From the NCBI GenBank assembly GCA_023511835.1, contig JAIMAT010000006.1, forward strand, positions 1 through 64,000: a stretch of 64,000 nucleotides of DNA. The letters are read 5' to 3'. Origin of the DNA: Bacillota bacterium (GTDB lineage: Bacteria > Bacillota > Sulfobacillia > JAIMAT01). This document shows, in pieces, positions 1 to 64,000 of the stretch. How positions within the stretch are numbered: the first letter of the stretch is position 1; the number at the start of each line of letters is the position of its first letter. Both the position numbers and the translations under genes were made by a program. The notes under the pieces were generated by a model, which did not search any database, was not told where the DNA came from, and saw nothing but the letters and a program-made list of their open reading frames with translations.

Positions 1-111
1 AACGCGCTCACGTCGCAGCGGCCGGCCGACCTGGGCGGTGGCGCCACCTTCCACGGGACGCTGGTGGAGGCGGCGCCGGCGGATGCGGCCGCGCCCGCCG
101 GCGGCTCCTGA
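1..111 (+). CDS. C-terminal fragment of an unidentified protein
   Basis: An open frame runs in from the left edge and stops at a TGA at 109-111, giving 36 residues rich in Gly, Ala and Pro after a short polar stretch (NALTSQRPADLGGG). The composition fits a real C-terminal tail in this genome, but no family can be recognised from so little sequence. It converges on the alcohol dehydrogenase gene with a 15-bp gap. Confidence 0.4.
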   Translation, partial: NALTSQRPADLGGGATFHGTLVEAAPADAAAPAGGS

Positions 112-126
112 CAGCGGGTCGGTTGG

Positions 127-1161
127 CTACGGCACCAGCACCGCCCGCCCCACGATCTTCCCGGCGTCCAGCTCCTCGAGCACCGCCTGCGCCTCGGCCA
201 GAGGGAAGGTCTGGCTGCGGATGGTCACCTTCCCCTGGCGGTGCAGCTCCATCAGCTCCACCAGGTCGTTGTAGGTGCCCACCAGGTTGCCGACGATGTT
301 CAGCTCGCGGTTGATCATCTCCAGCGTCGTCGGCGCCACCACGCCGCCGTAGCCGACGATGGAGTAGGTCCCGCCCTTGCGCAGCATCCGGAGCGCCTTC
401 TCCGGCGTGCCGTGCTCGCCGACGAAGTCGAGGACTACGTCGGCCCCGGTGCCGTCCGTATACTCCAGCACGGCGGCCACGCCGCCGTCCTCGCCGGCCG
501 GGACGCCGTGGTCGGCGCCGAGCTGGCGGGCCAGTTCCAGCCGCTCGGGCCGGGTGTCCACCGCCACCACGCGGGCGGTGGTCATGGCGCGCACCAGCTG
601 GACGGCGAAGTGGCCGAGGCCGCCGACGCCGATCACCACCACCACGCTCCCGGGGTAGGCCAGCGGGGCGATCTTCTTCACCGCGTGGTAGGCGGTGATG
701 CCGGCGTCGGCGAAGGGGGCGAGCGGCGCCGGGTCGGTGCCCGGGGCCAGCTTGACCACCGAGCGGGCGCTCGTCTTCAGGTACTCGGCGTAGCCGCCGT
801 CGGTGCCGTCCAGACCGGGGAAGCGGGCGTCGAGGCAGTGCATGTCGTTGCCGGCCCGGCAGGCGAGGCAGAAGCCGCAGCTGTTGAGCGGGTGGAGAAT
901 GACGGGATCGCCCCTGCGGAGGCCCGTGACGGCCGGGCCCACTTCCTCGATCCAGCCGGCGTTCTCGTGGCCGATGGTGTAGGGAAGCTTCGGGTCGCCC
1001 AGCGCCTCGCGCCAGATCCCCTCGAGGATGTGCAGGTCGGTCCGGCAGACGCCGGCGCCGGCGATCTTGACGATCACGTCGAACGGCCCCTCGATCCTCG
1101 GTTCGGGGACGTCCACCAGGCGGACCGGCTCGTTGTAGCCGAAGATCCGTACGGCCTTCAC
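127..1161 (-). CDS. Zinc-dependent NAD(P) alcohol dehydrogenase (MDR family)
   Basis: A 344-residue medium-chain dehydrogenase, expected to oxidise an alcohol to an aldehyde or ketone with NAD(P) in the cytoplasm. Catalytic-zinc residues are visible at Cys39 (VCRTDLH) and His65-Glu66 (IGHENAG). The structural-zinc lobe has Cys95, Cys98, Cys101 and Cys109, and the Rossmann nucleotide loop is GVGGLG near residue 177. Length is normal for the family. The GTG start at 1161 is chosen because GGGAGG lies 8 nt upstream. It diverges from the M23 peptidase gene; no operon partner is seen and the substrate cannot be inferred. Confidence 0.9.
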   Translation of the reverse strand: MKAVRIFGYNEPVRLVDVPEPRIEGPFDVIVKIAGAGVCRTDLHILEGIWREALGDPKLPYTIGHENAGWIEEVGPAVTGLRRGDPVILHPLNSCGFCLACRAGNDMHCLDARFPGLDGTDGGYAEYLKTSARSVVKLAPGTDPAPLAPFADAGITAYHAVKKIAPLAYPGSVVVVIGVGGLGHFAVQLVRAMTTARVVAVDTRPERLELARQLGADHGVPAGEDGGVAAVLEYTDGTGADVVLDFVGEHGTPEKALRMLRKGGTYSIVGYGGVVAPTTLEMINRELNIVGNLVGTYNDLVELMELHRQGKVTIRSQTFPLAEAQAVLEELDAGKIVGRAVLVP

Positions 1162-1337
1162 CTCGACCGCCTCCCTCGCGAGCGTCGGACGGGTCGTGCA
1201 CGCGCGCCCCGTGCCGCGAGATGGCTACTTCGCGGGGCGGGAAGGGGGGCCCTGCCCGGCAGGCCGTGGGGTCGGGGGCGCGGCCGACGCCTGTAACCCG
1301 GTCGTAACCGAAGGCGACAGGAGACGACGGACGGCGG

Positions 1338-2717
1338 GTGGAAAGCCCGCCTGCCATGAAGACAAGCCCGCCTCGCAGAAGGGCGCTCGCCGCCCTCCTG
1401 GACGGGCTGGTGCTGAGCGGGCTTCCCTTCCCGACCCGGGCCGCGGCAGCACCCGCGGCCAATCCCGCCGTCATCCAGCGCCAGATGGAGGCGGCCCAGA
1501 GCCGGCTCCGCGCCAGCCAGGCCAGAAGCAGCGAGACCCGCAGCCGGCTGGACGCGGCCCGCTCGCAGGCGGCCGCCGCCCGGGCCGAGTGGAAGCGTCT
1601 CGCCGCCGAGCTTCGCTCGTCCCGCCAGGAGGTGGCCGGACTCCGGCAGGAGCTGGCGCAAGCCCGGGCGCGCCTGCACCGGCTGGAGCAGGTGCTGGCC
1701 GCCAGCCGGGCGGATCTGGCCAGACGCCGACGGCTCCTGGGAGAGGAGCTCCGCCTCACCTACGAGAGCGGGCCGGTCTCGTGGCTGGACGTCCTCCTCG
1801 GCGCGCGCGACTTCTTCGACTTCGCCACGCGTCCGGACGCGCTGGCCCGCGTCGCCCGCGCCGACGTCGACCTCCCGCGCCAAGTGCAGGCGGAGAGTCG
1901 CCGCGCGGACGCCGAGGCGGCGGCAGGTGGCCCGGGTGGCGGCGCTGGCCTGGCAGGTGGCGTCGGCCGAGGCGAGGCTGGCCACCCGCGCCGCGCGTCA
2001 GCCGGTGGTCTACGCCAGTTACCGGCAGGCGGCGGACCGGCTGCAGGCCGCCTGCGACGAGCAGGTGAGGGAGAGCCAGGCCGTCCAGGCCGAACTGGCG
2101 CGCCTGGAGCGACGGTACGAGACGGCGTGCGCAGCCCAGCTGGCCGCCCTGCGCGTGGCCTCCTCGCGCGGCGCGGGCGCCTCCGCTGCGGGCGGTACGG
2201 GCGGCGGGGCCGTCAACCCGGCCACCGGCCTTTCCTGGCCGCTCGCCTCCTATGTGGTGACGCGCCCTTTCGGCGAGAACTACGACCCCATCCTCAAGCA
2301 GGTGCGGATGCACACCGGCATGGACCTGGCCGCCCCGGAGGGGACGCCGGTCCCCGCGGCGGGAGCGGGCGTCGTCTTCTTCACCGGCTGGATGAACGGC
2401 TAGGCAACACCGTCCTCCTCGTCCACGGCAACGCTCTCTCCACGCTCTCTGCCCACCTCTCGGCCGTCCTGGTCCGCCAGGGGGAGGCGGTCCAGGTGGG
2501 CCCGGTGATCGGCCGCGTGGGCGAGACCGGCCGGGCGACCGGCCCCCACCTCCACTTCGAGGTGCGGGTGGACGGCGTCCCGCAGGACCCGAGGAAGTAC
2601 GTCGGCTGGCGCGGGGCGGCCGGCGCCGCGCGCCTCATCCGTTCCGGTGCAGGCGCCCCGTGCGGAGCGCGTACCGCTCGGCGGCGCGGAAGGCGGCGTA
2701 GCCGGCGGGGATGGTGA
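1338..2717 (+). pseudogene. M23-family peptidoglycan endopeptidase with N-terminal coiled coil, split by two frameshifts
   Basis: An EnvC/PcsB-like cell-wall hydrolase: a signal-type N-terminus (hydrophobic run then AAAAP), about 170 residues of Ala/Arg/Glu-rich coiled coil, and a C-terminal M23 domain. The reading leaves the first frame at about 1895-1925 and continues in the +1 frame (1927-2403), which carries HTGMDLAAPEGTPV with the zinc-binding His and Asp. It returns to the first frame at 2401-2403, giving GNTVLLVHG and the HLHFEV motif. At the second break one base is missing from a tyrosine codon (NG-Y-GNTV expected). The two shifts compensate, so either this is a decayed gene or the assembly has two indel errors. 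The true end may lie before 2717, since the tail overlaps the convergent permease gene. Confidence 0.7.
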
Positions 2718-3420
2718 TCAGGGCGAAGAGCAGGAGCGTGCCCAGCGCCGGCAGGAGCTCGCCCAGCCCCGCCCCGTGCAGGAGCGCCGCCCGCTCCGCG
2801 CGGAGCGTGTAGGTGGCCGGCGAGAGCCAGGAGAGCGGCTGCAGCCAGGCGGGCAGCGCCGACACCTCGTAGTAGACGCCCGAGACCAGGAGCAGCGCGC
2901 CCTGCACGATGTGCGTCGCCTGGGCGCCCCGCTCCGGCGACATCAGCGGCAGGATGGCCGCCACCAAGCCGATGCCGACGAAGCTGGCGCTGGCCACCAG
3001 CAGGACCACCAGCGCCGCCCCCAGGTCGGCGGCGCGGAGCGGCATGCGGAAGAAGAGCGCCACCACGGCCAGCACCAGCCCCGTGCGCAGCGTGGCGTAG
3101 AGCACCGCCCAGGCGGAGACGCCCAGCAGGTAGGTGAGGCGCCGGATCGGCGCCATGAAGGTGTACTCGATGGTCCCCTCCCAGCGCTCCCACTGGACCG
3201 AGTTGGCCACCTCGTTGAAGATGATGGACAGGAAGTTCCACAGGAGCGCCCCCACCAGGAGGTAGAGGACCATGGAGGGGCCGCCCCGCACGCCGATCAG
3301 GGCGATGGTCACCGCGTTGACCACGTTGTAGAAAAAGTCCACGGCCTCCCAGCTGAGGTAGCGGCGGATCAGATGCAGGTTCCGCTCCACCAGCCCCCAG
3401 CCGGCGATCAGCTCGTGCAC
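2635..3420 (-). CDS. ABC-2 type transporter permease
   Basis: A 261-residue polytopic membrane protein with about six hydrophobic segments and the ABC-2 family pattern (N-terminal ERNLHLIRRY, then alternating helices, a loop with SPERGAQ, and a final helix before TGRLHRNG). It would form the membrane channel of an exporter with the ATPase encoded directly upstream. The GTG start at 3418-3420 (VHELIAGWG) overlaps the end of the ATPase gene by 13 bp, indicating translational coupling. The substrate is unknown; ABC-2 exporters commonly move drugs, antibiotics or polysaccharides. Confidence 0.85.
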   Translation of the reverse strand: MHELIAGWGLVERNLHLIRRYLSWEAVDFFYNVVNAVTIALIGVRGGPSMVLYLLVGALLWNFLSIIFNEVANSVQWERWEGTIEYTFMAPIRRLTYLLGVSAWAVLYATLRTGLVLAVVALFFRMPLRAADLGAALVVLLVASASFVGIGLVAAILPLMSPERGAQATHIVQGALLLVSGVYYEVSALPAWLQPLSWLSPATYTLRAERAALLHGAGLGELLPALGTLLLFALITIPAGYAAFRAAERYALRTGRLHRNG

Positions 3421-4277
3421 CGCAGAAAGACCTCCTCCATGTCGGCGCTCTCGCTTCCCGCGAAGCGCAGCTTCAGCTCGGCCACCGTCCCCTCCGCCAC
3501 CACGCGGCCGCCGTCCAGGATGGCGACGCGCCCGCAGAGCCGCTCCACCTCGTCCATGTCGTGGGTGGTCAGGAGGATGGTGGTGCCCGCTTCCTCGTGC
3601 ACCTCCCGCAGGAAGTCCTGCACCTCGCGCTTGGAGCGCGGGTCGAGGCCCGTGGTCGGCTCGTCCAGCAGGAGCAGGTCGGGCGCCGTCAGGAGCGCCC
3701 GCGCCACCGCCACCTTCTGCTGCTGGCCGCGCGAGAGCGTCTCGACGCGCGCGTGCAGCTTCTGCGCGGGCAGTCCAAGCCGCTCCAGGACGGCGGCGCT
3801 CCGCTCGCGCGCCTCCCCCGGCGCCAGGCCGTAGAGGCGCGCCGCGTAGAGCAGGTTCTCCCAGGCGCTCAGCGTCTTGAAAAAGGAAGCCTCCACCGAG
3901 ACCCTGTTGATCCGCCTGCGCACCGCGGCGGGCTCGCGCACCACGTCGTGCCCGAAGACCTCCAGCCGTCCCTCGTCCGGGAGGAGGAGCGTGGCCAGGA
4001 GGCGGATCAGCGTCGACTTCCCGGAGCCGTTGGCACCCAGCACCCCGTAGATGCTGCCGGTGGGGACCGCCAAGTCGACCCCGGAGAGCGCCTCCACGGC
4101 GCGCCTCCGGCGGCCCAGCCGGCCCAGCAGTCCGAGCCGGCCCGCCGGCCCGTCGGGCTCCTCCGGTTCGCGGAAACGCTTGACCACGCCTTGACAGCGG
4201 ACGGCGAGCGCCCCCGCGGAGGCGGCCGGCCGGGCTGGAGCGCCGCCGCCGGGCGCGCGTAGAGAGGACGGCAGCAT
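3408..4277 (-). CDS. ABC transporter ATP-binding protein
   Basis: A 289-residue ABC ATPase with Walker A GANGSGKST near residue 80, signature LSRGQQQKV, Walker B LLLLDEPTTGLD and switch histidine TTHD. It is preceded by a 60-residue Ala/Pro/Arg-rich N-terminal extension. The ATG at 4277 is chosen because AGGGGAGG lies about 8 nt upstream; an in-frame extension to 4337 runs back through the terminator hairpin and is unlikely to be translated. It powers the co-encoded ABC-2 permease. The gene sits behind a leader of about 315 nt that ends in an intrinsic terminator, which suggests that expression depends on read-through. Confidence 0.88.
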   Translation of the reverse strand: MLPSSLRAPGGGAPARPAASAGALAVRCQGVVKRFREPEEPDGPAGRLGLLGRLGRRRRAVEALSGVDLAVPTGSIYGVLGANGSGKSTLIRLLATLLLPDEGRLEVFGHDVVREPAAVRRRINRVSVEASFFKTLSAWENLLYAARLYGLAPGEARERSAAVLERLGLPAQKLHARVETLSRGQQQKVAVARALLTAPDLLLLDEPTTGLDPRSKREVQDFLREVHEEAGTTILLTTHDMDEVERLCGRVAILDGGRVVAEGTVAELKLRFAGSESADMEEVFLRCTS

Positions 4278-4318
4278 GACGTTCGCCTCCCCTGACGGTC
4301 GGACAACGATGGACTGAC

Positions 4319-4350
4319 GAAAAACGGTCCCGCCCACCGGGCCGGGACCG
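4319..4350 (-). terminator. Intrinsic terminator (attenuator) in the ABC transporter leader
   Basis: Read on the minus strand, CGGTCCCG and CGGGACCG form a perfect 8-bp GC-rich stem around a 10-nt loop, followed at once by TTTTT (4324-4320). It lies between the promoter at 4601-4631 and the ATPase start at 4277, so it would stop transcription before the gene unless overridden. Confidence 0.7.
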
Positions 4351-4600
4351 CTCGACGCAGGCTCCTTGCGTACGCCCGGCGGCGCCTACCGGATCCGCCG
4401 CCAGGGCCGGCGCGGGCGGCCGACCGCCTCTCCCCGGCTGCGGCGGGAACGGAGCCGGAGGATGAAGATGGAGCCCGATCCGGGCCGTCGGCAGGGCACG
4501 GTGGCCACCCCCTTCCGGAAGGCTTCGCGGGCGGCGCGGCGAGCTCCGCTCGCGGGACGGACAGGCATTCCACAGGACGAAGCCGTGCGAAAGCAGGCGG

Positions 4601-4631
4601 ATTATACCATGCGCTTCCCGGCGGCGGTCAA
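4601..4631 (-). promoter_or_regulatory. Sigma-A-type promoter of the ABC transporter operon
   Basis: On the minus strand TTGACC (4631-4626) is followed by a consensus TATAAT (4606-4601). The spacer is 19 bp, slightly long, but both hexamers are close to consensus. The predicted start near 4594 leaves a leader of about 315 nt before the ATPase gene. Confidence 0.6.
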
Positions 4632-4782
4632 AGGGTGGCGGACCGGGAGCCGTGGCGTTCCGCGGCGTGCGACTCCTCGCCACGGCGGGACGGGTTGGAC
4701 GCTTTCCTGTCAGGAGGCCACCTGTGCCCGTGAGAATAACGGTACAAACGGCTTGCAAACAACGAGAACCGTCGATCCGGCG

Positions 4783-4811
4783 TTGACCCGTCCGCGGCCA
4801 GCCCATATAAT
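4783..4811 (+). promoter_or_regulatory. Consensus sigma-A promoter of the glutamate synthase gene
   Basis: TTGACC (4783-4788), a 17-bp spacer and TATAAT (4806-4811) make one of the best housekeeping promoters in the window. Transcription should start near 4818, about 220 nt before the gltB start. It diverges from the ABC transporter promoter; an 11-bp palindrome (TCCTGTCAGGA, 4705-4715) lies between the two. Confidence 0.75.
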
Positions 4812-4832
4812 GCGCACCAACATCCCTGTCGT

Positions 4833-4923
4833 CGCCGGGAGAGACCATCTGGAGCCGGCGGATCCGGATCGGGGGGCGTCGGGTCCGGGCCCCAGGTGGG
4901 AGGGCGCGATCGCCTTCGCGCCC
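4833..4923 (+). promoter_or_regulatory. Structured 5' leader of gltB with three successive hairpins
   Basis: Beginning about 15 nt after the predicted transcription start there are three stem-loops. CGCCGG pairs with CCGGCG (4833-4838/4855-4860). CCGGATC pairs with GGTCCGG including one G-U (4864-4870/4882-4888). GGGCGCGA pairs with TCGCGCCC (4902-4909/4916-4923). No U-run follows, so this is not a simple terminator. It matches no riboswitch class I can identify. The rest of the leader to 5036 shows no other clear element. Confidence 0.4.
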
Positions 4924-5036
4924 GAGAACCGGTTGGGGGCGGCCCTGCCGCCCGCGGTCCTGTCCGGCCGCCGGCCGATGTCGCGGCCTGCCGAGCGATC
5001 GGAGGCCTTCCCGGACGCGGGAAGGGGGCTGGCGAG

Positions 5037-8000
5037 GTGCCGGAGAGGGCCGAACATGACGCCTGCGCGCTGGTGCTCGTGGCGGGGCGGGGGGCGGAGC
5101 CCTCGCGCGGCCCGCTGGAGATGGCGCTGGCTGCCCTGGAGCGGATGGAGCACCGCGCCGGCTGGGTCGGCGACGGGGAGTGGCGCGAGGGCGACGGGGC
5201 GGGCGTGCTGGTCGACCTGCCGCGCGCGCTCTGGCAGCGGAGGCTGGCGGAGGCCGGCTGCGAGCCGGCCCTGGCGGAACGGCGGGAGTTCGCGGTGGCG
5301 CACTTCTTCCTGACCGGCGGGCGCGAGGCGGGCCGCGAGGGGGAGGCGCTTCGCGCGCGCGTCCGGGAGCGCTTGGCGGTGGAGGGCTTTCGGCTCCTGG
5401 CCGAGGTGCTGGACGAGGTGGAGACCTCGCTCCTGGGCCCGCGCGGGCGGGCCGAGGAGCCGCTCTTCTGGCAGGTGGGCGGGCTGCTTCCCGGGGGGGG
5501 CGGCGGCGAGTCCGAGGCCGAGGGATGGAGGCTGGCGCTCCGGCTCGAGCAGCTCTTTGCCGACGAGGGGCTGGAGGTGGTCTCTCTCAGCACCCGTTCC
5601 GCCGTCTACAAGGTGCGCGGCGGGCCGGAGACGCTCCGCGGGTACTACCGCGACCTGGGCGATCCCGCCTTCGCCACGCGCTCGGCGCTGGGGCACAGCC
5701 GGTACTCCACCAACACCAGCAGCACCTTCTCGCGCGTCCAGCCCTTCTGGTTCCTGGGGCACAACGGCGAGATCAACACCATCGCCCGCCTGCGCGAGGA
5801 AGCCCGCCTGGCCGACATCCCGCTCTCGCGCGACGGCTCCGACTCCCAGGACCTGGACCGGGTGCTGGCCGCCCTCGTCCGGCGGTACGGCTTCAGCCTC
5901 TGGGAGGCGGCCGAGCTTCTCCAGCCGCCGCTGCACAACGAGATCTTCACGCTGCCGGCCGAGCTCCAGGACCTCTACGCCTGGCACCGCCAGGCCTGGG
6001 GCCCCTACGCCCAGGGGCCGGCGGCGCTCCTGGCGCGGGACGGCGACCGGTTCCTGGCGGCGGTGGACGCCCTCGGACTGCGGCCCCTCTGGCGTCTGGA
6101 GACCGGCGACGCCCTCCTCTTCGCCTCCGAGCCGCGCGTCGTCCCCTTCGAGCAGCTGGTGGAGGAGCCCGTCGCCCTCGCCCCGGGCGAGAAGAACGGA
6201 CTCCTGCTGACGCGGACGGGTGCCCGCTGGCTCGACTATCCGGCGCTCCGCCGCGTCGTCCTGGCCGAGCGCCGCCGCCGGGGCTTCCCCGCCGGCTTCC
6301 GCCGGGCCGCCCTGGAAGCGGGGCTGCGCCGGCGGGAGGCGGCCGCCCCGCTGCCCGGGGAGGGCGGCGAGCCGTCCTTGCCCGGCGCCGGCGGCAGTCG
6401 GGCGGCCGGCGACCTTCCCAACGACCGGCCGCTGGAGGGTGCGGGCGGCCTCCGCCTGCGCGACGCCTGGAGCCGCAGGCAGCCCGTCCTGGCGGCGCTG
6501 GGCTGGGAGCCGGAGGACGTGCGCCTGGCGCTGGCCGAGGCGGGCACCGGCGCCGAACCCATCGGCTCGCTGGGTTACGACGGACCCCTGGCCGCGCTCA
6601 GCCGCCAGCGCGTCAACCTGGCCGACTTCTTCCACGAGACGGTGGCGGTGGTGACCAATCCCGCCATCGATCGCGAGCGCGAGGTGGAGCACTTCTCGAC
6701 GCGCACGCTCCTCGGGCGGCGGCCGCGGCTCGACCATCCGGCCGACCGCGAGGCGGTGGAGCTCCGCCTGCCCCTCCTTTTGGGGGGCGCCGCCGGAGGC
6801 CGGGGGCTCCTTCCTTGCGAGCGGGAGCGGGCGGTGGCCGAGGAGTTCGGCACCTGCCGCCTGGAGGAGCTGCTGGAGGAGTTCGGTCGCCGTGGCGAGC
6901 AGGTGACCGTCCTCGAGCCGCTCTTCGGCGTCGGCGAGGGCCCGCGGCGGGGGATGGAGCGCCTGGCCTCGGCGGCCGTGGAGGCCGTCCGCGGCGGGGC
7001 GGCCGTGCTGCTGCTGGACGACCGCCGCCTCTTCGCCCCGGGGGCGCTGCCGCTCGACGTCCACCTGGCGATGGCGGCCGTCGACCGGGCGCTCCGCCTG
7101 GCCGGGCTCCGCCGCGGTACCACCCTGCTGGTCCGCTCCGGCGCCCTGCGCAACCTGCATGACCTGATGCTGGCCCTCGCCCTCGGCGCGGACGCGCTCA
7201 ACCCCTACCGCCTCTGGGAGGTGGGCGTGCGCGCGGCGGCGGAACAGGAAGCTCCGGCGGGCGCGCCCCGCGGGGAGGCGGAGGAGGCGGCGCTGCGGCG
7301 CCTGGTGCGGGCGCTGGCGGCGGGCGTGGAGAAGGTGCTCTCCACGCTGGGCATCCACGAGCTGCGCGGGTACGGGCGCCTGATGAGCTCGGTGGGCCTG
7401 CCGGGCGAGCTGGTGGACTACTTCGACATGCCGGCTTTTGTCCCCGCGCCGCCGGGGGAGGGATGGGCCCGTCTGGCGCATGACGCGCTGGAACGCTACC
7501 GGGTCGCCCGCGGCGAGGGCGACGACCGGCTGGCTCAGCCGCCGCGCTGGTTCTCGCGCGTCTGGCGGCTGGGCGGCGAGCTGGCGCTGGGGCGCCTCGA
7601 GGCGGCGGAGTACGAGCGGCGGCTGGAGGAGCTGGCCGAGCGCGAGCCGATCAGCCTGCGCCACGCGCTGGAGGTGGCCACACCGCTGAAGGGGGTGGAG
7701 CCGCGCGAGGTCGACCTCTCCGTGGGGCCGCACGCGCTTCCTTTCGAGATCAGCTCCATGTCCTTCGGGAGCCAGGGGGAGACGGCCTACCGCGCCTACG
7801 CGGAGGCGGCGGCACGCCTCGACATGGTGGCGCTCAACGGCGAGGGCGGCGAGATCCCCGACCTGGTGGGGCGCTATCCGCGGAACCGCGGCATCCAGGT
7901 GGCCTCGGGGCGCTTCGGGGTCCACCGGGCGCTGCTGGAAGGCGCCTGGATGGCCGAGATCAAGATCGGGCAGGGCGCCAAGCCCGGCGAGGGCGGGCAT

Positions 8001-9719
8001 CTCCCCGGCAGGAAGGTCTCACCCCAGGTGGCGCGGGCGCGGAACGCGCGCCCCGGCGTCGACTTGATCTCGCCCTCCAACAACCACGACCTCTACTCCA
8101 TCGAGGACCTGGCCGAGCTGATCGCCACGCTGAAACGGGTCCGGCCCGGCCTGCGCGTGGCGGTCAAGGTGCCGGTGGTGCCCAACATCGGCACCATCGG
8201 CGTCGGCATCGCCAAGGCGGGAGCCGACATCATCACCCTCTCCGGCTTCGACGGGGGCACCGGCGCCGCCCGCCTCCACGCCATCCGCCGCGCCGGGCTT
8301 CCCGTGGAGATCGGCGTCAGCGAGGTCCACCGCGCGCTGGTGGAGGCCGGCCTGCGCGCGCGCGTGGAGATCTGGGCCGACGGCGGCCTCAAGTCGGCCG
8401 AGGACGTCCTGCGGCTCATGCTCCTGGGAGCCAACCGCTGCGGCTTCGGCACCATGGCCATGGTGGCGGTGGGCTGTACCGCCTGCCGCTCCTGCCAGAC
8501 CGACACCTGCCACGTGGGCATCGCCACCCAGATCCGCGACCGTGCCGAGGCGCAGGCGCGCGGCCTGCGCAACTTCGAGCCGCTGGACTACGAGGAGGCG
8601 GTGGAGCGCCTGGTCCGCTTCTTCTCGGCCCTGGCCGAGGCGCTGCGCGCGCGCGTCGCCGAGCTGGGCGTGCGCCGCGCCCAGGAGCTGGTCGGGCAGA
8701 GCTGGCGCCTGGTCCCCGCCCGCGAGGGGAGGCGCCTCGGCCTGGCCGCCCTGATCCGGCCCGCGGCCGGGCCCGCGCCGCTCCCCTCCGTCGCCGCCGG
8801 TCCGGGCGAGGGGACCGGCGGCCGCGAGACCGTCCGGCTGGCGGCCGAGGCGGCGGGCGAGAGGCCGCCCGCCGGGAAGGAGGGGGCGGAGGAGCTCCTG
8901 CGCGAGGCGGCGGCCGCCGGCCAGCCGCTGGCGGAAGAGGAGAGCCGGCCGGCGCCGGCGGAGGGGCCGCGCCTGGCCGACCCGCTGGAGCTCTTCGCCC
9001 CGCGGCGGGCGCGCAGCGAGACGAGTGACGGCATCGCGCCGCAGGGGTTCGGCGCCTTCAGCCTCCACGGCGAGAGCTGGCGGGCGGCCGGCGGCGCCCA
9101 GGACGGGGCGGCCCGGACGGCGCTGGGCGGCCGCGTGGTCGTCCTCAAGCGGCGGAACGCGCAGGGCCGCTGGCTGGGCGGCAGCGTGGGCAAGGGCTTC
9201 GCCTACGGGGCGCAGCGCGGGCTCTTTCTAGTCCAAGGGAGCGCCGACGCCCGCTTCGGCATCCGCCTCTCGGGCGCCGACGTGGTGCTGGGAGGCGAGC
9301 CGGCGCGGCCGCTGCGCGACGAGCTGGGCTGCCTGGCCGCCCGGGCCAACATCAAGGGCTTCGGCTTCGAGTACATGACGGCCGGTCGGGCCGTCGTCCT
9401 GGGCGATCCCGGCCCCTGGCTCTGCTCGGGGATGACCGGCGGCGTCGTCTACCTGCGCCACGAGCCCGCCTGGGGCCTGGACGAGGCGGCGCTCCGCCGC
9501 CGCATCGCCAAGGGGGCGCGCGTCCGCCTCGCGCCCCTGGGCCAGCGCGGCGTGGGGGACGTGCGCGAGCTGCTGGGCGAGTACGCGCTGGAGCTGGAAG
9601 CCTCCGGTCAGCCCGAGGAAGCGGCGCGGATCCGGGAGTTGGCCGCCTCGCCCCAGGAGCACTTCCTGGCGCTCCTCCCCGAGATGGAGCAGGTCGACCC
9701 GGCCATTTCGACCGAATGA
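5037..9719 (+). CDS. gltB: Glutamate synthase large (alpha) subunit
   Basis: A 1560-residue enzyme converting glutamine and 2-oxoglutarate to two glutamates. It has a class II glutamine amidotransferase domain whose nucleophile is Cys10 (EHDACALV), a central domain, and an FMN/2-oxoglutarate synthase barrel (SGFDGGTGAA). The 3Fe-4S motif CTACRSCQTDTC lies near residue 1146. A Pro/Ala/Glu-rich linker of about 120 residues follows, then the C-terminal GXGXG beta-helix. The GTG at 5037 is chosen because it leaves nine residues before the Cys, as in processed homologues, and has GAAGGGGG upstream. No gltD beta subunit is adjacent; the electron donor must be encoded elsewhere. The long linker is unusual. 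Confidence 0.95.
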   Translation: MPERAEHDACALVLVAGRGAEPSRGPLEMALAALERMEHRAGWVGDGEWREGDGAGVLVDLPRALWQRRLAEAGCEPALAERREFAVAHFFLTGGREAGREGEALRARVRERLAVEGFRLLAEVLDEVETSLLGPRGRAEEPLFWQVGGLLPGGGGGESEAEGWRLALRLEQLFADEGLEVVSLSTRSAVYKVRGGPETLRGYYRDLGDPAFATRSALGHSRYSTNTSSTFSRVQPFWFLGHNGEINTIARLREEARLADIPLSRDGSDSQDLDRVLAALVRRYGFSLWEAAELLQPPLHNEIFTLPAELQDLYAWHRQAWGPYAQGPAALLARDGDRFLAAVDALGLRPLWRLETGDALLFASEPRVVPFEQLVEEPVALAPGEKNGLLLTRTGARWLDYPALRRVVLAERRRRGFPAGFRRAALEAGLRRREAAAPLPGEGGEPSLPGAGGSRAAGDLPNDRPLEGAGGLRLRDAWSRRQPVLAALGWEPEDVRLALAEAGTGAEPIGSLGYDGPLAALSRQRVNLADFFHETVAVVTNPAIDREREVEHFSTRTLLGRRPRLDHPADREAVELRLPLLLGGAAGGRGLLPCERERAVAEEFGTCRLEELLEEFGRRGEQVTVLEPLFGVGEGPRRGMERLASAAVEAVRGGAAVLLLDDRRLFAPGALPLDVHLAMAAVDRALRLAGLRRGTTLLVRSGALRNLHDLMLALALGADALNPYRLWEVGVRAAAEQEAPAGAPRGEAEEAALRRLVRALAAGVEKVLSTLGIHELRGYGRLMSSVGLPGELVDYFDMPAFVPAPPGEGWARLAHDALERYRVARGEGDDRLAQPPRWFSRVWRLGGELALGRLEAAEYERRLEELAEREPISLRHALEVATPLKGVEPREVDLSVGPHALPFEISSMSFGSQGETAYRAYAEAAARLDMVALNGEGGEIPDLVGRYPRNRGIQVASGRFGVHRALLEGAWMAEIKIGQGAKPGEGGHLPGRKVSPQVARARNARPGVDLISPSNNHDLYSIEDLAELIATLKRVRPGLRVAVKVPVVPNIGTIGVGIAKAGADIITLSGFDGGTGAARLHAIRRAGLPVEIGVSEVHRALVEAGLRARVEIWADGGLKSAEDVLRLMLLGANRCGFGTMAMVAVGCTACRSCQTDTCHVGIATQIRDRAEAQARGLRNFEPLDYEEAVERLVRFFSALAEALRARVAELGVRRAQELVGQSWRLVPAREGRRLGLAALIRPAAGPAPLPSVAAGPGEGTGGRETVRLAAEAAGERPPAGKEGAEELLREAAAAGQPLAEEESRPAPAEGPRLADPLELFAPRRARSETSDGIAPQGFGAFSLHGESWRAAGGAQDGAARTALGGRVVVLKRRNAQGRWLGGSVGKGFAYGAQRGLFLVQGSADARFGIRLSGADVVLGGEPARPLRDELGCLAARANIKGFGFEYMTAGRAVVLGDPGPWLCSGMTGGVVYLRHEPAWGLDEAALRRRIAKGARVRLAPLGQRGVGDVRELLGEYALELEASGQPEEAARIRELAASPQEHFLALLPEMEQVDPAISTE

Positions 9720-9725
9720 AGAGAC

Positions 9726-9759
9726 GGGGCCGCGGGAGCCGCCGCTCGCTCGCGGCCCC
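9726..9759 (+). terminator. GC-rich hairpin after gltB
   Basis: GGGGCCGCG (9726-9734) pairs perfectly with CGCGGCCCC (9751-9759) just after the gltB stop. There is no T-run, so it may be a processing or weak termination element. It also argues that the next gene starts downstream at 9830 rather than at an in-frame ATG at 9716. Confidence 0.35.
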
Positions 9760-9829
9760 CGGAGCGCTTGAAGGGGTGGCCGCCCCTGCCGCCGAATCGC
9801 GGCACGCAGGGAGGCGCAAGCTCGAAGGC

Positions 9830-10828
9830 ATGGCCCGCCATTCGCGAACGTCCGAGCTGGGCGACTTCGTCGCGGCGCTGGCGGGCGCCGGGGACTTCGT
9901 CCAGGTGCTGGGACTGGTCCAGGAACTGTTGCTGTCGCCGCTCGGCTACGACCCTGCGGACGTCCTCGCCGGCAACCTGGTCGGCGACGAGCTTCCCGAC
10001 CTGACGCTCTTCGATCGCGACGGCGTGCCCGTGGCCATGATCGCCATCGGTGAGGAAGGGCGCCTGGAACCGCCTCCTCCCCTCTACGAGCGCTACATCC
10101 GCGCGCTCGGTTCGGTGCAGTGGATGTTGACGGTGGCGCCGGGCGGCCTGACCGGATGGGAGCTTCCTCCCGGTCGCTGGACGTGGAGGGACATCCGCCC
10201 CTCCCTGCGCCTCGACCTCGCGCCCGGTGAAGTCGGGCGCGGACAGCTTCAGGCACTCCAGCAGTGGCTCCTCCAGCTCGATCAGGGGCGCCTGACGCGG
10301 AACAACCGGCAGCGGGTCAGGCGCCGCAGCCGGGCGGAGAACGGCGAGGCGGCGGCCGGCGCGGGCGGCGAGCGGCTCCCCGGCTCGTCGCCCGTGCGCG
10401 TCTGGACCGCGGAGGCGCTTCAGGTGGCTCTCTCCGCCGAGGAAGGGGAGGAACCGCTCGGCCTGGTGGACTCGAGCAGCCTGAGCGCCTTCCTCCGGGA
10501 GTGCGAGGCGTCGGGGGCGGATGGGGCGGCCCTGACGAGGCGGCTGGTGATCGACGACCGCTTCGACTTCCTGACGCCCCTCCTGACGCCGCTCGCCGAC
10601 CGGGTGGGCGACGGGCGGGGTGGGCCGGCCTCGCCGCGGCCCGCCTTCCGCGACCTGCTCGCCTTCTGCCTCGCATGGGGCGTGGCGGGCGAGTCGACGC
10701 GGGGCGCGGAGCTGCTCGCCGGTGAGCCGGAGGCCTACCGCATGCTGGGCGAGATGGCAAGGCGTCTGGGCGCGGGGATCAAGGCGGAGCCGCGCCCCTT
10801 CACGGTCCGCCTCCTGGCGCGGAAGTAG
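9830..10828 (+). CDS. Hypothetical protein with an N-terminal region like type I restriction R-subunit N-termini
   Basis: A 332-residue soluble protein of no firmly recognised family. Residues about 35-110 read LGYDPADVLAG, then ELPDLTLFDRDGVPVAMIAI, then YERYIRALGSVQWMLTVAPGG. This order of strands and helices resembles the HsdR_N/PD-(D/E)XK fold (Asp, then a strand ending in Glu-x-Lys), but the catalytic Glu-x-Lys is replaced by IAIGEE. If related, it is probably not a nuclease. The second half is helical with an Arg-rich linker near residue 165. The ATG at 9830 is preceded by AGGGAGG (15 nt) and GAAGG. It lies 110 bp after gltB in the same direction. Confidence 0.6.
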   Translation: MARHSRTSELGDFVAALAGAGDFVQVLGLVQELLLSPLGYDPADVLAGNLVGDELPDLTLFDRDGVPVAMIAIGEEGRLEPPPPLYERYIRALGSVQWMLTVAPGGLTGWELPPGRWTWRDIRPSLRLDLAPGEVGRGQLQALQQWLLQLDQGRLTRNNRQRVRRRSRAENGEAAAGAGGERLPGSSPVRVWTAEALQVALSAEEGEEPLGLVDSSSLSAFLRECEASGADGAALTRRLVIDDRFDFLTPLLTPLADRVGDGRGGPASPRPAFRDLLAFCLAWGVAGESTRGAELLAGEPEAYRMLGEMARRLGAGIKAEPRPFTVRLLARK

Positions 10829-10868
10829 CGCACGTCGCCAACCCGGGCCGTGAGGCCCGCCGGACCGG

Positions 10869-10907
10869 GGGCGGGGCGGGTGCCGCCAAGGGCACCGCCC
10901 CGCCCTT
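10869..10907. terminator. Convergent terminator hairpin
   Basis: A long stem (10869-10884 with 10891-10905; 15 pairs with one bulged G, 6-nt loop) occupies the 84-bp gap between two convergent genes. Only TT follows on the plus strand and no U-run on the minus strand. Its position and stability suggest a shared bidirectional terminator. Confidence 0.5.
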
Positions 10908-10912
10908 CCCGT

Positions 10913-11563
10913 TCAGGCACCGCTGGACTTTCGCGACGCGGCGGCCGGAGTCGGCGTAAACTGCGGCGGGTACGGGGGCGGGCAGGGCTGCGGCGGCAGC
11001 GGGGAGACAACGCATTCGGAGGGCGCGCAGAATCCGTAGGTGGGTACCAGCAGCTTCACCCGGGCCGTCGACTCCAACAGGAGGCAGAACCCGATCGTGC
11101 AGAAGATCTGCGTCTCCGTCACGGTGCAGGGGCCGCAGCTGGCCGAGGTGACCTCGCAGTCGATGGTGGTGCCCGTCGGCGCATAGAGCGTCACCGTCTT
11201 GGCTGCGGTGAAGGTGTCGGTAAAGGTGCAGCGCGTGGTCCCGTCCGGGTTGATCAGCGTGAAGGTGAGCGGGACCGTGACGACGACCGAGACGTTGACG
11301 AAGCCGGGCTGCGACGGGATGGGCACGGGCGTGCCCAGCGTGCAGGCGGGCGTACCGGTGGCGCAGTCGACGGTCGTCCCGGCGGGTACGGGCGGCAGGC
11401 AGGTCAGCGGAATGGTGAAGGTGGCGTCGCGGGAGTCCGCCTGGGAGCAGTAGTCGTACACCTTGTCGACGAGGATGCAGTCGACCTCGGTCGGCGTCGG
11501 GACACCGCCGGGGTAGGGACCCGGCGTCACCTGCGCCGCCTCAAGGGGTTTCTCGTCCGCCAT
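10913..11563 (-). CDS. Cysteine-rich repeat protein, possibly spore coat or exosporium
   Basis: A 216-residue acidic, Thr/Val/Pro-rich protein with 14 cysteines and no transmembrane segment or signal peptide. An internal repeat is visible: PAGTTVDCATGTPAC and PTGTTIDCEVTSASC, each next to a beta-rich Val/Thr stretch. The N-terminus reads VDCILVDKVYDYC and the tail is Pro-rich. Disulphide-rich, beta-strand, leaderless proteins of this kind are typical of spore outer layers in spore-forming Bacillota; the assignment is an inference. The ATG at 11563 has AAGGAGG about 10 nt upstream. It diverges from the next gene across 59 bp. Confidence 0.7.
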   Translation of the reverse strand: MADEKPLEAAQVTPGPYPGGVPTPTEVDCILVDKVYDYCSQADSRDATFTIPLTCLPPVPAGTTVDCATGTPACTLGTPVPIPSQPGFVNVSVVVTVPLTFTLINPDGTTRCTFTDTFTAAKTVTLYAPTGTTIDCEVTSASCGPCTVTETQIFCTIGFCLLLESTARVKLLVPTYGFCAPSECVVSPLPPQPCPPPYPPQFTPTPAAASRKSSGA

Positions 11564-11622
11564 CGTTCATAGACCTCCTTCGGGCTTCGTCGACCCCAGC
11601 CTATGAAGCGGGTGGACAACGG

Positions 11623-12696
11623 GTGATCCGCGACCGACGGCGCCGCTCGGCCAGCCTCGCGGGCGCCCCCGGCGTTCACGCGGCGGGCGCCCCGGAGAGA
11701 GGCGGCGGGCGGGGCGAAGGCGTCGAAGGCTGGCTTCTGCCGTGGGGCGGAGACCTCCGGTGGCTGTCCGCACCTCCGGGCGCCGACAGGCTCCTGGTCG
11801 CCGGGGGACGGAGGCCGCTCTTCCTCCTGCAGGGGGCAGGCGGACGACCCCGGGACTGGTGGGTGGCGCGCCGCCCGGAAGGACCTTGGCGGCCGTTCGG
11901 GGCGGAGGAGGCGGAGGCCGGAACCGGCGCGGTCGCCATCCTGGACGCCGCGGTGGTGGCGCTGGAGCGCGGGTCGGAGCGCCTGGCGGCGCTGATGCTC
12001 CTGTCGGAAGGCGGGCGTCTCGAGCTCCGGCTGCCTCCGGCCTGGGAGACGAAGGTGGCGCTCCACTTGACGGAGGCGGGCCTGGGGGCGGCTCCGCTCC
12101 GCCTGGAGGCGGCGGGGCTGGGCGACGAGGTCCTCTTCCTGCTGCGCCCCCGCCCGTCCCCGGGCCCTGGAAAGACGGCCGATCCGCGCCAGCTGCTCTG
12201 CTTGGGCAGCCTCTCCATCGACGGGGAACTCCGGCTGCCCCTCCAGCCGCTCGAGGGCTTCGATCCGGAGCGGTCCGGCCTCGCGGTCTGCGCGGGTCGC
12301 GTCTACCTGGTACTGGCCCGGCCGGAGGAGCCCGTGGAGATCCGCACTCGCGCCGCCGGCCCCTGGCCGGGCTCCGCCTGGAGGCCGGGGGCACCCCTTC
12401 CCGGCTCGGAGCGCCTGCCCCGCGGGCACTGGGCCGTGTCGCGGCGTCACCCGGACGGCGGAGGCGGGGAGACCCTGGCCGTCTGGCGGTCGGGCGGCGG
12501 CGCTCTCGTCTGGCGCTTGGCGGAGGCGGAGGGGGTGTGGGAGCTCCGGCCGGTCGACGAGCTGCTGGCAGGGGCGTGGCTGCGGGTGGCGCCGCCCCTG
12601 AGGGGGCACGCCGACTGGGAGGGGAGCTGGCTTCCCCGGGCCGCCTGCGGCACCATCCAGGAGTTGCCGATTGTCCTCCCGGATATCCCCGGATAG
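11623..12696 (+). CDS. Hypothetical beta-rich protein
   Basis: A 357-residue protein without a recognised domain. It alternates short hydrophobic strands with Gly/Pro/Arg loops and contains repeated Trp-centred motifs (RDWWVARRPEGPW, GHWAVSRRHPDG, LAVWRSGGGALVW), reminiscent of a beta-propeller or sialidase-like repeat. There is no signal peptide. The GTG start at 11623 is the first in the open frame and has only a weak ribosome binding site, so the true start may be further in. It lies between the cysteine-rich protein (divergent) and the CAP-domain gene (same direction). Confidence 0.5.
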   Translation: MIRDRRRRSASLAGAPGVHAAGAPERGGGRGEGVEGWLLPWGGDLRWLSAPPGADRLLVAGGRRPLFLLQGAGGRPRDWWVARRPEGPWRPFGAEEAEAGTGAVAILDAAVVALERGSERLAALMLLSEGGRLELRLPPAWETKVALHLTEAGLGAAPLRLEAAGLGDEVLFLLRPRPSPGPGKTADPRQLLCLGSLSIDGELRLPLQPLEGFDPERSGLAVCAGRVYLVLARPEEPVEIRTRAAGPWPGSAWRPGAPLPGSERLPRGHWAVSRRHPDGGGGETLAVWRSGGGALVWRLAEAEGVWELRPVDELLAGAWLRVAPPLRGHADWEGSWLPRAACGTIQELPIVLPDIPG

Positions 12697-12742
12697 GCTG
12701 TCCATGAGTACCAGACCACACTTTTCCTGGGAGACGATGCCA

Positions 12743-13453
12743 ATGACCGGACGGAGGGTGGCGGGCAGGCCAGGTCTGCTCCGGGGACGGGTACTGGGCA
12801 GCCTGGCCGCGGGGCTGGCGGGGGCTCTTCTCCTCCTCCTCGCGCCGCCCGCTTCGCGGACGGTTGCGGCCTCGTGGTACCTGGACGCCGAGGGGCGCCT
12901 CCTCTCCGCGCCGAGGCTGGTCGCCACGCCTGGGTCCCCCTGGCGACCCGCGAATCCGGCTGCGGAAGCTCCGGCGACGGGCCCGCAGGGCGCGTCCGGC
13001 ACCGGGAGCGGCGTGCAGCCCGGCGGCCAGGCCTCGCCGGGCGCGGGCGCGCAGCAGGCGACGGCCACGCCGCGCCCGGCTGAGGCGCGCCTGGTCAGCC
13101 TGATCAACCAGGCGCGGGTACAGGCGGGCCTCCGGCCGCTGGCGGTCGACCCGCTGCTGGAGCGGCTGGCCGAGGAGAAGGCGGACGAGATGGCGAGCCT
13201 GGGCTACTTCGACCACCGCTCGCCCACCTACGGGCTGCCCGTCGACATGGAGCGGGCGGCCGGCATCCGGGCGGCTCTCATGGGCGCGGAGAACATCGCC
13301 CTGGCCCGCGACGTGGACTACGCCATGGCCATGTTCATGGGCAGCGCGCCGCACCGGGCCAACCTGCTCGATCCCCGCTTCGACACCGTGGGCGTCGGCG
13401 TGGCGCCGACGGCGCGGGGGGTGGCGGTCTCGGTCCTCTTCCTCGGGCACTGA
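12743..13453 (+). CDS. Secreted CAP (SCP/PR-1) domain protein, YkwD-like
   Basis: A 236-residue secreted protein: an Arg-rich N-terminus, a hydrophobic signal segment (LAAGLAGALLLLLAPPA), a Gly/Ala/Pro/Gln-rich linker of about 70 residues and a C-terminal CAP domain. CAP motifs visible are LINQARVQAGLRPLAVDP, MASLGYFDHRSP, GAENIA, the helix ending in SAPHRANLLDPRFD, and VGVGVA. Related YkwD/SafA-type proteins are found at the cell envelope or spore of Bacillota, with no agreed reaction. The ATG at 12743 is preferred over 12737 because GGGAG is 9 nt upstream. Confidence 0.85.
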   Translation: MTGRRVAGRPGLLRGRVLGSLAAGLAGALLLLLAPPASRTVAASWYLDAEGRLLSAPRLVATPGSPWRPANPAAEAPATGPQGASGTGSGVQPGGQASPGAGAQQATATPRPAEARLVSLINQARVQAGLRPLAVDPLLERLAEEKADEMASLGYFDHRSPTYGLPVDMERAAGIRAALMGAENIALARDVDYAMAMFMGSAPHRANLLDPRFDTVGVGVAPTARGVAVSVLFLGH

Positions 13454-13542
13454 GAGCCGCGCCAGCTCCGGGAGGGTGGCGGGAGGACCGGTCGCCCCCC
13501 GCGGTCGCCGCGGTTGCGCGCGCCGCATAGCCTGGCGGCGGG

Positions 13543-14487
13543 GTGCCCGGGGTGGATTGGGTGCGCGAGGTGATCCTGCCGGATGGCGAGCGATGCCCCT
13601 GGCCGGGGAGCTGGGGGGAGCCGCTCGCCCTCCTGCTGGAGGGCTGCGGGCTGGCCGTCGAGCCGGCGGGCCCCGAAGCGCTCCGGCTGGAACGGTCGCT
13701 GGCCGGCCTGACCGTCGCCCTCCGGGCGGGCAACGAGCCGTCGGGCGAGCTGGCGGCCGAGCTGGGGCAGCGCCTGGCCGCCCTGGGCGCGGCCTGCACG
13801 GTGGGCGAACCGCCCCTGGAGCAGGAGCTCCTGCTGGTGGTCGACGTCCTTCCCGCCCGGTCGACATCCCTGCGCCTCATCTACGGCCCGCTCCCCTTCG
13901 CCTGGCCGCGCCGTGTGGCGCGGAGGATGGCCACGCGCCTGGCCGAGGCGGGTCTGCCGGTCGAGGCGCGCTGGCGTCCCTGGCGGGGTGGTGCCAAGGT
14001 CGCCTTCCGCCTGGAGGGGTCGCTCGCGGAGGGAGGGGGCCTGGAGCTGGTGCGAGCCGTCTTGCGCGGGCTGGCGGACACGGCGCCACGCCCGCCGGCC
14101 GACTGGGCGCGGCTCGGCCAGGGGCTGGCGCGCCTGGCGGAGGCGGCGCGACAGGCGGCCGCGGCGGCGGAGGCGGGTGCATGGGCCCGGGCGGCCGAGG
14201 AGGGGCGCCGGGCGGAGACGACGGGAGCGGGGGAGGAGGCCGCGCCGGAAGCGGTGGCCGCGGGGGAAGAGGGGACGATGGCAGGGCCTTCGGCCGCGGA
14301 GCCGGAGCCGGTGGCCCCTCCCGCCCCGGAGGACGGCGCCTCCGCGGAGGAGAAGCCCCGGGGGGACGAGAACCTCCTCCGGAGCCGCCGGGCGCGGGTG
14401 AGCGTGGGGCGGGCGCGGGGGGACCAGCCGCCTCCGGAGGCGGGGCGCGCCGTCCAGGTGGTCCGCTACCGGCGCCCGGGCGGGTGA
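13543..14487 (+). CDS. Hypothetical protein with charged low-complexity C-terminal half
   Basis: A 314-residue protein. Residues 1-190 look like an alpha/beta domain (strands LTVALRAG, ELLLVVDVL and SLRLIYGPL followed by helices). The remainder is an Ala/Glu/Pro-rich low-complexity region ending in a basic patch (SRRARVSVGRARG). No family is recognised. It starts at a GTG and is followed 52 bp later by the TrpR-family regulator in the same direction, so the two may be co-transcribed. Confidence 0.5.
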   Translation: MPGVDWVREVILPDGERCPWPGSWGEPLALLLEGCGLAVEPAGPEALRLERSLAGLTVALRAGNEPSGELAAELGQRLAALGAACTVGEPPLEQELLLVVDVLPARSTSLRLIYGPLPFAWPRRVARRMATRLAEAGLPVEARWRPWRGGAKVAFRLEGSLAEGGGLELVRAVLRGLADTAPRPPADWARLGQGLARLAEAARQAAAAAEAGAWARAAEEGRRAETTGAGEEAAPEAVAAGEEGTMAGPSAAEPEPVAPPAPEDGASAEEKPRGDENLLRSRRARVSVGRARGDQPPPEAGRAVQVVRYRRPGG

Positions 14488-14539
14488 GGCTGAGCCGTCG
14501 GCCGGCGTGACCGGCCCGGGGCGAAGGGTGGAGGGCGGC

Positions 14540-14866
14540 GTGGCCTTCGAGAGCCCGCTGGAGAGCCCGGAGATGGATCGCCTCTTCGAGGCGGTCCTCA
14601 GCCTGCGCGACCGGGAGGACTGCTATCGCTTCTTCGCCGATCTCTGCACGGTGGGCGAGCTCCGCGCCATGGCCCAGCGCTTCCGGGTGGCGGAGCTGCT
14701 GGCGGAGGGCCGGACGTACGAGGAGATCGAGCGCCGAACGGGCATGAGCCCCGCCACCATCGCCCGCGTCAACCGCTTCCTCCAGTACGGGAACGACGGC
14801 TACCGGCGGGTGATCCGGAGGCTACGCGCCGAGCGGGAGCCGGGCCAGGGGCCGGGCGACGCGTAG
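14540..14866 (+). CDS. yerC: TrpR-superfamily transcriptional regulator, YerC/HisR type
   Basis: A 108-residue DNA-binding protein of the YerC/YecD branch of the TrpR family. Characteristic segments are MDRLFEAVLSLRDREDCYRFFADLCTVGE (residues about 12-40), AQRFRVAELLAEG, and the helix-turn-helix TYEEIERRTGMSPATIARVNRFLQYG. The GTG at 14540 is preferred to an upstream one at 14507 because GGAGGG lies just before it and the length matches the family (about 105). TrpR-family proteins of this branch have been proposed to regulate histidine genes in Firmicutes. Here the gene lies 1.2 kb upstream of the his operon, whose promoter carries an inverted repeat. Confidence 0.88.
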   Translation: MAFESPLESPEMDRLFEAVLSLRDREDCYRFFADLCTVGELRAMAQRFRVAELLAEGRTYEEIERRTGMSPATIARVNRFLQYGNDGYRRVIRRLRAEREPGQGPGDA

Positions 14867-14897
14867 GCGGAGCGCCGGCCGAGCCCCGTCCCGTTCC

Positions 14898-16054
14898 TCA
14901 GCTTCCGTGGCGCCTCTCGTAGTACAAGGCCCGCCTGGGCCACATCGCCAGGATGGCCCCGGCGGCCTCGGGGTCCGGGTCGACGCTGCGGGCGACCGCG
15001 CGGGCGCCGGCCGCCAGGTGGCGCCAGCGCTCCGCCAGCGGGACTGCCGGTACTCGCCGTACAGCCCCCAGAGCATCTTCACGTTGTGGAGGACCTCGAA
15101 GGGGCCGGACGTCTCCAGCGCGATCTCCATCAGCCGGACGACCAGAGCCTCCGCGTCGCCGCCCTGCAGCAGGTAGCTGCGGGCCGCGGAGGCGGCCTCG
15201 AGGCCGGAGGCGTCCGAGAGCACGGAGGCGGTCACCTCCTCCAGGGTCGTCGAGGGGCCGCCGATCGGCTCGGGCAGACCGGCCCAGCTGTCGCGCACCG
15301 CCTTCTGGCGGCGGGTTCGCTGGCTGCTCAGGCCGACCAGCCGCGCCAGGCGCCGGAGCTCCTCCGGCGCGCGCGCCTCCCGGAGCAGGTCGAGGACGGA
15401 GTGGAGGCCGGTCACCGCGTGGGCGTCCCAGCCCGACCGGAGCAGCATGGTGGAGCCGGCCAGGGCCAGCGCCTCCAGCAGGGTGGCGTCGGCGAGCCCG
15501 CCGCGCACCGCCTCCAGCAGGAGCGCGACTTCCTCCCTGTAGGCGCATGCGACGAGGCGATCGGTCAGGTCCAAGGGCGCTCTCTCGTCCAGCGGCCCTT
15601 CGCGGGGCGGGTCCCCGAGGCCGTCCGCCAGCTCCAGCGCCTGCTCAGCCGCGCAGGTGTCGGGCCGGCTGGCGAGGTACTGCACGGCCGAGCGGAGGAG
15701 CGGCTCGGCATACCGCCAGCCGTCCGTCTCGTCCATGAGCTGGACGGCGCGGTGGACGATGAGCAGCCGGTGCTCGTTCTCCGCGTACTGCCGCAGCGCC
15801 GCCTCGATCAGGGGCCAGCGGACGCCCGGGCCCAGCCTGCGCACGAGGCCGACCAGCCGGTGTTCGGCGAGGAAGGCCTGCTCCCCGGACTCCAGCGCCT
15901 GGCGGAAGCGCTCCAGCGCGAGAGCCGGTTCGGTCCTCCCGGCCGGGAGTCGCGCGGGCGCCACAGATGCCGAAGGCCTGGCGGCCCGGTCGGCCTGCAG
16001 CCCCGTCGTGTTGACACTGCCACTTGCCGGCGTTAGAGTCGACTCCAGGTTCAT
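14898..16054 (-). pseudogene. Hypothetical all-helical protein, frameshifted near its 3' end
   Basis: A predominantly helical protein of about 385 residues (for example YAENEHRLLIVHRAVQLMDE, LLRSAVQYLASRP, AVTGLHSVLDLLREA) with no recognised family. The frame is intact from the start to GLYGEYRQS. At 15040-15042, a GGG run on the plus strand, one base seems to be missing: the neighbouring frame continues naturally as PLAERWRHLAAGARAV to RALYYERRHGS and stops at 14898. Either an assembly error or a recent inactivation. The start is uncertain: ATG at 16054, or ATG at 16096 whose codon overlaps the divergent hisZ start head to head (CATG). The his promoter lies inside its 5' end. Confidence 0.55.
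16011..16039 (+). promoter_or_regulatory. Promoter of the his operon
   Basis: TTGACA (16011-16016), a 17-bp spacer and TAGAGT (16034-16039). The predicted start near 16046 leaves a leader of only about 49 nt before hisZ, too short for a T-box or peptide attenuator. The same -10 sequence is used in front of the uracil permease. Confidence 0.7.
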
Positions 16055-16070
16055 CACTTTGTCGTGATAA
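16051..16070 (+). promoter_or_regulatory. Inverted repeat, candidate operator of the his operon
   Basis: TTCATCAC-TTTGTC-GTGATAAA at about 16051-16070: a perfect core ATCAC/GTGAT with one mismatch in the 8-bp arms. It begins about 5 bp after the predicted transcription start and ends before the hisZ ribosome binding site (GAGGGG), where a bound repressor would block initiation or elongation. The YerC-type regulator encoded at 14540-14866 is the obvious candidate ligand; this link is inference. Confidence 0.5.
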
Positions 16071-16094
16071 AGCAGTGAAGCGAGGGGCGCTGGC

Positions 16095-17336
16095 ATGTCG
16101 GCTCCGACTTGGCTGGACGGCGGCGCCGGTTCCGCCGTCCTCCGTCATCGCATCGAGCGGACCGTCCTGGACGTCCTGGCCCGGTGGGGGTACCGCGGGG
16201 TGGAGACGCCGCTGCTCGAGGCGGTGGAGGAGAGCCTCGGCCCCGCGGCGGGCGAGGCGGGTCACCTGGGCGAGGAGGAGCGGTGGTTCGGGGCGGTCCG
16301 CCTGATGGACGGGGGAGGGCGCTCCTGGCGCCTCCGCTACGACGCCACCACGGCGCTCCTGCGGCGCGCCTCCGGCCTGCCCGGCTCCGGCGCGGGTCTC
16401 CGCCTTGCCTACGCCACCGCCGTGGTGCGGCGGGACGAGGAGGGCGAGCCGGTTGCTCTCGGGCAGGCGGGCGCCGAGTACCTGGGCGCCCCGGCTCCGC
16501 TGGGCGACGCGGAGGCGGTGGGAGCGGCCGTCGACGTGCTGCGGGCCCTGGGGCTGGGGCCCGCCCGCGTCGCCCTGGGCGATACGGCGCTGGTCGAGGA
16601 GCTGGAGCGGGCGGCGGGGCTGCCGGGGTCGGGCGAGGCGGGCGTGGCCACGCTCCTGGAGGCGCTGCGCGGCGGCGACCAGGTGCGCGCGGCCCGCCTC
16701 GACCGCGCCGGACTGGCCGGGTTGGGCGGCGGCCTGGCGCGGGCGCGTGAGCGGCTGCTGGCGGTGGGCGACGGAGGCGGGGAGCGCGACCGCTTCCTCG
16801 CGCTCCTGGAGCACCTGGCGGCGCTGGGACTGGGCGAGGCGCTGGAGGTGGACCTGCAGCTGGTGGGCCGCTGGCCGTACTACGAGGGGCCGGTCTTCGA
16901 GCTGACCGTCCCCGCCCAGGGGCAGCCGCTGGGCTACGGCGGCCGCTACCGGCTTCCCGGCGGCGGGCTGGGGGGCGTCGGTTTCGCGCTGGACGTCGAC
17001 CGCCTGGCGGCGCTTCTCAGCGGCCTCGCTCCCCGTCCCGAGGAAGCCTCCCCCGACGTGGTCGCCTTCCCCGCCGGGGCCCCGCCGGCGGCGGTCTGGC
17101 CGCGCCTGGCCGCGCTCCGGCGCGCGGGCTACGCGGTGGCGTTGGCGCCCGACGAGGTGACCGCCTTCCGCTGGGCGCGGGAGGCGGCGGAGGCCGGCGC
17201 CTCTCCCCGGCTCCTCCGTCTCGAGGCGGGCGGCGAGCGCTGGCTCGGCCGCCCGACGGCCGGCGAGGCGGAGCGGGGCGGGGCGCAAGGGGAGGCCGCC
17301 GGGGAGGGGGCGGGTGCATGGTCGCCGCGGCACTGA
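16095..17336 (+). CDS. hisZ: ATP phosphoribosyltransferase regulatory subunit
   Basis: A 413-residue histidyl-tRNA-synthetase paralogue lacking the anticodon-binding role. It forms a hetero-octamer with short HisG and makes it active and histidine-sensitive. HisRS-like segments include the motif-1 region (VLDVLARWGYRGVETPLLE), the motif-2 region (RLRYDATTALLRR, LRLAYATAVVR) and a C-terminal GGRYRLPGGGLGGVGFALDVDRL. It is first in the operon, just after the promoter and inverted repeat, with GAGGGG 8 nt before the ATG. It overlaps hisG by 19 bp. The class II catalytic residues are not fully conserved, as expected for HisZ. Confidence 0.9.
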   Translation: MSAPTWLDGGAGSAVLRHRIERTVLDVLARWGYRGVETPLLEAVEESLGPAAGEAGHLGEEERWFGAVRLMDGGGRSWRLRYDATTALLRRASGLPGSGAGLRLAYATAVVRRDEEGEPVALGQAGAEYLGAPAPLGDAEAVGAAVDVLRALGLGPARVALGDTALVEELERAAGLPGSGEAGVATLLEALRGGDQVRAARLDRAGLAGLGGGLARARERLLAVGDGGGERDRFLALLEHLAALGLGEALEVDLQLVGRWPYYEGPVFELTVPAQGQPLGYGGRYRLPGGGLGGVGFALDVDRLAALLSGLAPRPEEASPDVVAFPAGAPPAAVWPRLAALRRAGYAVALAPDEVTAFRWAREAAEAGASPRLLRLEAGGERWLGRPTAGEAERGGAQGEAAGEGAGAWSPRH

Positions 17337-18037
17337 GCGCGGGCGGGCCGCAGGCGGGCGAAGCGCTCCTCACGCTGGCGCTCCCCAAGGGTCGCCTGGC
17401 GGAGGAGGCGGCCGGCGCCCTGCGCGCCGGCGGCCTGGCGGTACCCGAAGGGACGGGAGAGCAGGAGCTGGTCCGGCTCCTGCCCGGCTCCGCCTTCGGC
17501 CGGGACCTGCGCCTGCTCTGGGTGCGGCCCTCCGACGTGCCCAGCTACGTCCGCGAGGGCGCGGCCGACGCCGGCATCACCGGCAAGGACGCGCTGGTCG
17601 AGGAGCCGCAGGGCGTCCTGGAGCGCCTGGACCTGGGCTTCGGGCGCTGCCGCATGGTGGTGGCCGTCCGCCGCGCGGAGGCCGGCCGCTGGCCGGAACT
17701 CCTGGAGGAGGCGGCGGCCGGACTGACCGTCGCCACCAAGTACCCGCGCCTGGCGCGGCGGCACTTCCTGGAGCGCCACGGGCTGAGGCCGCGGGTCCTG
17801 GAGTTGCGCGGCTCGGTGGAGGTGGCGGCCACGGTGGGCATGGCGGCGGCCGTCGTCGACCTGGTGCAGACCGGCGCCACCCTCCGCGCCAGCGGCCTCG
17901 TCGCCGTCGAGGAAGTCCTCCCCGTCAGCGCCCGCTGGATCGTCAACCCGGTCAGCCTGCGCTGGAAGCGCCCGCTCCTGGCCGAGCTGGAGCGCCGCCT
18001 GGGCGCGCGGGCCGCGGGGGAGGTGGCGGCCCGGTGA
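17318..18037 (+). CDS. hisG: ATP phosphoribosyltransferase catalytic subunit, short form
   Basis: The first enzyme of histidine synthesis (ATP + PRPP to phosphoribosyl-ATP). 239 residues, the short form that needs HisZ. Motifs: LALPKGRLAEEA at the N-terminus, VRPSDVPSYVREGAADAGITGKD, ATKYPRLARRHF, and the PRPP-binding region VEVAATVGMAAAVVDLVQTGATLRASGL. Overlaps hisZ by 19 bp and hisD by 4 bp (GTGA). Confidence 0.95.
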   Translation: MVAAALSAGGPQAGEALLTLALPKGRLAEEAAGALRAGGLAVPEGTGEQELVRLLPGSAFGRDLRLLWVRPSDVPSYVREGAADAGITGKDALVEEPQGVLERLDLGFGRCRMVVAVRRAEAGRWPELLEEAAAGLTVATKYPRLARRHFLERHGLRPRVLELRGSVEVAATVGMAAAVVDLVQTGATLRASGLVAVEEVLPVSARWIVNPVSLRWKRPLLAELERRLGARAAGEVAAR

Positions 18038-19380
18038 GCCCGGCGGAGGGGGTCGGCGCGGGCGCGGCGGTCGACCTCCGCGCCGGCGTCGCCCGCATCC
18101 TCGAAGAGGTGCGGGCCGAAGGCGACGCGGCCGTCCGCCGCTGGGCCGACCGCCTGGACGGGCTGGGCGGGGCGCCCTTCGAGCTGAGCGAGGAGGAGCG
18201 CGCCCGCGGCGAGCGCGAGGCGGCGCCCGAGGCGGTGGCGGCGCTGGAGCTGGCGGCGGCGCGCATCGAGGCGGCCGCCCGCGCCCAGCGCCAGGCGCTG
18301 CAGGACGCCGTCTGGGCGGACGGGGCGGGGAACCTCTGCCGCTTCCGCTGGCTCCCGGTGGAGCGCGTCGGCATCTACGTCCCGGGGGGGCGCGCCCGCT
18401 ACCCGTCGACGGTGCTGATGGCGGCGATCCCGGCGCGGGTGGCCGGGGTGCGCTCCTGCTTCCTGACCACGCCGGTGCGCGGAGGGGGCCTACCCGATCC
18501 GCTGGTGCTGGTGGCGGCGCGCCTGGCGGGCGTGGAGCGGGTCTTCCGCCTGGGGGGCGCGCAGGCGGTGGCCGCCCTGGCCCTCGGAACCCAGAGCGTG
18601 CCCCGCGTCGACCTGGTGGTGGGTCCGGGCAACGCCTGGGTGACCGAGGCGAAGCGGCAGCTCTACGGCGAGGTGGGCCTGGACGGCCTGGCGGGCCCGA
18701 GCGAGGTTCTGGTGGTGCTGGACGAGCCCCGCTGGGCGGAGCTGGCGGCGCTGGAGCTCCTCCAGCAGGCGGAGCATGACCCGGCGGCGCGCGTCTTCGC
18801 CCTGGCCGCCGGCGCCCTCGCCTTCGAGACAGCCACGGCGGTGGGGCGGGCGCTGGCCGGGCGGCTTCCCTCCGTCCCCCGGCGGGAGGTGGTCGAGGCG
18901 GCCCTCTCGAGCTCGACCGCCCAGCTGCCGCGCCTCCTCGGCCGGGCCGAGAGGCTCGACCGGCCGGTGGCCGCCCTGCCCGCGGAAGAGGAGGCGCTGG
19001 CCGCCGTCGCCCGCATCGCGCCCGAGCACCTGGTGCTGCTGATGGAGGAGGGCGCGGCCAGGGCCTGGGCGGAGCGCGTGCGGACGGCCGGGGCGGTCTT
19101 CGTCGGCCCCTGGTCGCCGGTGGCGGCGGGCGACTACAGCGGCGGCACGAACCACATCCTCCCCACCGGCGGCACGGCCCGCTGGGCGAGCGGGCTGGGC
19201 GTCCACACCTTCCTGCGCCTGCAGCAGGAGTTCGCCGGCAGCCCGGCCGGGCTCTCCGCCTGGGCGGGGGCGGCGGTCCGGCTGGCCAGGGCGGAGGGCC
19301 TGGAGAACCACGCGCGGAGCGCCGAGGCTCGCCTGGAGCACCTGGCCGGAGCGGGGGCGGGCGGGGGAGACGGGGCGTGA
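18034..19380 (+). CDS. hisD: Histidinol dehydrogenase
   Basis: A 448-residue zinc enzyme oxidising L-histidinol to L-histidine in two NAD-dependent steps, the end of the pathway. Conserved segments: RVGIYVPGGRARYPSTVLM, RLGGAQAVAALA, VDLVVGPGNAWVTEAKRQ, GLAGPSEVLVV, QAEHDP (zinc ligands), ARIAPEHLVLL and DYSGGTNHILPT. The GTG start at 18034 overlaps the hisG stop (GTGA); the open frame extends far upstream but only as a shadow of hisG. Confidence 0.95.
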   Translation: MSPAEGVGAGAAVDLRAGVARILEEVRAEGDAAVRRWADRLDGLGGAPFELSEEERARGEREAAPEAVAALELAAARIEAAARAQRQALQDAVWADGAGNLCRFRWLPVERVGIYVPGGRARYPSTVLMAAIPARVAGVRSCFLTTPVRGGGLPDPLVLVAARLAGVERVFRLGGAQAVAALALGTQSVPRVDLVVGPGNAWVTEAKRQLYGEVGLDGLAGPSEVLVVLDEPRWAELAALELLQQAEHDPAARVFALAAGALAFETATAVGRALAGRLPSVPRREVVEAALSSSTAQLPRLLGRAERLDRPVAALPAEEEALAAVARIAPEHLVLLMEEGAARAWAERVRTAGAVFVGPWSPVAAGDYSGGTNHILPTGGTARWASGLGVHTFLRLQQEFAGSPAGLSAWAGAAVRLARAEGLENHARSAEARLEHLAGAGAGGGDGA

Positions 19381-20453
19381 GAGGCGTGGAGAGGCTGGAG
19401 CTGGACCGGAACGAGAACCCCTACCCCTGGCCGGAGGAGTGGCTCGCCGAGCTGGCGCGGCGGCTGGCGGCGCACGGGCTCGGCCGCTACCCGCGACGGC
19501 GGGGGGAGCTGGAGGCGGCGCTCGCCCGCTACGGCCGAGAGAGCGCCTCGCCGCCGCCCACCGGCGAGCTGGCTGTGCTGGCCACCAACGGCTCGGACGA
19601 GGCGCTCCTGGCGGCGGTGCTGGCGTTCACCCGGCCCGGGGAGGCGGTGGTCTACCTGGAGCCCGGCTTCGCCATGTACCCTCAGGCGGCGGAGGTGACC
19701 GGGAGGCGGGCGCGGCCGGTGCCGCTGGGAGAGCGCTGGGAGGTGGACGCGGCGGCGCTCCGGGCGGCGCTGGCGGAGGAGCGGGCGGCGGGCCGGGAGG
19801 TGCTGGCCTTCCTCTGCCGGCCGAACAACCCCACCGGCAACCTCTGGCCGCTGGAGGCGGTGGAGGCGGCCGCCGCCACGGGCGCCTGGGTGCTGGTCGA
19901 CGAGGCCTACTTCGAGTTTGCGGGAGAGAGCGCGCTCGGGCTGGTGGACCGGTACCCGCGCCTCCTGGTCAGCCGAACCCTCTCCAAGGCCTTCGGCCTG
20001 GCCGGCCTCCGGCTGGGCTACGTGCTGGGCCGGCCGGAGGCGGTGGAGCGCCTGCGCGCGTCGCTGGCGCCCTACACGGTCAACGCCGCCGCCGTCGAGG
20101 CCGGGCTCATGCTGCTGGAGCGCGAGCGTCTCGGGGTGGTGGCGGGCTGGCGGCAGGCGATCGTCGCCGAGCGGGAGCGGCTGGCGGCGGAGCTCGGGCG
20201 GATCCCGGGGCTGGCGGTGGCGCCGAGCGCGGCCAACTTCCTCCTCTTCGAGGTCGACCCGCGCCGGAGCGGTTGGGAGGCGCGGTCGCTCTGGCGGGCG
20301 CTGGACCGGCGCGGGGTGGCGCTCCGCTACTTCGGCGACCAGGTGCCTCGTCTGGAGCGGGCGCTCCGCTGGAGCGTCGGGCGGCCGGACGAGGACGAGC
20401 GGGCGTTGGCGCTGCTGCGGGAGCTGGTGGGCGCGCGGGAGGCGACGGCATGA
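19377..20453 (+). CDS. hisC: Histidinol-phosphate aminotransferase
   Basis: A 358-residue PLP fold type I aminotransferase converting imidazole-acetol phosphate to histidinol phosphate. Visible: LDRNENPYPWPEE near the N-terminus, CRPNNPTGN, VDEAYFEF, the PLP lysine in SRTLSKAFGLAGLRLGY, and the C-terminal arginine region LRWSVGRPDED. GTG start overlapping hisD by 4 bp; the ATGA overlap with hisB follows. Confidence 0.94.
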   Translation: MRGVERLELDRNENPYPWPEEWLAELARRLAAHGLGRYPRRRGELEAALARYGRESASPPPTGELAVLATNGSDEALLAAVLAFTRPGEAVVYLEPGFAMYPQAAEVTGRRARPVPLGERWEVDAAALRAALAEERAAGREVLAFLCRPNNPTGNLWPLEAVEAAAATGAWVLVDEAYFEFAGESALGLVDRYPRLLVSRTLSKAFGLAGLRLGYVLGRPEAVERLRASLAPYTVNAAAVEAGLMLLERERLGVVAGWRQAIVAERERLAAELGRIPGLAVAPSAANFLLFEVDPRRSGWEARSLWRALDRRGVALRYFGDQVPRLERALRWSVGRPDEDERALALLRELVGAREATA

Positions 20454-21079
20454 GCGGAGAGGCGAGCGGCGCTCCGGCGGGCGGCCCGGCGGCCCGGCGG
20501 GCGACGGTGGAGCGGGCGACGCGGGAGACGCGGATCCGCCTCGGGATCGGGCTCGACGGGAGCGGCAGCGCCGTCCTGCGCACCGGGCTCCCCTTCTTCG
20601 AGCACCTCCTCGACGCCTTCGCCCGCCACGGCCTCTTCGACCTGGAGGTGGAGGCCGAGGGCGACATGGAGGTGGACGCCCACCACACGGTGGAGGACGT
20701 CGGCCTCTGCCTGGGGCGGGCGCTGGAGCAAGCGCTGGGCGACCACGCCGGCATCCGCCGCTTCGGCTGGGCGGCGCTCCCCATGGACGAGACGCTGGTG
20801 CTGGCGGCCGTCGACCTCTCCGGCCGTCCCCTGCTCGACTGGCGGGTGGAGGTGACCTCCCGCGCCTTCGGCCTCTTCCACACCGACCTGGCGGCCGAGT
20901 TCTGGCGTGCGGTCGCTTCCGAGGGGCGCCTGACGCTCCATCTCCGCACGCTGGCGGGCTCCCAGCCGCACCACGTGCTCGAGGCCACTTGGAAGGCGGC
21001 GGCGCTCGCCCTCCGCCAAGCGGTCGAGTTCGACCCCCGCCGGCGGGGGATCCCCTCCACCAAGGGGCGGATCGGTTGA
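20450..21079 (+). CDS. hisB: Imidazoleglycerol-phosphate dehydratase
   Basis: A 209-residue monofunctional dehydratase (no phosphatase domain). Metal-binding motifs DAHHTVEDVG and SQPHHVLEATWKA are present, with PFFEHLLDAFARHG and GIPSTKGRIG at the end. The ATG at 20450 overlaps hisC (ATGA). No histidinol-phosphatase gene is found in this window, so that step must be encoded elsewhere. Confidence 0.95.
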   Translation: MSGEASGAPAGGPAARRATVERATRETRIRLGIGLDGSGSAVLRTGLPFFEHLLDAFARHGLFDLEVEAEGDMEVDAHHTVEDVGLCLGRALEQALGDHAGIRRFGWAALPMDETLVLAAVDLSGRPLLDWRVEVTSRAFGLFHTDLAAEFWRAVASEGRLTLHLRTLAGSQPHHVLEATWKAAALALRQAVEFDPRRRGIPSTKGRIG

Positions 21080-21083
21080 GGAG

Positions 21084-21755
21084 GTGGCGCCTCTGTCCAT
21101 CGCGGTGATCGACTACGGCGTCGGCAACCTGTTCAGCCTGGGCGCCGCGCTGGACGCGGTGGGCGCGCGCTGGCGCCTGGTGGACGTGGCCGGGCCCGGC
21201 GCGCCCGCCCGGCTGGCGGAGGCCGACGGCCTTCTCCTCCCCGGCGTCGGCGCCTTCGGACCTGCCATGGAGCGTCTCCGCGAGACCGGCGTGGCCGAGA
21301 GCCTCCGTCGCCTGGCTGGGGAGGGCATGCCCCTCCTCGGCATCTGCCTCGGCTTCCAGCTGCTCTTCGACGGCTCCGAGGAAGGCGCCCCCGACCCCGA
21401 CCGGCCGCTGCCCGGGCTCGGTCTCCTCCCCGGCGTCGTCCGCCGGCTGCCGCCCGGCGACCCGGTGCCGCACGTGGGCTGGAACCCGGTGCTCTGGGAG
21501 GGCGAGCCGCCCGACCCCCTCCTCGGCGCCGAGCCCGGCGAGCCCTTCTACTTCGTGCACGGCTACGCGGTCGCCGTCGGGGGAGACGGCCGCCGGTCGG
21601 ACGGCCTCCGCTGGGCCTGGGCGGAGTACAACGGCCTGCGCCTGGCGGCCGCCGCCTCGCGCGGCAACCTCTGGGGCAGCCAGTTTCACCCGGAGAAGAG
21701 CGGGACCGCCGGCCTCGCCCTCCTCGCACGCTTCGCGGGGCGGTGCGGATGCTGA
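21084..21755 (+). CDS. hisH: Imidazole glycerol phosphate synthase glutaminase subunit
   Basis: A 223-residue class I glutamine amidotransferase supplying ammonia to HisF. Motifs: [12 protein letters not shown], the oxyanion region [11 protein letters not shown], nucleophile Cys in [19 protein letters not shown], and the catalytic His-Glu in [12 protein letters not shown] start, 4 bp after hisB; overlaps hisA by 13 bp. Confidence 0.95.
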
Positions 21756-22456
21756 TCGTCCCCGCCCTGGACCTGCTCGGCGGACGGGTGGTCCGCCTGG
21801 AGCAGGGCGATTTCGGCCGCAGGCTCCTCGACCTCGACCCGCTGGAGGCGGCGCGGCGCTGGGTGGCGGAGGGCGCCCGGCGCCTGCACGTGGTCGACCT
21901 GGACGGCGCGCGGCAGGGACGCCCGGCGCAGCTGGAGCTGGTGGCACGCATCGCCGCCCTGGGCGTCCCCGTCGAACTGGGCGGCGGTCTGCGCGGCCTC
22001 GAGGACGTGGCCGCCGCCTTCGCCGCCGGCGCCTGGCGGGCGGTCCTGGGTACCGCGGCGGTCCGCCACCCGGAGCTGCTGGCGGCGGCGCTGGAGCGCT
22101 GGGGCCCCGGGCGGGTGACGGCGCAGCTCGACCTGCGCGCCGGGCGCCCCGCCACCGCCGGCTGGCGGGAGGAGGAGCCGCTCGACCCGCGCCGCCTCCT
22201 CCGCCGCTGGCAGGAAGCGGGTCTTCGCGAGGTGCTCCTCAGCGACGCCTCCCGCGACGGCACCTTGGCCGGCTTCGACCCCGCCCCCTACCTGGCCGTC
22301 CTTCCGCCGGACCTGGCCTGGTGGGCGGCGGGCGGCCTGGCGGGCCCTCGGGACCTGGAGCGGGCGGCCCCCCTGGAGGAGCGGGGCCTGCGCGGGCTGA
22401 TCGTCGGCCGCGCCCTCTACGAGGGGCGGATCCGGTTGGGAGGCGAGAGGACGTGA
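21743..22456 (+). CDS. hisA: ProFAR isomerase (HisA)
   Basis: A 237-residue (beta-alpha)8 barrel isomerising ProFAR to PRFAR. The catalytic Asp is in the N-terminal strand ([15 protein letters not shown]), the second in [10 protein letters not shown]; phosphate loops are ELGGGLRG and [11 protein letters not shown] start inside the end of hisH; overlaps hisFIE by 4 bp. Confidence 0.93.
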
Positions 22457-23997
22457 GCTGGTACCGGCGCGTCATCCCCTGCCTGGACGTGCGCGACGGC
22501 CGCGTGGTGAAGGGCGTCCGCTTCGAGAACCTGCGCGACGCGGGCGATCCCGCCGAGCTGGCCGCCCGCTACGGCGAGGAAGGGGCGGACGAGGTGGTCT
22601 TCCTGGACGTCGACGCCTCCCGGCAAGGCCGCGGCCCGCTGCTGGAGGCGGTGCGCCGCACCGCCCGCCGCCTCTTCGTCCCCCTGGCGGTGGGCGGCGG
22701 CGTCCGCGACCTGGAGGACGTGGCCGACCTCCTCCGCGCCGGCGCCGACAAGGTATCGGTCAACACCGCCGCCGTCCGCCACCCGGAGCTGATCGAGCGC
22801 GCCTCCCGCCGCTTCGGCGCCCAGTGCGTGGTGGTGGCGGTGGACGCGCGGCCGGCGCCGCCGGGCTCCGGCTTCCGCTGGGAAGTGGTGGTGGAGGGCG
22901 GGAGCCGGCCCACGGGTCTGGACGCCGTCGCCTGGGCCGAGGAAGCCGTCCGGCGCGGCGCCGGCGAGATCCTGCTCACCTCGGTGGCGCGGGACGGCAC
23001 CGGCGAGGGCTTCGACCTGGAGCTGGTGGAGGCGGTGGCCGGGCGCGTGCCGGTCCCCGTCATCGCCTCGGGCGGCGCCGGGCGGGCGGAGGACTTCGTC
23101 GAGCTCTTCCGCCGCACGCGGGCGGCCGCGGCGCTGGCGGCCTCGCGCTTCCACTACGGGGGCATGAGCCTCGCCGAGGTGAAGGCCGCGCTCGAGGCGG
23201 CCGGCATCCCCGTCCGCCCGGCCCCGGCACGCCCGGCGAGCGCCCCCGCGGCGGCCGCCGCGGGGGCCGGCCTTCCCCTCGCCGGCGGCCGGGCGCGGCC
23301 GGTCGACCCCGGCGCCGTCCGCTGGGACGAGCGCGGCCTCTGCCCCGTGGTGGTCCAGGAGGCCGACAGCGGCCGCCTCCTGATGCTCGCCTGGGCCGAC
23401 CGGGAGGCGCTCCGCAGGACGCTGGAGGAGGGCCGCGCCTGGTTCTGGAGCCGCTCGCGCGGGCGCCTCTGGAGGAAGGGCGAGGGCTCGGGCCACGAGC
23501 AGCGCGTGCTGGAAGTCTCCATGGACTGCGACGGCGACGCGCTCCTCTACCGCGTGCTGCCGCAGGGGCCGGCCTGCCACCTGGGCACGCCCAGCTGCTG
23601 GGGCGACCCGCCCGCCACATGGCTGGACGACCTGGAACGCCTGCTCGACGCCCGCCTGCGCGACCTCCCGCCCGGCTCCTACGTGGCCGGCCTGGCCCGG
23701 CGTGGAGCCGCGCGGCTCCGCCAGAAGGTGGGCGAGGAGGCGGTGGAGGTGGTGCTGGCCGCGGCGGAAGGGCGCCGGCGACTGGTGGAGGAGGGGGCCG
23801 ACCTGCTCTTCCACCTCCTCCTGCTCCTCCGCTCAGAGGGCGTCGCCTGGTCGGAGCTGCTGGCCGAGCTGCGACAGCGCCACCCGCTGGCGGCGCGCAC
23901 GGCGGAGGGCGCGAGGCCTCTCCCCGCGGCGCCGGAGCGCGACGCGGGATATGATCAGGAGGGGGCGCCTGGGAGGTTGGCGGGTACGGCGGGCTGA
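22453..23997 (+). CDS. hisF: Trifunctional fusion HisF-HisI-HisE: IGP synthase cyclase, PRA-CH and PRA-PPH
   Basis: One uninterrupted 514-residue frame. Residues 1-255 are a complete HisF barrel: Asp in [30 protein letters not shown] and IASGGAG. An Ala/Pro/Gly linker (about 256-283) leads to HisI (about 284-383), with [16 protein letters not shown], the metal-site [12 protein letters not shown] and [10 protein letters not shown]. HisE (about 390-478) has [16 protein letters not shown] and [14 protein letters not shown], and a tail of about 36 residues. HisI-HisE fusions are common; attachment to HisF is unusual. The fusion performs steps 2, 3 and 5 while HisA, step 4, is separate. GTG start overlapping hisA. 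Confidence 0.92.
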
Positions 23998-24655
23998 GGT
24001 ATCGTGGGTCCGAGCCGCGACCGGCGGTCGGGCGGTAGGTCGCCGCCATCGCGCCGTACCCGCACGGACGGCGTCGAGGGAGGGATCGGCTACGAGGGCG
24101 AGCGCACTCAGTCTTTACGACCAGTTGAAGAACTGGGTCCTGGCCTCGGTGGAGGACCAGTTGGCCCTCAGTGGCCGTGTGATGGAGTCGATCGGCCTCG
24201 ACACCTACGAGCGCGAGTTCGACTGCTACGTCCGCCTGCCGGGACAGCCCGAGGACGACTACACCCTGACCGGCGAGATCCGCTTCTGGGTCAACGTGCT
24301 GGACGAGATGGCGGCTCAGGGCGACGAGGAGCCGCTGGAGGAGCAGCCGCTGGTCATCGAGACCACCATCACCATCTCCCAGGAGCGGCTGGGCCCCAGC
24401 GCGGTGGCCATGTGGGAGCGCGTCTCCGCCGAGCTGAACGCCGCCCATGCCGACCGAGCACACCTCAGCCTGATGCAGCGCTACGACGCGGGCAGCTTCG
24501 ACCCCGCCGAGGCCGAGGCCCAGATCGTCGCCGAATGGGTGCGGGACCCCGACTCCATCAACGAGACCTACGTCCACGAAGTGATCAGCACCTTCGCCGA
24601 GATCCTGCGCCTGCTGGACGAGGAGTACCCGCTGCCCGAGGATCCGGGCGAGTGA
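23951..24655 (+). CDS. Hypothetical acidic protein between hisFIE and lipB (start uncertain)
   Basis: The last 180 or so residues are clearly a real acidic protein ([85 protein letters not shown]). No family is recognised. The only in-frame ATG is at 23951, inside the end of hisFIE, and the 55 residues from there are an improbable Arg-rich stretch. A good GGGAGGG at about 24079 has no ATG, GTG or TTG at the right distance; a TTG at 24125 lies inside the conserved-looking part. A non-standard start or a sequence error near 24090-24115 is likely. Its stop overlaps a GTG in front of lipB. Confidence 0.65.
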
Positions 24656-24657
24656 CC

Positions 24658-25398
24658 ATGGCCGCGGGCGTGGCCTGGTGGGTCCGGCTGGAGGAGCCTC
24701 GCCCCTACCGGCCGGTCTGGACGCTGCAACAGCGCGTCCACGCGGCCCGGGTGGCGGGTGCCCTGCCGGACGTCCTGCTCCTCCTGGAGCACCGCCCGGT
24801 GGTGACGCTGGGGCGGGCGGGCGGCGCCGACCACCTGCTGCTGGCGCGGGAGGAGTTCGCCCGCCGCGGGGTGGAGCTGGTGGAGTCCGACCGCGGCGGC
24901 GACGTCACCTACCACGGGCCGGGGCAGCTGGTGGCCTACTTCCTCGCGGGCCTGGAGACGGTGGAGGGCGACGTGGCGCGCCTGGTCCGCCAGGTGGAGG
25001 AGGTGGCCATCCGCGTGGCGGCCCGCTTCGGCGTCCGGGCCGCTCGCTGGCCCGGTTACCCCGGCGCCTGGTGCGGCCCCGCGAAGCTGGCCGCCGTCGG
25101 CATGCGCATTCGCGAAGGCGTCAGCCTGCACGGGATGGCGCTCAACGTGGAGAACGACCTGGAACCCTTCGGCTGGATCATCCCCTGCGGCATCGAGGGC
25201 CACGGCGCCACCTCGCTTCGTCGCGAGAGCGGGCGGCCGGTGAGGCTGGATGAGGTGGTGCCGGTCTTCGTGGCCGAGGCGGAGAGCGTCTTCGGCTGGC
25301 AGCTCCTGGCCCGGCGCGAGGAGGAGCTCGAGGCGGCGCTGGCCGCCTTCGAGGCAGCCGCCGCCGGGGCGGTGGACAGGGCGGGCGGCGGGTGCTAG
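24658..25398 (+). CDS. lipB: Octanoyl-[acyl-carrier-protein]:protein octanoyltransferase
   Basis: A 246-residue enzyme moving octanoyl groups from ACP to lipoyl domains in lipoate synthesis. Motifs: LLLEHRPVVTLGR, DRGGDVTYHGPGQLVAYF, the catalytic Lys in GPAKLAAVGMRI, GMALNVENDL, and the acyl-thioester Cys in IIPCGIEG. Start ATG 24658 or the in-frame GTG 24652 overlapping the previous stop (GTGA). No lipA is adjacent. Confidence 0.93.
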   Translation: MAAGVAWWVRLEEPRPYRPVWTLQQRVHAARVAGALPDVLLLLEHRPVVTLGRAGGADHLLLAREEFARRGVELVESDRGGDVTYHGPGQLVAYFLAGLETVEGDVARLVRQVEEVAIRVAARFGVRAARWPGYPGAWCGPAKLAAVGMRIREGVSLHGMALNVENDLEPFGWIIPCGIEGHGATSLRRESGRPVRLDEVVPVFVAEAESVFGWQLLARREEELEAALAAFEAAAAGAVDRAGGGC

Positions 25399-25401
25399 AG
25401 T
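25373..25401 (+). promoter_or_regulatory. Promoter of the uracil permease gene
   Basis: TGGACA (25373-25378), a 17-bp spacer and TAGAGT (25396-25401); the -10 overlaps the lipB stop codon. Predicted transcription start near 25408, exactly at the first base of a small 5' hairpin (GGTCGG-AAT-CCGACC). Confidence 0.6.
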
Positions 25402-25407
25402 GGGTCC

Positions 25408-25505
25408 GGTCGGAATCCGACCATTAATTCGCTCCTGCGAGGGCGAGATGGGGGGATCGGGATGCGCGAGGCGTGGAACCCGGACGAGGACGTCCGGGCT
25501 TTTTT
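25408..25505 (+). promoter_or_regulatory. PyrR-type attenuator leader of the uracil permease
   Basis: The leader holds a 5' hairpin (25408-25422). Next is a PyrR binding-loop candidate CGC-TCC-TGCG-AGG-GCG (25430-25445), matching the core UCCNGNGAGG with a complementary outer stem. It ends in an intrinsic terminator: CCCGGACG-AGGA-CGTCCGGG (25479-25498) then TTTTTT. This is the layout of PyrR-controlled pyrimidine genes, in which UMP-bound PyrR favours termination. The pyrR gene is not in this window. Confidence 0.7.
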
Positions 25506-25559
25506 GTGCCCGGAGCGGGTGCAGGGAGAGGCGCTCCGGTCCCGCGGGGAGGGAAGGTG

Positions 25560-26882
25560 ATGGGCACGCGCAGGATCCTGATGCCCGAGGAGCACCCGCC
25601 GCTCGTCCAGGCGCTGCCGCTCAGCCTGCAGCACATGTTCGCCATGTTCGGGGCGACGGTCCTGGTGCCGTACCTGGTGGGCCTCGACCCGAGCATCGCC
25701 CTTCTGGCGAGCGGCGTGGGGACGCTGATCTACATCGTCAGCACGCGGTTCCAGGTCCCTTCCTACCTGGGCTCGAGCTTCGCCTTCATCGCGCCGCTGA
25801 TCGCCGCCTCCAAGGCGTACGGCCTCCCGGCGGCGCTGGGTGGCGGCGTGGCGGCCGGACTGGTCTACGTGCTGGTGGCGCTCCTGGTCTCGCGCCTGGG
25901 CAGCGAGTGGATCCACACGCTGATGCCGCCCGCCTTCGTCGGCGCCATCGTCATCGTCATCGGGCTGGGGCTCGCGCCCACCGCCATCGACATGGCCATG
26001 AAGAACGCCCGCGGTGCGACCGATCCGGGCGCCATGCTGGTGGCGGCGGTCACCCTGGGCGTGGCGCTGGCCGTCTCGGTTTTCGGGCGGGGCTTCCTGT
26101 CGGTGGTGCCGGTGCTGACGGGCGTCATCGTCGGCTATGCCTTCGCGGCGGCGCGGGGGATGGTGGACTGGGCGCCGGTGCGGAGCGCGGCCTGGATCGG
26201 CCTGCCGCACTTCACCACGCCCGCCTTCAGCCTGCCGGCGGTGGCGCTGGTGGCGCCGGTGGCGCTGGTCACCCTGGCGGAGCACATCGGCCACCTCTTC
26301 GTCGCCAACTCCATCGTGGGACGCGACTTCTTCCGCCGCCCGGGTCTGCACCGCTCGCTGTTGGGCGACGGCCTGGCCACCATGGTGGCCTCCTTCCTGG
26401 GAGGGCCGCCCAGCACCACCTACGGCGAGAACCTGGGCGTCATGGCCATCACCCGCGTCTACAGCGTCTCGGTCATCGGGGGTGCCGGGTTGCTGGCCGC
26501 GCTGCTGGCCTTCGTTCCCAAGCTGGGCGCCGCCATCCACGCCATCCCGCAGCCGGTGATGGGCGGCGTCTCCATCCTGCTCTTCGGTACCATCGCGGCC
26601 TCCGGCCTGCGTATGCTGGTCGACGGCCGGGTCGACTATAGTAACCAGAAGAATCTCATGCTCTCCTCCGTCACGCTGGTGGTCGGCTTGGGCGGCACGG
26701 CGGTCGACCTGGGGCGCTTCCACCTGGAGGGGATGGCGCTGGCCACCGGGGTGGGGATCCTGCTCAACCTGGCCTTCCTGGCTGTGGAGCGGCTGCGCGG
26801 CCGGGAGGAGGAAGTCGGGCGGGAGGCCGTCACCGGGCCGGCGGAGGCGCTGCCGCTGGGCGGCGGGCTGCGCCGGAGCTGA
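25560..26882 (+). CDS. uraA: Uracil permease (NCS2 family)
   Basis: A 440-residue nucleobase:cation symporter-2 membrane protein, expected to import uracil. Family features: [28 protein letters not shown] at the N-terminus, [12 protein letters not shown], the glutamate in [17 protein letters not shown], the signature [21 protein letters not shown], and [18 protein letters not shown]; 12-14 hydrophobic segments. The ATG at 25560 follows GGGAGGGAAGG. Regulation by the PyrR-type attenuator directly upstream supports uracil rather than xanthine as substrate. Confidence 0.92.
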
Positions 26883-26963
26883 CCTCCCGCTCCGGCCGGA
26901 GCGGCCGGTCGCCCCGCGCTCCGCCGCCGGCGGGCGGAGGGGCGGGGGGCGAGGACGACGGCG

Positions 26964-27818
26964 CTGCCGAGCGGTGGCGGCCACCGGCTGCGGCCCTGGC
27001 AGGGCTTCGAGCCGGACCGCCTGGAGACGTTCCGGGCCGAGGACGGCACGGTCCTTCTGCTCCGGCGCTGGCAGGGACGGGGGGGCCCGAGGGGCGACAT
27101 CCTCCTGCTCCACGGCGCCGGGGCGCACGGCGGGCTCTACGAGCCGCTGGCCGCCGAACTGGCGACGCGCGGCTGGTCCGTCTGGCTGCCGGACCTGCGC
27201 GGGCACGGGGCCTCGGGCGGCCGCCGCGGCGACGTGGAGCGCTTTGAGGTCTATGCGCGCGACCTGGCGCCGCTGGCCGGCAGGCTGGCGGCGCCCCGCT
27301 TCCTTTGGGGCGAGAGCATGGGCGGCCTGGTGGCGCTGGAGCTGGCGCTGGAGCAGCCCGGGGAGTGGAGCGGCCTCGTCCTCAGCGCTCCGGCGCTGGT
27401 GCTGATCCGTGCCATGAGCCGGCCGCTCCGCCTGCTGGGGCGGCTGGTCACCCGCCTCGTGCCGCGCCTGGAGGCGCCGCTGCTGGGACGCGGGGAGATG
27501 CCCGGACTGCCGGCGGGGACGCTGGGCCGGCAGTTCACCCTGCGCTGGGGCATGGAGGTGATGCGGGCGGGCGAAGAGCTGGTCGCCCGCCTGGAGCAGC
27601 TGCGCCTCCCCTCGCTCTGGCTCCTCCCGGGCGACGACCCGCTGGTCGACGAAGAGCGGGTAGCCGCGCTGGCGCGGCGGCTGCCCGGCGCCACGGTGCG
27701 CACCTACCCGGGCTACCCGCACGCCATCCTGACGGGGCCGGACCCGGTGGGCGTCGTCGCCTCGGCCAGCCAGTGGCTGGCGGAGCGGGCGGGCGCCGCC
27801 TCGCGGCCAGCCTCCTAG
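26964..27818 (+). CDS. Alpha/beta hydrolase, monoacylglycerol lipase/lysophospholipase-like
   Basis: A serine hydrolase of about 284 residues: oxyanion strand ILLLHGAGAHGGLYEPLA, LPDLRGHGASGGRRGD, nucleophile elbow WGESMGG, acid region LLPGDDPLVDEERV and catalytic His in YPGYPHAILTG. The frame is open from the uraA stop (26882) but has no ATG, GTG or TTG before 27234, which lies after the oxyanion motif. A CTG at 26964, preceded by a purine-rich GGAGGGGCGGGG stretch, would give the normal family length. Alternatively the start was lost or a base is wrong. The stop codon lies inside the left target duplication of the IS element but is intact. Confidence 0.75.
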   Translation: MPSGGGHRLRPWQGFEPDRLETFRAEDGTVLLLRRWQGRGGPRGDILLLHGAGAHGGLYEPLAAELATRGWSVWLPDLRGHGASGGRRGDVERFEVYARDLAPLAGRLAAPRFLWGESMGGLVALELALEQPGEWSGLVLSAPALVLIRAMSRPLRLLGRLVTRLVPRLEAPLLGRGEMPGLPAGTLGRQFTLRWGMEVMRAGEELVARLEQLRLPSLWLLPGDDPLVDEERVAALARRLPGATVRTYPGYPHAILTGPDPVGVVASASQWLAERAGAASRPAS

Positions 27819-27819
27819 C
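27814..27819 (+). repeat. Target site duplication, left copy
   Basis: CCTAGC immediately left of the IS inverted repeat; it includes the TAG stop of the hydrolase gene. The identical hexamer flanks the right end at 29663-29668. Confidence 0.75.
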
Positions 27820-29662
27820 CGGAAGTTCAGCCTGACCGAGGGGGGCGCAGCCCTTGTGGCGAGCGGGCTGAGGGGCCGTTGGCGGTTCGAAAGGTAGCCA
27901 GTCATTGTTAATCAGAACGTCTTGCATTCTCGCATGTGACGAGCTATCCTGTAGCCATGCGAGGCAGGGAGAGCGTACCCGTCCACCTGGAAACCGTCGT
28001 CAGCCGCAAGGGCGGTCGGACCTACACCACCCACCTCCTGCGCACCTCCTACCGCGAGGGCGGCAAGGTCAAGCACCGCACCGTCGCCAACGTCTCCGAC
28101 CTTCCGGAGGCGGCCATCGAGGCGCTCCGGCGGGCGTTGCGCGGCGAGAAGCTGGTCGCGGTGGGCGAGGCGGTCCAGATCCTGGCCTCCCGTTCCCACG
28201 GCGCAGTGCTGGCGGTGCTGGAGTTTCTCCGCAAGATCGGCCTGGAGCGGATGATCCTGAGCTACGAGACGCCCTGGCGGAAGCTGGTGGTGGCGATGAT
28301 CGTGGCGCGGGTGATCCGGCCGGGGTCGAAACTTTTCACACGCGGCTGGTGGCAGGGGACCACCCTGCCCGAGCTCCTCGACCTTCCCCACGGGGGCCGG
28401 GATACAGGCGCGCTCTACCAGGCGCTCGACGAACTGGGCGCGCACCAGGAGGCCATCGAGCGGAAGCTCGCCGAGAAGCACCTCCGCGACGGCGATCTGG
28501 TGCTGTACGATCTTTCCTCCAGCTACCTCGAGGGGCGGACCTGTCCCCTGGCCGCCTTCGGCTACAATCGGGACCTCAAGCGCGGCAAGCGGCAGTTCAA
28601 CTACGGGCTTCTGACCACCCGCGAGGGCTGCCCGGTGGCGATCGAGCTCTTTCCGGGGGACTGGTCGGACCCGGTGACGGTGGACAGCCAGATCCGGAAA
28701 CTTCGCGAGAAGTCCCACCTGCGCCGGATCGTCCTGGTCGGCGACCGGGGGATGCTCACCCAGGCGCGCATCGAGAAGGTGAGCGAAGCCGGCTACGGCT
28801 GGATCACGGCGCTCCGGGCGCCGGAGATCCAGCGGCTCTACGCCCAGGGGACGCTGCAACTCTCCCTTCTGGACGAGCGGAACATCGCCGAGATCGTCGA
28901 CCCCCAGCGGCCGGGCGAGCGGCTGGTCGTCTGCCGGAACCCGCTGGTGGCCGAGGAGCGGGCCCGCAAGCGCGAGGAGCTCCTCCAGGCGACCGAGCGC
29001 GAGCTCGAAAAGATTCGCGAGCGGGTGGAGAAGGGGCGGCTCAAGGGGGCGGACAAGATCGGCCTCGCCGTCGGCCGCGTGATCCACGCCTATAAAGTGG
29101 CCAAACACTTCATCCTGGAGATTGGCGAGCAGAGCTTCTCCTTCCGCCGGAACCTCGCCCACATCGAGAAGGAGCCGGTGCTCGACGGCCTATACGTCAT
29201 CCGCTCCAACGTTCCCGCGGAGGAGATGGACGCCTCCGAGCTCGTCCGGAGCTACAAGGACCTCCAGCACGTCGAGCGCGCCTTCCGTTCGCTCAAGACT
29301 TTCCACCTGGAGATCCGGCCGGTCTACCATCGCCTCGAGGAGCGGGTGCGCGCGCATGCCTTTCTCTGCATGCTGGCCTACTACGTCACCTGGCACATGC
29401 GCCGGGCGCTCGAGCCGTTCCTGCATCCCCAGGGGGAGTCCAGCCTGCGCGGGCTCCTCGAAGAGCTCGCAACCATCCAGCTCAACACCGCCGACATCGG
29501 CGGCACCCGGGTCGACCTTCCCACCATGCCCGACGAGCGCCAGCGACAGATCTTCGAACTCCTCGGCGTCAAGCCCCCTGTAGCCAGTGCCAGCAAATCG
29601 CCTGTGGCCTGAAATCCTTGAGCCGCCTATGCCAGAGGCCTGTCCCACCCACTGAACTTCCG
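27820..29662 (+). mobile_element. IS1634-family insertion sequence (1843 bp)
   Basis: Bounded by perfect 11-bp terminal inverted repeats CGGAAGTTCAG (27820-27830) and CTGAACTTCCG (29652-29662) and flanked by a 6-bp direct repeat CCTAGC. It contains one complete transposase gene and no passenger gene. Intact ends, an open transposase frame and an exact target duplication suggest recent insertion. Confidence 0.85.
27957..29612 (+). CDS. IS1634-family DDE transposase
   Basis: A 551-residue transposase of the IS4 superfamily, full length for IS1634. Catalytic residues: Asp in LVLYDLSSSYLEG, Asp in VLVGDRGML, and Glu in the C-terminal YKDLQHVERAFRSLK motif. The ATG at 27957 is used; a GTG at 27936 would add seven residues. 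Slightly richer in AAG/AAA and TTC codons than its neighbours, as expected for a mobile gene. Confidence 0.9.
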   Translation: MRGRESVPVHLETVVSRKGGRTYTTHLLRTSYREGGKVKHRTVANVSDLPEAAIEALRRALRGEKLVAVGEAVQILASRSHGAVLAVLEFLRKIGLERMILSYETPWRKLVVAMIVARVIRPGSKLFTRGWWQGTTLPELLDLPHGGRDTGALYQALDELGAHQEAIERKLAEKHLRDGDLVLYDLSSSYLEGRTCPLAAFGYNRDLKRGKRQFNYGLLTTREGCPVAIELFPGDWSDPVTVDSQIRKLREKSHLRRIVLVGDRGMLTQARIEKVSEAGYGWITALRAPEIQRLYAQGTLQLSLLDERNIAEIVDPQRPGERLVVCRNPLVAEERARKREELLQATERELEKIRERVEKGRLKGADKIGLAVGRVIHAYKVAKHFILEIGEQSFSFRRNLAHIEKEPVLDGLYVIRSNVPAEEMDASELVRSYKDLQHVERAFRSLKTFHLEIRPVYHRLEERVRAHAFLCMLAYYVTWHMRRALEPFLHPQGESSLRGLLEELATIQLNTADIGGTRVDLPTMPDERQRQIFELLGVKPPVASASKSPVA

Positions 29663-29668
29663 CCTAGC
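29663..29668 (+). repeat. Target site duplication, right copy
   Basis: CCTAGC directly right of the IS; on the minus strand it supplies the TAG stop of spoVR (29666-29664). Confidence 0.75.
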
Positions 29669-31058
29669 CGCTCCGACCGCGGCGGCGCGGCTCCTCCTGG
29701 CCCTCCCAGACCAGCTCCAGCTCCCGCCCCTCGGAGTCGGCGGTGACCAGGCGGACGGGACCCCGCCAGAGTTCGCCGATGTACTCCAGAGTCTTCTTGG
29801 CGTACTCCAGGTCGAGGCCGGAGACGTGGCGGTCCAGCTGCTCGAGGTAGAGCTGGCCGTGGCGGACCTCGCTGACGGCCACCAGCGGCACGCCGTAGTT
29901 GTAGCGCGGGCGGCAGAGGAACTCGCGCACCTGGTCGATGTCGCGGCTCTTCACCTCCAGCTCCGGCTCCCGGCCCGAGGGGGCGAAGCGCGAGCGCGGG
30001 CCGTAGGTGAAGAGCTCCATTTCGTCGGCCAGCTCGGGGGTGAGGAAGTTCTGGATCAGCGAGACGTCGTCCTCCTCGCGGCGCAGCTGCCAGAGCCGCT
30101 CCGGCCCCGACTGCTCCTCCACGTCGCGGAGGATGCGGTAGCCCAGGTAGTAGGGATTGATCTGCAGGCGGGAGCCGGGCTGGACCACGGCGGCGTGCAG
30201 GCGGGCGTACTCGAGCGTCTCCTCGGGCGTCAGCCAGCCGGCCTCCCCGAGGATGCGCGCGTGCCAGTAGGTCGCCCAGCCTTCGTTCAGGATCTTGGTG
30301 GCGAACTGGGGGTAGAAGTAGTAGGACTCCTCGCGCTGGATCTCCAGGATGTCGCGCTCCCAGTCGGTGAGCGGCGCGTAGTTGGCGAGGAACCAGAGCA
30401 GGTCCCGCTCGGGGTGGGGAGGAAGCGGCGGTGGCGCCGTCTCCCGCTCCGGCGGGGCTTCCTCCTCCGGAAAGAGCTCGGCCAGGCGCTCCTCGTCCGG
30501 GTCGCGCGGCGGACGCGACGCGGCCGGGCGCCGCCCGCGCTCCTCCTCGTAGCGCCGCCGGTGGACGCCGCGGGGGAAGTCGATGTGCTGCTCCAGCGCC
30601 ATGGCGATGTCCATCACGTGCTCCACCCGCTCCTCGCCCACCTCCTCCCGGTAGCGGTCGATGCGCTGGGCGTGGGCGGCCGCCTCGGCCACCATGTGCC
30701 GGTTGGTCTCCTGGAAGAGCGCGTTGTTCTTGAAGAAGTCGGCGTGGGCGGCCACGTGGGCCACCACCAGCAGGTTCTCCACCGGCCGGTTGGTCTCCAG
30801 AAGGAAGGCGTGCGCGGGATCGTTGTTGAGCACGATCTCGTAGATCCGCGAGAGGCCCATGCGGCCGAAGAGCCGGTTGCGGTTGTACACCTGGCCGTAG
30901 GACCAGTGCTGGGCGCGCGTGGGCAGGCCGTAGGCGGCCAGCTCGGCCATGATCTCCTCGGGCACCACCTCGAAGCGCAGCTCGAAGAAGTCGAGGCCCA
31001 GCGAGCGGGCCTGGTCCAGCACTTCCTGGAAACGCGGCGGAAGCGGTTCCAGCGGCAT
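29664..31058 (-). CDS. spoVR: SpoVR family protein
   Basis: A 464-residue SpoVR homologue, a cytoplasmic protein needed for normal spore cortex in Bacillus; its biochemical role is unsettled. Conserved regions: HWSYGQVYNRNRLFG, IVLNNDPAHAFLLETN, VAHVAAHADFFKNNALF, MDIAMALEQHIDFP, the FLANYAPLTDWERDIL block, and NEGWATYWHARIL. Third gene of the prkA-yhbH-spoVR unit. The ATG at 31058 is preferred because GGGAGGGG lies 9 nt upstream; a GTG at 31067 overlaps the yhbH stop. Confidence 0.95.
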   Translation of the reverse strand: MPLEPLPPRFQEVLDQARSLGLDFFELRFEVVPEEIMAELAAYGLPTRAQHWSYGQVYNRNRLFGRMGLSRIYEIVLNNDPAHAFLLETNRPVENLLVVAHVAAHADFFKNNALFQETNRHMVAEAAAHAQRIDRYREEVGEERVEHVMDIAMALEQHIDFPRGVHRRRYEEERGRRPAASRPPRDPDEERLAELFPEEEAPPERETAPPPLPPHPERDLLWFLANYAPLTDWERDILEIQREESYYFYPQFATKILNEGWATYWHARILGEAGWLTPEETLEYARLHAAVVQPGSRLQINPYYLGYRILRDVEEQSGPERLWQLRREEDDVSLIQNFLTPELADEMELFTYGPRSRFAPSGREPELEVKSRDIDQVREFLCRPRYNYGVPLVAVSEVRHGQLYLEQLDRHVSGLDLEYAKKTLEYIGELWRGPVRLVTADSEGRELELVWEGQEEPRRRGRSG

Positions 31059-31063
31059 CGCGC

Positions 31064-32254
31064 TCACCCCTCCCGGTCGGCCAGCAGAAAGGCGCGCAGC
31101 GCCCCGTAGACGTCCTGGCGGCGGTGGACCGCCACCGCCACGAAGCGGGGGTCGCCCAGCCGGGCCAGGGCCCGGCCGAAGAGGCTCTTGGGCCGCTCCA
31201 GGCCGTGCGGCGGCTCCGCGCGCGACCCCCGCTCGCCCTCCTCGCGGCCGTAGCCGTAAAAGGAGGGGCCGGCGGCCTCCACGATCTCGCCGTAGCCCAC
31301 CATGCGGCTCTCCGCCAGCAGCTCGCGCACCGCCTCCACCGCCGCCGCGTTGTCCTCGGGGAAGTTGTCGCCGTCCGAGAAGTGGAAGACGTAGTTGTTC
31401 CACTCGACGGCCGGGTGGTGGCGGCGGATGTGCTCCAGGGCGGCCCGGTAGGCGGTGGAGCAGAGGGTGCCGCCGGCCGAGCCGATGGCGAAGAACGTCC
31501 GCTCGTCGACGACCCGTGCCTCGGCGTCGTGGGCGATGAAGACGATCTCCACCCGGTCGTAGCGGCTGCGCAGGAACTGGACCATCCAGAAGAAGAAGGC
31601 CTTGGCCACGTACTTCTTGTCCAGGGTCATGCTGGCCGAGCGGTCCAGCAGCAGGTAGGCCGCCGCCTGGAAGCGCGGGCGGGGCTCCTCGCGCCAGCTG
31701 CGGTAGCGCAGGTCCTCCTCCACGAAGTCGCCCGGGCGCGGCTCGCCGCGCGCCGCCCTGCGTTTGACGTTCTCGTGCAGCGTACGCCGCTTGTCCACGT
31801 TGGCCAGCGAGCCGACGCGGCGGACCTCGTCGAAGCGGAGCTCGGGCGAGCGGCTGACGCGCCCCCGGGGCTCCAGCCAGGGCAGCGCCATGTCCTCCAG
31901 CATCAGTCGGGCCAGCTCCTCCACCGTCATCTCCGTCTCGAAGGTCAGCTCGCCCGGCGCGTCGCCGGCCTCGCCCGGCCCGCCCCCGCCCTCGCGCCCT
32001 CCCAGGCGCTCGCCCGGCTGGCCCTCCCCCTGGCCGACGCCCTGGTGGGACTGGGGGAAGCCGTAGCGGAAGCGGTAGCGGTCCAGGTAGCGAACCGGCA
32101 CCCGCACCACGCGCTGGCCGTCGGAGGAGATGATGGCCTCCTCGGTCACCAGGTGGCGCAGGTTCTTGCGGATCGCCTCGCGCACCCGCTGGTCGTGCCG
32201 CCGCGCGTCGCGGATGCCGCGGCGGCGAAGTTCCCAAGGAAGCTCGGCCGTCAT
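31064..32254 (-). CDS. yhbH: DUF444 (YhbH/YeaH) family protein with von Willebrand A-type domain
   Basis: A 396-residue protein: a basic N-terminal region (RDARRHDQRVREAIRKNL), a Gly-rich low-complexity linker near residue 85-105, and a vWA-like domain with the metal-ion motif LLDRSASM and later FSDGDNFPEDN. Conserved partner of PrkA and SpoVR in spore-formers and of YeaG/YcgB in enterobacteria. The ATG at 32254 follows GGGGAGGGG. Confidence 0.93.
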   Translation of the reverse strand: MTAELPWELRRRGIRDARRHDQRVREAIRKNLRHLVTEEAIISSDGQRVVRVPVRYLDRYRFRYGFPQSHQGVGQGEGQPGERLGGREGGGGPGEAGDAPGELTFETEMTVEELARLMLEDMALPWLEPRGRVSRSPELRFDEVRRVGSLANVDKRRTLHENVKRRAARGEPRPGDFVEEDLRYRSWREEPRPRFQAAAYLLLDRSASMTLDKKYVAKAFFFWMVQFLRSRYDRVEIVFIAHDAEARVVDERTFFAIGSAGGTLCSTAYRAALEHIRRHHPAVEWNNYVFHFSDGDNFPEDNAAAVEAVRELLAESRMVGYGEIVEAAGPSFYGYGREEGERGSRAEPPHGLERPKSLFGRALARLGDPRFVAVAVHRRQDVYGALRAFLLADREG

Positions 32255-32279
32255 GGCCACCCCTCCCCGCGAAACCGGC

Positions 32280-34187
32280 TCACTTCTCGCGCGAGAGCAG
32301 CGAGGAGACGTACTTCAGCAGCTCGTTGGCGCAGGTGGCGCAGTACCCCTCGCGCTGGATGAGCGTCTGGACCACCTGGTTGATGCGCTTCAGCTCCTCC
32401 TCGTCCGGGTTGCGCGAGGTGACGGTCAAGCGGATGGTGTCCCGCCGCTCCTCGAAAAGCTGGCGCTCCAGGGCGGTGCGCAGCTTCTCGTGGGTGGTGT
32501 AGTCGAAGCGCTCGCCGCGGCGGTCGGCGATGGCCACCTTGCGCATGATCTCGTTGCGGAAGGCGTCCTTGCCGCTCTCCGAAACCGCCACCTTCTCCTC
32601 GATAGAGCGCATCAGGCGCTCGTCCGGCTCGCGCTCCTCGCCGGTCAGGGGATCGGTGATGCGGGTGTGTTCGAGGTAGGCTTCCACGTTGTCCAGGTAG
32701 TTCTCCAGGAGCGTCCGGATCTCGTCCTCGAAGGAGACGAAGAAAGCTTTCTGCACGTCGGTGCGCGCGATCTCGTCGTACTCGCGGCGGGCGTCGGCGA
32801 TCAGCTGCTCGTACTCCTCGCGCTTCTCGCGGCTCAGCTCCGCCAGCTCCGCCACGCCTTCCTTCAGCGCCAGCAGGACGTCGATGGGGTTGACGCAGGT
32901 GGTGCCGGGGCGGGTGAAGGCGGCGGCGATCCGGTTCATCACGAAGCGAGGCGAGATCCCGTGCATCCCCTCGCCCTCGCTCTCGGCGCGGATCTTCCGC
33001 ACGTCGCGCGCGCTGTAACCCTCCACCTCGTCGCCGTTGTAGAGGTGCATCTTCTTGACGCGGCTCAGCCCCGGCCGGGTCGAATCCTCCAGGCGCGTCA
33101 TGACCGCGAACATGGAGGCGACCTCCAGCGTGTGCGGGGCGATGTGGACGCCGCGCAGGTTGGACTGGGCGAGCAGCTTCCTGTAGATGCGCACCTCCTC
33201 GGAGAGCTTCAGGTTGTACGGAAAGCGGACCGCGATCATCCGGTCGCGCAGCGCCTGAGAGGTCTCATCGTTGAGGAACTGCTGGTACTCCACCTCGTTG
33301 GTGTGCGCGATGACACACTCGTCGGCGTAGATGAGCGGGAAGCGTCCCGTCTTGATGTTCCGCTCCTGCGCCAGGGTGAGGAGCACGTACAGGAAGCGCG
33401 GGTCGGCCTTCAGCATCTCGATGAACTCCATCAGCCCGCGGTTGGCGATGTTCAGCTCGCCGTCGAAGCGGTAGGCGCGCGGGTCCGACTCGGCGCCGTA
33501 CTCGCCGATGCGGGCCAGGTCCAGCGAGCCCACCAGCTCCGAGATGTCCTGGCTCTTGGGGTCGGAGGGGACGAAGGTGCCGATGCCGACGCGATCTTTT
33601 TCCGACAGGAAGATCCGCCGCACCGGCACGCGGTAGATATCGCCCTGGTAGGTCTCCCTCAGCTCCAGCGCGCAGCGCGGGCAGAGCTCGCCCTCGATGT
33701 CGATGCCGTACCGCTCCCGGAAGCTGGCGCGCAGACCGTGCGGGACGAGGTGGAGCGGGTCCTCGTGCTGGGGGCAGTCGGCGATGGCGTAGAGCGCCCC
33801 CTGCTCGGTACGCGAGTACTCTTCCAGCCCGCGCTTGAGCAGGATGACCAGCTCGGATTTGCCGCTGGAGGGGGGGCCGTAGAGGAGGAGGATGCGCCGC
33901 CGGACGTCCGAGCCCATGGCGGCCGCCTTGAAGTATTCGACCACCTGGGCCAGCGCCTCGTCCACCCCGAAGAGGTCGTCGGCGAAGAAGCGGTAGCGCT
34001 CGATGCCGGCCTGCTCGTCGACCTCCACGCCCCGCTCGCGGATCATGTCCCAGAGCCGCTCGTGCGCGCGCCGGGCCAGGCGCGGATCGTCGACGACCAT
34101 CTGCAGATACTCGCGGAACGTGCCGCTCCAGGCTTGCTCGGCATGGGATCGGCGGTAGGCGTCGATCAGATCGAAGAGATCGTCCAT
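32280..34187 (-). CDS. prkA: PrkA serine protein kinase / AAA+ protein
   Basis: A 635-residue PrkA. The N-terminal AAA+ domain has Walker A GPPSSGKSE near residue 105, Walker B-like LMEFIEML, and an embedded CPQHEDPLHL. The C-terminal part is the PrkA kinase-like domain. Described in Bacillus as an inner-spore-coat-associated kinase or ATP-dependent protease affecting sporulation. First gene of the operon; GGGAGGTG lies 7 nt before the ATG. Length and all blocks match the family. Confidence 0.95.
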   Translation of the reverse strand: MDDLFDLIDAYRRSHAEQAWSGTFREYLQMVVDDPRLARRAHERLWDMIRERGVEVDEQAGIERYRFFADDLFGVDEALAQVVEYFKAAAMGSDVRRRILLLYGPPSSGKSELVILLKRGLEEYSRTEQGALYAIADCPQHEDPLHLVPHGLRASFRERYGIDIEGELCPRCALELRETYQGDIYRVPVRRIFLSEKDRVGIGTFVPSDPKSQDISELVGSLDLARIGEYGAESDPRAYRFDGELNIANRGLMEFIEMLKADPRFLYVLLTLAQERNIKTGRFPLIYADECVIAHTNEVEYQQFLNDETSQALRDRMIAVRFPYNLKLSEEVRIYRKLLAQSNLRGVHIAPHTLEVASMFAVMTRLEDSTRPGLSRVKKMHLYNGDEVEGYSARDVRKIRAESEGEGMHGISPRFVMNRIAAAFTRPGTTCVNPIDVLLALKEGVAELAELSREKREEYEQLIADARREYDEIARTDVQKAFFVSFEDEIRTLLENYLDNVEAYLEHTRITDPLTGEEREPDERLMRSIEEKVAVSESGKDAFRNEIMRKVAIADRRGERFDYTTHEKLRTALERQLFEERRDTIRLTVTSRNPDEEELKRINQVVQTLIQREGYCATCANELLKYVSSLLSREK

Positions 34188-34249
34188 GCCTGTGCACCTC
34201 CCGTCCCCGGCCCCTGCTGGCTGACCGGCAGGAACGGTTGTGCTTCAGT

Positions 34250-34255
34250 ATTATA
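34250..34255 (-). promoter_or_regulatory. -10 element upstream of prkA
   Basis: TATAAT on the minus strand, 63 nt before the prkA start. No convincing sigma-A -35 lies 16-19 bp upstream, so an alternative (sporulation) sigma factor or an activator may be used. Confidence 0.4.
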
Positions 34256-34380
34256 GGCCCGCGCCTGCGATGCGCAGCCCCAAAATCGGTATTATTCGTC
34301 AGAGCAGGCGGTACACATACTGGAAGGCCGGGAAAAAAGAGGGACTCTGCAGCAGAAACCGACGCGGGACCGCCGCGGCG

Positions 34381-34563
34381 TCAACGTATGGCCAGCAGTA
34401 GCGAGACCAGCGCCAGCAGCAGGAAGAGCGCTGCCAGCGGCCACCAACCCGGCTCGAGGGGACGGCCCCGCCGCGCGCGCGACGCCCGGCGGCGCGCCTC
34501 CTCGCTGCGCCGGCGCCGCTCGCGATCGCGCCGGTAGGCGTTCAGATCCCGTACGTCGCCCAC
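34381..34563 (-). CDS. Small tail-anchored membrane protein
   Basis: A 60-residue protein: a highly charged N-terminal half (RDRERRRRSEEARRRASRARR) followed by one C-terminal hydrophobic helix (WWPLAALFLLLALVSLLLAI) ending two residues later. GTG at 34563 with GGGGGT upstream; a GTG at 34572 is also in frame. It lies upstream of prkA in the same direction, 193 bp away. The clean charged-then-hydrophobic layout supports a real gene, but the family is unknown. Confidence 0.55.
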   Translation of the reverse strand: MGDVRDLNAYRRDRERRRRSEEARRRASRARRGRPLEPGWWPLAALFLLLALVSLLLAIR

Positions 34564-34682
34564 GGCGCACACCCCCGCAGGATGTTCCGCCTCCAGTCTA
34601 CACGCCCTGCCGCCGCTCCGGGCCGGCGCCTACCCCCCCTCCGCGCGCTTCGACATGCCCGCCCTCGCTTCGCTGTCGCCAG

Positions 34683-34710
34683 CTAAAGACCCGGCCGACC
34701 GATGTCGATC
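34683..34710 (+). promoter_or_regulatory. Sigma-D (sigma-28)-like promoter of the chemotaxis operon
   Basis: TAAA (34683-34686), 16 bp, GTCGATCA (34703-34710), matching the flagellar sigma consensus TAAA-N15-GCCGATAA at 10 of 12 positions with one extra spacer base. It lies about 100 bp before the MCP start. Confidence 0.5.
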
Positions 34711-34812
34711 ATGACCCCGGAGGGGTCGGGCCGCGCGGCTACGCACGTCGCGGCGGCCGGCCGCGCCGCTCCGAGCGCAGCGGGGACGCGCCGGGGCGCG
34801 GGGGGAGCAGAC

Positions 34813-36309
34813 GTGTTGCGGAGACTGCTTCGCGTGGGTCTGGCGACGAAGATCCTGGGCGCCACGGCGGCCATGGTGGCGACGGTGCTGGCCGGCTCCG
34901 CCCTGGGCTACTGGGTGACGCAGCGGCTGGCGGCGGCGCAACCTGGCGCCGGCTGGGAGCGGCTGGGCACGGCTTGGTTGGCGGTGGCCGTCCTCGCTGC
35001 CGCGCTCGGCCTGGGAGGCGGCTGGCTGATCGCGCGGGAGGTGGTCGACCCCGTGCGCCGCGTCGCCCAGGCGGCGCGCCTGCTGGGCGAGGAGGGGCGC
35101 CTGGACGTCCGCGTGGCCCCGCGCCTTACCAGCTTCGACCTGGAGGTGCTCTCGTCCAGCTTCAACGCCATGGCCGACCGGCTGGCCGACGCGGTGGCGG
35201 CGCTGGGGGAGGCCTCGGAGCGGCTGGGCGCGGGCGCCGGCCAGATGGCCGAGCGGAGCCGCTCGGTAGCCGGCCTCCTGAAGAAGAGCCTGGAGGAGTT
35301 CGAGGCGGTCGGCCGAAGCGCCGCCGCCCAGGAGCGGGCGGGCGGGCAGATGGGCCAGGCACTGGGCGAGCTGCGGCTCGCCATCGAGCAGGTGGCCGCG
35401 GGAGCGACCGAACAGGCCCGGGACACGCAGGAGCTGAACGTGCTCCTCAACCGCATGGCCTCCCGTGTGGCCGGCATCCGCCAGGCCGTCGACGAGCTGG
35501 GCGGCGCCTACGGGCGCATCGCCGACGACGCCGCCCGCGGCCGCAGCGACCTGGAGTCGAGCCACGCGGGCATGGAGGCGCTGCGCGGCGCGGTCCTGGG
35601 CACCGCGGCCCGCGTGGAGGCGTTGGGCAAGGCCTCGCAGGAGATCGGGCGGATCGTCGAGAGCATCACCGAGATCGCCGACCAGACCAATCTTCTGGCG
35701 CTCAACGCGGCCATCGAGGCGGCGCGCGCCGGCGAGCACGGGCGCGGCTTCGCCGTGGTGGCCAGCGAGATCCGCCACCTGGCGGAGCGGAGCGGCGAGG
35801 CCAGCCGCGACATCGCCCGCCGGGTCGCGGCGCTGCGCGGCGAGACCGACGCGGTCGTGGCGGCCATGCGCGCCTCGAGTGAGCAGGTCAACCGCGGTTC
35901 GGCCGAGATCGAGCAGACGCTGGAGACGCTGGCCGGCATCTTCGAGCAGGTCCGCCGCGTGAAGGAGCCCATCGACGCCATCGCCGGCGCCGCGCAGGGC
36001 GCGGACGGCGACGCCCAGCAGGCCGTCCGCGCCATGGAGGGCGTGGCCGGGGTGGCGGAAGAGAACGCCGCCTCCGCCGAGCACATGGCCGCCTCCAGCC
36101 GCCGGGTCGAGCAAGCGGTGGAGGAGAACGGGCGTCTGGTGGCCGAGACCGTCCGGCGGCTGGAGGGGATGCGCGAGCTGCTGGAGAGGGCCGGCGGCGC
36201 GGTGGCCGAGGCGAGCGAGATGGCCGGCCAGATGGAGGAGCTGGCTCGCGGACTGGCGCGCATGGTCCGCCGCTACCGGGCGGGCGGGGGAAGGGAGGAG
36301 GTCGCATGA
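34813..36309 (+). CDS. Methyl-accepting chemotaxis protein without a periplasmic sensor domain
   Basis: A 498-residue chemoreceptor. Two transmembrane helices (about residues 14-34 and 54-76) are separated by under 20 residues, so there is no extracellular ligand domain. HAMP follows (about 77-130), then a long coiled coil with the conserved tip [34 protein letters not shown] at 34813 is chosen because GGGGGAG lies 6 nt upstream and it falls after the sigma-D-like promoter; an ATG at 34702 lies inside that promoter. Ends with the ATGA overlap into cheW. May sense membrane state or a cytoplasmic signal. Confidence 0.9.
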
Positions 36310-36815
36310 GCGTGCCGCTGGACGGGAGCGGCCACAGCACCGCGGAGGAGGCCGCCGCCGAGCAGGTGGTGGTGCTGGAGCTGGACGGACAGGCCTACGG
36401 CGCGGCCATCGGGTCGGTCCGCGAGGTGCTGGCCTTCCAGCCGGTCACCCGCGTGCCGCAGGCGCCGGCCTTCGTCCTGGGCGTCATCAACCTGCGCGGG
36501 CGGATCATCCCGGTGATCGACCTGCGGCGTCGTTTGGGCCTGCCGGCGGCCGAGCCGGGTCCCCTCTCGCGGATCGTGGTGGTGGAGGACGGTGAGGAGC
36601 TGGTCGGGATGCTGGTCGACGGGGTGAGCGAGGTGCTGGATGTCCCGCTCGCCCTGGTGGAACCTCCCGGGGAACTGGTGCGCGGCGAGGGAGTCTCCTT
36701 CCTGCGCGGCGTGGCGCGTCTGGAGGAGCGGCTGGTCATCCTGCTGGCGCTGGAGCGGGTGCTGGATGCCGAGGAGAAGTCGGCGGCGGCCCGCGCGGCG
36801 CACGCGGGGGCGTGA
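36306..36815 (+). CDS. cheW: Chemotaxis coupling protein CheW
   Basis: A 169-residue CheW scaffold joining receptors to CheA. Visible: [66 protein letters not shown]. About 20 extra residues at the N-terminus. Overlaps the MCP gene by 4 bp. Confidence 0.95.
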
Positions 36816-36818
36816 GCG

Positions 36819-38678
36819 GTGTCCGGCCACACCCCTTCCCTGGCGGGGTTGAGCGAGGAGGAGAGCCGGCTCTTCCTGCAGGAGGCCGAGGAGCTCCTGG
36901 AGACCCTGGAGGAAGGGCTGGTCGGCCTGGACGGGGCCGCCGGCGCCGAGGAGGTCCACCGTCTCTTCCGCGCCGCCCACACGCTGAAGGGTAACGCCGG
37001 CGCGGCCGGCCTGGAGGAGGTGGCCCGCCGCGCCCACGCGCTGGAGAGCGCGCTGGAGCCGCTCCGACAGGGGGCGCCTCCACCCGGCCGGGAGGAGGTC
37101 GACCGCATGCTGGCCGAGGTGGACGCCATGCGGGCCGAGCTCCGCCGCGCCTCGGGCGACGGGGCCGCGGACGGGAGGGAGGAGGGCGGGGAGGAGGAGA
37201 GCGAGGTCGAGGTCCGCTTCGCCGACGGGTGTCCCTTCCTCTCGGTCCGTTCCTACCAGGTGCTCCAGGCGGTGCGCGACGCGGGCGGCGAGGTGCTGGC
37301 CTCCGAGCCCGACGAGGCGGCCATCGAGGCGGGAGAGGAGTTCCAGCACCTGCGGCTGCGCTTCCTCGGCCCGGCGGAGGAAGTGTTGCGCGAGATTCGG
37401 GCGGTGCCCGACGTGGCCTCCGTCCGGCTTCTGGAGCGGCAACCGCCCGCCCGCGGCACGCGCCCGCCGGCGGGCGGCGCGCCGGCTCTCGCCGGCGGGC
37501 AGGCGGAGAGCCTGCGCGTCGAGGTCCGCCTGCTGGACCACCTGATGAACCTCATCGGCGAGCTGGTCGTCGACCGGAACCGCCTGGACGAGGCCGCCCG
37601 GCGGCTGACCGCCGCGGGGGACGGCGCCACCCTGGACGAGGTGGTCGAGCATCTGGCGCGGCTGAGCGAGGAGCTGCAGGAGACGGTGACGCGCGCGCGC
37701 ATGCAGCCGCTCTCCTCGCTCTTCCGCCGCTTCCCGCGGCTGATGCGCGAGCTCGAGTCGAGCACGGGCAAGCTCTTCGACTTCGTGGTGGAGGGCGAAT
37801 CGACGGAGCTCGACCGCTCGCTGGCGACGCTCGTCGCCGATCCCCTCGTCCACCTGCTGCGGAACGCCGTCGACCACGGCGTCGAGCCGCCCGAGGAGCG
37901 GCGCCGGGCGGGCAAGCCGGAGCGGGCGCGCATCGAGCTGCGGGCCTGGCGGGAGGAGAACACCATCCGCATCGCCGTCGCCGACGACGGCGCGGGCATC
38001 GATCCCGAGGCACTGCGCCGGCGCGCGGTGGAGAAGGGCTTCCTGAGCGCGGAAGAGGCTGCCCGCCTGGGCGACCGCGAGGCCGTGGAGCTGATCTTCC
38101 AGCCCGGCTTCTCCACCAGCCGCCAGGTGACGGAGATCTCCGGGCGCGGCGTCGGCATGGACGTGGTGCGCCGGAACGTGGAGCGGGTGGGCGGCCAGGT
38201 GGAGGTGGAGTCGCAGCCCGGCCGCGGGACGCGCTTCATCCTGGACCTGCCGCTGACGGTGGCCATCCTGCGCGTGCTGCTGGTGGAGGCGGGAGGCATC
38301 CCGCTCGCCGTCCCGCTGGCGGCCATCGACGAGGTGGTGGATCTGCGACCGGAGCGGGTGGAGCGCGTCGGCGGCCAGCCGGTGCTCCGCTGGCGCGAGC
38401 ATGTCCTCGGGCTCACCTCGCTGGGCGCCGCGCTGGAGGGCCGCCGCAGCTGGGAGCCCGCGCCGGGCGAGAAGGGCCTCGTCGTCCGCCACCAGGGGCG
38501 GCGCCAGGTCTGGGCGGTGGAGCGGCTCCTGGGCGACCAGGAGGTGGTGGTCAAGGCGCTGGGGCGCTGGCTGGACGAGGTGCGAGGTCTGGCCGGGGCG
38601 GCCGTGCTGGGCGACGGGCGGGTCGCGCTGGTGCTGGACGTGGGCGGCGTCATGTTGGCCGCGCGGGTGGAGGGGTGA
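36819..38678 (+). CDS. cheA: Chemotaxis histidine kinase CheA
   Basis: A 619-residue kinase: HPt domain with phosphorylated His54 (RAAHTLKGNAG), a P2-like region (about 127-208), dimerisation helices (LLDHLMNLIGELVVDRNRL), HATPase domain (LRNAVDHGVE, ADDGAGID, GFSTS, GRGVGMDVV) and a C-terminal CheW-like domain. Phosphorylates CheY and CheB encoded downstream. GTG start 3 bp after cheW. Confidence 0.96.
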   Translation: MSGHTPSLAGLSEEESRLFLQEAEELLETLEEGLVGLDGAAGAEEVHRLFRAAHTLKGNAGAAGLEEVARRAHALESALEPLRQGAPPPGREEVDRMLAEVDAMRAELRRASGDGAADGREEGGEEESEVEVRFADGCPFLSVRSYQVLQAVRDAGGEVLASEPDEAAIEAGEEFQHLRLRFLGPAEEVLREIRAVPDVASVRLLERQPPARGTRPPAGGAPALAGGQAESLRVEVRLLDHLMNLIGELVVDRNRLDEAARRLTAAGDGATLDEVVEHLARLSEELQETVTRARMQPLSSLFRRFPRLMRELESSTGKLFDFVVEGESTELDRSLATLVADPLVHLLRNAVDHGVEPPEERRRAGKPERARIELRAWREENTIRIAVADDGAGIDPEALRRRAVEKGFLSAEEAARLGDREAVELIFQPGFSTSRQVTEISGRGVGMDVVRRNVERVGGQVEVESQPGRGTRFILDLPLTVAILRVLLVEAGGIPLAVPLAAIDEVVDLRPERVERVGGQPVLRWREHVLGLTSLGAALEGRRSWEPAPGEKGLVVRHQGRRQVWAVERLLGDQEVVVKALGRWLDEVRGLAGAAVLGDGRVALVLDVGGVMLAARVEG

Positions 38679-38680
38679 GC

Positions 38681-39253
38681 ATGGGCATCGACGAGCTGGC
38701 CCGCGCCGTCGACGAGGGGCTGCGGCAGGCCGGGCAGGCGCTCTCCGCCATGCTCGGCCAGCCGGTGGAGTGCCGCCCGGAGGCGGTGCGGCGCGTGGGT
38801 GGACGTGAGCTGGAAGCGCTGATGGCGGGCCTGGAGGAGCCCGTGGAGGCGGTCTGCATCGACGTCCAGGGCGGCCTGGGCGGGACGGCCCTCCTGGCCT
38901 TCACGGCCGACTCCAGCCGCGAGCTGGTGGGGGCGCTGACGGGCGAGGCGCCGGAGGGCGATCTGGGCGAGATGGGGCGTTCGGTGCTGGCGGAGGTGGG
39001 CAACGTGACCGTCACGTCCTTCCTCAACGTGCTGGGCGAGAGGACGGGGAGCGTCACCGCGCCGTCGGTGCCGGAGGTGCTGGAGGCGCCGCTGGCGGCC
39101 GTGCTGGAGCGGGCGGCGGGTTCCCTCGGGGGCGGCGGGCAGGGTTCGCCCTGGCTCCTCTGCCGGGCGCGCTTCGAGGCCGCCGGCCGGCGCGTGCTGG
39201 CGCAGCTGGCCTACCTGCCGCAGCCGGCCCGCGTGGAGGGGGAGCCCGCATGA
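38681..39253 (+). CDS. cheC: CheC-family chemotaxis phosphatase
   Basis: A 190-residue CheC/CheX/FliY-type protein. The second phosphatase helix is clear (SVLAEVGNVTVTSFLNVLGE with the Glu and Asn pair). The first (DEGLRQAGQALSAMLG) lacks the usual Asn. It would dephosphorylate CheY-P. ATG at 38681 has GGAGGGG about 5 nt upstream; no cheD follows, although CheC often works with CheD. Confidence 0.85.
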   Translation: MGIDELARAVDEGLRQAGQALSAMLGQPVECRPEAVRRVGGRELEALMAGLEEPVEAVCIDVQGGLGGTALLAFTADSSRELVGALTGEAPEGDLGEMGRSVLAEVGNVTVTSFLNVLGERTGSVTAPSVPEVLEAPLAAVLERAAGSLGGGGQGSPWLLCRARFEAAGRRVLAQLAYLPQPARVEGEPA

Positions 39254-39612
39254 GCCGGGTGCTCGTCGTCGACGACTCGCAGTTCGTGCGCATGCGCACG
39301 GCCAAACTCCTGCGCGAACACGGCCACGAGGTGCTGGAGGCCGGCAACGGGCGCGAGGCGGTGGAGCTCTACGGGCGCGAGCGGCCGGACCTGGTCCTCC
39401 TCGACATCACCATGCCGGAGATGGACGGGCTGACGGCCCTGCGCGAGATCCTGGCCGCCGACGCGGGGGCGCGGGTGGTGATGTGCACGGCGCTGGCCCA
39501 GAAGGCGACGGTGCTGGAGGCCATCAAGGCCGGCGCCAAGGACTTCCTGGTCAAGCCCTTCGAGCCCGAGCGCGTCCTCCAGTCGGTGGAACGCTGGGGG
39601 AGCCCCCGGTGA
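39250..39612 (+). CDS. cheY: Chemotaxis response regulator CheY
   Basis: A 120-residue single receiver domain: acidic pocket Asp8-Asp9, phosphoacceptor Asp52 (LLDITMPEMDG), Thr/Ala switch in MCTALAQKA, Lys in FLVKPFEPER. Overlaps cheC (ATGA) and cheB (GTGA). Output would be the flagellar switch, whose genes are not in this window. Confidence 0.96.
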   Translation: MSRVLVVDDSQFVRMRTAKLLREHGHEVLEAGNGREAVELYGRERPDLVLLDITMPEMDGLTALREILAADAGARVVMCTALAQKATVLEAIKAGAKDFLVKPFEPERVLQSVERWGSPR

Positions 39613-40718
39613 GCGCCGGGGCGGGGGGCCCGGGGCCGGGGCCGTCCGCGGCGGCCGGGGCACGCCCGGGGAGCCGCCCGGTCCGCCTGATCCTCGTCGA
39701 CGACTCGCGCTTCTTCCGCGCCCGGGTGCGGCGGGCGCTGGAGGCGACGGGCCGCATCCAGGTGGTGGCGGAGGCCGGAGACGGCGACGAGGCGCTGGAG
39801 CGGGCGGCGGACACGCCCGCCGACGTCCTCACGCTGGACATCGAGATGCCGCGCGTGGACGGCCTGACGGCCCTGGGGCGGATCATGCGCGAGCACCCGC
39901 TGCCCGTGGTGATGCTCTCCAGCCGGACGCGCATCGGCGCCGAGGCGACGGTAGAGGCGCTCCGCCTGGGCGCCATCGACTTCGTGCCCAAGCCCGACGG
40001 CCTGGAGCCCGACGGCTTCCGCGGCATGGTGGAGCAGCTGAGCCGGCGCGTCCTCCTGGCGGCCACCGCGGGCCTGGGCCGCTCCGGCCTGCGGCGGGCC
40101 GCCGCCCCGCCGGCGCCGCCGGCCCGCCGCCTGCCCGCGGGCGGCCCGGCCGAGCGGCTGGTGGTGATCGGCTCCTCCACCGGCGGCCCGCAGGCGCTCT
40201 ACCGGCTGATGCCGCGCTGGCCGGCCGAGCTGGACGCCGGCCTGATCCTTGTCCAGCACATGCCGCCCGGCTTCACACACTCGCTGGCGGAGGGGCTGGA
40301 CCGGGTGGCGCCCGTCGGCGTCCACGAGGCGGAGGAAGGCGAGACCGTGCGCGCCCGCCAGGCGCTGGTGGCGCCGGCCGGGCGCCATCTCCGCCTCTCG
40401 CCCGCGCGCCGGGTGCGCCTGGACGACGACCCGCCGCAGCACGGGGTCCGCCCCAGCGTCGACCCCACGCTGGAGAGCGCTGCGGCCGTCTGGGGTCCCC
40501 GGCTGGTGGCCGTCATCCTGACCGGCATGGGCTCCGACGGCACGCGCGGGGCGGCGGCGGTCCGCGCCGCGGGCGGCCACGTCATCGCCCAGTCCGAGGC
40601 CAGCTGCGTCGTCTACGGCATGCCGCGCTCGGTGGTGATGGCCGGCCTGGCGAACCGGGTGGTCGACCTGGAGGCGATCCCGCAGGCGCTGGCGCAGGTG
40701 CTGGGGGAGAGGCCGTGA
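39609..40718 (+). CDS. cheB: Protein-glutamate methylesterase CheB
   Basis: A 369-residue receptor methylesterase/deamidase: receiver domain (LILVDDSRFFRARVRRAL, LTLDIEMPRVDG), an Ala/Pro linker and a catalytic domain with Ser in IGSSTGGPQAL, His in VQHMPPGFT and Asp in TGMGSDGTRG. The GTG at 39609 leaves a Gly/Ala/Pro-rich 20-residue lead. Overlaps cheY and cheR by 4 bp. Confidence 0.96.
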   Translation: MSAGAGGPGPGPSAAAGARPGSRPVRLILVDDSRFFRARVRRALEATGRIQVVAEAGDGDEALERAADTPADVLTLDIEMPRVDGLTALGRIMREHPLPVVMLSSRTRIGAEATVEALRLGAIDFVPKPDGLEPDGFRGMVEQLSRRVLLAATAGLGRSGLRRAAAPPAPPARRLPAGGPAERLVVIGSSTGGPQALYRLMPRWPAELDAGLILVQHMPPGFTHSLAEGLDRVAPVGVHEAEEGETVRARQALVAPAGRHLRLSPARRVRLDDDPPQHGVRPSVDPTLESAAAVWGPRLVAVILTGMGSDGTRGAAAVRAAGGHVIAQSEASCVVYGMPRSVVMAGLANRVVDLEAIPQALAQVLGERP

Positions 40719-41578
40719 GCGGCCGCAGGGAGACGGAGGGGATCCGCGAAGGCGAGGCCGCCTTCAGCGAGGTCGAGTGGCGCGGCTTCCTGGCGGCCTA
40801 CCGCCGCCTGACCGGCCAGGACTTGGCCGCCTACCGGCGCGAGCAGCTGGAGAGGCGGCTGCGCGGCGCCGTGGCGCGGCTGGGGGGCGGGGATCTGGCT
40901 GGCCTCGTGGCGCGCATGGAGCGCGAGGAAGCGGTCCTCCGCCAGGTGGTCAGCTTCCTGACCATCCACGTCTCGGGCTTCTTCCGCAATCCGGAACAGT
41001 TCGAGCGCCTCCGCCGACACTGGATCCCGCGCGTGCGCGGGCAGGGGCAGGTGAGCGTCTGGTCGGCCGGCTGCGCCAGCGGACCGGAGCCGTACTCGCT
41101 GGCCATCCTCCTGGCCGAGGCCGGCCTGCTGGAGCGGAGCCGGATCCTGGCCACCGACGTTGACGACGTCGCCCTCGCCCGGGCCCGGGCCGGCGAGTAC
41201 GCCGAGGAGGAGCTGGCGGGGCTGGACGCGCGGCGCAGGGCCGCCTGGCTGGAGCGGCTGCCTTCGGGCCTCCACCGCCTGCGCGGCGAGCTGCGCCGGG
41301 CCGTCCGCGTCGAGCGGCACGACCTGCTGACCGACCCGCCGCCGGGCCGCTTCGACTTGGTCCTCTGCCGGAACGTGCTCATCTACTTCACGCCGGAGGG
41401 GAAGGAGCGCGCGCTGGGCGGCCTGGCGGAGGCGCTCCGGCCGGGGGGCTGGCTGCTGCTGGGGAGCACGGAGAGCCTCTACGATCCGGGGCGCTTCGGG
41501 CTCCGGCCGGTCGGCCCCTTCCTGTACGAGGCGGGCGAGACTAAGCTGGGGCTGGACCCGAGAGGGGAGCGGATCTGA
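40715..41578 (+). CDS. cheR: Chemotaxis protein methyltransferase CheR
   Basis: A 287-residue SAM-dependent enzyme that methylates receptor glutamates. Visible: LTIHVSGFFRNPEQF, WSAGCASGPEPYSLAILL, ILATDVDDVALARARAGEY, LVLCRNVLIYFTPEGK and LLLGSTESL. GTG start overlapping cheB; the last core chemotaxis gene. Confidence 0.96.
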   Translation: MSGRRETEGIREGEAAFSEVEWRGFLAAYRRLTGQDLAAYRREQLERRLRGAVARLGGGDLAGLVARMEREEAVLRQVVSFLTIHVSGFFRNPEQFERLRRHWIPRVRGQGQVSVWSAGCASGPEPYSLAILLAEAGLLERSRILATDVDDVALARARAGEYAEEELAGLDARRRAAWLERLPSGLHRLRGELRRAVRVERHDLLTDPPPGRFDLVLCRNVLIYFTPEGKERALGGLAEALRPGGWLLLGSTESLYDPGRFGLRPVGPFLYEAGETKLGLDPRGERI

Positions 41579-41593
41579 CTGCTGCGTCTGCCC

Positions 41594-42628
41594 GTGGAAC
41601 AGGTGGAGGCTCCGGTGACGCTGCGCGAGCCCGTCTACGACGCCAAGGGCCGGCTGCTGGCGGCGCGCGGCGCCGCGCTGGACCGGGCGGGGGCGGAGCG
41701 GCTGCGGGAGCGCGGCGTCCGCCACGTCTACGTGGAGGCCGCCGGCTTGGAGGACGTCCAGCCCTACGTCCCGCTCAGCCTCAAGCTGCAGCAGCAGGTG
41801 CTGGACTGGGCAGAGGAGGCCTGGCAGGCGGTGCTGGCAGGCCCGCGCCCGCTCCCGCCCGAGCCGGCTCCCTCCCTGGCGGCGGCCGTCGTGGAGGAGC
41901 TGGCCGCCGCGCCGCGGGGCATCGCCCTGCCCGAGCCGGACGTGGCCGCCCCCTGGTACGCGCGCCGGGCGCTCCACGCGGCGGTGGGGGTGGCGGTGCT
42001 GGCCCTGGGCCGGCTGGGCGCCCGGGCCCGCGACGACCTGGTGCTGGCCGCCCTCCTCCACGACGCCGGTCTGGCGCTCCATCCGGTGGACGACCCGCGC
42101 CACGTGGAGGCCGCGCTGGCCCTGATGGAGCCGCCGCTGGCCTGGCCCGCCCGCGCCCGCGCGGCGGTCGCCCAGCACCACGAGCGCTACGACGGCTCCG
42201 GCTTCCCGCGCGGGCTGCGGGGGGAGGCCATCGACCCGGGCGCGCGCATCCTGGCGGTGATCGACACCTATATCGACCGCATCCACCCGGCCGAGGGGGA
42301 GGGGATGCCGCCCCACGAGGCGGTGGAGTACGTGCTGGCGGCGGCCGGCTACGACCTGGACATGGAGGTGGCGGCGGCCTTCGCCGACCTGGTCGTCCCC
42401 TACCCGGAAGGAAGCCTGGTCCGCCTGGGCGACGGCCGCCCCTGCGTGGTGGTGCGCGCGCCGCAGGGGGTGCGCGCGCGCCCGGTGGTGCGCGAGATCC
42501 GCTGGCGCGAGGGCCGCTGGGAGGGGCTGCCAGAGCGGACGATGGACCTGAGCGAGGCGGAGCATCGCACGTTGCTCATCGCCGGCCCCGTCTCGCGGGG
42601 CGGCGCGGGAGAGGGGCAGCCGGCGTGA
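41594..42628 (+). CDS. Degenerate HD-GYP domain protein in the chemotaxis operon
   Basis: A 344-residue protein with an N-terminal region like those before HD-GYP domains (REPVYDAKGRLLAARGAAL) and an HD-GYP core: LAALLHDAGLALH, VAQHHERYDGSGFPRGLRGEAIDPGARILAVIDTY. HD-GYP enzymes hydrolyse cyclic di-GMP. Here the Lys after HD is replaced by Leu, GYP reads GFP, and a segment of the domain is shortened, so activity is uncertain. A beta-rich C-terminal region (RPCVVVRAPQGVRA) follows. It lies 15 bp after cheR and overlaps the next gene, tying it to motility control. Confidence 0.8.
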   Translation: MEQVEAPVTLREPVYDAKGRLLAARGAALDRAGAERLRERGVRHVYVEAAGLEDVQPYVPLSLKLQQQVLDWAEEAWQAVLAGPRPLPPEPAPSLAAAVVEELAAAPRGIALPEPDVAAPWYARRALHAAVGVAVLALGRLGARARDDLVLAALLHDAGLALHPVDDPRHVEAALALMEPPLAWPARARAAVAQHHERYDGSGFPRGLRGEAIDPGARILAVIDTYIDRIHPAEGEGMPPHEAVEYVLAAAGYDLDMEVAAAFADLVVPYPEGSLVRLGDGRPCVVVRAPQGVRARPVVREIRWREGRWEGLPERTMDLSEAEHRTLLIAGPVSRGGAGEGQPA

Positions 42629-43830
42629 GTCGCGACGGCGAGGCGCTCCGCGCCCGCCCGCTGGTGCGCGTCTCCACCTCCGCCGCGCGGGCGTTGCGGG
42701 AGGGGCGGGCCTGGGTCTACCGCGACGAGGTGCTGGAGGCGGAGGCGGGAGCCGCGCCCGGCCAGGTGGTCCGGCTCCGCTCGCAGCGCGGCCGCGACCT
42801 GGGATGCGGCTTCTTCAACCCGCGCTCGCAGCTGGCGGTCCGCCTGCTGGACCCGGACCCGTGGGCGCGCATCGACGCCGCCTGGTTCCGGCGGCGCCTG
42901 GAGGCCGCCTGGCGGTACCGGCGCGAGAGGCTGCCGGAGGCCGACGCCTGCCGCCTGGTCTTCGCCGAGGCCGACGGCCTTCCCGGCCTGATCGTCGACC
43001 GCTATGGGCCGGTGGTGGTGGTGGGCTTCCTGGCGGCGGGGCTGGAGCCCTTCCGGGAGGCGATCCTCGACCAGCTGGAGGAGATGCTGGCGCCGGAGGC
43101 GGTGGTGGAGCGGGAGGAGGCGGCGATCCGCCGGCGCGAGGGGCTGCCCTCCCGCTCGGGCGTGCTGCGCGGGCGGCTGCCGGAGGCGATCCGGATCCGC
43201 GAGGGGTCGCTCCGCTTCCTCGTGGACGTGCTGGGTGGACAGAAGACGGGCTGGTTCCTCGACCAGCGCGAGAACCGGCTGCGCGTGGCCGCCCTGGCCG
43301 CCGGGCGGCGGGTGCTGGACATGTTCACGCACACCGGCGGCTTCGCCCTGCAGGCGGCGGCCGGGGGCGCAGAGCAGGTGGAGGCCTGGGACAGCTCGGG
43401 CCCCGCCCTCGAGCTGGCCCGGGCCAACGCCGAGGAGAACGGGTTGGGGGAGCGGGTCCGCTTCCTGGAGGGGGACGCCTTCGCGGTCCTGCGGGAGAAG
43501 GTGGCCTCCGGCGCCCGCTACGACCTGGTGGTGCTCGACCCGCCGGCCTTCGCGCGCAGGACGGCCGACCTGGACGGCGCCTACCGGGGGTACAAGGAGA
43601 TCAACCTCCAGGCCATGCGGCTCCTGGCGGCGGGCGGCCTCCTGGTCAGCTGCAGCTGCTCGCAACCGGTGCGCGCCGAGATGTTCGAGCAGATGCTGGT
43701 CGACGCGGCCGCCGACGCGGGTGCCTCCTTCCGCCTGCTGGAGCGGCGCGGGGCCTCCCCGGATCATCCGGTCCGGCTCGGGCACCCCGCCTCCGACTAC
43801 CTCAAGTGCTTCGTGCTGGAGAGGTTGTGA
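42625..43830 (+). CDS. rlmI: Class I SAM-dependent rRNA large subunit methyltransferase, RlmI-like
   Basis: A 401-residue methyltransferase: N-terminal PUA domain (about 1-80), a central EEHEE-like domain with FAEADGLPGLIVDRYG, and a Rossmann methyltransferase domain with VLDMFTHTGGFALQAAA, VVLDPPAFARR and SCSCSQPV. RlmI makes 5-methylcytosine 1962 in 23S rRNA; the same function here is inferred. GTG start overlapping the HD-GYP gene by 4 bp. Confidence 0.9.
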   Translation: MSRDGEALRARPLVRVSTSAARALREGRAWVYRDEVLEAEAGAAPGQVVRLRSQRGRDLGCGFFNPRSQLAVRLLDPDPWARIDAAWFRRRLEAAWRYRRERLPEADACRLVFAEADGLPGLIVDRYGPVVVVGFLAAGLEPFREAILDQLEEMLAPEAVVEREEAAIRRREGLPSRSGVLRGRLPEAIRIREGSLRFLVDVLGGQKTGWFLDQRENRLRVAALAAGRRVLDMFTHTGGFALQAAAGGAEQVEAWDSSGPALELARANAEENGLGERVRFLEGDAFAVLREKVASGARYDLVVLDPPAFARRTADLDGAYRGYKEINLQAMRLLAAGGLLVSCSCSQPVRAEMFEQMLVDAAADAGASFRLLERRGASPDHPVRLGHPASDYLKCFVLERL

Positions 43831-43873
43831 GGGAGACCGCGGGACGGGCGGCGGCCCGCCCGGGCGAGGGGAG

Positions 43874-44572
43874 ATGGGAAGGCTCGTGCAACTCTCGCCG
43901 AGGCTCTTGGCGATCGCCCGCCAGGTGCCGCCCGAGCGGGTGGTGGCCGACGTGGGCACCGACCACGCGCTGCTGCCGGTCTACCTGGTCTCCACCGGCA
44001 TCGCGCCCCGGGCCATCGCCGTGGAGCTTCGCCGCGGGCCGCTGGACCAGGCGCTGCGCAACGTGCAGAGCTTCGGGCTCGCCGGCCAGGTGGAGCTGCG
44101 CCAGGGCGACGGGCTGGAGGCGCTGGCCCCGGGCGAGGCCGAGGTGGGCGTCATCGCCGGCCTGGGCGGAGACCGGATCGTGGAGATCCTGGAGGCGCGC
44201 CCCGAGGTGCGCGCCAGCATCCCCTGCTGGGTGCTCCAGCCCATGAGCCACGCAGGCGGTCTGCGGCGCTGGCTGGTCTCCCACGGCTACCGCCTGGCCG
44301 ACGAGGAGCTGGTGGCCGAAGGCGGGCACGTCTACGAGGTGATCCGCGCCGAGCCCGGGCGCGAGCCGCCGCAGGAGGCGCTGATCATGGAGATCGGCCC
44401 GCGCCTCTGGGAGCGGAGGGAGCCGCTGCTCGCCCCGCTTCTCCGCCGGCGGCTCGAGGAGGTGGAGGCCCGCCTGGCCCGCCCCGCGGCCGCGGCCCAG
44501 GCCGGGCGGGGAGGCCTGGAGCGGCTGGCCGCGCGCCTGGCCGAGATGCTGGCCGAGCTCTCCCCGCGTTGA
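43874..44572 (+). CDS. trmK: tRNA (adenine(22)-N1)-methyltransferase
   Basis: A 232-residue TrmK-family enzyme. Characteristic: LSPRLLAIARQVPPERVVADVGTDHALLPVYLV, GVIAGLGGDRIVEIL, CWVLQPMSHAGGLRRWL, and the C-terminal coiled coil. TrmK is largely a Firmicutes enzyme and supports the lineage assignment. The ATG at 43874 directly follows GAGGGGAG; a GTG at 43886 is an alternative start. Confidence 0.9.
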   Translation: MGRLVQLSPRLLAIARQVPPERVVADVGTDHALLPVYLVSTGIAPRAIAVELRRGPLDQALRNVQSFGLAGQVELRQGDGLEALAPGEAEVGVIAGLGGDRIVEILEARPEVRASIPCWVLQPMSHAGGLRRWLVSHGYRLADEELVAEGGHVYEVIRAEPGREPPQEALIMEIGPRLWERREPLLAPLLRRRLEEVEARLARPAAAAQAGRGGLERLAARLAEMLAELSPR

Positions 44573-44593
44573 GGGGAGGGCGGCGGGGAGCCG

Positions 44594-45589
44594 TCAAGAG
44601 GTCTGGAGCGGCCGCTCCGGGCGCCCCGCGGCCGGTCCGGCCGGCCCTGCGGCGCCCAGCGCGCGCCGCAGGGCGGGCAGCGCCCGGCGTGCTTCCTCGT
44701 AGCCCTGCCGGATGATCTCCGCCGCCGAGGCGAAGTCGGTCAGGCCCGCCTCGCGCACCCTGGGCCGCAGCACCAGCGTGGCGTGCCGCTCCACGGTCGG
44801 CCGCGTCAGCGCCTCGCCCATCAGCTCGATGGCCTGCACGCCCACGTCGAAGGCGCTGCGCACGGGCCGACCTCCCGCGAAGCCCAGGTCGACGGCCACG
44901 ACCACGCGCGCGCCCATGGCGCGCACCACGTCCACCGGCACGGCGTCCAGGACGCCGCCATCCACCAGGAGGCGTCCCTCCCAGATGAGCGGTTCGAAGA
45001 GGCCGGGGATGGCGGTGCTCGCCCGCACCGCCTCGGCGACGGAGAGGCGGGGCCCGGGGGCGGCGTCTTCCAGGCTGCGAGCCAGCACCCGCGCGCGGAC
45101 GGGCGAGGCGAAGACCACACGCCGGCCGTGCGTCAGATCGGTGGCCACCACGGCCAGCGGAACCTCCAGCTCCTCGAAGCGGCGCCGGCCGAGCCACTCC
45201 TCCAGCAGCCGGCGAAGTCTCTCGCCGCGGATCAGTCCCAGCGGATAGGGGGGCAGCCAGTCGTTGGGCAGGCGGGCCCGCCCCAGCAGCCAGCGCGCCA
45301 GTGCGGCGCCCAGACGCGCCGGCCCCACCGCCAGGTCGTAGAGCCGTCGCGCCTCCAGCGAGCGGGCCAGCGACTCCATGGCCTCCGGGCTCCAGCCGGC
45401 GGCATAGAGCGCTCCGACCACGGCGCCCATGCTGGAGCCGGCCAGCAGCCCGGGGGGCAGGCTTGCCTCCACCAGCGCCTTGAGCACGCCCACATGGGCC
45501 AGGCCGCGCAGCCCGCCCGCGCCCAGCGCAAGGCCGAGGGCGGGGCGTGCCGGCGCCCGCCCCGCAGCGCGCCATGCGACGGCCGACAC
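44594..45589 (-). CDS. Patatin-like phospholipase (RssA/NTE family)
   Basis: A 331-residue serine lipid hydrolase: oxyanion hole GAGGLRGLAHVGVLKAL, nucleophile GSSMGAVVGALYAAG, catalytic Asp in VDGGVLDAVP. Probably a cytoplasmic or membrane-associated phospholipase or lysophospholipase. GTG at 45589 has GGAGGTAGGG just upstream. Converges on trmK with a 21-bp gap. Confidence 0.9.
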   Translation of the reverse strand: MSAVAWRAAGRAPARPALGLALGAGGLRGLAHVGVLKALVEASLPPGLLAGSSMGAVVGALYAAGWSPEAMESLARSLEARRLYDLAVGPARLGAALARWLLGRARLPNDWLPPYPLGLIRGERLRRLLEEWLGRRRFEELEVPLAVVATDLTHGRRVVFASPVRARVLARSLEDAAPGPRLSVAEAVRASTAIPGLFEPLIWEGRLLVDGGVLDAVPVDVVRAMGARVVVAVDLGFAGGRPVRSAFDVGVQAIELMGEALTRPTVERHATLVLRPRVREAGLTDFASAAEIIRQGYEEARRALPALRRALGAAGPAGPAAGRPERPLQTS

Positions 45590-45678
45590 CGCCCTACCTC
45601 CCCGGGGCAGCCTATGCGGCGGAAGCCGAGGCGGGCGGCCAGAGGACCGCCCGCCGGGAAGCCGCCCGACCGGCCGGC

Positions 45679-46968
45679 CTAATAGACGAACTCGCGCAGG
45701 TCGTAGAGGGAACGGCGCGGTCCGCGCGGCCAGCGCGGTGCGCGAATGGCCTCGTCCAGTCGCCGGCGCTGCTCCTCCAGCTCGGCCTCGTCCAGCCGCC
45801 GGATCGACTGGGCGTCCATGGCCCGCTGGTAGGGAAGGCCCGGGATTTCGACGATGGGCGAGTAGTAGATCAGGTCCTCCGGCCCCAGCTCCATCTGGTT
45901 GATCAGCTCCGCCGTCGCCGACACGTGCTCCTCGGCGTAGGCCTCGCCCCCGGCGCCGAGGAGGAGGATCAGCCCCACGGCCAAGCCGGCGCGGTGGAGG
46001 TTGCGCACCGCCTGCAGGGCGTAGGAGGGCCTCCCGGGTTTGTGCAGGAAGCGGCTGAGCGCCTCGCTCCCGGTCTCCACACCCAGGTAGACGCGGCGCA
46101 GGCCTGCCGCCGCCAGCGCCTCCAGCTCCGCCACCGACTTCTCGCGCGTGTGGAAGAGGTCTTGAAAGACGTAGAACCCTTCGTAGGTGCCGGGATGGCT
46201 CTCCACGTAGCGGATGCGCTCGGCCGCCGTGGCACCCGGCGCCAGCGGGAAGACGGAGGACGCCTCCGCCATCCAGTGGAGGAGCCGATCCGTGGGCGCC
46301 ATCAACGCGTTGCCGTCGCCGAGGAAGAGCGTCCGCCGGCCCAGCGCCGTGCCGCCCAGGAAGCGGCGCACCGCCGCCACGTGGCGGCGGAACTCGTCCA
46401 CCGTCTTGGCGGCGAAGGGCCGGTCGCGGTAGAGGTCGCAGAAGGCGCACTTGTTGTACGAGCAGCCAGTGGTCGCCTGCAGGTAGACCGCCCGGTACTG
46501 GTCCGGCGGCAGGATGGAGACAGGCTGGTAGACCTCCAGGAAGCGCCGCACGTCCTCCTCCAGCCGCCTCTCGTCCCACGCCAGCGCCCGCTCCAGCCAG
46601 GGCCGCGCCAGCTCCTCCGGCGGCAGGGCGGCCTCGCGCAGGAGGTGCGCCACGCGCGGGGGCAGCTCCCAGCGCAGCTGTCCGTCGCCGTGCTCCAGCT
46701 GGCGCTGCGCCTCCCCGGCCAGCTCGGCCGTCACCCCGGCCAGGCGGGCCCGCTCGCCGGGCGAGAGCGCGCGCAGGCGCTTGCGGGAGGCACCGTCCTC
46801 CTCGGTGACGGCCTTCTCTACGACCTGGCCCGAGAGGCCGCGCTGGTAGACGACGCCGTCGAGGAAGAGGGTGGTCCACCGCCCCTCGCGATCGAAGGCG
46901 ACGATGCGCCGGTGATCCCGGCTCAGGGTGAGCGTGTCCGGCTTGATGCTCAGCGTCAGTTCCGCCAT
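45679..46968 (-). CDS. Radical SAM protein
   Basis: A 429-residue protein with the 4Fe-4S/SAM motif CSYNKCAFC near residue 165, followed by radical SAM barrel segments (FLGDGNALM, VYLGVETGSEALSRFLHKPG, GLAVGLILLLGAGGE). About 150 residues precede the cluster motif. No auxiliary cluster motif is evident and the reaction is unknown. The ATG at 46968 follows GGCGGTGGGG. The same-direction small gene upstream may be co-transcribed. Confidence 0.85.
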   Translation of the reverse strand: MAELTLSIKPDTLTLSRDHRRIVAFDREGRWTTLFLDGVVYQRGLSGQVVEKAVTEEDGASRKRLRALSPGERARLAGVTAELAGEAQRQLEHGDGQLRWELPPRVAHLLREAALPPEELARPWLERALAWDERRLEEDVRRFLEVYQPVSILPPDQYRAVYLQATTGCSYNKCAFCDLYRDRPFAAKTVDEFRRHVAAVRRFLGGTALGRRTLFLGDGNALMAPTDRLLHWMAEASSVFPLAPGATAAERIRYVESHPGTYEGFYVFQDLFHTREKSVAELEALAAAGLRRVYLGVETGSEALSRFLHKPGRPSYALQAVRNLHRAGLAVGLILLLGAGGEAYAEEHVSATAELINQMELGPEDLIYYSPIVEIPGLPYQRAMDAQSIRRLDEAELEEQRRRLDEAIRAPRWPRGPRRSLYDLREFVY

Positions 46969-47017
46969 GGCCCCACCGCCTCGGCTTCGGTTCCGGCTCG
47001 GCGGCCGCCCGGGAGGC

Positions 47018-47236
47018 TCAGCGACCGGGCGCGGCCTCCTCGTTCTCCTCCAAGATCTGCAGGTCGGCGTCGAAGCGGACCGAACGGCGCACGCCGTCGG
47101 CTTGGTAGACGATGCGGTAGAGGCCGTCGCCCAGGGAGCGGAGATCGACCACCTCACCGCGGCGCCCGAGCAGCTGCAGGACGGTGTCCGGTTCGCAGTA
47201 GGCGTTATGAATGTAGACCCCGTTCAGCGCCGCCAC
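47018..47236 (-). CDS. Small hypothetical protein upstream of the radical SAM gene
   Basis: A 72-residue acidic protein (GVYIHNAYCEPDTVLQLLG, VVDLRSLGDGLYRIVYQADG, ADLQILEENEE). No family recognised. The GTG at 47236 is the only standard start, but its ribosome binding site would overlap it. A CTG four codons later has GGAGGT at ideal spacing, so the start is uncertain. It lies 49 bp upstream of the radical SAM gene in the same direction and diverges from rnpB. Confidence 0.55.
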   Translation of the reverse strand: MAALNGVYIHNAYCEPDTVLQLLGRRGEVVDLRSLGDGLYRIVYQADGVRRSVRFDADLQILEENEEAAPGR

Positions 47237-47332
47237 CTCCGCATGTGCAGGATCCTTCCGCAGGTCATGATACCCTCGCGGACCGGTGCCGTCGCGGCGG
47301 GAGGAGCCTGGCTCTCCAGCCTCCTCCTGCCG

Positions 47333-47361
47333 TTGACCGCCCCGCCCGGTGGGGGAAGAAT
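47333..47361 (+). promoter_or_regulatory. Promoter of rnpB
   Basis: TTGACC (47333-47338) with a weak AT-rich -10 (AAGAATAG, 47354-47361), 15-17 bp away and about 6 bp before the mature 5' end of RNase P RNA. Confidence 0.5.
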
Positions 47362-47366
47362 AGCCT

Positions 47367-47715
47367 CGGCGAGTTGTCCAGGCGGTCGCGCGCGCTCCGG
47401 CGCGCGAGGAAAGTCCGAGCAGCGCAGGGCAGGGTGCCGGGTAACACCCGGTGAGGGCGACCTCAAGGAAAGTGCCACAGAGACCAGACCGCCGGTCGGG
47501 CGGTGAGCCGGCCGGCAAGGGTGAAACGGTGCGGTAAGAGCGCACCGGGGCTTGGGCGACCGGCCCGTCATGGCAAACCCCACCCGCTGCAAGGCCGAAT
47601 AGGGGAGGGATGAGGCGGCCCGCGGACCTCCCGGGTTGGCCGCACGAGGCGCCGGGCGACCGGCGTCCCAGATGGATGACCGCCCACGACAGAACTCGGC
47701 TTACGGGCAACTCGC
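47367..47715 (+). ncRNA. rnpB: RNase P RNA, bacterial
   Basis: The catalytic RNA that trims tRNA 5' ends. Universal elements are present: GAGGAAAGTCCGAGC (47406-47420), CCACAGAGACC, GGGTGAAACGGTGCGGTAAG followed by AGCGCACC, AGATGGATGACC, and ACAGAACTCGGCTTAC near the 3' end. The P1 helix is GCGAGTTG (47367-47374) with CAACTCGC (47708-47715), which fixes the ends. At about 349 nt, the L-shaped conserved elements suggest the ancestral A type. A GC-rich hairpin without U-run follows (about 47724-47742). Confidence 0.95.
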
Positions 47716-47778
47716 AGGCCGGCCGGCGGGGACCCCCCCGCGCAGGCCGGCCGCACGCTTGCCGCGCGCCGCGCCGGA

Positions 47779-48051
47779 TCAGTGGGCCGGCCGGTGCTCG
47801 GAGCCCACGACGGGCGCGGCCTCGGCGCTCTCCGCGAACCGGGCGGCCTCCGCGGGGAGGCAGTGGGGGCAGGGCCGGAACTTCTCCTGCAGGGCGGCCT
47901 GAAGCGAGTCGGGGATGAAGCCGACGGCCTTCCCCTGGCGGAGCGCCTCCAGCGTTCCGCACTCCGGCCGCTCGTTGAGCAGGTCGTGCACGAGCCGGCT
48001 TCCTGTCTCTCCGAGAAAACGTTGCGTGGAACGGCTGGGTACGGCGTGCAC
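47779..48051 (-). CDS. Small hypothetical protein with CPHC motif
   Basis: A 90-residue protein (FLGETGSRLVHDLLNERPECGTLEALRQG, AVGFIPDSLQAALQEKFRPCPHCLPAEAARF) with a CPHC pair that could bind metal or be redox active. The GTG at 48051 has GAGGAGG 8 nt upstream. No family recognised. It lies opposite and just after rnpB and diverges from pgpA. Confidence 0.55.
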   Translation of the reverse strand: MHAVPSRSTQRFLGETGSRLVHDLLNERPECGTLEALRQGKAVGFIPDSLQAALQEKFRPCPHCLPAEAARFAESAEAAPVVGSEHRPAH

Positions 48052-48183
48052 GTCGGGCACCTCCTCGAGGATCGCAGGTATGGCCAGCCGCCCGTCCCTT
48101 CCCGAGTGTAGCGCGCCGCCGGATGGCAGGCACCGCCATGGCCGCCCCGGGCGGCGACGATAAAATGGGGGCGGGGTGAGACG

Positions 48184-48711
48184 GTGGCCACGGCGGAGGA
48201 ACGCCTGGACGGAGACGGGATGCGGGCGCTGGCCGAGGCTTGGCTCGCCCGCCGGGGCGTCACCCTGGAGGCCGTCGCCGAGCTGGTACTCGAGCTTCAG
48301 GCCAAGTATGTCCCGGGTCTCACCCTGGAGGCCTGCCGGGAGAGCGTGGAGCGCGTCCTGGAGAAGCGTGAGGTGCAGAATGCCATCTTCACCGGCATCG
48401 CCCTGGACGAGCTGGCCGAACGCGGCCGGATCGCCCAGCCCCTGGGGGCCATGCTCCGCCGCGACGACTCGCTCTACGGCATCGACGAGGTCTTGGCCCT
48501 CTCCATCACCAACGTCTACGGGTCCATCGGCCTGACCAACTTCGGCTACCTCGACAAGACCAAGCCCGGCGTGATCGGCCGCATCAACAACGACACCCGA
48601 CACGTCAACACCTTCCTCGACGACCTGGTCTCGGCCCTGGCGGCGGCGGCGGCCGCCCGCATCGCCCACGCCGCGCGCGACGGCGATCGGCCGCGAAGCG
48701 ACGGTCTCTGA
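48184..48711 (+). CDS. pgpA: Phosphatidylglycerophosphatase A, YutG type
   Basis: A 175-residue PgpA-family protein of the soluble Gram-positive branch. Diagnostic blocks: RGVTLEAVAELVLELQAKYVPGLTLE, VLEKREVQNAIFTGIALDELAE, GIDEVLALSITNVYGSIGLTNFGYLDKTKPG and NTFLDDLVSALAAAAAARIAH. Dephosphorylates phosphatidylglycerophosphate or a related substrate. GTG start; a TAAAAT -10-like element (48161-48166) lies just upstream. Confidence 0.88.
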   Translation: MATAEERLDGDGMRALAEAWLARRGVTLEAVAELVLELQAKYVPGLTLEACRESVERVLEKREVQNAIFTGIALDELAERGRIAQPLGAMLRRDDSLYGIDEVLALSITNVYGSIGLTNFGYLDKTKPGVIGRINNDTRHVNTFLDDLVSALAAAAAARIAHAARDGDRPRSDGL

Positions 48712-48736
48712 GGGGACGGCCGGCGGGCGCCGGCGC

Positions 48737-51700
48737 TCAGCCGGAAGACGGAGCGGCGGCGGGGCAGACCGGCCGGAAGCCGCAGCCCGGGCAGGAGGCG
48801 GCGCGACCGGGGTAGTCGTCGGCCGTCCGCGCCTCGCCGAGCCTTTCCAGCAGGGCGTCCAGCCCTTCGCCCGCGCGGCGGAGAACGGCTCCGTCCGACG
48901 GCAGGAGCGTCCTCCCGCCGCTGGCCAGCCAGGCCACCTCCACCCGTTCCAGCGGCGCCTCCAGCGCCTCCGGCGCCATGCGCGCGTAGGCGGCCAGCTG
49001 GTAGGCGTACCCTTCCAGCGCCCGCTCCTCCTCGCCGGGACGGAGGCGATCGGTCTTGAAGTCCAGGACGACCAGCCGCCCCCGGTCGTTGATCCAGGCC
49101 CGGTCCAGGCGCCCGCTGAGCAGCCATCCTCCCGCCCGGGCGACCAGCGGCAGCTCGCGCCAGAGCCGGCCGGCCCGCTCCGCCTCCGCCTGCTCCAGGA
49201 AGCCGGGCGAGTCGAGGTAGCGCTGCAGCTCCGCCTCCATCCGGGGGAGTTCGGCCTGCACACCTTCCTCCGCCAGACCGAGAAGCCGGGCCTGGCGGCG
49301 GATCACCTCCCGCAGGACCGGCCCTCCGCCGGCGCCGGGGGCGGCCGGGAGCGCCTCCAGCACGGCGTGGACCAGCGCGCCGCGCTCGGTGCCGGAGAGG
49401 AGGCCGGCCCGCGACGGTCCCCGCGCGTCACCCCTCGGGCCGGCCTCCGAGGGCGCCGGGGGTTCCGGCCAGCCGCGCACGTAGAGGTAGTAGAAGAGCC
49501 GGGGGCAGCGGTGCCAGACGTTGAGCGCCGTCACGGGCAGCGGCTGGCGGCGGTCCGGCTGCTCCGGGGCCCGGTCCGTCGCGGGCGGGGCCGGGGCGGG
49601 AGCGGCCGCGGCCGGGACGACCGGCTCCGGCCGGACCGGTCCCCCCGGGGGGGCCGGTTCCGCCTCCGGCTCCAGGCGGCTGAGGCGGACGGTGGCGACG
49701 ACCCCGGTGACGGGGTCCTCCAGCCTGCGCTCGGAGGGGAGGGGATCGCCCGCGCCCAGCTCCAGCGCCCACCAGAGCCACTCGAACCAACTCTGCATGG
49801 AGTCGGGATGGCGGGCCGTGTCGGGGCCGTGGCCGCGGCCGGAGGGCGACGCGCTGAGCCAGAGGTAGTCGCGCGCGCGCGTCATGGCCACGTAGAGCAG
49901 GCGCTTCTCCTCCGCCACGGCGGCCTTTCGCTCCTCCGCCTTCAGCCGGCCGTAGAGGCTCTGCTCGCCCGCCGCCTGCAGGGGCAGCGCGAGGCCCGCC
50001 TCGCGGCGGTAGAGCGGGCCCGCGCGGCGACCGCCGTGCAGGGAGCGCTCGAGGCGGGGCAGGATCACCCAGGGGAATTCCAGGCCCTTGGCGGCATGGA
50101 CGGTCAGCAGGTGGACGGCATCGGCGGCCTCGGCCTGGGGTGCCGGTTCGCCCTGGCGGTCCATCGCCAGGAGCGCCTCCAGCTCCTCCGACACCTCCTC
50201 CGGCGTCACCAGGCCGCGCGCCTCCAGCGAGGCCACGCGCCCCAGGAAGGCCTCCACGTTGGCCAGGCGGCGGCCGCTGTCGGCGAAGGGCTCGAAGGTG
50301 GCGAGGTAGCCCGATTCGACCAGCGCCTCCTCCAGCAGGCCGGAGAGGGGGCGGCGCGGCAGCTCTTCCAGCCAGGTCGTCAGGTGGCGCTGTGCCTCGG
50401 CCAGCCCCCGGCGGTCGTCCTCGGCGAGGCCGGGGTCGCGCAGCGCCGTGCCCGCCTCCAGCGCGTGCCAGAGCGTGGCGGCGGGCTCTCCCGCCTCGCG
50501 CAGCCGGTCGCGGGCCCGGACCAGCCAGGTGATGCCGGCGTCGCTGACGGCGAAGAAGGGCGAGCGGAGCAGCGCCGCCAGCGCCAGCTCGTCGGCCGGG
50601 TTGCGCAGCCAGCGGACGAGGCGGAGCAGGTCGCGCACCTCCTCGCGCTGGAAGTAGCCGCGTCCCGCCCCCACCACGAAGGGGACACCCGCCTCGCGCA
50701 GCGCTTCCTGCCAGGGAAGGAGGTCGCCCAGGGCGCGCGCCAGCACGGCGAAGTCGCCGTAGCGCGGCGGCCGTCCCTCCGGGGAGGCCGCATCGCGGCG
50801 CACCAGCGGGCGGCCGGACCGCACCACGCGGAGGATGGCGGCCGTCCAGTGGCGCGCCTCGCGGCGGCTCCTCTCCGCCTGCGGGAGCGGCTCCGCGGGC
50901 GGTTCCAGCAGGAGAAAGAGCAGCCGCGGCTCCCCCTCCCCCTCCGCCTCCGGCGCGGCCGGACGGGCGGGACGGGCTGCCTCGAAGACCACGCCGTCGC
51001 CGCCGTCGGCCAGGAGGCGGGCGAAGAGCCGGTTGACGAAGGCGATGAGGCGCGGCTCGCTGCGGAAGTTGTGCGGCAGGGCGAGGCGCCGCCCGCCGGC
51101 TTGCTCCAGCTCGCGCGAGGCGGCGGCGAAGACGCGCACGTCGGCGCCGCGGAAGCGGTAGATGGACTGCTTGGCGTCGCCCACCAGGTAGAGCTCGCCC
51201 CGCGCCGGCCAGCCCGTCAGCAGGCGGAAAAAGGACCACTGGAGGCGGTCGGTGTCCTGGAACTCGTCGACCAGGACGGCGCGAAAAGGCGGCGGCGCGC
51301 CCGCGGCGGCGCGTCGCTCGAGGAGCTGTAGCGCGCGCACCAGCAGGTCGTCGAAGTCCACCGCCTCGCGCTCCGCCTTGGAACGGGCATAGGCCTCGTC
51401 CACCGCCTCCAGCGCCGACAGGAAGCCGGGCGCCAACCCCATCCAGATCAGGTCGCCGGCGAGGCCCTCCAGCTCCTCCGCGAGCTCGCGCAGGCGCCGC
51501 ATGCCCGCCTGCAGGGGGCGTGCCACCGAGCCGGCGGCGAGGCGGCGGGCGGCCTCCAGCAGCCCGGCCGGACCGTCGGGGCCGGCTTCGGGCGAGGCCA
51601 GGCGCTCGGCCAGCCGCCCCAGCGTCGGCGCCAGCGCCTCCAGACGCTCGAGGCGCTCCCGGCTGGCGGATGGCAGGTCGCGGCGAGGCAGCGCCAGCAG

Positions 51701-52321
51701 CCCGTCCACGGTGGCGACGAGCTCGCCCGCGAGCCGTCCGGCCTGCCGCCGGCGCTCCTCCAGGGCGGCCAGCGTCTGCCGCCGCGCCTCGGCGGGCGTG
51801 CTCCGCTCCCGGCCGAGCAGCGCCAGGCTCTCCAGGAGCCACTCCAGCGTCCGCTCCGGCCCCAGTTCCGCCACCGCGGAGGCGGTCTCGGCGTCTGTGC
51901 CCACGGCGGCGTGGAGCGCCTCGACGGCCGCCTTCCTGCGTAGGATCGCCGCCTCGTCCTCGTCCAGCACGCGGAAGCCCGGAACCAGTCCCGCTTCCAG
52001 CGGAGCCTGGCGGAGGAGACGCGCGGCCAGACTGTGGATGGTGCCCACCCAGGCGCGCTCGGCGAAGCGCTCCGCCAGCTCGTGCGAGCGCGGGTCGCCG
52101 CGCCGGGCCAGCTCCTGGCGGAGGCGGAGGCGCAGCTCGGCGCCGGCGCGCTCGGTGAAGGTGACGGCCGCCACATGCTCGGGTTCCAGCCCCCGGTCGA
52201 GCAGGCGGAGGAAGCGGGCGACCAGCACCGCCGTCTTCCCCGATCCGGCAGCGGCCCCGACCACCGTGCTGCCCGCGCCGCCGATGGCGGCGCGCTGCTC
52301 ATCCGTCCACTCGGCTTCCAC
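48737..52321 (-). CDS. addA: ATP-dependent helicase/nuclease subunit A
   Basis: A 1194-residue UvrD-like helicase with a C-terminal PD-(D/E)XK nuclease, the motor of the AddAB double-strand-break processing enzyme. Motifs: EWTDEQRAAI (Q), GAAAGSGKTAVLVARFL (Walker A), VDEFQDTDRLQWSFF, VGDAKQSIYRFRGAD, LTVHAAKGLEFPWV, LLYVAMTRARDYLWL. The nuclease reads LSGRLDRAWIND then VVLDFKTDRL. The C-terminus has a CPGCGFRPVC cluster. Overlaps addB by 23 bp. Confidence 0.95.
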   Translation of the reverse strand: MEAEWTDEQRAAIGGAGSTVVGAAAGSGKTAVLVARFLRLLDRGLEPEHVAAVTFTERAGAELRLRLRQELARRGDPRSHELAERFAERAWVGTIHSLAARLLRQAPLEAGLVPGFRVLDEDEAAILRRKAAVEALHAAVGTDAETASAVAELGPERTLEWLLESLALLGRERSTPAEARRQTLAALEERRRQAGRLAGELVATVDGLLALPRRDLPSASRERLERLEALAPTLGRLAERLASPEAGPDGPAGLLEAARRLAAGSVARPLQAGMRRLRELAEELEGLAGDLIWMGLAPGFLSALEAVDEAYARSKAEREAVDFDDLLVRALQLLERRAAAGAPPPFRAVLVDEFQDTDRLQWSFFRLLTGWPARGELYLVGDAKQSIYRFRGADVRVFAAASRELEQAGGRRLALPHNFRSEPRLIAFVNRLFARLLADGGDGVVFEAARPARPAAPEAEGEGEPRLLFLLLEPPAEPLPQAERSRREARHWTAAILRVVRSGRPLVRRDAASPEGRPPRYGDFAVLARALGDLLPWQEALREAGVPFVVGAGRGYFQREEVRDLLRLVRWLRNPADELALAALLRSPFFAVSDAGITWLVRARDRLREAGEPAATLWHALEAGTALRDPGLAEDDRRGLAEAQRHLTTWLEELPRRPLSGLLEEALVESGYLATFEPFADSGRRLANVEAFLGRVASLEARGLVTPEEVSEELEALLAMDRQGEPAPQAEAADAVHLLTVHAAKGLEFPWVILPRLERSLHGGRRAGPLYRREAGLALPLQAAGEQSLYGRLKAEERKAAVAEEKRLLYVAMTRARDYLWLSASPSGRGHGPDTARHPDSMQSWFEWLWWALELGAGDPLPSERRLEDPVTGVVATVRLSRLEPEAEPAPPGGPVRPEPVVPAAAAPAPAPPATDRAPEQPDRRQPLPVTALNVWHRCPRLFYYLYVRGWPEPPAPSEAGPRGDARGPSRAGLLSGTERGALVHAVLEALPAAPGAGGGPVLREVIRRQARLLGLAEEGVQAELPRMEAELQRYLDSPGFLEQAEAERAGRLWRELPLVARAGGWLLSGRLDRAWINDRGRLVVLDFKTDRLRPGEEERALEGYAYQLAAYARMAPEALEAPLERVEVAWLASGGRTLLPSDGAVLRRAGEGLDALLERLGEARTADDYPGRAASCPGCGFRPVCPAAAPSSG

Positions 52322-55300
52322 CGGCTGCCGCCTCCCTGCTCGTCTCCCACCAGCTGCGCTTGGCGCCCAGGCGCGCCGGCTCCACGCGGCAGACCTCGGC
52401 CGCCGGGCAGCCGGGCGGGCAGTCCGCCGCCGGCAGGACCGGGAAGCGACCGGCCTGGATGGCCACCCCCACCAAGGCCAGGCGTTCGGGCAGCCGCTCC
52501 AGCAGCTCCCGCCAGAGGGCGTCCGGCAGATAGCCGGGCTCCGTCCTCCCCAGGTCCACCAGCCGCCGCGCCTCCAGGCGCCAGAGACCGCGGCGCACGT
52601 CCAGGTCGCGCAGGTTGTACCAGGCGGCGCCCAGCACCCGCCGCGACGGCTGGCGCTGCTCCCAGGCCAGCGCGTAGGCCGGCAGCTGCACGTCCCGCAG
52701 CTCCAACACCGCCCGCGCGTCGCGGTCGGAGCGCTTGTAGTCGTAGATGACCACCTCGCCGTCGCCGCCGTCCACCCGGTCGGCGCGCCCCGGCAGCCGC
52801 CAGGCGCGACCGTCGGCGCCCGTGAAGGAGAGTTCGAGCTCCGCCTCCACCGCCAGCGGCCGCAGGTCGTAGCCCGCGCGCGCGCGGCCGGCCTCCGCGC
52901 GCAGCCAGGCCTCCAGGAGGCGCCGGAGCGAGCGCCGCGCGCCCTCCACCGCCGCCGGCGGCGGCAGCGCCCGCGCCGACCAGTCGTCCAGGAGCGCCTC
53001 CAGCTCCGCTTCCGCCCGCCGTCGGACCGGCTCGCCCTCCAGCTCCGCCAGGGGACGCCCCAGCAGGGGGCGGAGCAGCGACGCCAGCAGCCGGTGGAGC
53101 AGGTTCCCCTCGTCCAGCGGCGTCAGCGCTTGTGCGGGTACCGGAGGGGTGCGGAGCCGCCACTCGTGGACGACCAGAAACTGGAAGGGGCAGGTGAGGT
53201 AGGCGTTGACCGCCGTCACGTCCAGATGGGCCCCGCCCTCGTGGCGCGCCGTAAGGTAGGCGACGAGCCGCCGGTCGCCCTCCAGCCAGCCCTGCCAGGC
53301 GTCGAGGCGCGGCGAGCGCCGGCTGCGCTCGGCCCTGCGGCGGCGCTCCAGCGAAGCGGGATCCGGTCCGCGGCCGCACGCCAGGGCCGCGCGCAGGGGC
53401 GTGGCGAAGGGGGGAGGAGCGGTCGCCTCCGTCTCCGCCACCGGCGGCAGGAGCGTGGAAGGCTCCAGGGGGCTGGCGCCCTCGAAGCGGGGCAGGCTGA
53501 ACCAGAGCTCCGCGCCGGCGGCGCAGGCCGCCCGGAAGAGGAAGCGCTCCCTGAGGCGCAGGCTCTCCCGGCTCTCGAGGCGGAGGCCGCGACGGCGGAG
53601 CCGCTCCCGCAGCTCCTCGCCCAGCAGACCGTCGGGATGGTAGGCTTGCGGCCAGCCACCCTCGTGCAGGCCGAGGAGGACGAGGCGGCGGACCGGCAAC
53701 CCGCGCAGCTCCGAGGGATGGACCAGGCGGGGGGCCCGGGGACTCTCCGCCGGACGTCGCACCGCGGCCAGGGAGAGCGCCTGGCCCAGCTGCTCCAGGA
53801 AGCGTCCACCCTCCATCGCCTCGTCGCCTTCCACCCGCTCCAGGCTCCGCTGGAACTCCCGGAGGCTCTCCCATTCCTGCGCACGCAGCGAGCGCTCCCC
53901 GGGCTCGCGTGCCGCCAGGACGTCCGGCGCCCCCATCGCCTCCGCCAGTTGCAGCAGGCTAGCCAGGAGCCTCGAGGGGCGGCCGCCTGCGGGCACGGCC
54001 TCCTCCAGCCGGCGGCGCAGCGCCGACCACCCGCCCACGAGCGCCTCCCAGGGCAGCAGGCGCAGCTCCGGGTCGGCGCCGGCGGTGGCCGCCCGCACCT
54101 GCAAGCGAGCGGACCAGTCGCCGTCGGGCGCCTCGCCGGCCGCCGCCAGGGCGGCAAGCAGAAGGGAAGGATCGCCGGCCGGCGCCCAGAGCCGGCTACG
54201 CAGGAGCGAGGCGGCGGCTCGGGCGCCGGGGCGCCAGCGCAGGCGGGCGAGGTCCAAGAGGGCGCGGCCGGAGGGCGTCCGGTCGAGGCGCTCCTCCCGT
54301 GCCGGTGCCGGCAGGCCGTGGGCCCTGCAGGCGCGCGCCAGCGCCTCCAGGTAGAGGCCCGGCGTACGTGCCACCAAAAGCGTCTCCTCCGGCTCCTCGG
54401 CGGTTAGCGCCAGCGCCTGCCCCACCTCCTCGCTCCGGTCGGCGGGACGGAGGAGGCGCGGCGGCGTGGCGCCGTCCGGGCCGGGGCCGTCTTCCTCCCC
54501 GGAAGGCCAGGCCGGCGCCTCCTCCGGCGCGAGCCCGTCCGGGTCGAAGAGCGGCGCGAAGGAGGCGAGCGCGCGGCGGTCCGCCTCGTCGGCCGGATCG
54601 CCCGCCCAGAGGAGGAAGGACTCTTCCACCTCCGCACCCGAGACGGCCGCCAGGAGGCGCGCCTGCGCGGGCGTCAGGTCGTGGAAGCCATCCAGCACCA
54701 GCCGCAGGGGGACGTGCCGCCCGCCGGCCCCGCCGGCCGTCCGCCGGCGTGCGGCGGCCAGCCGGGCGGCCACCAGGTACTCCGCGGCCCCGTCGCGCAG
54801 GTCCGCCCGCTCCAGCTCCTCGCGGTAGCGGCGGTAGAGGCCGGCCAGAAGCTCCGCCGGCAGAGGGGGCTCGCGGCCGGCCTCCGCGCGGGCCTCCCGC
54901 AGGAGCCGCTCCAGCTCCGGTGGCTCCGCGCCCGCCTGCTCCAGCTCCAGGAAGAGCCCGCCCAGGGCCACCGCCAGGTGCGGGCGATCCCCGTGCCCGG
55001 CCAGCGGCCCGGCCTCACCCGCCGCCTCCAGCTCGCGGACCAGTCGCCCCACCAGCCAGGCCCGCGCCGCCTCGTCGAGCGGCCGGAGCGCCCGGCCCTC
55101 CACCGCCAGCACGCGCCCGGCCAGCTCGTGCAGGGTGGCCAGACGCCCGCGCAGAAAGAGCGGCGGCCTCTCGGCCCACTCCCGCTCCGCCTCCCGCCGC
55201 AGCGCGGCGGTGGCGGCCAGCCAGAGCCACTGGCCCGCGGGCGGCTCGGAGGCCATGCGCGCCAGGAGCCAGCCGACCGCCCGGCGGCGATCCCCCGGCC

Positions 55301-55334
55301 GGAGGGCGGGGAAGAGATGCCAGGCCATACGCAC
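52299..55334 (-). CDS. addB: AddB-like helicase-fold nuclease subunit
   Basis: A 1011-residue partner of AddA. The C-terminal nuclease has PGRADRVDGGDGEVVIYDYKRSD and cysteines for the Fe-S staple (AYLTCPFQF upstream; CPPGCPAAEVC downstream). The N-terminal helicase-like part is recognisable in LVLDGFHDLTPAQARLL and LVLLGLHEGGWP, but the Walker A GxxGxGKT of Bacillus AddB is not visible, so it probably does not bind ATP. ATG 55334, or 55328 (MAWHLFPALR). Confidence 0.9.
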   Translation of the reverse strand: MRMAWHLFPALRPGDRRRAVGWLLARMASEPPAGQWLWLAATAALRREAEREWAERPPLFLRGRLATLHELAGRVLAVEGRALRPLDEAARAWLVGRLVRELEAAGEAGPLAGHGDRPHLAVALGGLFLELEQAGAEPPELERLLREARAEAGREPPLPAELLAGLYRRYREELERADLRDGAAEYLVAARLAAARRRTAGGAGGRHVPLRLVLDGFHDLTPAQARLLAAVSGAEVEESFLLWAGDPADEADRRALASFAPLFDPDGLAPEEAPAWPSGEEDGPGPDGATPPRLLRPADRSEEVGQALALTAEEPEETLLVARTPGLYLEALARACRAHGLPAPAREERLDRTPSGRALLDLARLRWRPGARAAASLLRSRLWAPAGDPSLLLAALAAAGEAPDGDWSARLQVRAATAGADPELRLLPWEALVGGWSALRRRLEEAVPAGGRPSRLLASLLQLAEAMGAPDVLAAREPGERSLRAQEWESLREFQRSLERVEGDEAMEGGRFLEQLGQALSLAAVRRPAESPRAPRLVHPSELRGLPVRRLVLLGLHEGGWPQAYHPDGLLGEELRERLRRRGLRLESRESLRLRERFLFRAACAAGAELWFSLPRFEGASPLEPSTLLPPVAETEATAPPPFATPLRAALACGRGPDPASLERRRRAERSRRSPRLDAWQGWLEGDRRLVAYLTARHEGGAHLDVTAVNAYLTCPFQFLVVHEWRLRTPPVPAQALTPLDEGNLLHRLLASLLRPLLGRPLAELEGEPVRRRAEAELEALLDDWSARALPPPAAVEGARRSLRRLLEAWLRAEAGRARAGYDLRPLAVEAELELSFTGADGRAWRLPGRADRVDGGDGEVVIYDYKRSDRDARAVLELRDVQLPAYALAWEQRQPSRRVLGAAWYNLRDLDVRRGLWRLEARRLVDLGRTEPGYLPDALWRELLERLPERLALVGVAIQAGRFPVLPAADCPPGCPAAEVCRVEPARLGAKRSWWETSREAAAGGSRVDG

Positions 55335-55433
55335 ATCACCTCCAGCCCGCCAGCAGTGCTTCGCGACGCGCAGGCGCCCCCCTCTCGCCAGGTGGTGCTA
55401 GGATCGGTGCATAGGCGGGGGTGGGGTGCGCGC

Positions 55434-55832
55434 GTGAAGGGCTGGCCGGAGGCCTACGTCCGCTTCGTCGAGCTCTTCAATCAGGGCCGTTACTTCGAGA
55501 GCCACGAGGTGCTCGAGAAGCTCTGGCTCCGCGCCGGGCGGGACCGCTTCTACCAGGCGCTGATCATCCTGGCGGCCGCCCACGTCCACGCCGGCCGCGG
55601 CAACTTACGGGGCTTCCGCAGGCACCTGGAACAGGCGGCGGCCATGCTGGAGGGCTATCCGCCCCGTTTCCGGGGGCTCGACGTGGACGGGCTGCGGGGC
55701 TGGATTCGGCGCACGCTGGAGCGCTTCGGGGCCGCGCCCGAAGCGCTGCCGGAGGCCGCGGCCGCGCCCCCGACGCTGGAGCTCTCCCCTCCGGGCAGCG
55801 CGGCGGAGGTGCAAGAGGGGGAATCGCCGTGA
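55434..55832 (+). CDS. DUF309 family protein
   Basis: A 132-residue protein of the DUF309 helical family: VRFVELFNQGRYFESHEVLEKLWLRAGRDRFYQALIILAAAHVHAGRGN. The HE motif in ESHEVLE is characteristic; the function is unknown. A Pro/Ala/Glu-rich tail of about 35 residues is added. GTG start. Its stop overlaps the GTG of the TetR gene (GTGA), implying coupling. Confidence 0.85.
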   Translation: MKGWPEAYVRFVELFNQGRYFESHEVLEKLWLRAGRDRFYQALIILAAAHVHAGRGNLRGFRRHLEQAAAMLEGYPPRFRGLDVDGLRGWIRRTLERFGAAPEALPEAAAAPPTLELSPPGSAAEVQEGESP

Positions 55833-56509
55833 AACTTTCGCTGCCTTCCTATGGGGCGCCCGACGAGGTGCGGGAGCGGATCTTCCGGAGTGCGACCCGC
55901 CTCTTCGCCCAGCACGGCTTTGCGGGCGTCTCCGTGCGCGCCATCGCCGAGGCGGCCAACACCACCAAGCCGATGATCTACTACTACTTCGGAAACAAGG
56001 AGCAGCTCTACCGGACGGTGGTCACCGAGCACCTGGAGCGGTTGGCCCAGGCGACGGAGGCGGCCCTGGCGCGAGCGCGTACGCTGGAGACGGGCATCCG
56101 GCGCTTCGTCGTCGTCTACCTGCGCTATTTCACAGGCTACGGGCCTTCCATGCAGATCGTGGCGCGGGAGATGTTCGGCTTCGGGGAACAGCCGCTCCGG
56201 GAGGTCCGGCTCCTCTACTTCGGCCGTCTCGTAGGCACGTTGAGCGGTTTCGTGCAGCGCTTCCTGCCGCGCGCGCCGGCGCGGGAGGCGCGCGCCGGCG
56301 CGCTGACCATCCTGGGCATCGTCAATATCTTCCTGGTCCAGCGGCTGGTGGAGAGCCAGGGCCACCTGGATGTGCGGCGTGTGCTCGAGCAGGTTCTCCG
56401 GGTCTACCTGCCCGCCTTCGGGGTACGCTCCGGCTCCTGGCCCGGGCTCCCGGCGGGGGCGCCGGCCGATCCGCTGGCGGGCGCGGGAGCCGCGGTGGAG
56501 ACCAGATAG
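55829..56509 (+). CDS. TetR/AcrR family transcriptional regulator
   Basis: A 226-residue repressor: N-terminal helix-turn-helix RIFRSATRLFAQHGFAGVSVRAIAEAANTTKPMIYYYFGNKEQLY (residues about 15-60), helical ligand-binding domain to about residue 198, then a Gly/Ala/Pro tail of about 27 residues that overlaps the convergent DUF1805 gene. GTG at 55829 follows AGAGGGGGAA. The target is unknown. Confidence 0.9.
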   Translation: MKLSLPSYGAPDEVRERIFRSATRLFAQHGFAGVSVRAIAEAANTTKPMIYYYFGNKEQLYRTVVTEHLERLAQATEAALARARTLETGIRRFVVVYLRYFTGYGPSMQIVAREMFGFGEQPLREVRLLYFGRLVGTLSGFVQRFLPRAPAREARAGALTILGIVNIFLVQRLVESQGHLDVRRVLEQVLRVYLPAFGVRSGSWPGLPAGAPADPLAGAGAAVETR

Positions 56510-56799
56510 CGGGCCGCCTCCCGCCCCAGCATCCCGGGCCGCAGGCCGGCCGCCATGGCCTCGCGGGTGACCGACTCCAGCGGCGCCTCGAGGAGTTCGG
56601 AGACGGTGCGCACGCCCACGGCGCGGCCGGCCAGGATGCGCCGCCCGGCCAGACGGTCGTCGAGCAACGCCACGTCCAAGGCGCCGCACATCAGGTAGCC
56701 GCGGTCTCCCGCCAGCACGGCCAGGTGGGTGCGGGGGAGCTCGATCTCGATGCCGGTGAGGCCGACGCCGTCGATCACGACGGGAAAGAGCCTGACCAC
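56404..56799 (-). CDS. DUF1805 protein, YunC-like
   Basis: A 131-residue protein matching the YunC family through VVIDGVGLTGIEIELPRTHLAVLAGDRGYLMCGALDVALL, GRRILAGRAVGVRTVSELLEAPLESVTREA. The family is about 100 residues; the extra 30 C-terminal residues (Pro/Ala/Ser-rich) overlap the TetR tail by 106 bp on the other strand. GTG at 56799 follows GGAGGTGGAG. Function unknown. Confidence 0.88.
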   Translation of the reverse strand: MVRLFPVVIDGVGLTGIEIELPRTHLAVLAGDRGYLMCGALDVALLDDRLAGRRILAGRAVGVRTVSELLEAPLESVTREAMAAGLRPGMLGREAARYLVSTAAPAPASGSAGAPAGSPGQEPERTPKAGR

Positions 56800-56889
56800 G
56801 ACGCTCCACCTCCGGTCCCGGGGGCTGCCTTCCCCCGCGGGCCGGTATATTCGCCGCCTGCCGGTGCGGTGAGCGAAGGCGGTGGTGGC

Positions 56890-57873
56890 ATGGCCGCGCA
56901 TGTCGTCCTGCTCTTCGTAGACGGCGTCGGCGTCCCCGCCGAGGCGCAGGACAGCCCGCTGGCCGACCCGGCCCTGCCCACGTGGCGGCTGCTGGGCGGC
57001 GACGCGCCGCCGTCCGGGCGCCGACCGCGTCCGGGATCGCTGGCGACGCTGGTCCCGGTGGACGCGGGCCTGGGCGTGCCGGGTCTGCCCCAGAGCGCCA
57101 CCGGCCAGACCACCATCCTCACCGGTGTCAACGCCGCGGCACGCCTGGGCCACCACCGCGGCGGCCAGCCGACGCCCACGCTGATCCGCCTCCTGCGCGC
57201 CGACAACCTCTTTCTGCGCCTGCGTGCCGCGGGCCGGAGCGTGGCCTGGGCCAACGCCCACCCCGCCGACTACGAGGCGTGGTTCGAGCGCTTCCGCCAG
57301 CTCTGGCACTCCCAGGAAGCAGAGCACCGCCGCGTCGACCTCCGCCTCCGTCCGCCCGACCCGCGGCGCCCGCCCTGGCTGCGGCCTTCCGCCAGTGCCT
57401 GGGCCGCTGACGCCGCCGGCCTGCGGCCGCGCGGCCCGGCCGAGGCCGAGGCGGGGCTGGCCATCCCGCACGACCTGGGCCCGGATCCCCGAGAGGCCGG
57501 CCGCCGGCTCGCCCGGCTGGCCCGCCTCCACCACCTGACCTACTTCGAATACTGGCTGACGGACCAGGCCGGTCACCTGCAGGCGGCCAACCTCGTCCGG
57601 AGCCGGCTGGCGGATCTGGATGCCTTCCTGGCGGCCTTCCTGGAGGAGGTCGACCTGGCCGAGACACTCCTCCTGGTCGTCAGCGACCACGGCAACGCGG
57701 AGGACCTGCGCAGCCGCCGCCACACCGCCAACCCGGCGCTGGTGGCGCTGGCCGGCAGCGACCGGGAAGCGCTGGCCGGCCGGCTGGGGGGCCTGGCGGA
57801 CGTGGCGGGGGTGGTGGAGGAGGCGCTGGGTCTATCCGGCCCGCGACCGATTGCGGCGGTTGGAGGAGGCTGA
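56890..57873 (+). CDS. Alkaline-phosphatase-superfamily metalloenzyme
   Basis: A 327-residue protein of the phosphopentomutase/cofactor-independent phosphoglycerate mutase clan. Metal-site motifs: VVLLFVDGVG (Asp10), GLPQSATGQTTILTG (nucleophile Ser/Thr), LTDQAGH, and VVSDHGNAED with a later His in RRHTANP. Shorter than iPGM (about 510) and lacking its inserted domain, so the substrate is unknown. ATG at 56890; diverges from the DUF1805 gene. Confidence 0.82.
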   Translation: MAAHVVLLFVDGVGVPAEAQDSPLADPALPTWRLLGGDAPPSGRRPRPGSLATLVPVDAGLGVPGLPQSATGQTTILTGVNAAARLGHHRGGQPTPTLIRLLRADNLFLRLRAAGRSVAWANAHPADYEAWFERFRQLWHSQEAEHRRVDLRLRPPDPRRPPWLRPSASAWAADAAGLRPRGPAEAEAGLAIPHDLGPDPREAGRRLARLARLHHLTYFEYWLTDQAGHLQAANLVRSRLADLDAFLAAFLEEVDLAETLLLVVSDHGNAEDLRSRRHTANPALVALAGSDREALAGRLGGLADVAGVVEEALGLSGPRPIAAVGGG

Positions 57874-57899
57874 GGGAAGATCGGAACGGGGGGAACGAG

Positions 57900-58529
57900 A
57901 TGCGCGTGGAGGATGTGATGAGCCGTCCGGTGGTCACCGTCGGCCCGGGAACCAGCCTGCGCGAGGCGTGGGAGCTGGTGCGCAGCCGCGGCTTCCGCCA
58001 CCTGCCGGTGGTGGACGGGGGCCGCCTCGTGGGCATCCTCTCGGACCGCGACCTGCGCGACGCGGCGCCGTCGTCGCTGGAGAGCCGGCCTGAGACCGTC
58101 ACCTTCGACCGCACGCCGGTCCGCTACGTGATGATGACGCCGGTGGAGACGGTGGGCGCCGGCGAACCCGTCGAGGAGGCTGCGGCGCTGATGCTGGACC
58201 GGAAGGTGAGCGCCCTGCCGGTGGTGAACGACCAGGGGGATCTGGTCGGCATCGTCACCACCAGCGACCTGCTCCGCCACCTGGCCGAGCTTACCGGCGT
58301 CCTGGCGGGCGGCAGTTCGCGCATCGCCGTCCACCTGCGCCGGGATCCGGGGGCCCTGGCCCGGCTGGGTGCCGCGCTGGAGCGGGCCGACCGTTGCGTC
58401 CTCAGCATGCTGAGCCAGCCGGAGGGCGACGGCTGCAGGGTGATCCTCCGCCTGGAGGGCATCGACCCGCGCCCGGCCGTCCGCGAACTCCGGCAGGCCG
58501 GTTTCGAGGTGGAGTGGCCGGAGGCATGA
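57900..58529 (+). CDS. acuB: CBS-CBS-ACT domain protein, AcuB-like
   Basis: A 209-residue protein: two CBS domains (VEDVMSRPVVTV, RHLPVVDGGRLVGILSDRDLRD; and VRYVMMTPVETV, SALPVVNDQGDLVGIVTTSDLLR) and a C-terminal ACT-like domain (IAVHLRRDPGALARLGAALE). The layout matches AcuB, linked to acetoin use in Bacillus, and would bind an adenine nucleotide. No acetoin genes are nearby, so the symbol reflects architecture only. Confidence 0.82.
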   Translation: MRVEDVMSRPVVTVGPGTSLREAWELVRSRGFRHLPVVDGGRLVGILSDRDLRDAAPSSLESRPETVTFDRTPVRYVMMTPVETVGAGEPVEEAAALMLDRKVSALPVVNDQGDLVGIVTTSDLLRHLAELTGVLAGGSSRIAVHLRRDPGALARLGAALERADRCVLSMLSQPEGDGCRVILRLEGIDPRPAVRELRQAGFEVEWPEA

Positions 58530-58583
58530 ACGGGGCGGGCCGGTTCGCCGGCACCATCCCGGCCTCCGGGAGGAGGTGGCTCT

Positions 58584-59039
58584 ATGGCAGAGTCGTCGCC
58601 GGCCGGCGCGGCCGGCTGGTCCAACCCCGACGATGGCGCGATCCGGGAACTATTGCGCGAGGCCCGGACGGTCGCGGTCGTGGGCCTCTCGCCCAAGCCG
58701 GAGCGGCCGAGCCACGGTGTGGCGCGTTACCTGCAGGAGCACGGCTACCGCATCATCCCGGTCAACCCCGGCCATGCGGCGATCCTGGGCGAGATCTGCT
58801 ATCCCAGCCTCCAGGCGATCCCTGCGGAGGTGCAGGTCGACGTGGTCGACGTCTTCCGCCGGCCGGAGGAGGTCCCGGGCGTGGTCGAGGAGACGCTTCG
58901 CCGTGGCGGCGTCCGCGCGCTCTGGCTGCAGCTGGGCGTCATCGCCCCGGAGGCGGCGCGGCGGGCGCGCGAGGCCGGCCTCTTGGTGGTCATGGACCGC
59001 TGCATGAAAGTGGAGCATGAACGACTCCTGGGGGCCTAG
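58584..59039 (+). CDS. CoA-binding domain protein (YccU-like)
   Basis: A 151-residue Rossmann-fold protein: VAVVGLSPKPERPSHGVARYLQEHGYRIIPVNPG, DVVDVFRRPEEVPGVVEE, ALWLQLGVIAPEAARRAREAGL and MDRCMKVEHERL. The family binds CoA; its biological role is unknown. Start ATG 58584 with GGGAGGAGGT upstream. Confidence 0.88.
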   Translation: MAESSPAGAAGWSNPDDGAIRELLREARTVAVVGLSPKPERPSHGVARYLQEHGYRIIPVNPGHAAILGEICYPSLQAIPAEVQVDVVDVFRRPEEVPGVVEETLRRGGVRALWLQLGVIAPEAARRAREAGLLVVMDRCMKVEHERLLGA

Positions 59040-59072
59040 CGGGCCCCTGGCCGGCCGGTGGCGGCACCGCGC

Positions 59073-59078
59073 TATAAT
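59073..59078 (+). promoter_or_regulatory. -10 element before the DUF2203 gene
   Basis: A perfect TATAAT 26 nt before the GTG start, with no good -35. It precedes AAGGAGG, giving a short leader of about 20 nt. Confidence 0.4.
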
Positions 59079-59103
59079 GCAGCCCAGCGGAAGGAGGTCG
59101 GTG

Positions 59104-59550
59104 GTGGGCTACCGCTACTTCACGGTCGCCGAGGCGAACGCGCTCCTGCCCCTGTTGGAGGATCGCATCCTGCTGCTGCAGCGGCTTTTGCGCGAGGGGC
59201 GGCAGCATGCGGAGGCCAGCGAGCGGATCCGCGCCGTCGGACGGCGCGCCGACGGGCGCCTGATCATGCAGGCGGACTATCGCCTCGAGCGGCAGGCCGT
59301 GCGGCAGCTGCTGCGCGAGGGGCGGGGCGTGGTGGCGGAGCTGGAGGCGCTGGGCTGCCAGCTGCGCGACGTCGAGACCGGCATCGTCGACTTCCCCACC
59401 CTCCTGGAGGGGCGCGACGCCATGCTCTGCTGGCAGATTGGCGAAAGCTACGTCGGCCACTATCATGGGGTGCACGACGGTTTCGGTGACCGGAGGCCGC
59501 TGGCCCCGGAGTCGCACAGCCTCCCCGCGGGGCGCCGCCGCCCGCGCTAG
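59104..59550 (+). CDS. DUF2203 family protein
   Basis: A 148-residue protein beginning with the family hallmark YFTVAEANALLPLLEDRILLLQRLL and ending with the other conserved block (GIVDFPTLLEGRDAMLCWQIGE, YVGHYHGVHDGFGDRRPL). Function unknown. GTG at 59104 lies 6 nt after AAGGAGG; a GTG at 59101 is also in frame. A GC-rich hairpin (about 59552-59574) follows the stop. Confidence 0.88.
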   Translation: MGYRYFTVAEANALLPLLEDRILLLQRLLREGRQHAEASERIRAVGRRADGRLIMQADYRLERQAVRQLLREGRGVVAELEALGCQLRDVETGIVDFPTLLEGRDAMLCWQIGESYVGHYHGVHDGFGDRRPLAPESHSLPAGRRRPR

Positions 59551-59634
59551 GCCCGCCCGGCGTGCCGGCGGGCGGGGGATCAGGCGGGCCCTCGGGTGCG
59601 TGGGCCGCCGAGCCTGGAGGGAGGGGTCGCCGCC

Positions 59635-60444
59635 GTGGCGGTCCTGTTGAAGGACGACCTCAGCCAGGAGCTGCCGCTCCTCCTCGCCGACCAGGAGTGG
59701 CTGGGAGCGCTCCGCATCCTCCCGTCGGTCGACTCCACCAACGAGGCGGTCAAGCGGATGGCCTCCGAGGGGGCCGCCGAGTGGACGGTCGTGGTGGCCG
59801 AGGAGCAGAAGAGCGGTCGGGCGGCGGGGCGGCGCCGCTGGTACTCGCCCAGGGGTGGGGGCCTCTGGCTTTCTGTCCTGGTCCGGCCCTCCGCCGGCCA
59901 GGGTGACGCCGGCGTCCTGACGCTGGCGGCTGCCGTTGCGGCGGCCGAGGCGGTGGAGGAGCAGTCGGGCCTCTCCCCCCGCATCCTCTGGCCGGGAGAG
60001 TTGCAGCTCTCGGGGCGCACCTTCGGGGGCGTCTTCGTCGAACTCTCGTACCAGGGCAGCCGGCCGGCCTTTGCCGTCCTCGGGGTGGGTCTCGACGTCA
60101 ACCTGACCGCCCTCGACCTTCCGCCGGCGGCCCGCCTGCCCACCACCTCGCTGGTTCGCGCGCTGGGACGGCCGGTTCCCCGGGCGGAGCTGGGGCGGGC
60201 GCTCCTGGTGCGCCTCCACCGGTACGTCGAGGAGCAGCGCGCGGGGAGGCTCGCGGGCCTGCTGGCCGCCTACGTCTCCCGGCTGGCCGGCCTGGGCGAG
60301 GAGGTGACGCTCGTGCGGGGCGGCGAGCGTCTCCGCGGGCGCTTGATGGCGGTGCGGGCCGACGGCGGGCTGGAGCTGGTGACGGAGGACGGTACCGTCC
60401 GCGTCGTCCACTCCGGACGCCTCTCGCTGGCTCCGGAGAGGTAG
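59635..60444 (+). CDS. Biotin-protein ligase homologue with altered active-site residues
   Basis: A 269-residue protein with the BPL fold: PSVDSTNEAVKRMA, VVVAEEQKSGRAAGRRRWYS, GLWLSVLVRP, VGLDVNL, LPTTSL, and the C-terminal SH3-like domain. It has no N-terminal DNA-binding domain. The GRGRRGR biotinyl-AMP loop reads GRAAGR, KWPNDL reads LWPGEL, and the lysine of GRKLAGILVE is replaced (GRTFGGVFVE). These are key residues of BirA, so ligation activity is doubtful. GTG at 59635 follows GGAGGGAGGGG. Confidence 0.8.
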   Translation: MAVLLKDDLSQELPLLLADQEWLGALRILPSVDSTNEAVKRMASEGAAEWTVVVAEEQKSGRAAGRRRWYSPRGGGLWLSVLVRPSAGQGDAGVLTLAAAVAAAEAVEEQSGLSPRILWPGELQLSGRTFGGVFVELSYQGSRPAFAVLGVGLDVNLTALDLPPAARLPTTSLVRALGRPVPRAELGRALLVRLHRYVEEQRAGRLAGLLAAYVSRLAGLGEEVTLVRGGERLRGRLMAVRADGGLELVTEDGTVRVVHSGRLSLAPER

Positions 60445-60454
60445 GGAGCCTTTC

Positions 60455-61408
60455 ATGCCGGGCAGGATCACCGACGTCCCCGGGCTGCGGGTGGGCCACG
60501 CCCAGGACGAGGAAGCGCTGACGGGCTGCACCGTCGTCCTCCCCGAGCGGCCGGCGGTCTGCGGGGTGGACGTGCGCGGCTCCGCCCCGGGCACGCGCGA
60601 GACGGACCTGCTGCGGCCGGGCCGGCTCGTCGAGCGAGTGGACGCCGTGCTGCTGGCCGGCGGCAGCGCCTTCGGGCTGGCCGCGGCCGACGGCGTGATG
60701 CGCTGGCTGGAAGAGCACGGGCGAGGCTACCCGGCGGGCGCTACCCGCGTGCCCATCGTGCCCGCCGCCGTCATCTACGACCTCGACCTCGGCCGCGCCG
60801 ACCGCCGTCCCGACGCCGCCATGGGCTACTTGGCCGCCGCCCAGGCGCGCGTCGATTTCGCCGAGGGAAACGTGGGTGCCGGCACGGGGGCCACGGTCGG
60901 CAAGGCGCTGGGTGTGGCCCACGCCACCAAGTCCGGCCTTGGCTCCGCCTCCCTGCGGCTGGACAGCGGCGTGACGGTGGGCGCGCTGGCCGTGGTCAAC
61001 GCCTTCGGGGAAGTGCGCGATCCCGAGACTGGGCGGCGCTTGGCCGGCCCCACCAACCCCTTGACCGGCGAGCCGGTCGACACGCTGGAGCTTCTGCGTT
61101 CGGCGCGGGAACTGGGCAACCTGGGCCTGGGCCACACCACGCTGGTGGTGGTGGCCACCGACGCCGCCCTGGACAAGGCCGGGGCCAACAAAGTGGCCGA
61201 GATGGCCCACGACGGGCTGGCACGGACCATCGTACCGGTGCACACCATGTTTGATGGTGACACGGTCTTCGCGCTCTCCACGGGCGAGCGGACCGCCTCG
61301 GTCTCGGTGGTGGGGGCGCTGGCGGCCCGGGCGACCGAGCTGGCCGTCCTGCGGGCGGTGCGCGCCGCGCGGCCGGCCGGCGGACTGGCGGCGGCCGCCG
61401 GAGGCTAG
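60455..61408 (+). CDS. P1-family (DmpA-like) aminopeptidase
   Basis: A 317-residue N-terminal-nucleophile hydrolase of MEROPS family S58. Visible: ITDVPGLRVGHAQD, GSAPGTRETDLL, LLAGGSAFGLAAADGVMRWLEEHGRGY, VGAGTGATVGK, and the probable autocleavage region GLGHTTLVVVATDA, with the nucleophile a Thr rather than the usual Ser. Members act as L-aminopeptidase/D-esterase or beta-aminopeptidases. Starts 10 bp after the ligase homologue. Confidence 0.9.
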   Translation: MPGRITDVPGLRVGHAQDEEALTGCTVVLPERPAVCGVDVRGSAPGTRETDLLRPGRLVERVDAVLLAGGSAFGLAAADGVMRWLEEHGRGYPAGATRVPIVPAAVIYDLDLGRADRRPDAAMGYLAAAQARVDFAEGNVGAGTGATVGKALGVAHATKSGLGSASLRLDSGVTVGALAVVNAFGEVRDPETGRRLAGPTNPLTGEPVDTLELLRSARELGNLGLGHTTLVVVATDAALDKAGANKVAEMAHDGLARTIVPVHTMFDGDTVFALSTGERTASVSVVGALAARATELAVLRAVRAARPAGGLAAAAGG

Positions 61409-61508
61409 GCTCGGCGAGCGCGGCGGGTTTAGACTCAGGGAGCGGCGGCCCGCCGGGCCGCGCCCTGTCCGGCGGCAAGGCCCGCAGGCACGGGAAGGGG
61501 CGTGCGGC

Positions 61509-61928
61509 ATGGTCGAGATGGTCGTGCTGAGCGTCGGTGCCCTGGACGGCGCGGAAGACCAGAATCTGATGTTGCTCCGCGAGGCGAAGGGCAACCGCCT
61601 GCTGGCGGTGACCATCGGCGGCGCCGAGGCCGCCTCCATTGCCCTGGCCCTGCAGGAGGTGGAGGTGCCGAGGCCGCTCACCCACGACCTCCTGGCCACG
61701 CTGATCCGGCGCCTCCAGGCGCGCGTAAGGCGGGTTGTCATCCACGACCTGCGCGACGACACCTTCTACGCCCAGCTCGACCTGGAGGGCGAGCAGGGCG
61801 TCCAGGAGATCGACTGTCGGCCCAGCGACGCAGTCGCCCTGGCCGCCCGCACGGGCGCTCCGATCCTGGTCAGCGAGGCGGTCCTGGAGAAGGCGGCCTT
61901 CGTGGCGCCCGACAGCCAGCCGGAGTAG
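61509..61928 (+). CDS. Bifunctional nuclease family protein (DUF151)
   Basis: A 139-residue protein: MVEMVVLSVGALDGAEDQNLMLLREAKGNRLLAVTIGGAEAASIALALQ, PRPLTHDLLATLIRRL, DDTFYAQLDLE, EIDCRPSDAVALAARTGAPILVSEAVLEKA. DUF151 proteins have been reported to have RNase and DNase activity. ATG at 61509; the 100 bp before it hold GC-rich hairpin-forming sequence. Confidence 0.88.
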   Translation: MVEMVVLSVGALDGAEDQNLMLLREAKGNRLLAVTIGGAEAASIALALQEVEVPRPLTHDLLATLIRRLQARVRRVVIHDLRDDTFYAQLDLEGEQGVQEIDCRPSDAVALAARTGAPILVSEAVLEKAAFVAPDSQPE

Positions 61929-61987
61929 CCGGACCCCCAGCCCCGGATCGCCGGGGGTGCCGGTGAGGGCGAGAAGGAAGCGGTGCG

Positions 61988-62983
61988 TTGAAACACGTGG
62001 TCAGCGTCAGCCTGGGCTCCTCCTCGCGCGATCACCGCGTGGAGGTGGAGCTTCTAGGCGAGCGCTTCCTGGTGGAGCGCAGGGGCACCGACGGCGACAT
62101 GTCCAGGGCGGTTGCCCTTCTCCGCGAATTGGACGGGCGCGTCGACTGCTTCGGCATGGGCGGCATCGACCTCTACCTGGCGGCGGGCGGCCGGCGCTAC
62201 GTCCTGCGCGACGCGTTGAAGCTGGCCGAAGCAGCCCGCCGGACGCCCATCGTCGACGGGAGCGGTCTGAAGGACACCCTGGAGCGCATGGTGGTCCAGC
62301 AACTGGCGGCCGACCCGGAGATGGGCCTCAAGGGATCGCGGGTGCTCCTCGTCTCGGCCATGGACCGCTTCGGCATGGCGGAGGCGCTGGCGGAGGCGGG
62401 GGCACGGGTCACCTTCGGCGATTTTCTCTTCGCCCTGGGGCTGCCCATCCCGCTGCACTCGCTGCGGGCCTTGAGCCGCCTGGCCCGGCTGCTGGTACCT
62501 GTCGTCGCCCGGCTCCCCTTCTCGCTTCTCTACCCGGTGGGCAGGGAGCAGGAGCGGATCGCCGGCGGGCGCCGATACGCGCGCTGGTACCTGGAGAACG
62601 ATTGGATCGCCGGGGACTGGCTCTACATCCGGCGCCACCTGCCCGACCGACTGACGGGGCAGTCGATCCTGACCAACACCGTCACGGCCGCGGACGTGGA
62701 GTTGCTGCGCCAGCGCGGCGCCGGCCTGCTGGTCACCACCACGCCCAGGTTCGGCGGCCGCTCCTTCGGTACCAACGTGATGGAGGCGCTCCTCGTCGCA
62801 GCCTCCGGGCGGCGGCCGGAGGAGTTGACAGCCGCCGATTACAGGCGGATGCTGGAGCGACTCGGCTTTCGGCCCCATGTGGAGAGGCTCGCTTCGAACG
62901 GGGGCGGGGCGGCCGACACGGTCGGCCCGGAGACCGCGGCGGGCGGCGGCCCGGGGACGGGTCCGGGCGAGAGCGATGGGTAG
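61988..62983 (+). CDS. Quinate 5-dehydrogenase-like protein
   Basis: A 331-residue protein of a Bacillota family annotated as quinate 5-dehydrogenase: VVSVSLGSSSRDHRVEVELLGERF, RGTDGDMSRAVALLREL, GMGGIDLYLAAGGRRYVLRDA, VDGSGLKDTLERMVVQ, VSAMDRFGMAEALAEAGARVTFGDFLFALG, LTNTVTAADVELLRQRGAGLLVTTTP. The biochemical assignment of the family is not well supported. TTG start with AAGGAAG upstream; a Gly-rich tail of about 30 residues is appended. Confidence 0.75.
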   Translation: MKHVVSVSLGSSSRDHRVEVELLGERFLVERRGTDGDMSRAVALLRELDGRVDCFGMGGIDLYLAAGGRRYVLRDALKLAEAARRTPIVDGSGLKDTLERMVVQQLAADPEMGLKGSRVLLVSAMDRFGMAEALAEAGARVTFGDFLFALGLPIPLHSLRALSRLARLLVPVVARLPFSLLYPVGREQERIAGGRRYARWYLENDWIAGDWLYIRRHLPDRLTGQSILTNTVTAADVELLRQRGAGLLVTTTPRFGGRSFGTNVMEALLVAASGRRPEELTAADYRRMLERLGFRPHVERLASNGGGAADTVGPETAAGGGPGTGPGESDG

Positions 62984-62992
62984 GTGAGGGAG

Positions 62993-63475
62993 ATGGAGCA
63001 GGAGCAGGTCATCCTGACCGCGGAGGGCATCCGCAGGCTCGAGCAGGAGCTCGAGGAGCTCAAGACGGTCCGCCGCCGGGAAGTGGCCGAGAGGATCAAG
63101 GTGGCGCGCGGCTTCGGCGACCTCTCCGAGAACGCCGAGTACGAGGCGGCCAAGAACGAGCAGGCCTTCGTCGAGGGGCGCATCGCCAGCCTGGAGAAGA
63201 TGCTGCGCAACGCCCAGATGGTCGACGAGGCCAGCGTTGACCCGGACGTGGTCAACGTCGGCTCGCTCGTGGAGGTGGAGGATCTGGAGAGCGGCGATCG
63301 CATGGAACTGCACATCGTCGGCTCCAGCGAGGCCGATCCGGGCCGCTCGGCCATCTCCTACCAGTCGCCCGTGGGACGCGCCCTCATGGGAGGCCGCGCG
63401 GGCGCCACGGTGGAGGTCCGCCTGCCCGACGGGCACGCGCGGTTCCGCATCCTGGCGGTCCGGCGCCAGGCGTGA
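62993..63475 (+). CDS. greA: Transcription elongation factor GreA
   Basis: A 160-residue GreA that stimulates transcript cleavage in backtracked RNA polymerase. N-terminal coiled coil LTAEGIRRLEQELEELKTVRRREVAERIKVARGFGDLSENAEYEAAKNEQ carries the acidic tip Asp-x-x-Glu (GDLSENAEY); the C-terminal FKBP-like domain has ISYQSPVGRALMG. ATG at 62993 is used, with a GTG at 62984 in frame. Directly precedes lysS, a common greA-lysS arrangement in Firmicutes. Confidence 0.96.
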   Translation: MEQEQVILTAEGIRRLEQELEELKTVRRREVAERIKVARGFGDLSENAEYEAAKNEQAFVEGRIASLEKMLRNAQMVDEASVDPDVVNVGSLVEVEDLESGDRMELHIVGSSEADPGRSAISYQSPVGRALMGGRAGATVEVRLPDGHARFRILAVRRQA

Positions 63476-63491
63476 CGGTGGGACGAGGAAC

Positions 63492-64000
63492 GTGGACCGC
63501 ACCGGACCCGCCAGCCCCGAGCAGGAGCAGATAGCGGCCCGCAGGGCCAAGCTGGAGCTCTTCCGGACCGCCGGCCGCGACCCCTACGGGCAGCGCTTCG
63601 AGGTCGACGCCCACGCGGCAGAGCTCAAGGAGCGCTTCGACAGCCTCGAGGGGCGCGAAGTGCGCTGCGCGGGGCGCCTGATGGCCATCCGCAGCCACGG
63701 CAGGGCCTCCTTCGCCGATCTCCAGGACCGCACCGGCCGCGTCCAGATCCACGCCCGCGCCGACCTTCTAGGTGAAGAAGCCTACCGCCTCTTCGGCCTC
63801 CTCGACGTCGGTGACGTGGTCGGCGTCCGGGGGCGCCTCTTCCGCACGCAGCGCGGCGAGGTGACCGTGGAGGTGGCCCACTGGGAGCTGCTGGCCAAGG
63901 CGCTGCGGCCGCTCCCGGACAAGTGGCACGGACTGAGGGACGTGGATGTACGTTACCGGCAGCGTTACCTCGACCTCATCGTCCGTCCGGAGACGCGGCG
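63492..64000 (+). CDS. lysS: Lysyl-tRNA synthetase class II, N-terminal part (truncated by window end)
   Basis: The open frame from GTG at 63492 runs off the window after about 169 residues. It encodes the OB-fold anticodon-binding domain (REVRCAGRLMAIRSHGRASFADLQDRTGRVQIH) and the start of the catalytic domain (LRPLPDKWHGLRDVDVRYRQRYLDLIVRPETR), both typical of class II LysRS. Follows greA by 16 bp. Confidence 0.95.
   Translation, partial: MDRTGPASPEQEQIAARRAKLELFRTAGRDPYGQRFEVDAHAAELKERFDSLEGREVRCAGRLMAIRSHGRASFADLQDRTGRVQIHARADLLGEEAYRLFGLLDVGDVVGVRGRLFRTQRGEVTVEVAHWELLAKALRPLPDKWHGLRDVDVRYRQRYLDLIVRPETR

Follow-up and report, generated by a model that had tools for sequence, protein, structure and literature searches.

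An insertion sequence (IS) of an IS1634 clade, which probably uses a 6-bp stagger centred on the tetramer YTAR, has very probably jumped into a CTAG that served at once as the stop of a hydrolase gene and of the convergent spoVR gene, and spared both. The element lies in the window, by which we mean the whole stretch of 64,000 nucleotides analysed, from a Bacillota bacterium. It occupies positions 27820–29662 (1843 bp) and, on inspection of the sequence, is flanked on both sides by CCTAGC (Table 1).

Table 1. Features of the insertion and of the two genes that it separates (window coordinates).
Feature	Position	Strand	Basis and remarks
Alpha/beta hydrolase gene (Hydrolase_4), putative start	26988..27818	+	PF12146, 3e-46; end ...ASRPAS-TAG in left target copy
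Left 6-bp target duplication, CCTAGC	27814..27819	.	Sequence; contains hydrolase stop TAG
Left terminal inverted repeat, CGGAAGTTCAG	27820..27830	+	Sequence; matches IS1634 ends C-----YT given in extracts of PMC2266710
IS1634-family DDE transposase, intact	27936..29612	+	NF033559 and PF01609 matches
Right terminal inverted repeat, complement of CGGAAGTTCAG	29652..29662	-	Sequence
Right 6-bp target duplication, CCTAGC	29663..29668	.	Sequence; contains spoVR stop (CTA on + strand)
spoVR gene	29664..31067	-	PF04293, 1.3e-103, gene call; end ...RRGRSG-TAG in right target copy

The terminal inverted repeats are 11 bp long and perfect, and the transposase has 558 residues when counted from the GTG at 27936, with an ATG at 27957 as the alternative start. 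It scores 329.5 bits against the NCBI IS1634 model NF033559 (cut-off 100). Its DDE triad consists of D192, D270 and E447, with spacers of 77 and 176, the second being long, and in the YREK motif region (YKDLQHVERAFRSLK) leucine replaces the arginine (Y-L-E-K form), as expected for IS1634. In the extracts from De Palmenaer et al. 2008 (PMC2266710), IS1634 elements are described as 1.5–2 kb long, with one ORF for a DDE transposase that has a long second spacer and in most members lacks the YREK arginine; the ends, C-----YT, are poorly conserved, and the duplications are AT-rich tracts of five to six bp. The window’s element resembles this description in its single ORF, its length (within 1500–2000 bp), its ends (CGGAAGTT... 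fits C-----YT), its 6-bp direct repeat (5–6 bp in the family) and its Y-(2)-x-(3)-E-(6)-K pattern without arginine. The duplicated CCTAGC, with four of six positions G+C, is not AT-rich, a property that the same extracts give as an observation and not as a defining feature. Two other assignments were ruled out: IS5, weighed for its YTAR target, because the sole NCBIfam match of the transposase is IS1634, and IS701, another IS4 offshoot, because its direct repeats are 4 bp in these extracts, as opposed to 6 bp here. The element itself is an ordinary IS1634 family member; what deserves note is the rule by which its clade selects targets, together with the safe landing sites that stop codons thereby become.

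The first-pass annotation held that removal of the IS would leave two genes with stops overlapping on CTAG, and that the 6-bp duplication supplied each gene with a stop of its own while leaving both C-termini unchanged. Both statements are borne out. When the IS and one CCTAGC are removed by script, the hydrolase ends ...ASRPAS-TAG, SpoVR ends ...RRGRSG-TAG, and one CTAG is common to both stops, an overlap of 4 bp; with the IS present, each gene holds its own stop copy and the two proteins end as before. The element is absent from both of the other same-genus genomes examined, G001 and G002, which have homologues of the two genes tail to tail, the hydrolases with matching ends. G002 represents the empty site and has the predicted junction, namely a single CCTAGC with the hydrolase TAG and the spoVR TAG overlapping on its CTAG. 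The G001 junction is different: two separate CTAGs lie 13 bp apart and the stops do not overlap, but there is neither an element nor a trace of one. The shared stop is hence not fixed in the genus, since the G001 genes end on separate CTAGs, and either the two-CCTAGG arrangement of G001 or the single shared CTAG of G002 may be ancestral. At the G001 locus (L050, G001:C10:33200-37700), two direct CCTAGG copies lie 8 bp apart between the spoVR and hydrolase stops. Their reading as an excision footprint was dropped, since the spacer bears no trace of element ends. A shared terminator, or a terminator-like signal, was looked for at the hydrolase/spoVR junction and none was found.

Mapping of IS copies in the window’s own genome, as had been suggested, returned one copy only and hence no second set of flanking hexamers; the other DNA match, in C93, spans 37 bp and does not represent a copy. 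For this reason the target rule was tested on relatives, which were drawn from the class, the phylum, one genome-collection record and plasmids. The genome-collection scan gave three relatives; none was found in the viral contigs scanned, nor among the plasmids compared by DNA. Element ends were set blind to the flanks, as occurrences of C.GAA[GC]TT and of its complement that were appropriately spaced. By these end motifs alone, 25 elements qualified, the window’s included, and only these were counted; partial, contig-edge and split copies, as well as copies without a clear end pair, were left out. The flanks of the 25 are unrelated to one another.

YTAR stands exactly 1 bp from the element on both flanks of 24 of the 25 elements (49 of 50 ends), most commonly as CTAG. 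For the 48 remaining distances (2 to 49 bp), the counts range from 0 to 2 of the 50 ends, and the background is 103 YTAR in 51,348 positions of those flanks (0.2% per position). The bases next to YTAR vary freely, and among the 25 elements there is no clear preference outside it. Identical 6-bp duplications flank 19 elements. The flanking hexamers of the remaining six are unequal, which may reflect recombination between copies or mutation; five of them (L004, L005, L047, L068 and L073) keep YTAR at both ends and differ in the outer bases, and L069 has it on one side only, its left hexamer TCTCAA being the sole non-YTAR end among the 50. A single genome, G512 (e.g. L128, L132), holds at least seven intact copies of a close relative, plus several split or decayed ones, some interrupted by other insertions, and is a good natural sample of the element’s landings. 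Seven of its copies sit in seven different flanks, with the duplications TCTAGA, CTTAGC, ACTAGA, CTTAGG, ACTAGC, GTTAGC and TCTAGT. Taken from sequence comparison, these data show that the clade prefers N-YTAR-N, within a 6-bp duplication, as its target. The first-pass proposal of target selection at CTAG stands as far as selection is concerned (24/25 elements), with the amendment that the target is YTAR, not CTAG alone; copies elsewhere, where unrelated targets would have spoken against it, have the target core in common.

Among the uncounted copies, single ends with YTAR were seen in L007 (left, TCTAAC), L008 (left, ATTAGT), L009 (right, ACTAAA), L048 (right, ATTAGT), L063 (right, TTTAAG), L085 (right, CCTAGC), L091 (right, GCTAGT) and L098 (left, GCTAAG), and the split elements L083/L090 and L097/L100 have it at both ends (TCTAGG and CTTAGA, respectively). 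Without YTAR are the right end of L010 (TATGGC), the hexamer TCGAGA beside a right end-like motif in the partial copy L055, the end-like motifs in L056 and four such motifs in L067; the one end-like motif of L054 lies within its transposase match. The motif search found no ends in L011, L016, L017, L023, L049, L059/L060, L099 and L084/L088. An end-like pair without YTAR (CCGGCC, CTCGAT) in L075, a minus-strand copy read also as L098, was excluded as a misfit to its transposase ends, and a second, longer end pair in each of L001, L053 and L078 as a chance match. A laxer flank-blind rule recovered L070, with YTAR at both ends (TTTAGC and TCTAAC), and gave no convincing end pair in L059, L067, L054, L007 or L063.

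How far the rule reaches was read from a tree of 33 transposases, in which all 33 rows were kept. A branch with 100/99 support has all 17 YTAR rows on the same side. Transposases of this clade share 44–62% identity with the window’s protein, and it is from these relatives that we infer the YTAR preference of the window’s exact element, since its genome has no second copy. L067, at 42% identity to the window’s transposase, is one of the clade members without clear ends, the others being L059/L060 and L054. Four more distant IS1634 relatives (28–30% identity) have 5-bp duplications, TCAAA, TCAGG, CGGCA and CCAGG, none of which fits YTAR, four being a small number. These four, L018, L020, L029 and L030, represent a second IS1634 branch, whose ends are similar.

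What such a target means for genes follows from its composition. Because TAR is TAA or TAG, both strands of YTAR contain a stop triplet. Its four forms, CTAG, TTAG, CTAA and TTAA, are the very tetramers that can serve two convergent genes as a common stop. The same four are named as 4-bp convergent overlaps in the extracts of PMC2174442, which do not treat transposons. It follows that, when the target is a stop, duplication of 6 bp with YTAR at their centre regenerates the stop on either side.

The frequency of such sites was determined in 462 kb of the host genome (74.6% GC), that is, 20 stretches of 20 kb (L142–L161, G000) plus the window minus the element, with genes called by a simple home-made gene caller. 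This sample has 148 YTAR sites, of which 43 (about three in ten) are gene stops, 34 for one gene and 9 for two. Of the rest, 50 are intergenic and 55 intragenic. CTAG occurs 98 times, about five-fold less often than the 483 expected from trinucleotides, and 32 of the 98 are stops. TTAA is not depleted (13 seen, 5.3 expected). Convergent neighbours number 71, nine with an overlap of exactly 4 bp. A sequence-blind insertion would land on a shared double stop at 9 of 462,000 positions, or about 2 in 100,000, as opposed to about 6% of cases under the YTAR rule and 10% with genes off limits. The double stop is thus a likely landing place, because YTAR is rare at 74.6% GC and so many of its occurrences are gene stops. 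Gene stops make up 29% of the YTAR sites at 74.6% GC, 16% at 69.8%, 8–9% at 63–71% and 2–5% at 56–59%. Given the target, its rarity and its frequent coincidence with stops, a harmless landing does not need stop-codon recognition; in hosts of the highest GC content, seeking YTAR amounts to seeking gene ends.

Insertions of relatives were also scored for their position relative to genes. Fifteen further ones were placed in longer context and scored with the gene caller; four lie on the stop of a gene, namely rsgA and a truncated IS3-type transposase gene (both G512), a transglycosylase-domain gene (G118) and an amidohydrolase gene (G029). Ten are intergenic, and the gene that holds the remaining one is a weak call. 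Counting the insertion in the window, 5/16 are at stops, compared with 1.55 expected from all YTAR of each genome or 2.25 from non-genic YTAR; the figure is 4/15 when that insertion is set aside, its selection having rested on this feature. The excess is suggestive and hints at selection at most. Some background samples are small (37–44 kb for three genomes), and two of the four stops belong to short or weak genes.

We propose the following course of events. The transposase would make cuts staggered by 6 bp, with the palindrome YTAR (in this case CTAG) at their centre, and by such a reaction the element would have entered the CTAG carrying both the hydrolase and the spoVR stop. Gap repair would then duplicate N-YTAR-N, including the whole TAR on both strands, so that each convergent gene receives a complete stop and the proteins are unaltered. 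Selection against intragenic insertions may further raise the odds of a double-stop landing.

The role of such selection bears on an alternative also raised in the first-pass annotation, survival of a harmless insertion; in its strict form, elements would land anywhere and only insertions harmless to genes would persist. Survival may contribute: of the 15 insertions of relatives placed in long context, 14 avoid confident genes and one lies in the weak gene call, and those at stops exceed the expected 1.6–2.3, which is not decisive. As the sole cause, it is refuted by the flanks of the relatives and has a probability close to nil in our judgement, since it leaves YTAR at 49/50 ends unexplained, including many intergenic insertions far from stops, and a random non-genic landing would hit a double stop only about once in 6,000 (9 per about 57 kb non-coding). 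The same excess at stops, with or without the window, could instead signify that gene ends are recognized besides YTAR, be it through stop codons, terminator structures, transcription ends or sharp bends. This we consider improbable: the excess is small, 10 of the 16 insertions are intergenic with no stop in the target, no base preference is evident beyond YTAR, and the junction is devoid of a terminator-like signal.

A further possibility is that the two CTAGs are older than the insertion and that the element duplicated nothing. The G001 junction, where these genes have separate stops and CTAG occurs twice at a distance of 13 bp, provides a precedent. Yet the hexamers beside the element are identical and abut it exactly, G002 has a single CCTAGC, and 6-bp duplications accompany 19 of the 25 elements, which together make pre-existing CTAGs very improbable. 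Our preferred reading thus remains the landing of a YTAR-targeting element in a shared stop. A broader interpretation would be that gene ends of GC-rich hosts, where the duplication renews the stop of either gene, offer a safe harbour by which this widespread clade (Bacillota-type genomes, Actinomycetota, Pseudomonadota) has been kept or spread. We regard it as conceivable though doubtful; if true, landing at stops would exceed the level set by YTAR frequency alone.

Similar targets exist elsewhere. IS630, from a family other than IS1634, prefers CTAG and duplicates TA, and IS711 is a member of the IS5 family. For IS711 of Brucella, the extracts of PMC2266754 give YTAR as the consensus target, alike to that found here, but only the central TA is duplicated and the family is another. 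For IS5 of E. coli, those of PMC11677980 report targets of a similar kind (CTAA/CTAG) with an intergenic and AT-rich bias, but this element, again of another family, duplicates the 4-bp core alone. Within IS1634, a fresh 6-bp duplication is described for a Geobacillus element in the extracts of PMC8024623. Unlike the family as portrayed in those of PMC2266710, the clade studied here has a fixed N-YTAR-N, with outer bases that are GC-rich or not, and conserved ends, C.GAA[GC]TT. Text searches of the open-access literature returned no earlier statement of a YTAR rule for IS1634. YTAR-type targets are already known from IS5 and IS711.

The clade thus offers a clean, testable target rule, and an example of how a simple palindromic target turns into gene-end targeting as genomes become GC-rich. 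The rule helps annotators to place such elements and to recognize empty sites, and it offers a simple explanation for the harmless position of some insertion sequences between convergent genes. As to the surroundings of the present site, spoVR is followed on the minus strand by a DUF444 gene and prkA, the three lying in a row (29664–34187), and these two genes are customary neighbours of spoVR.
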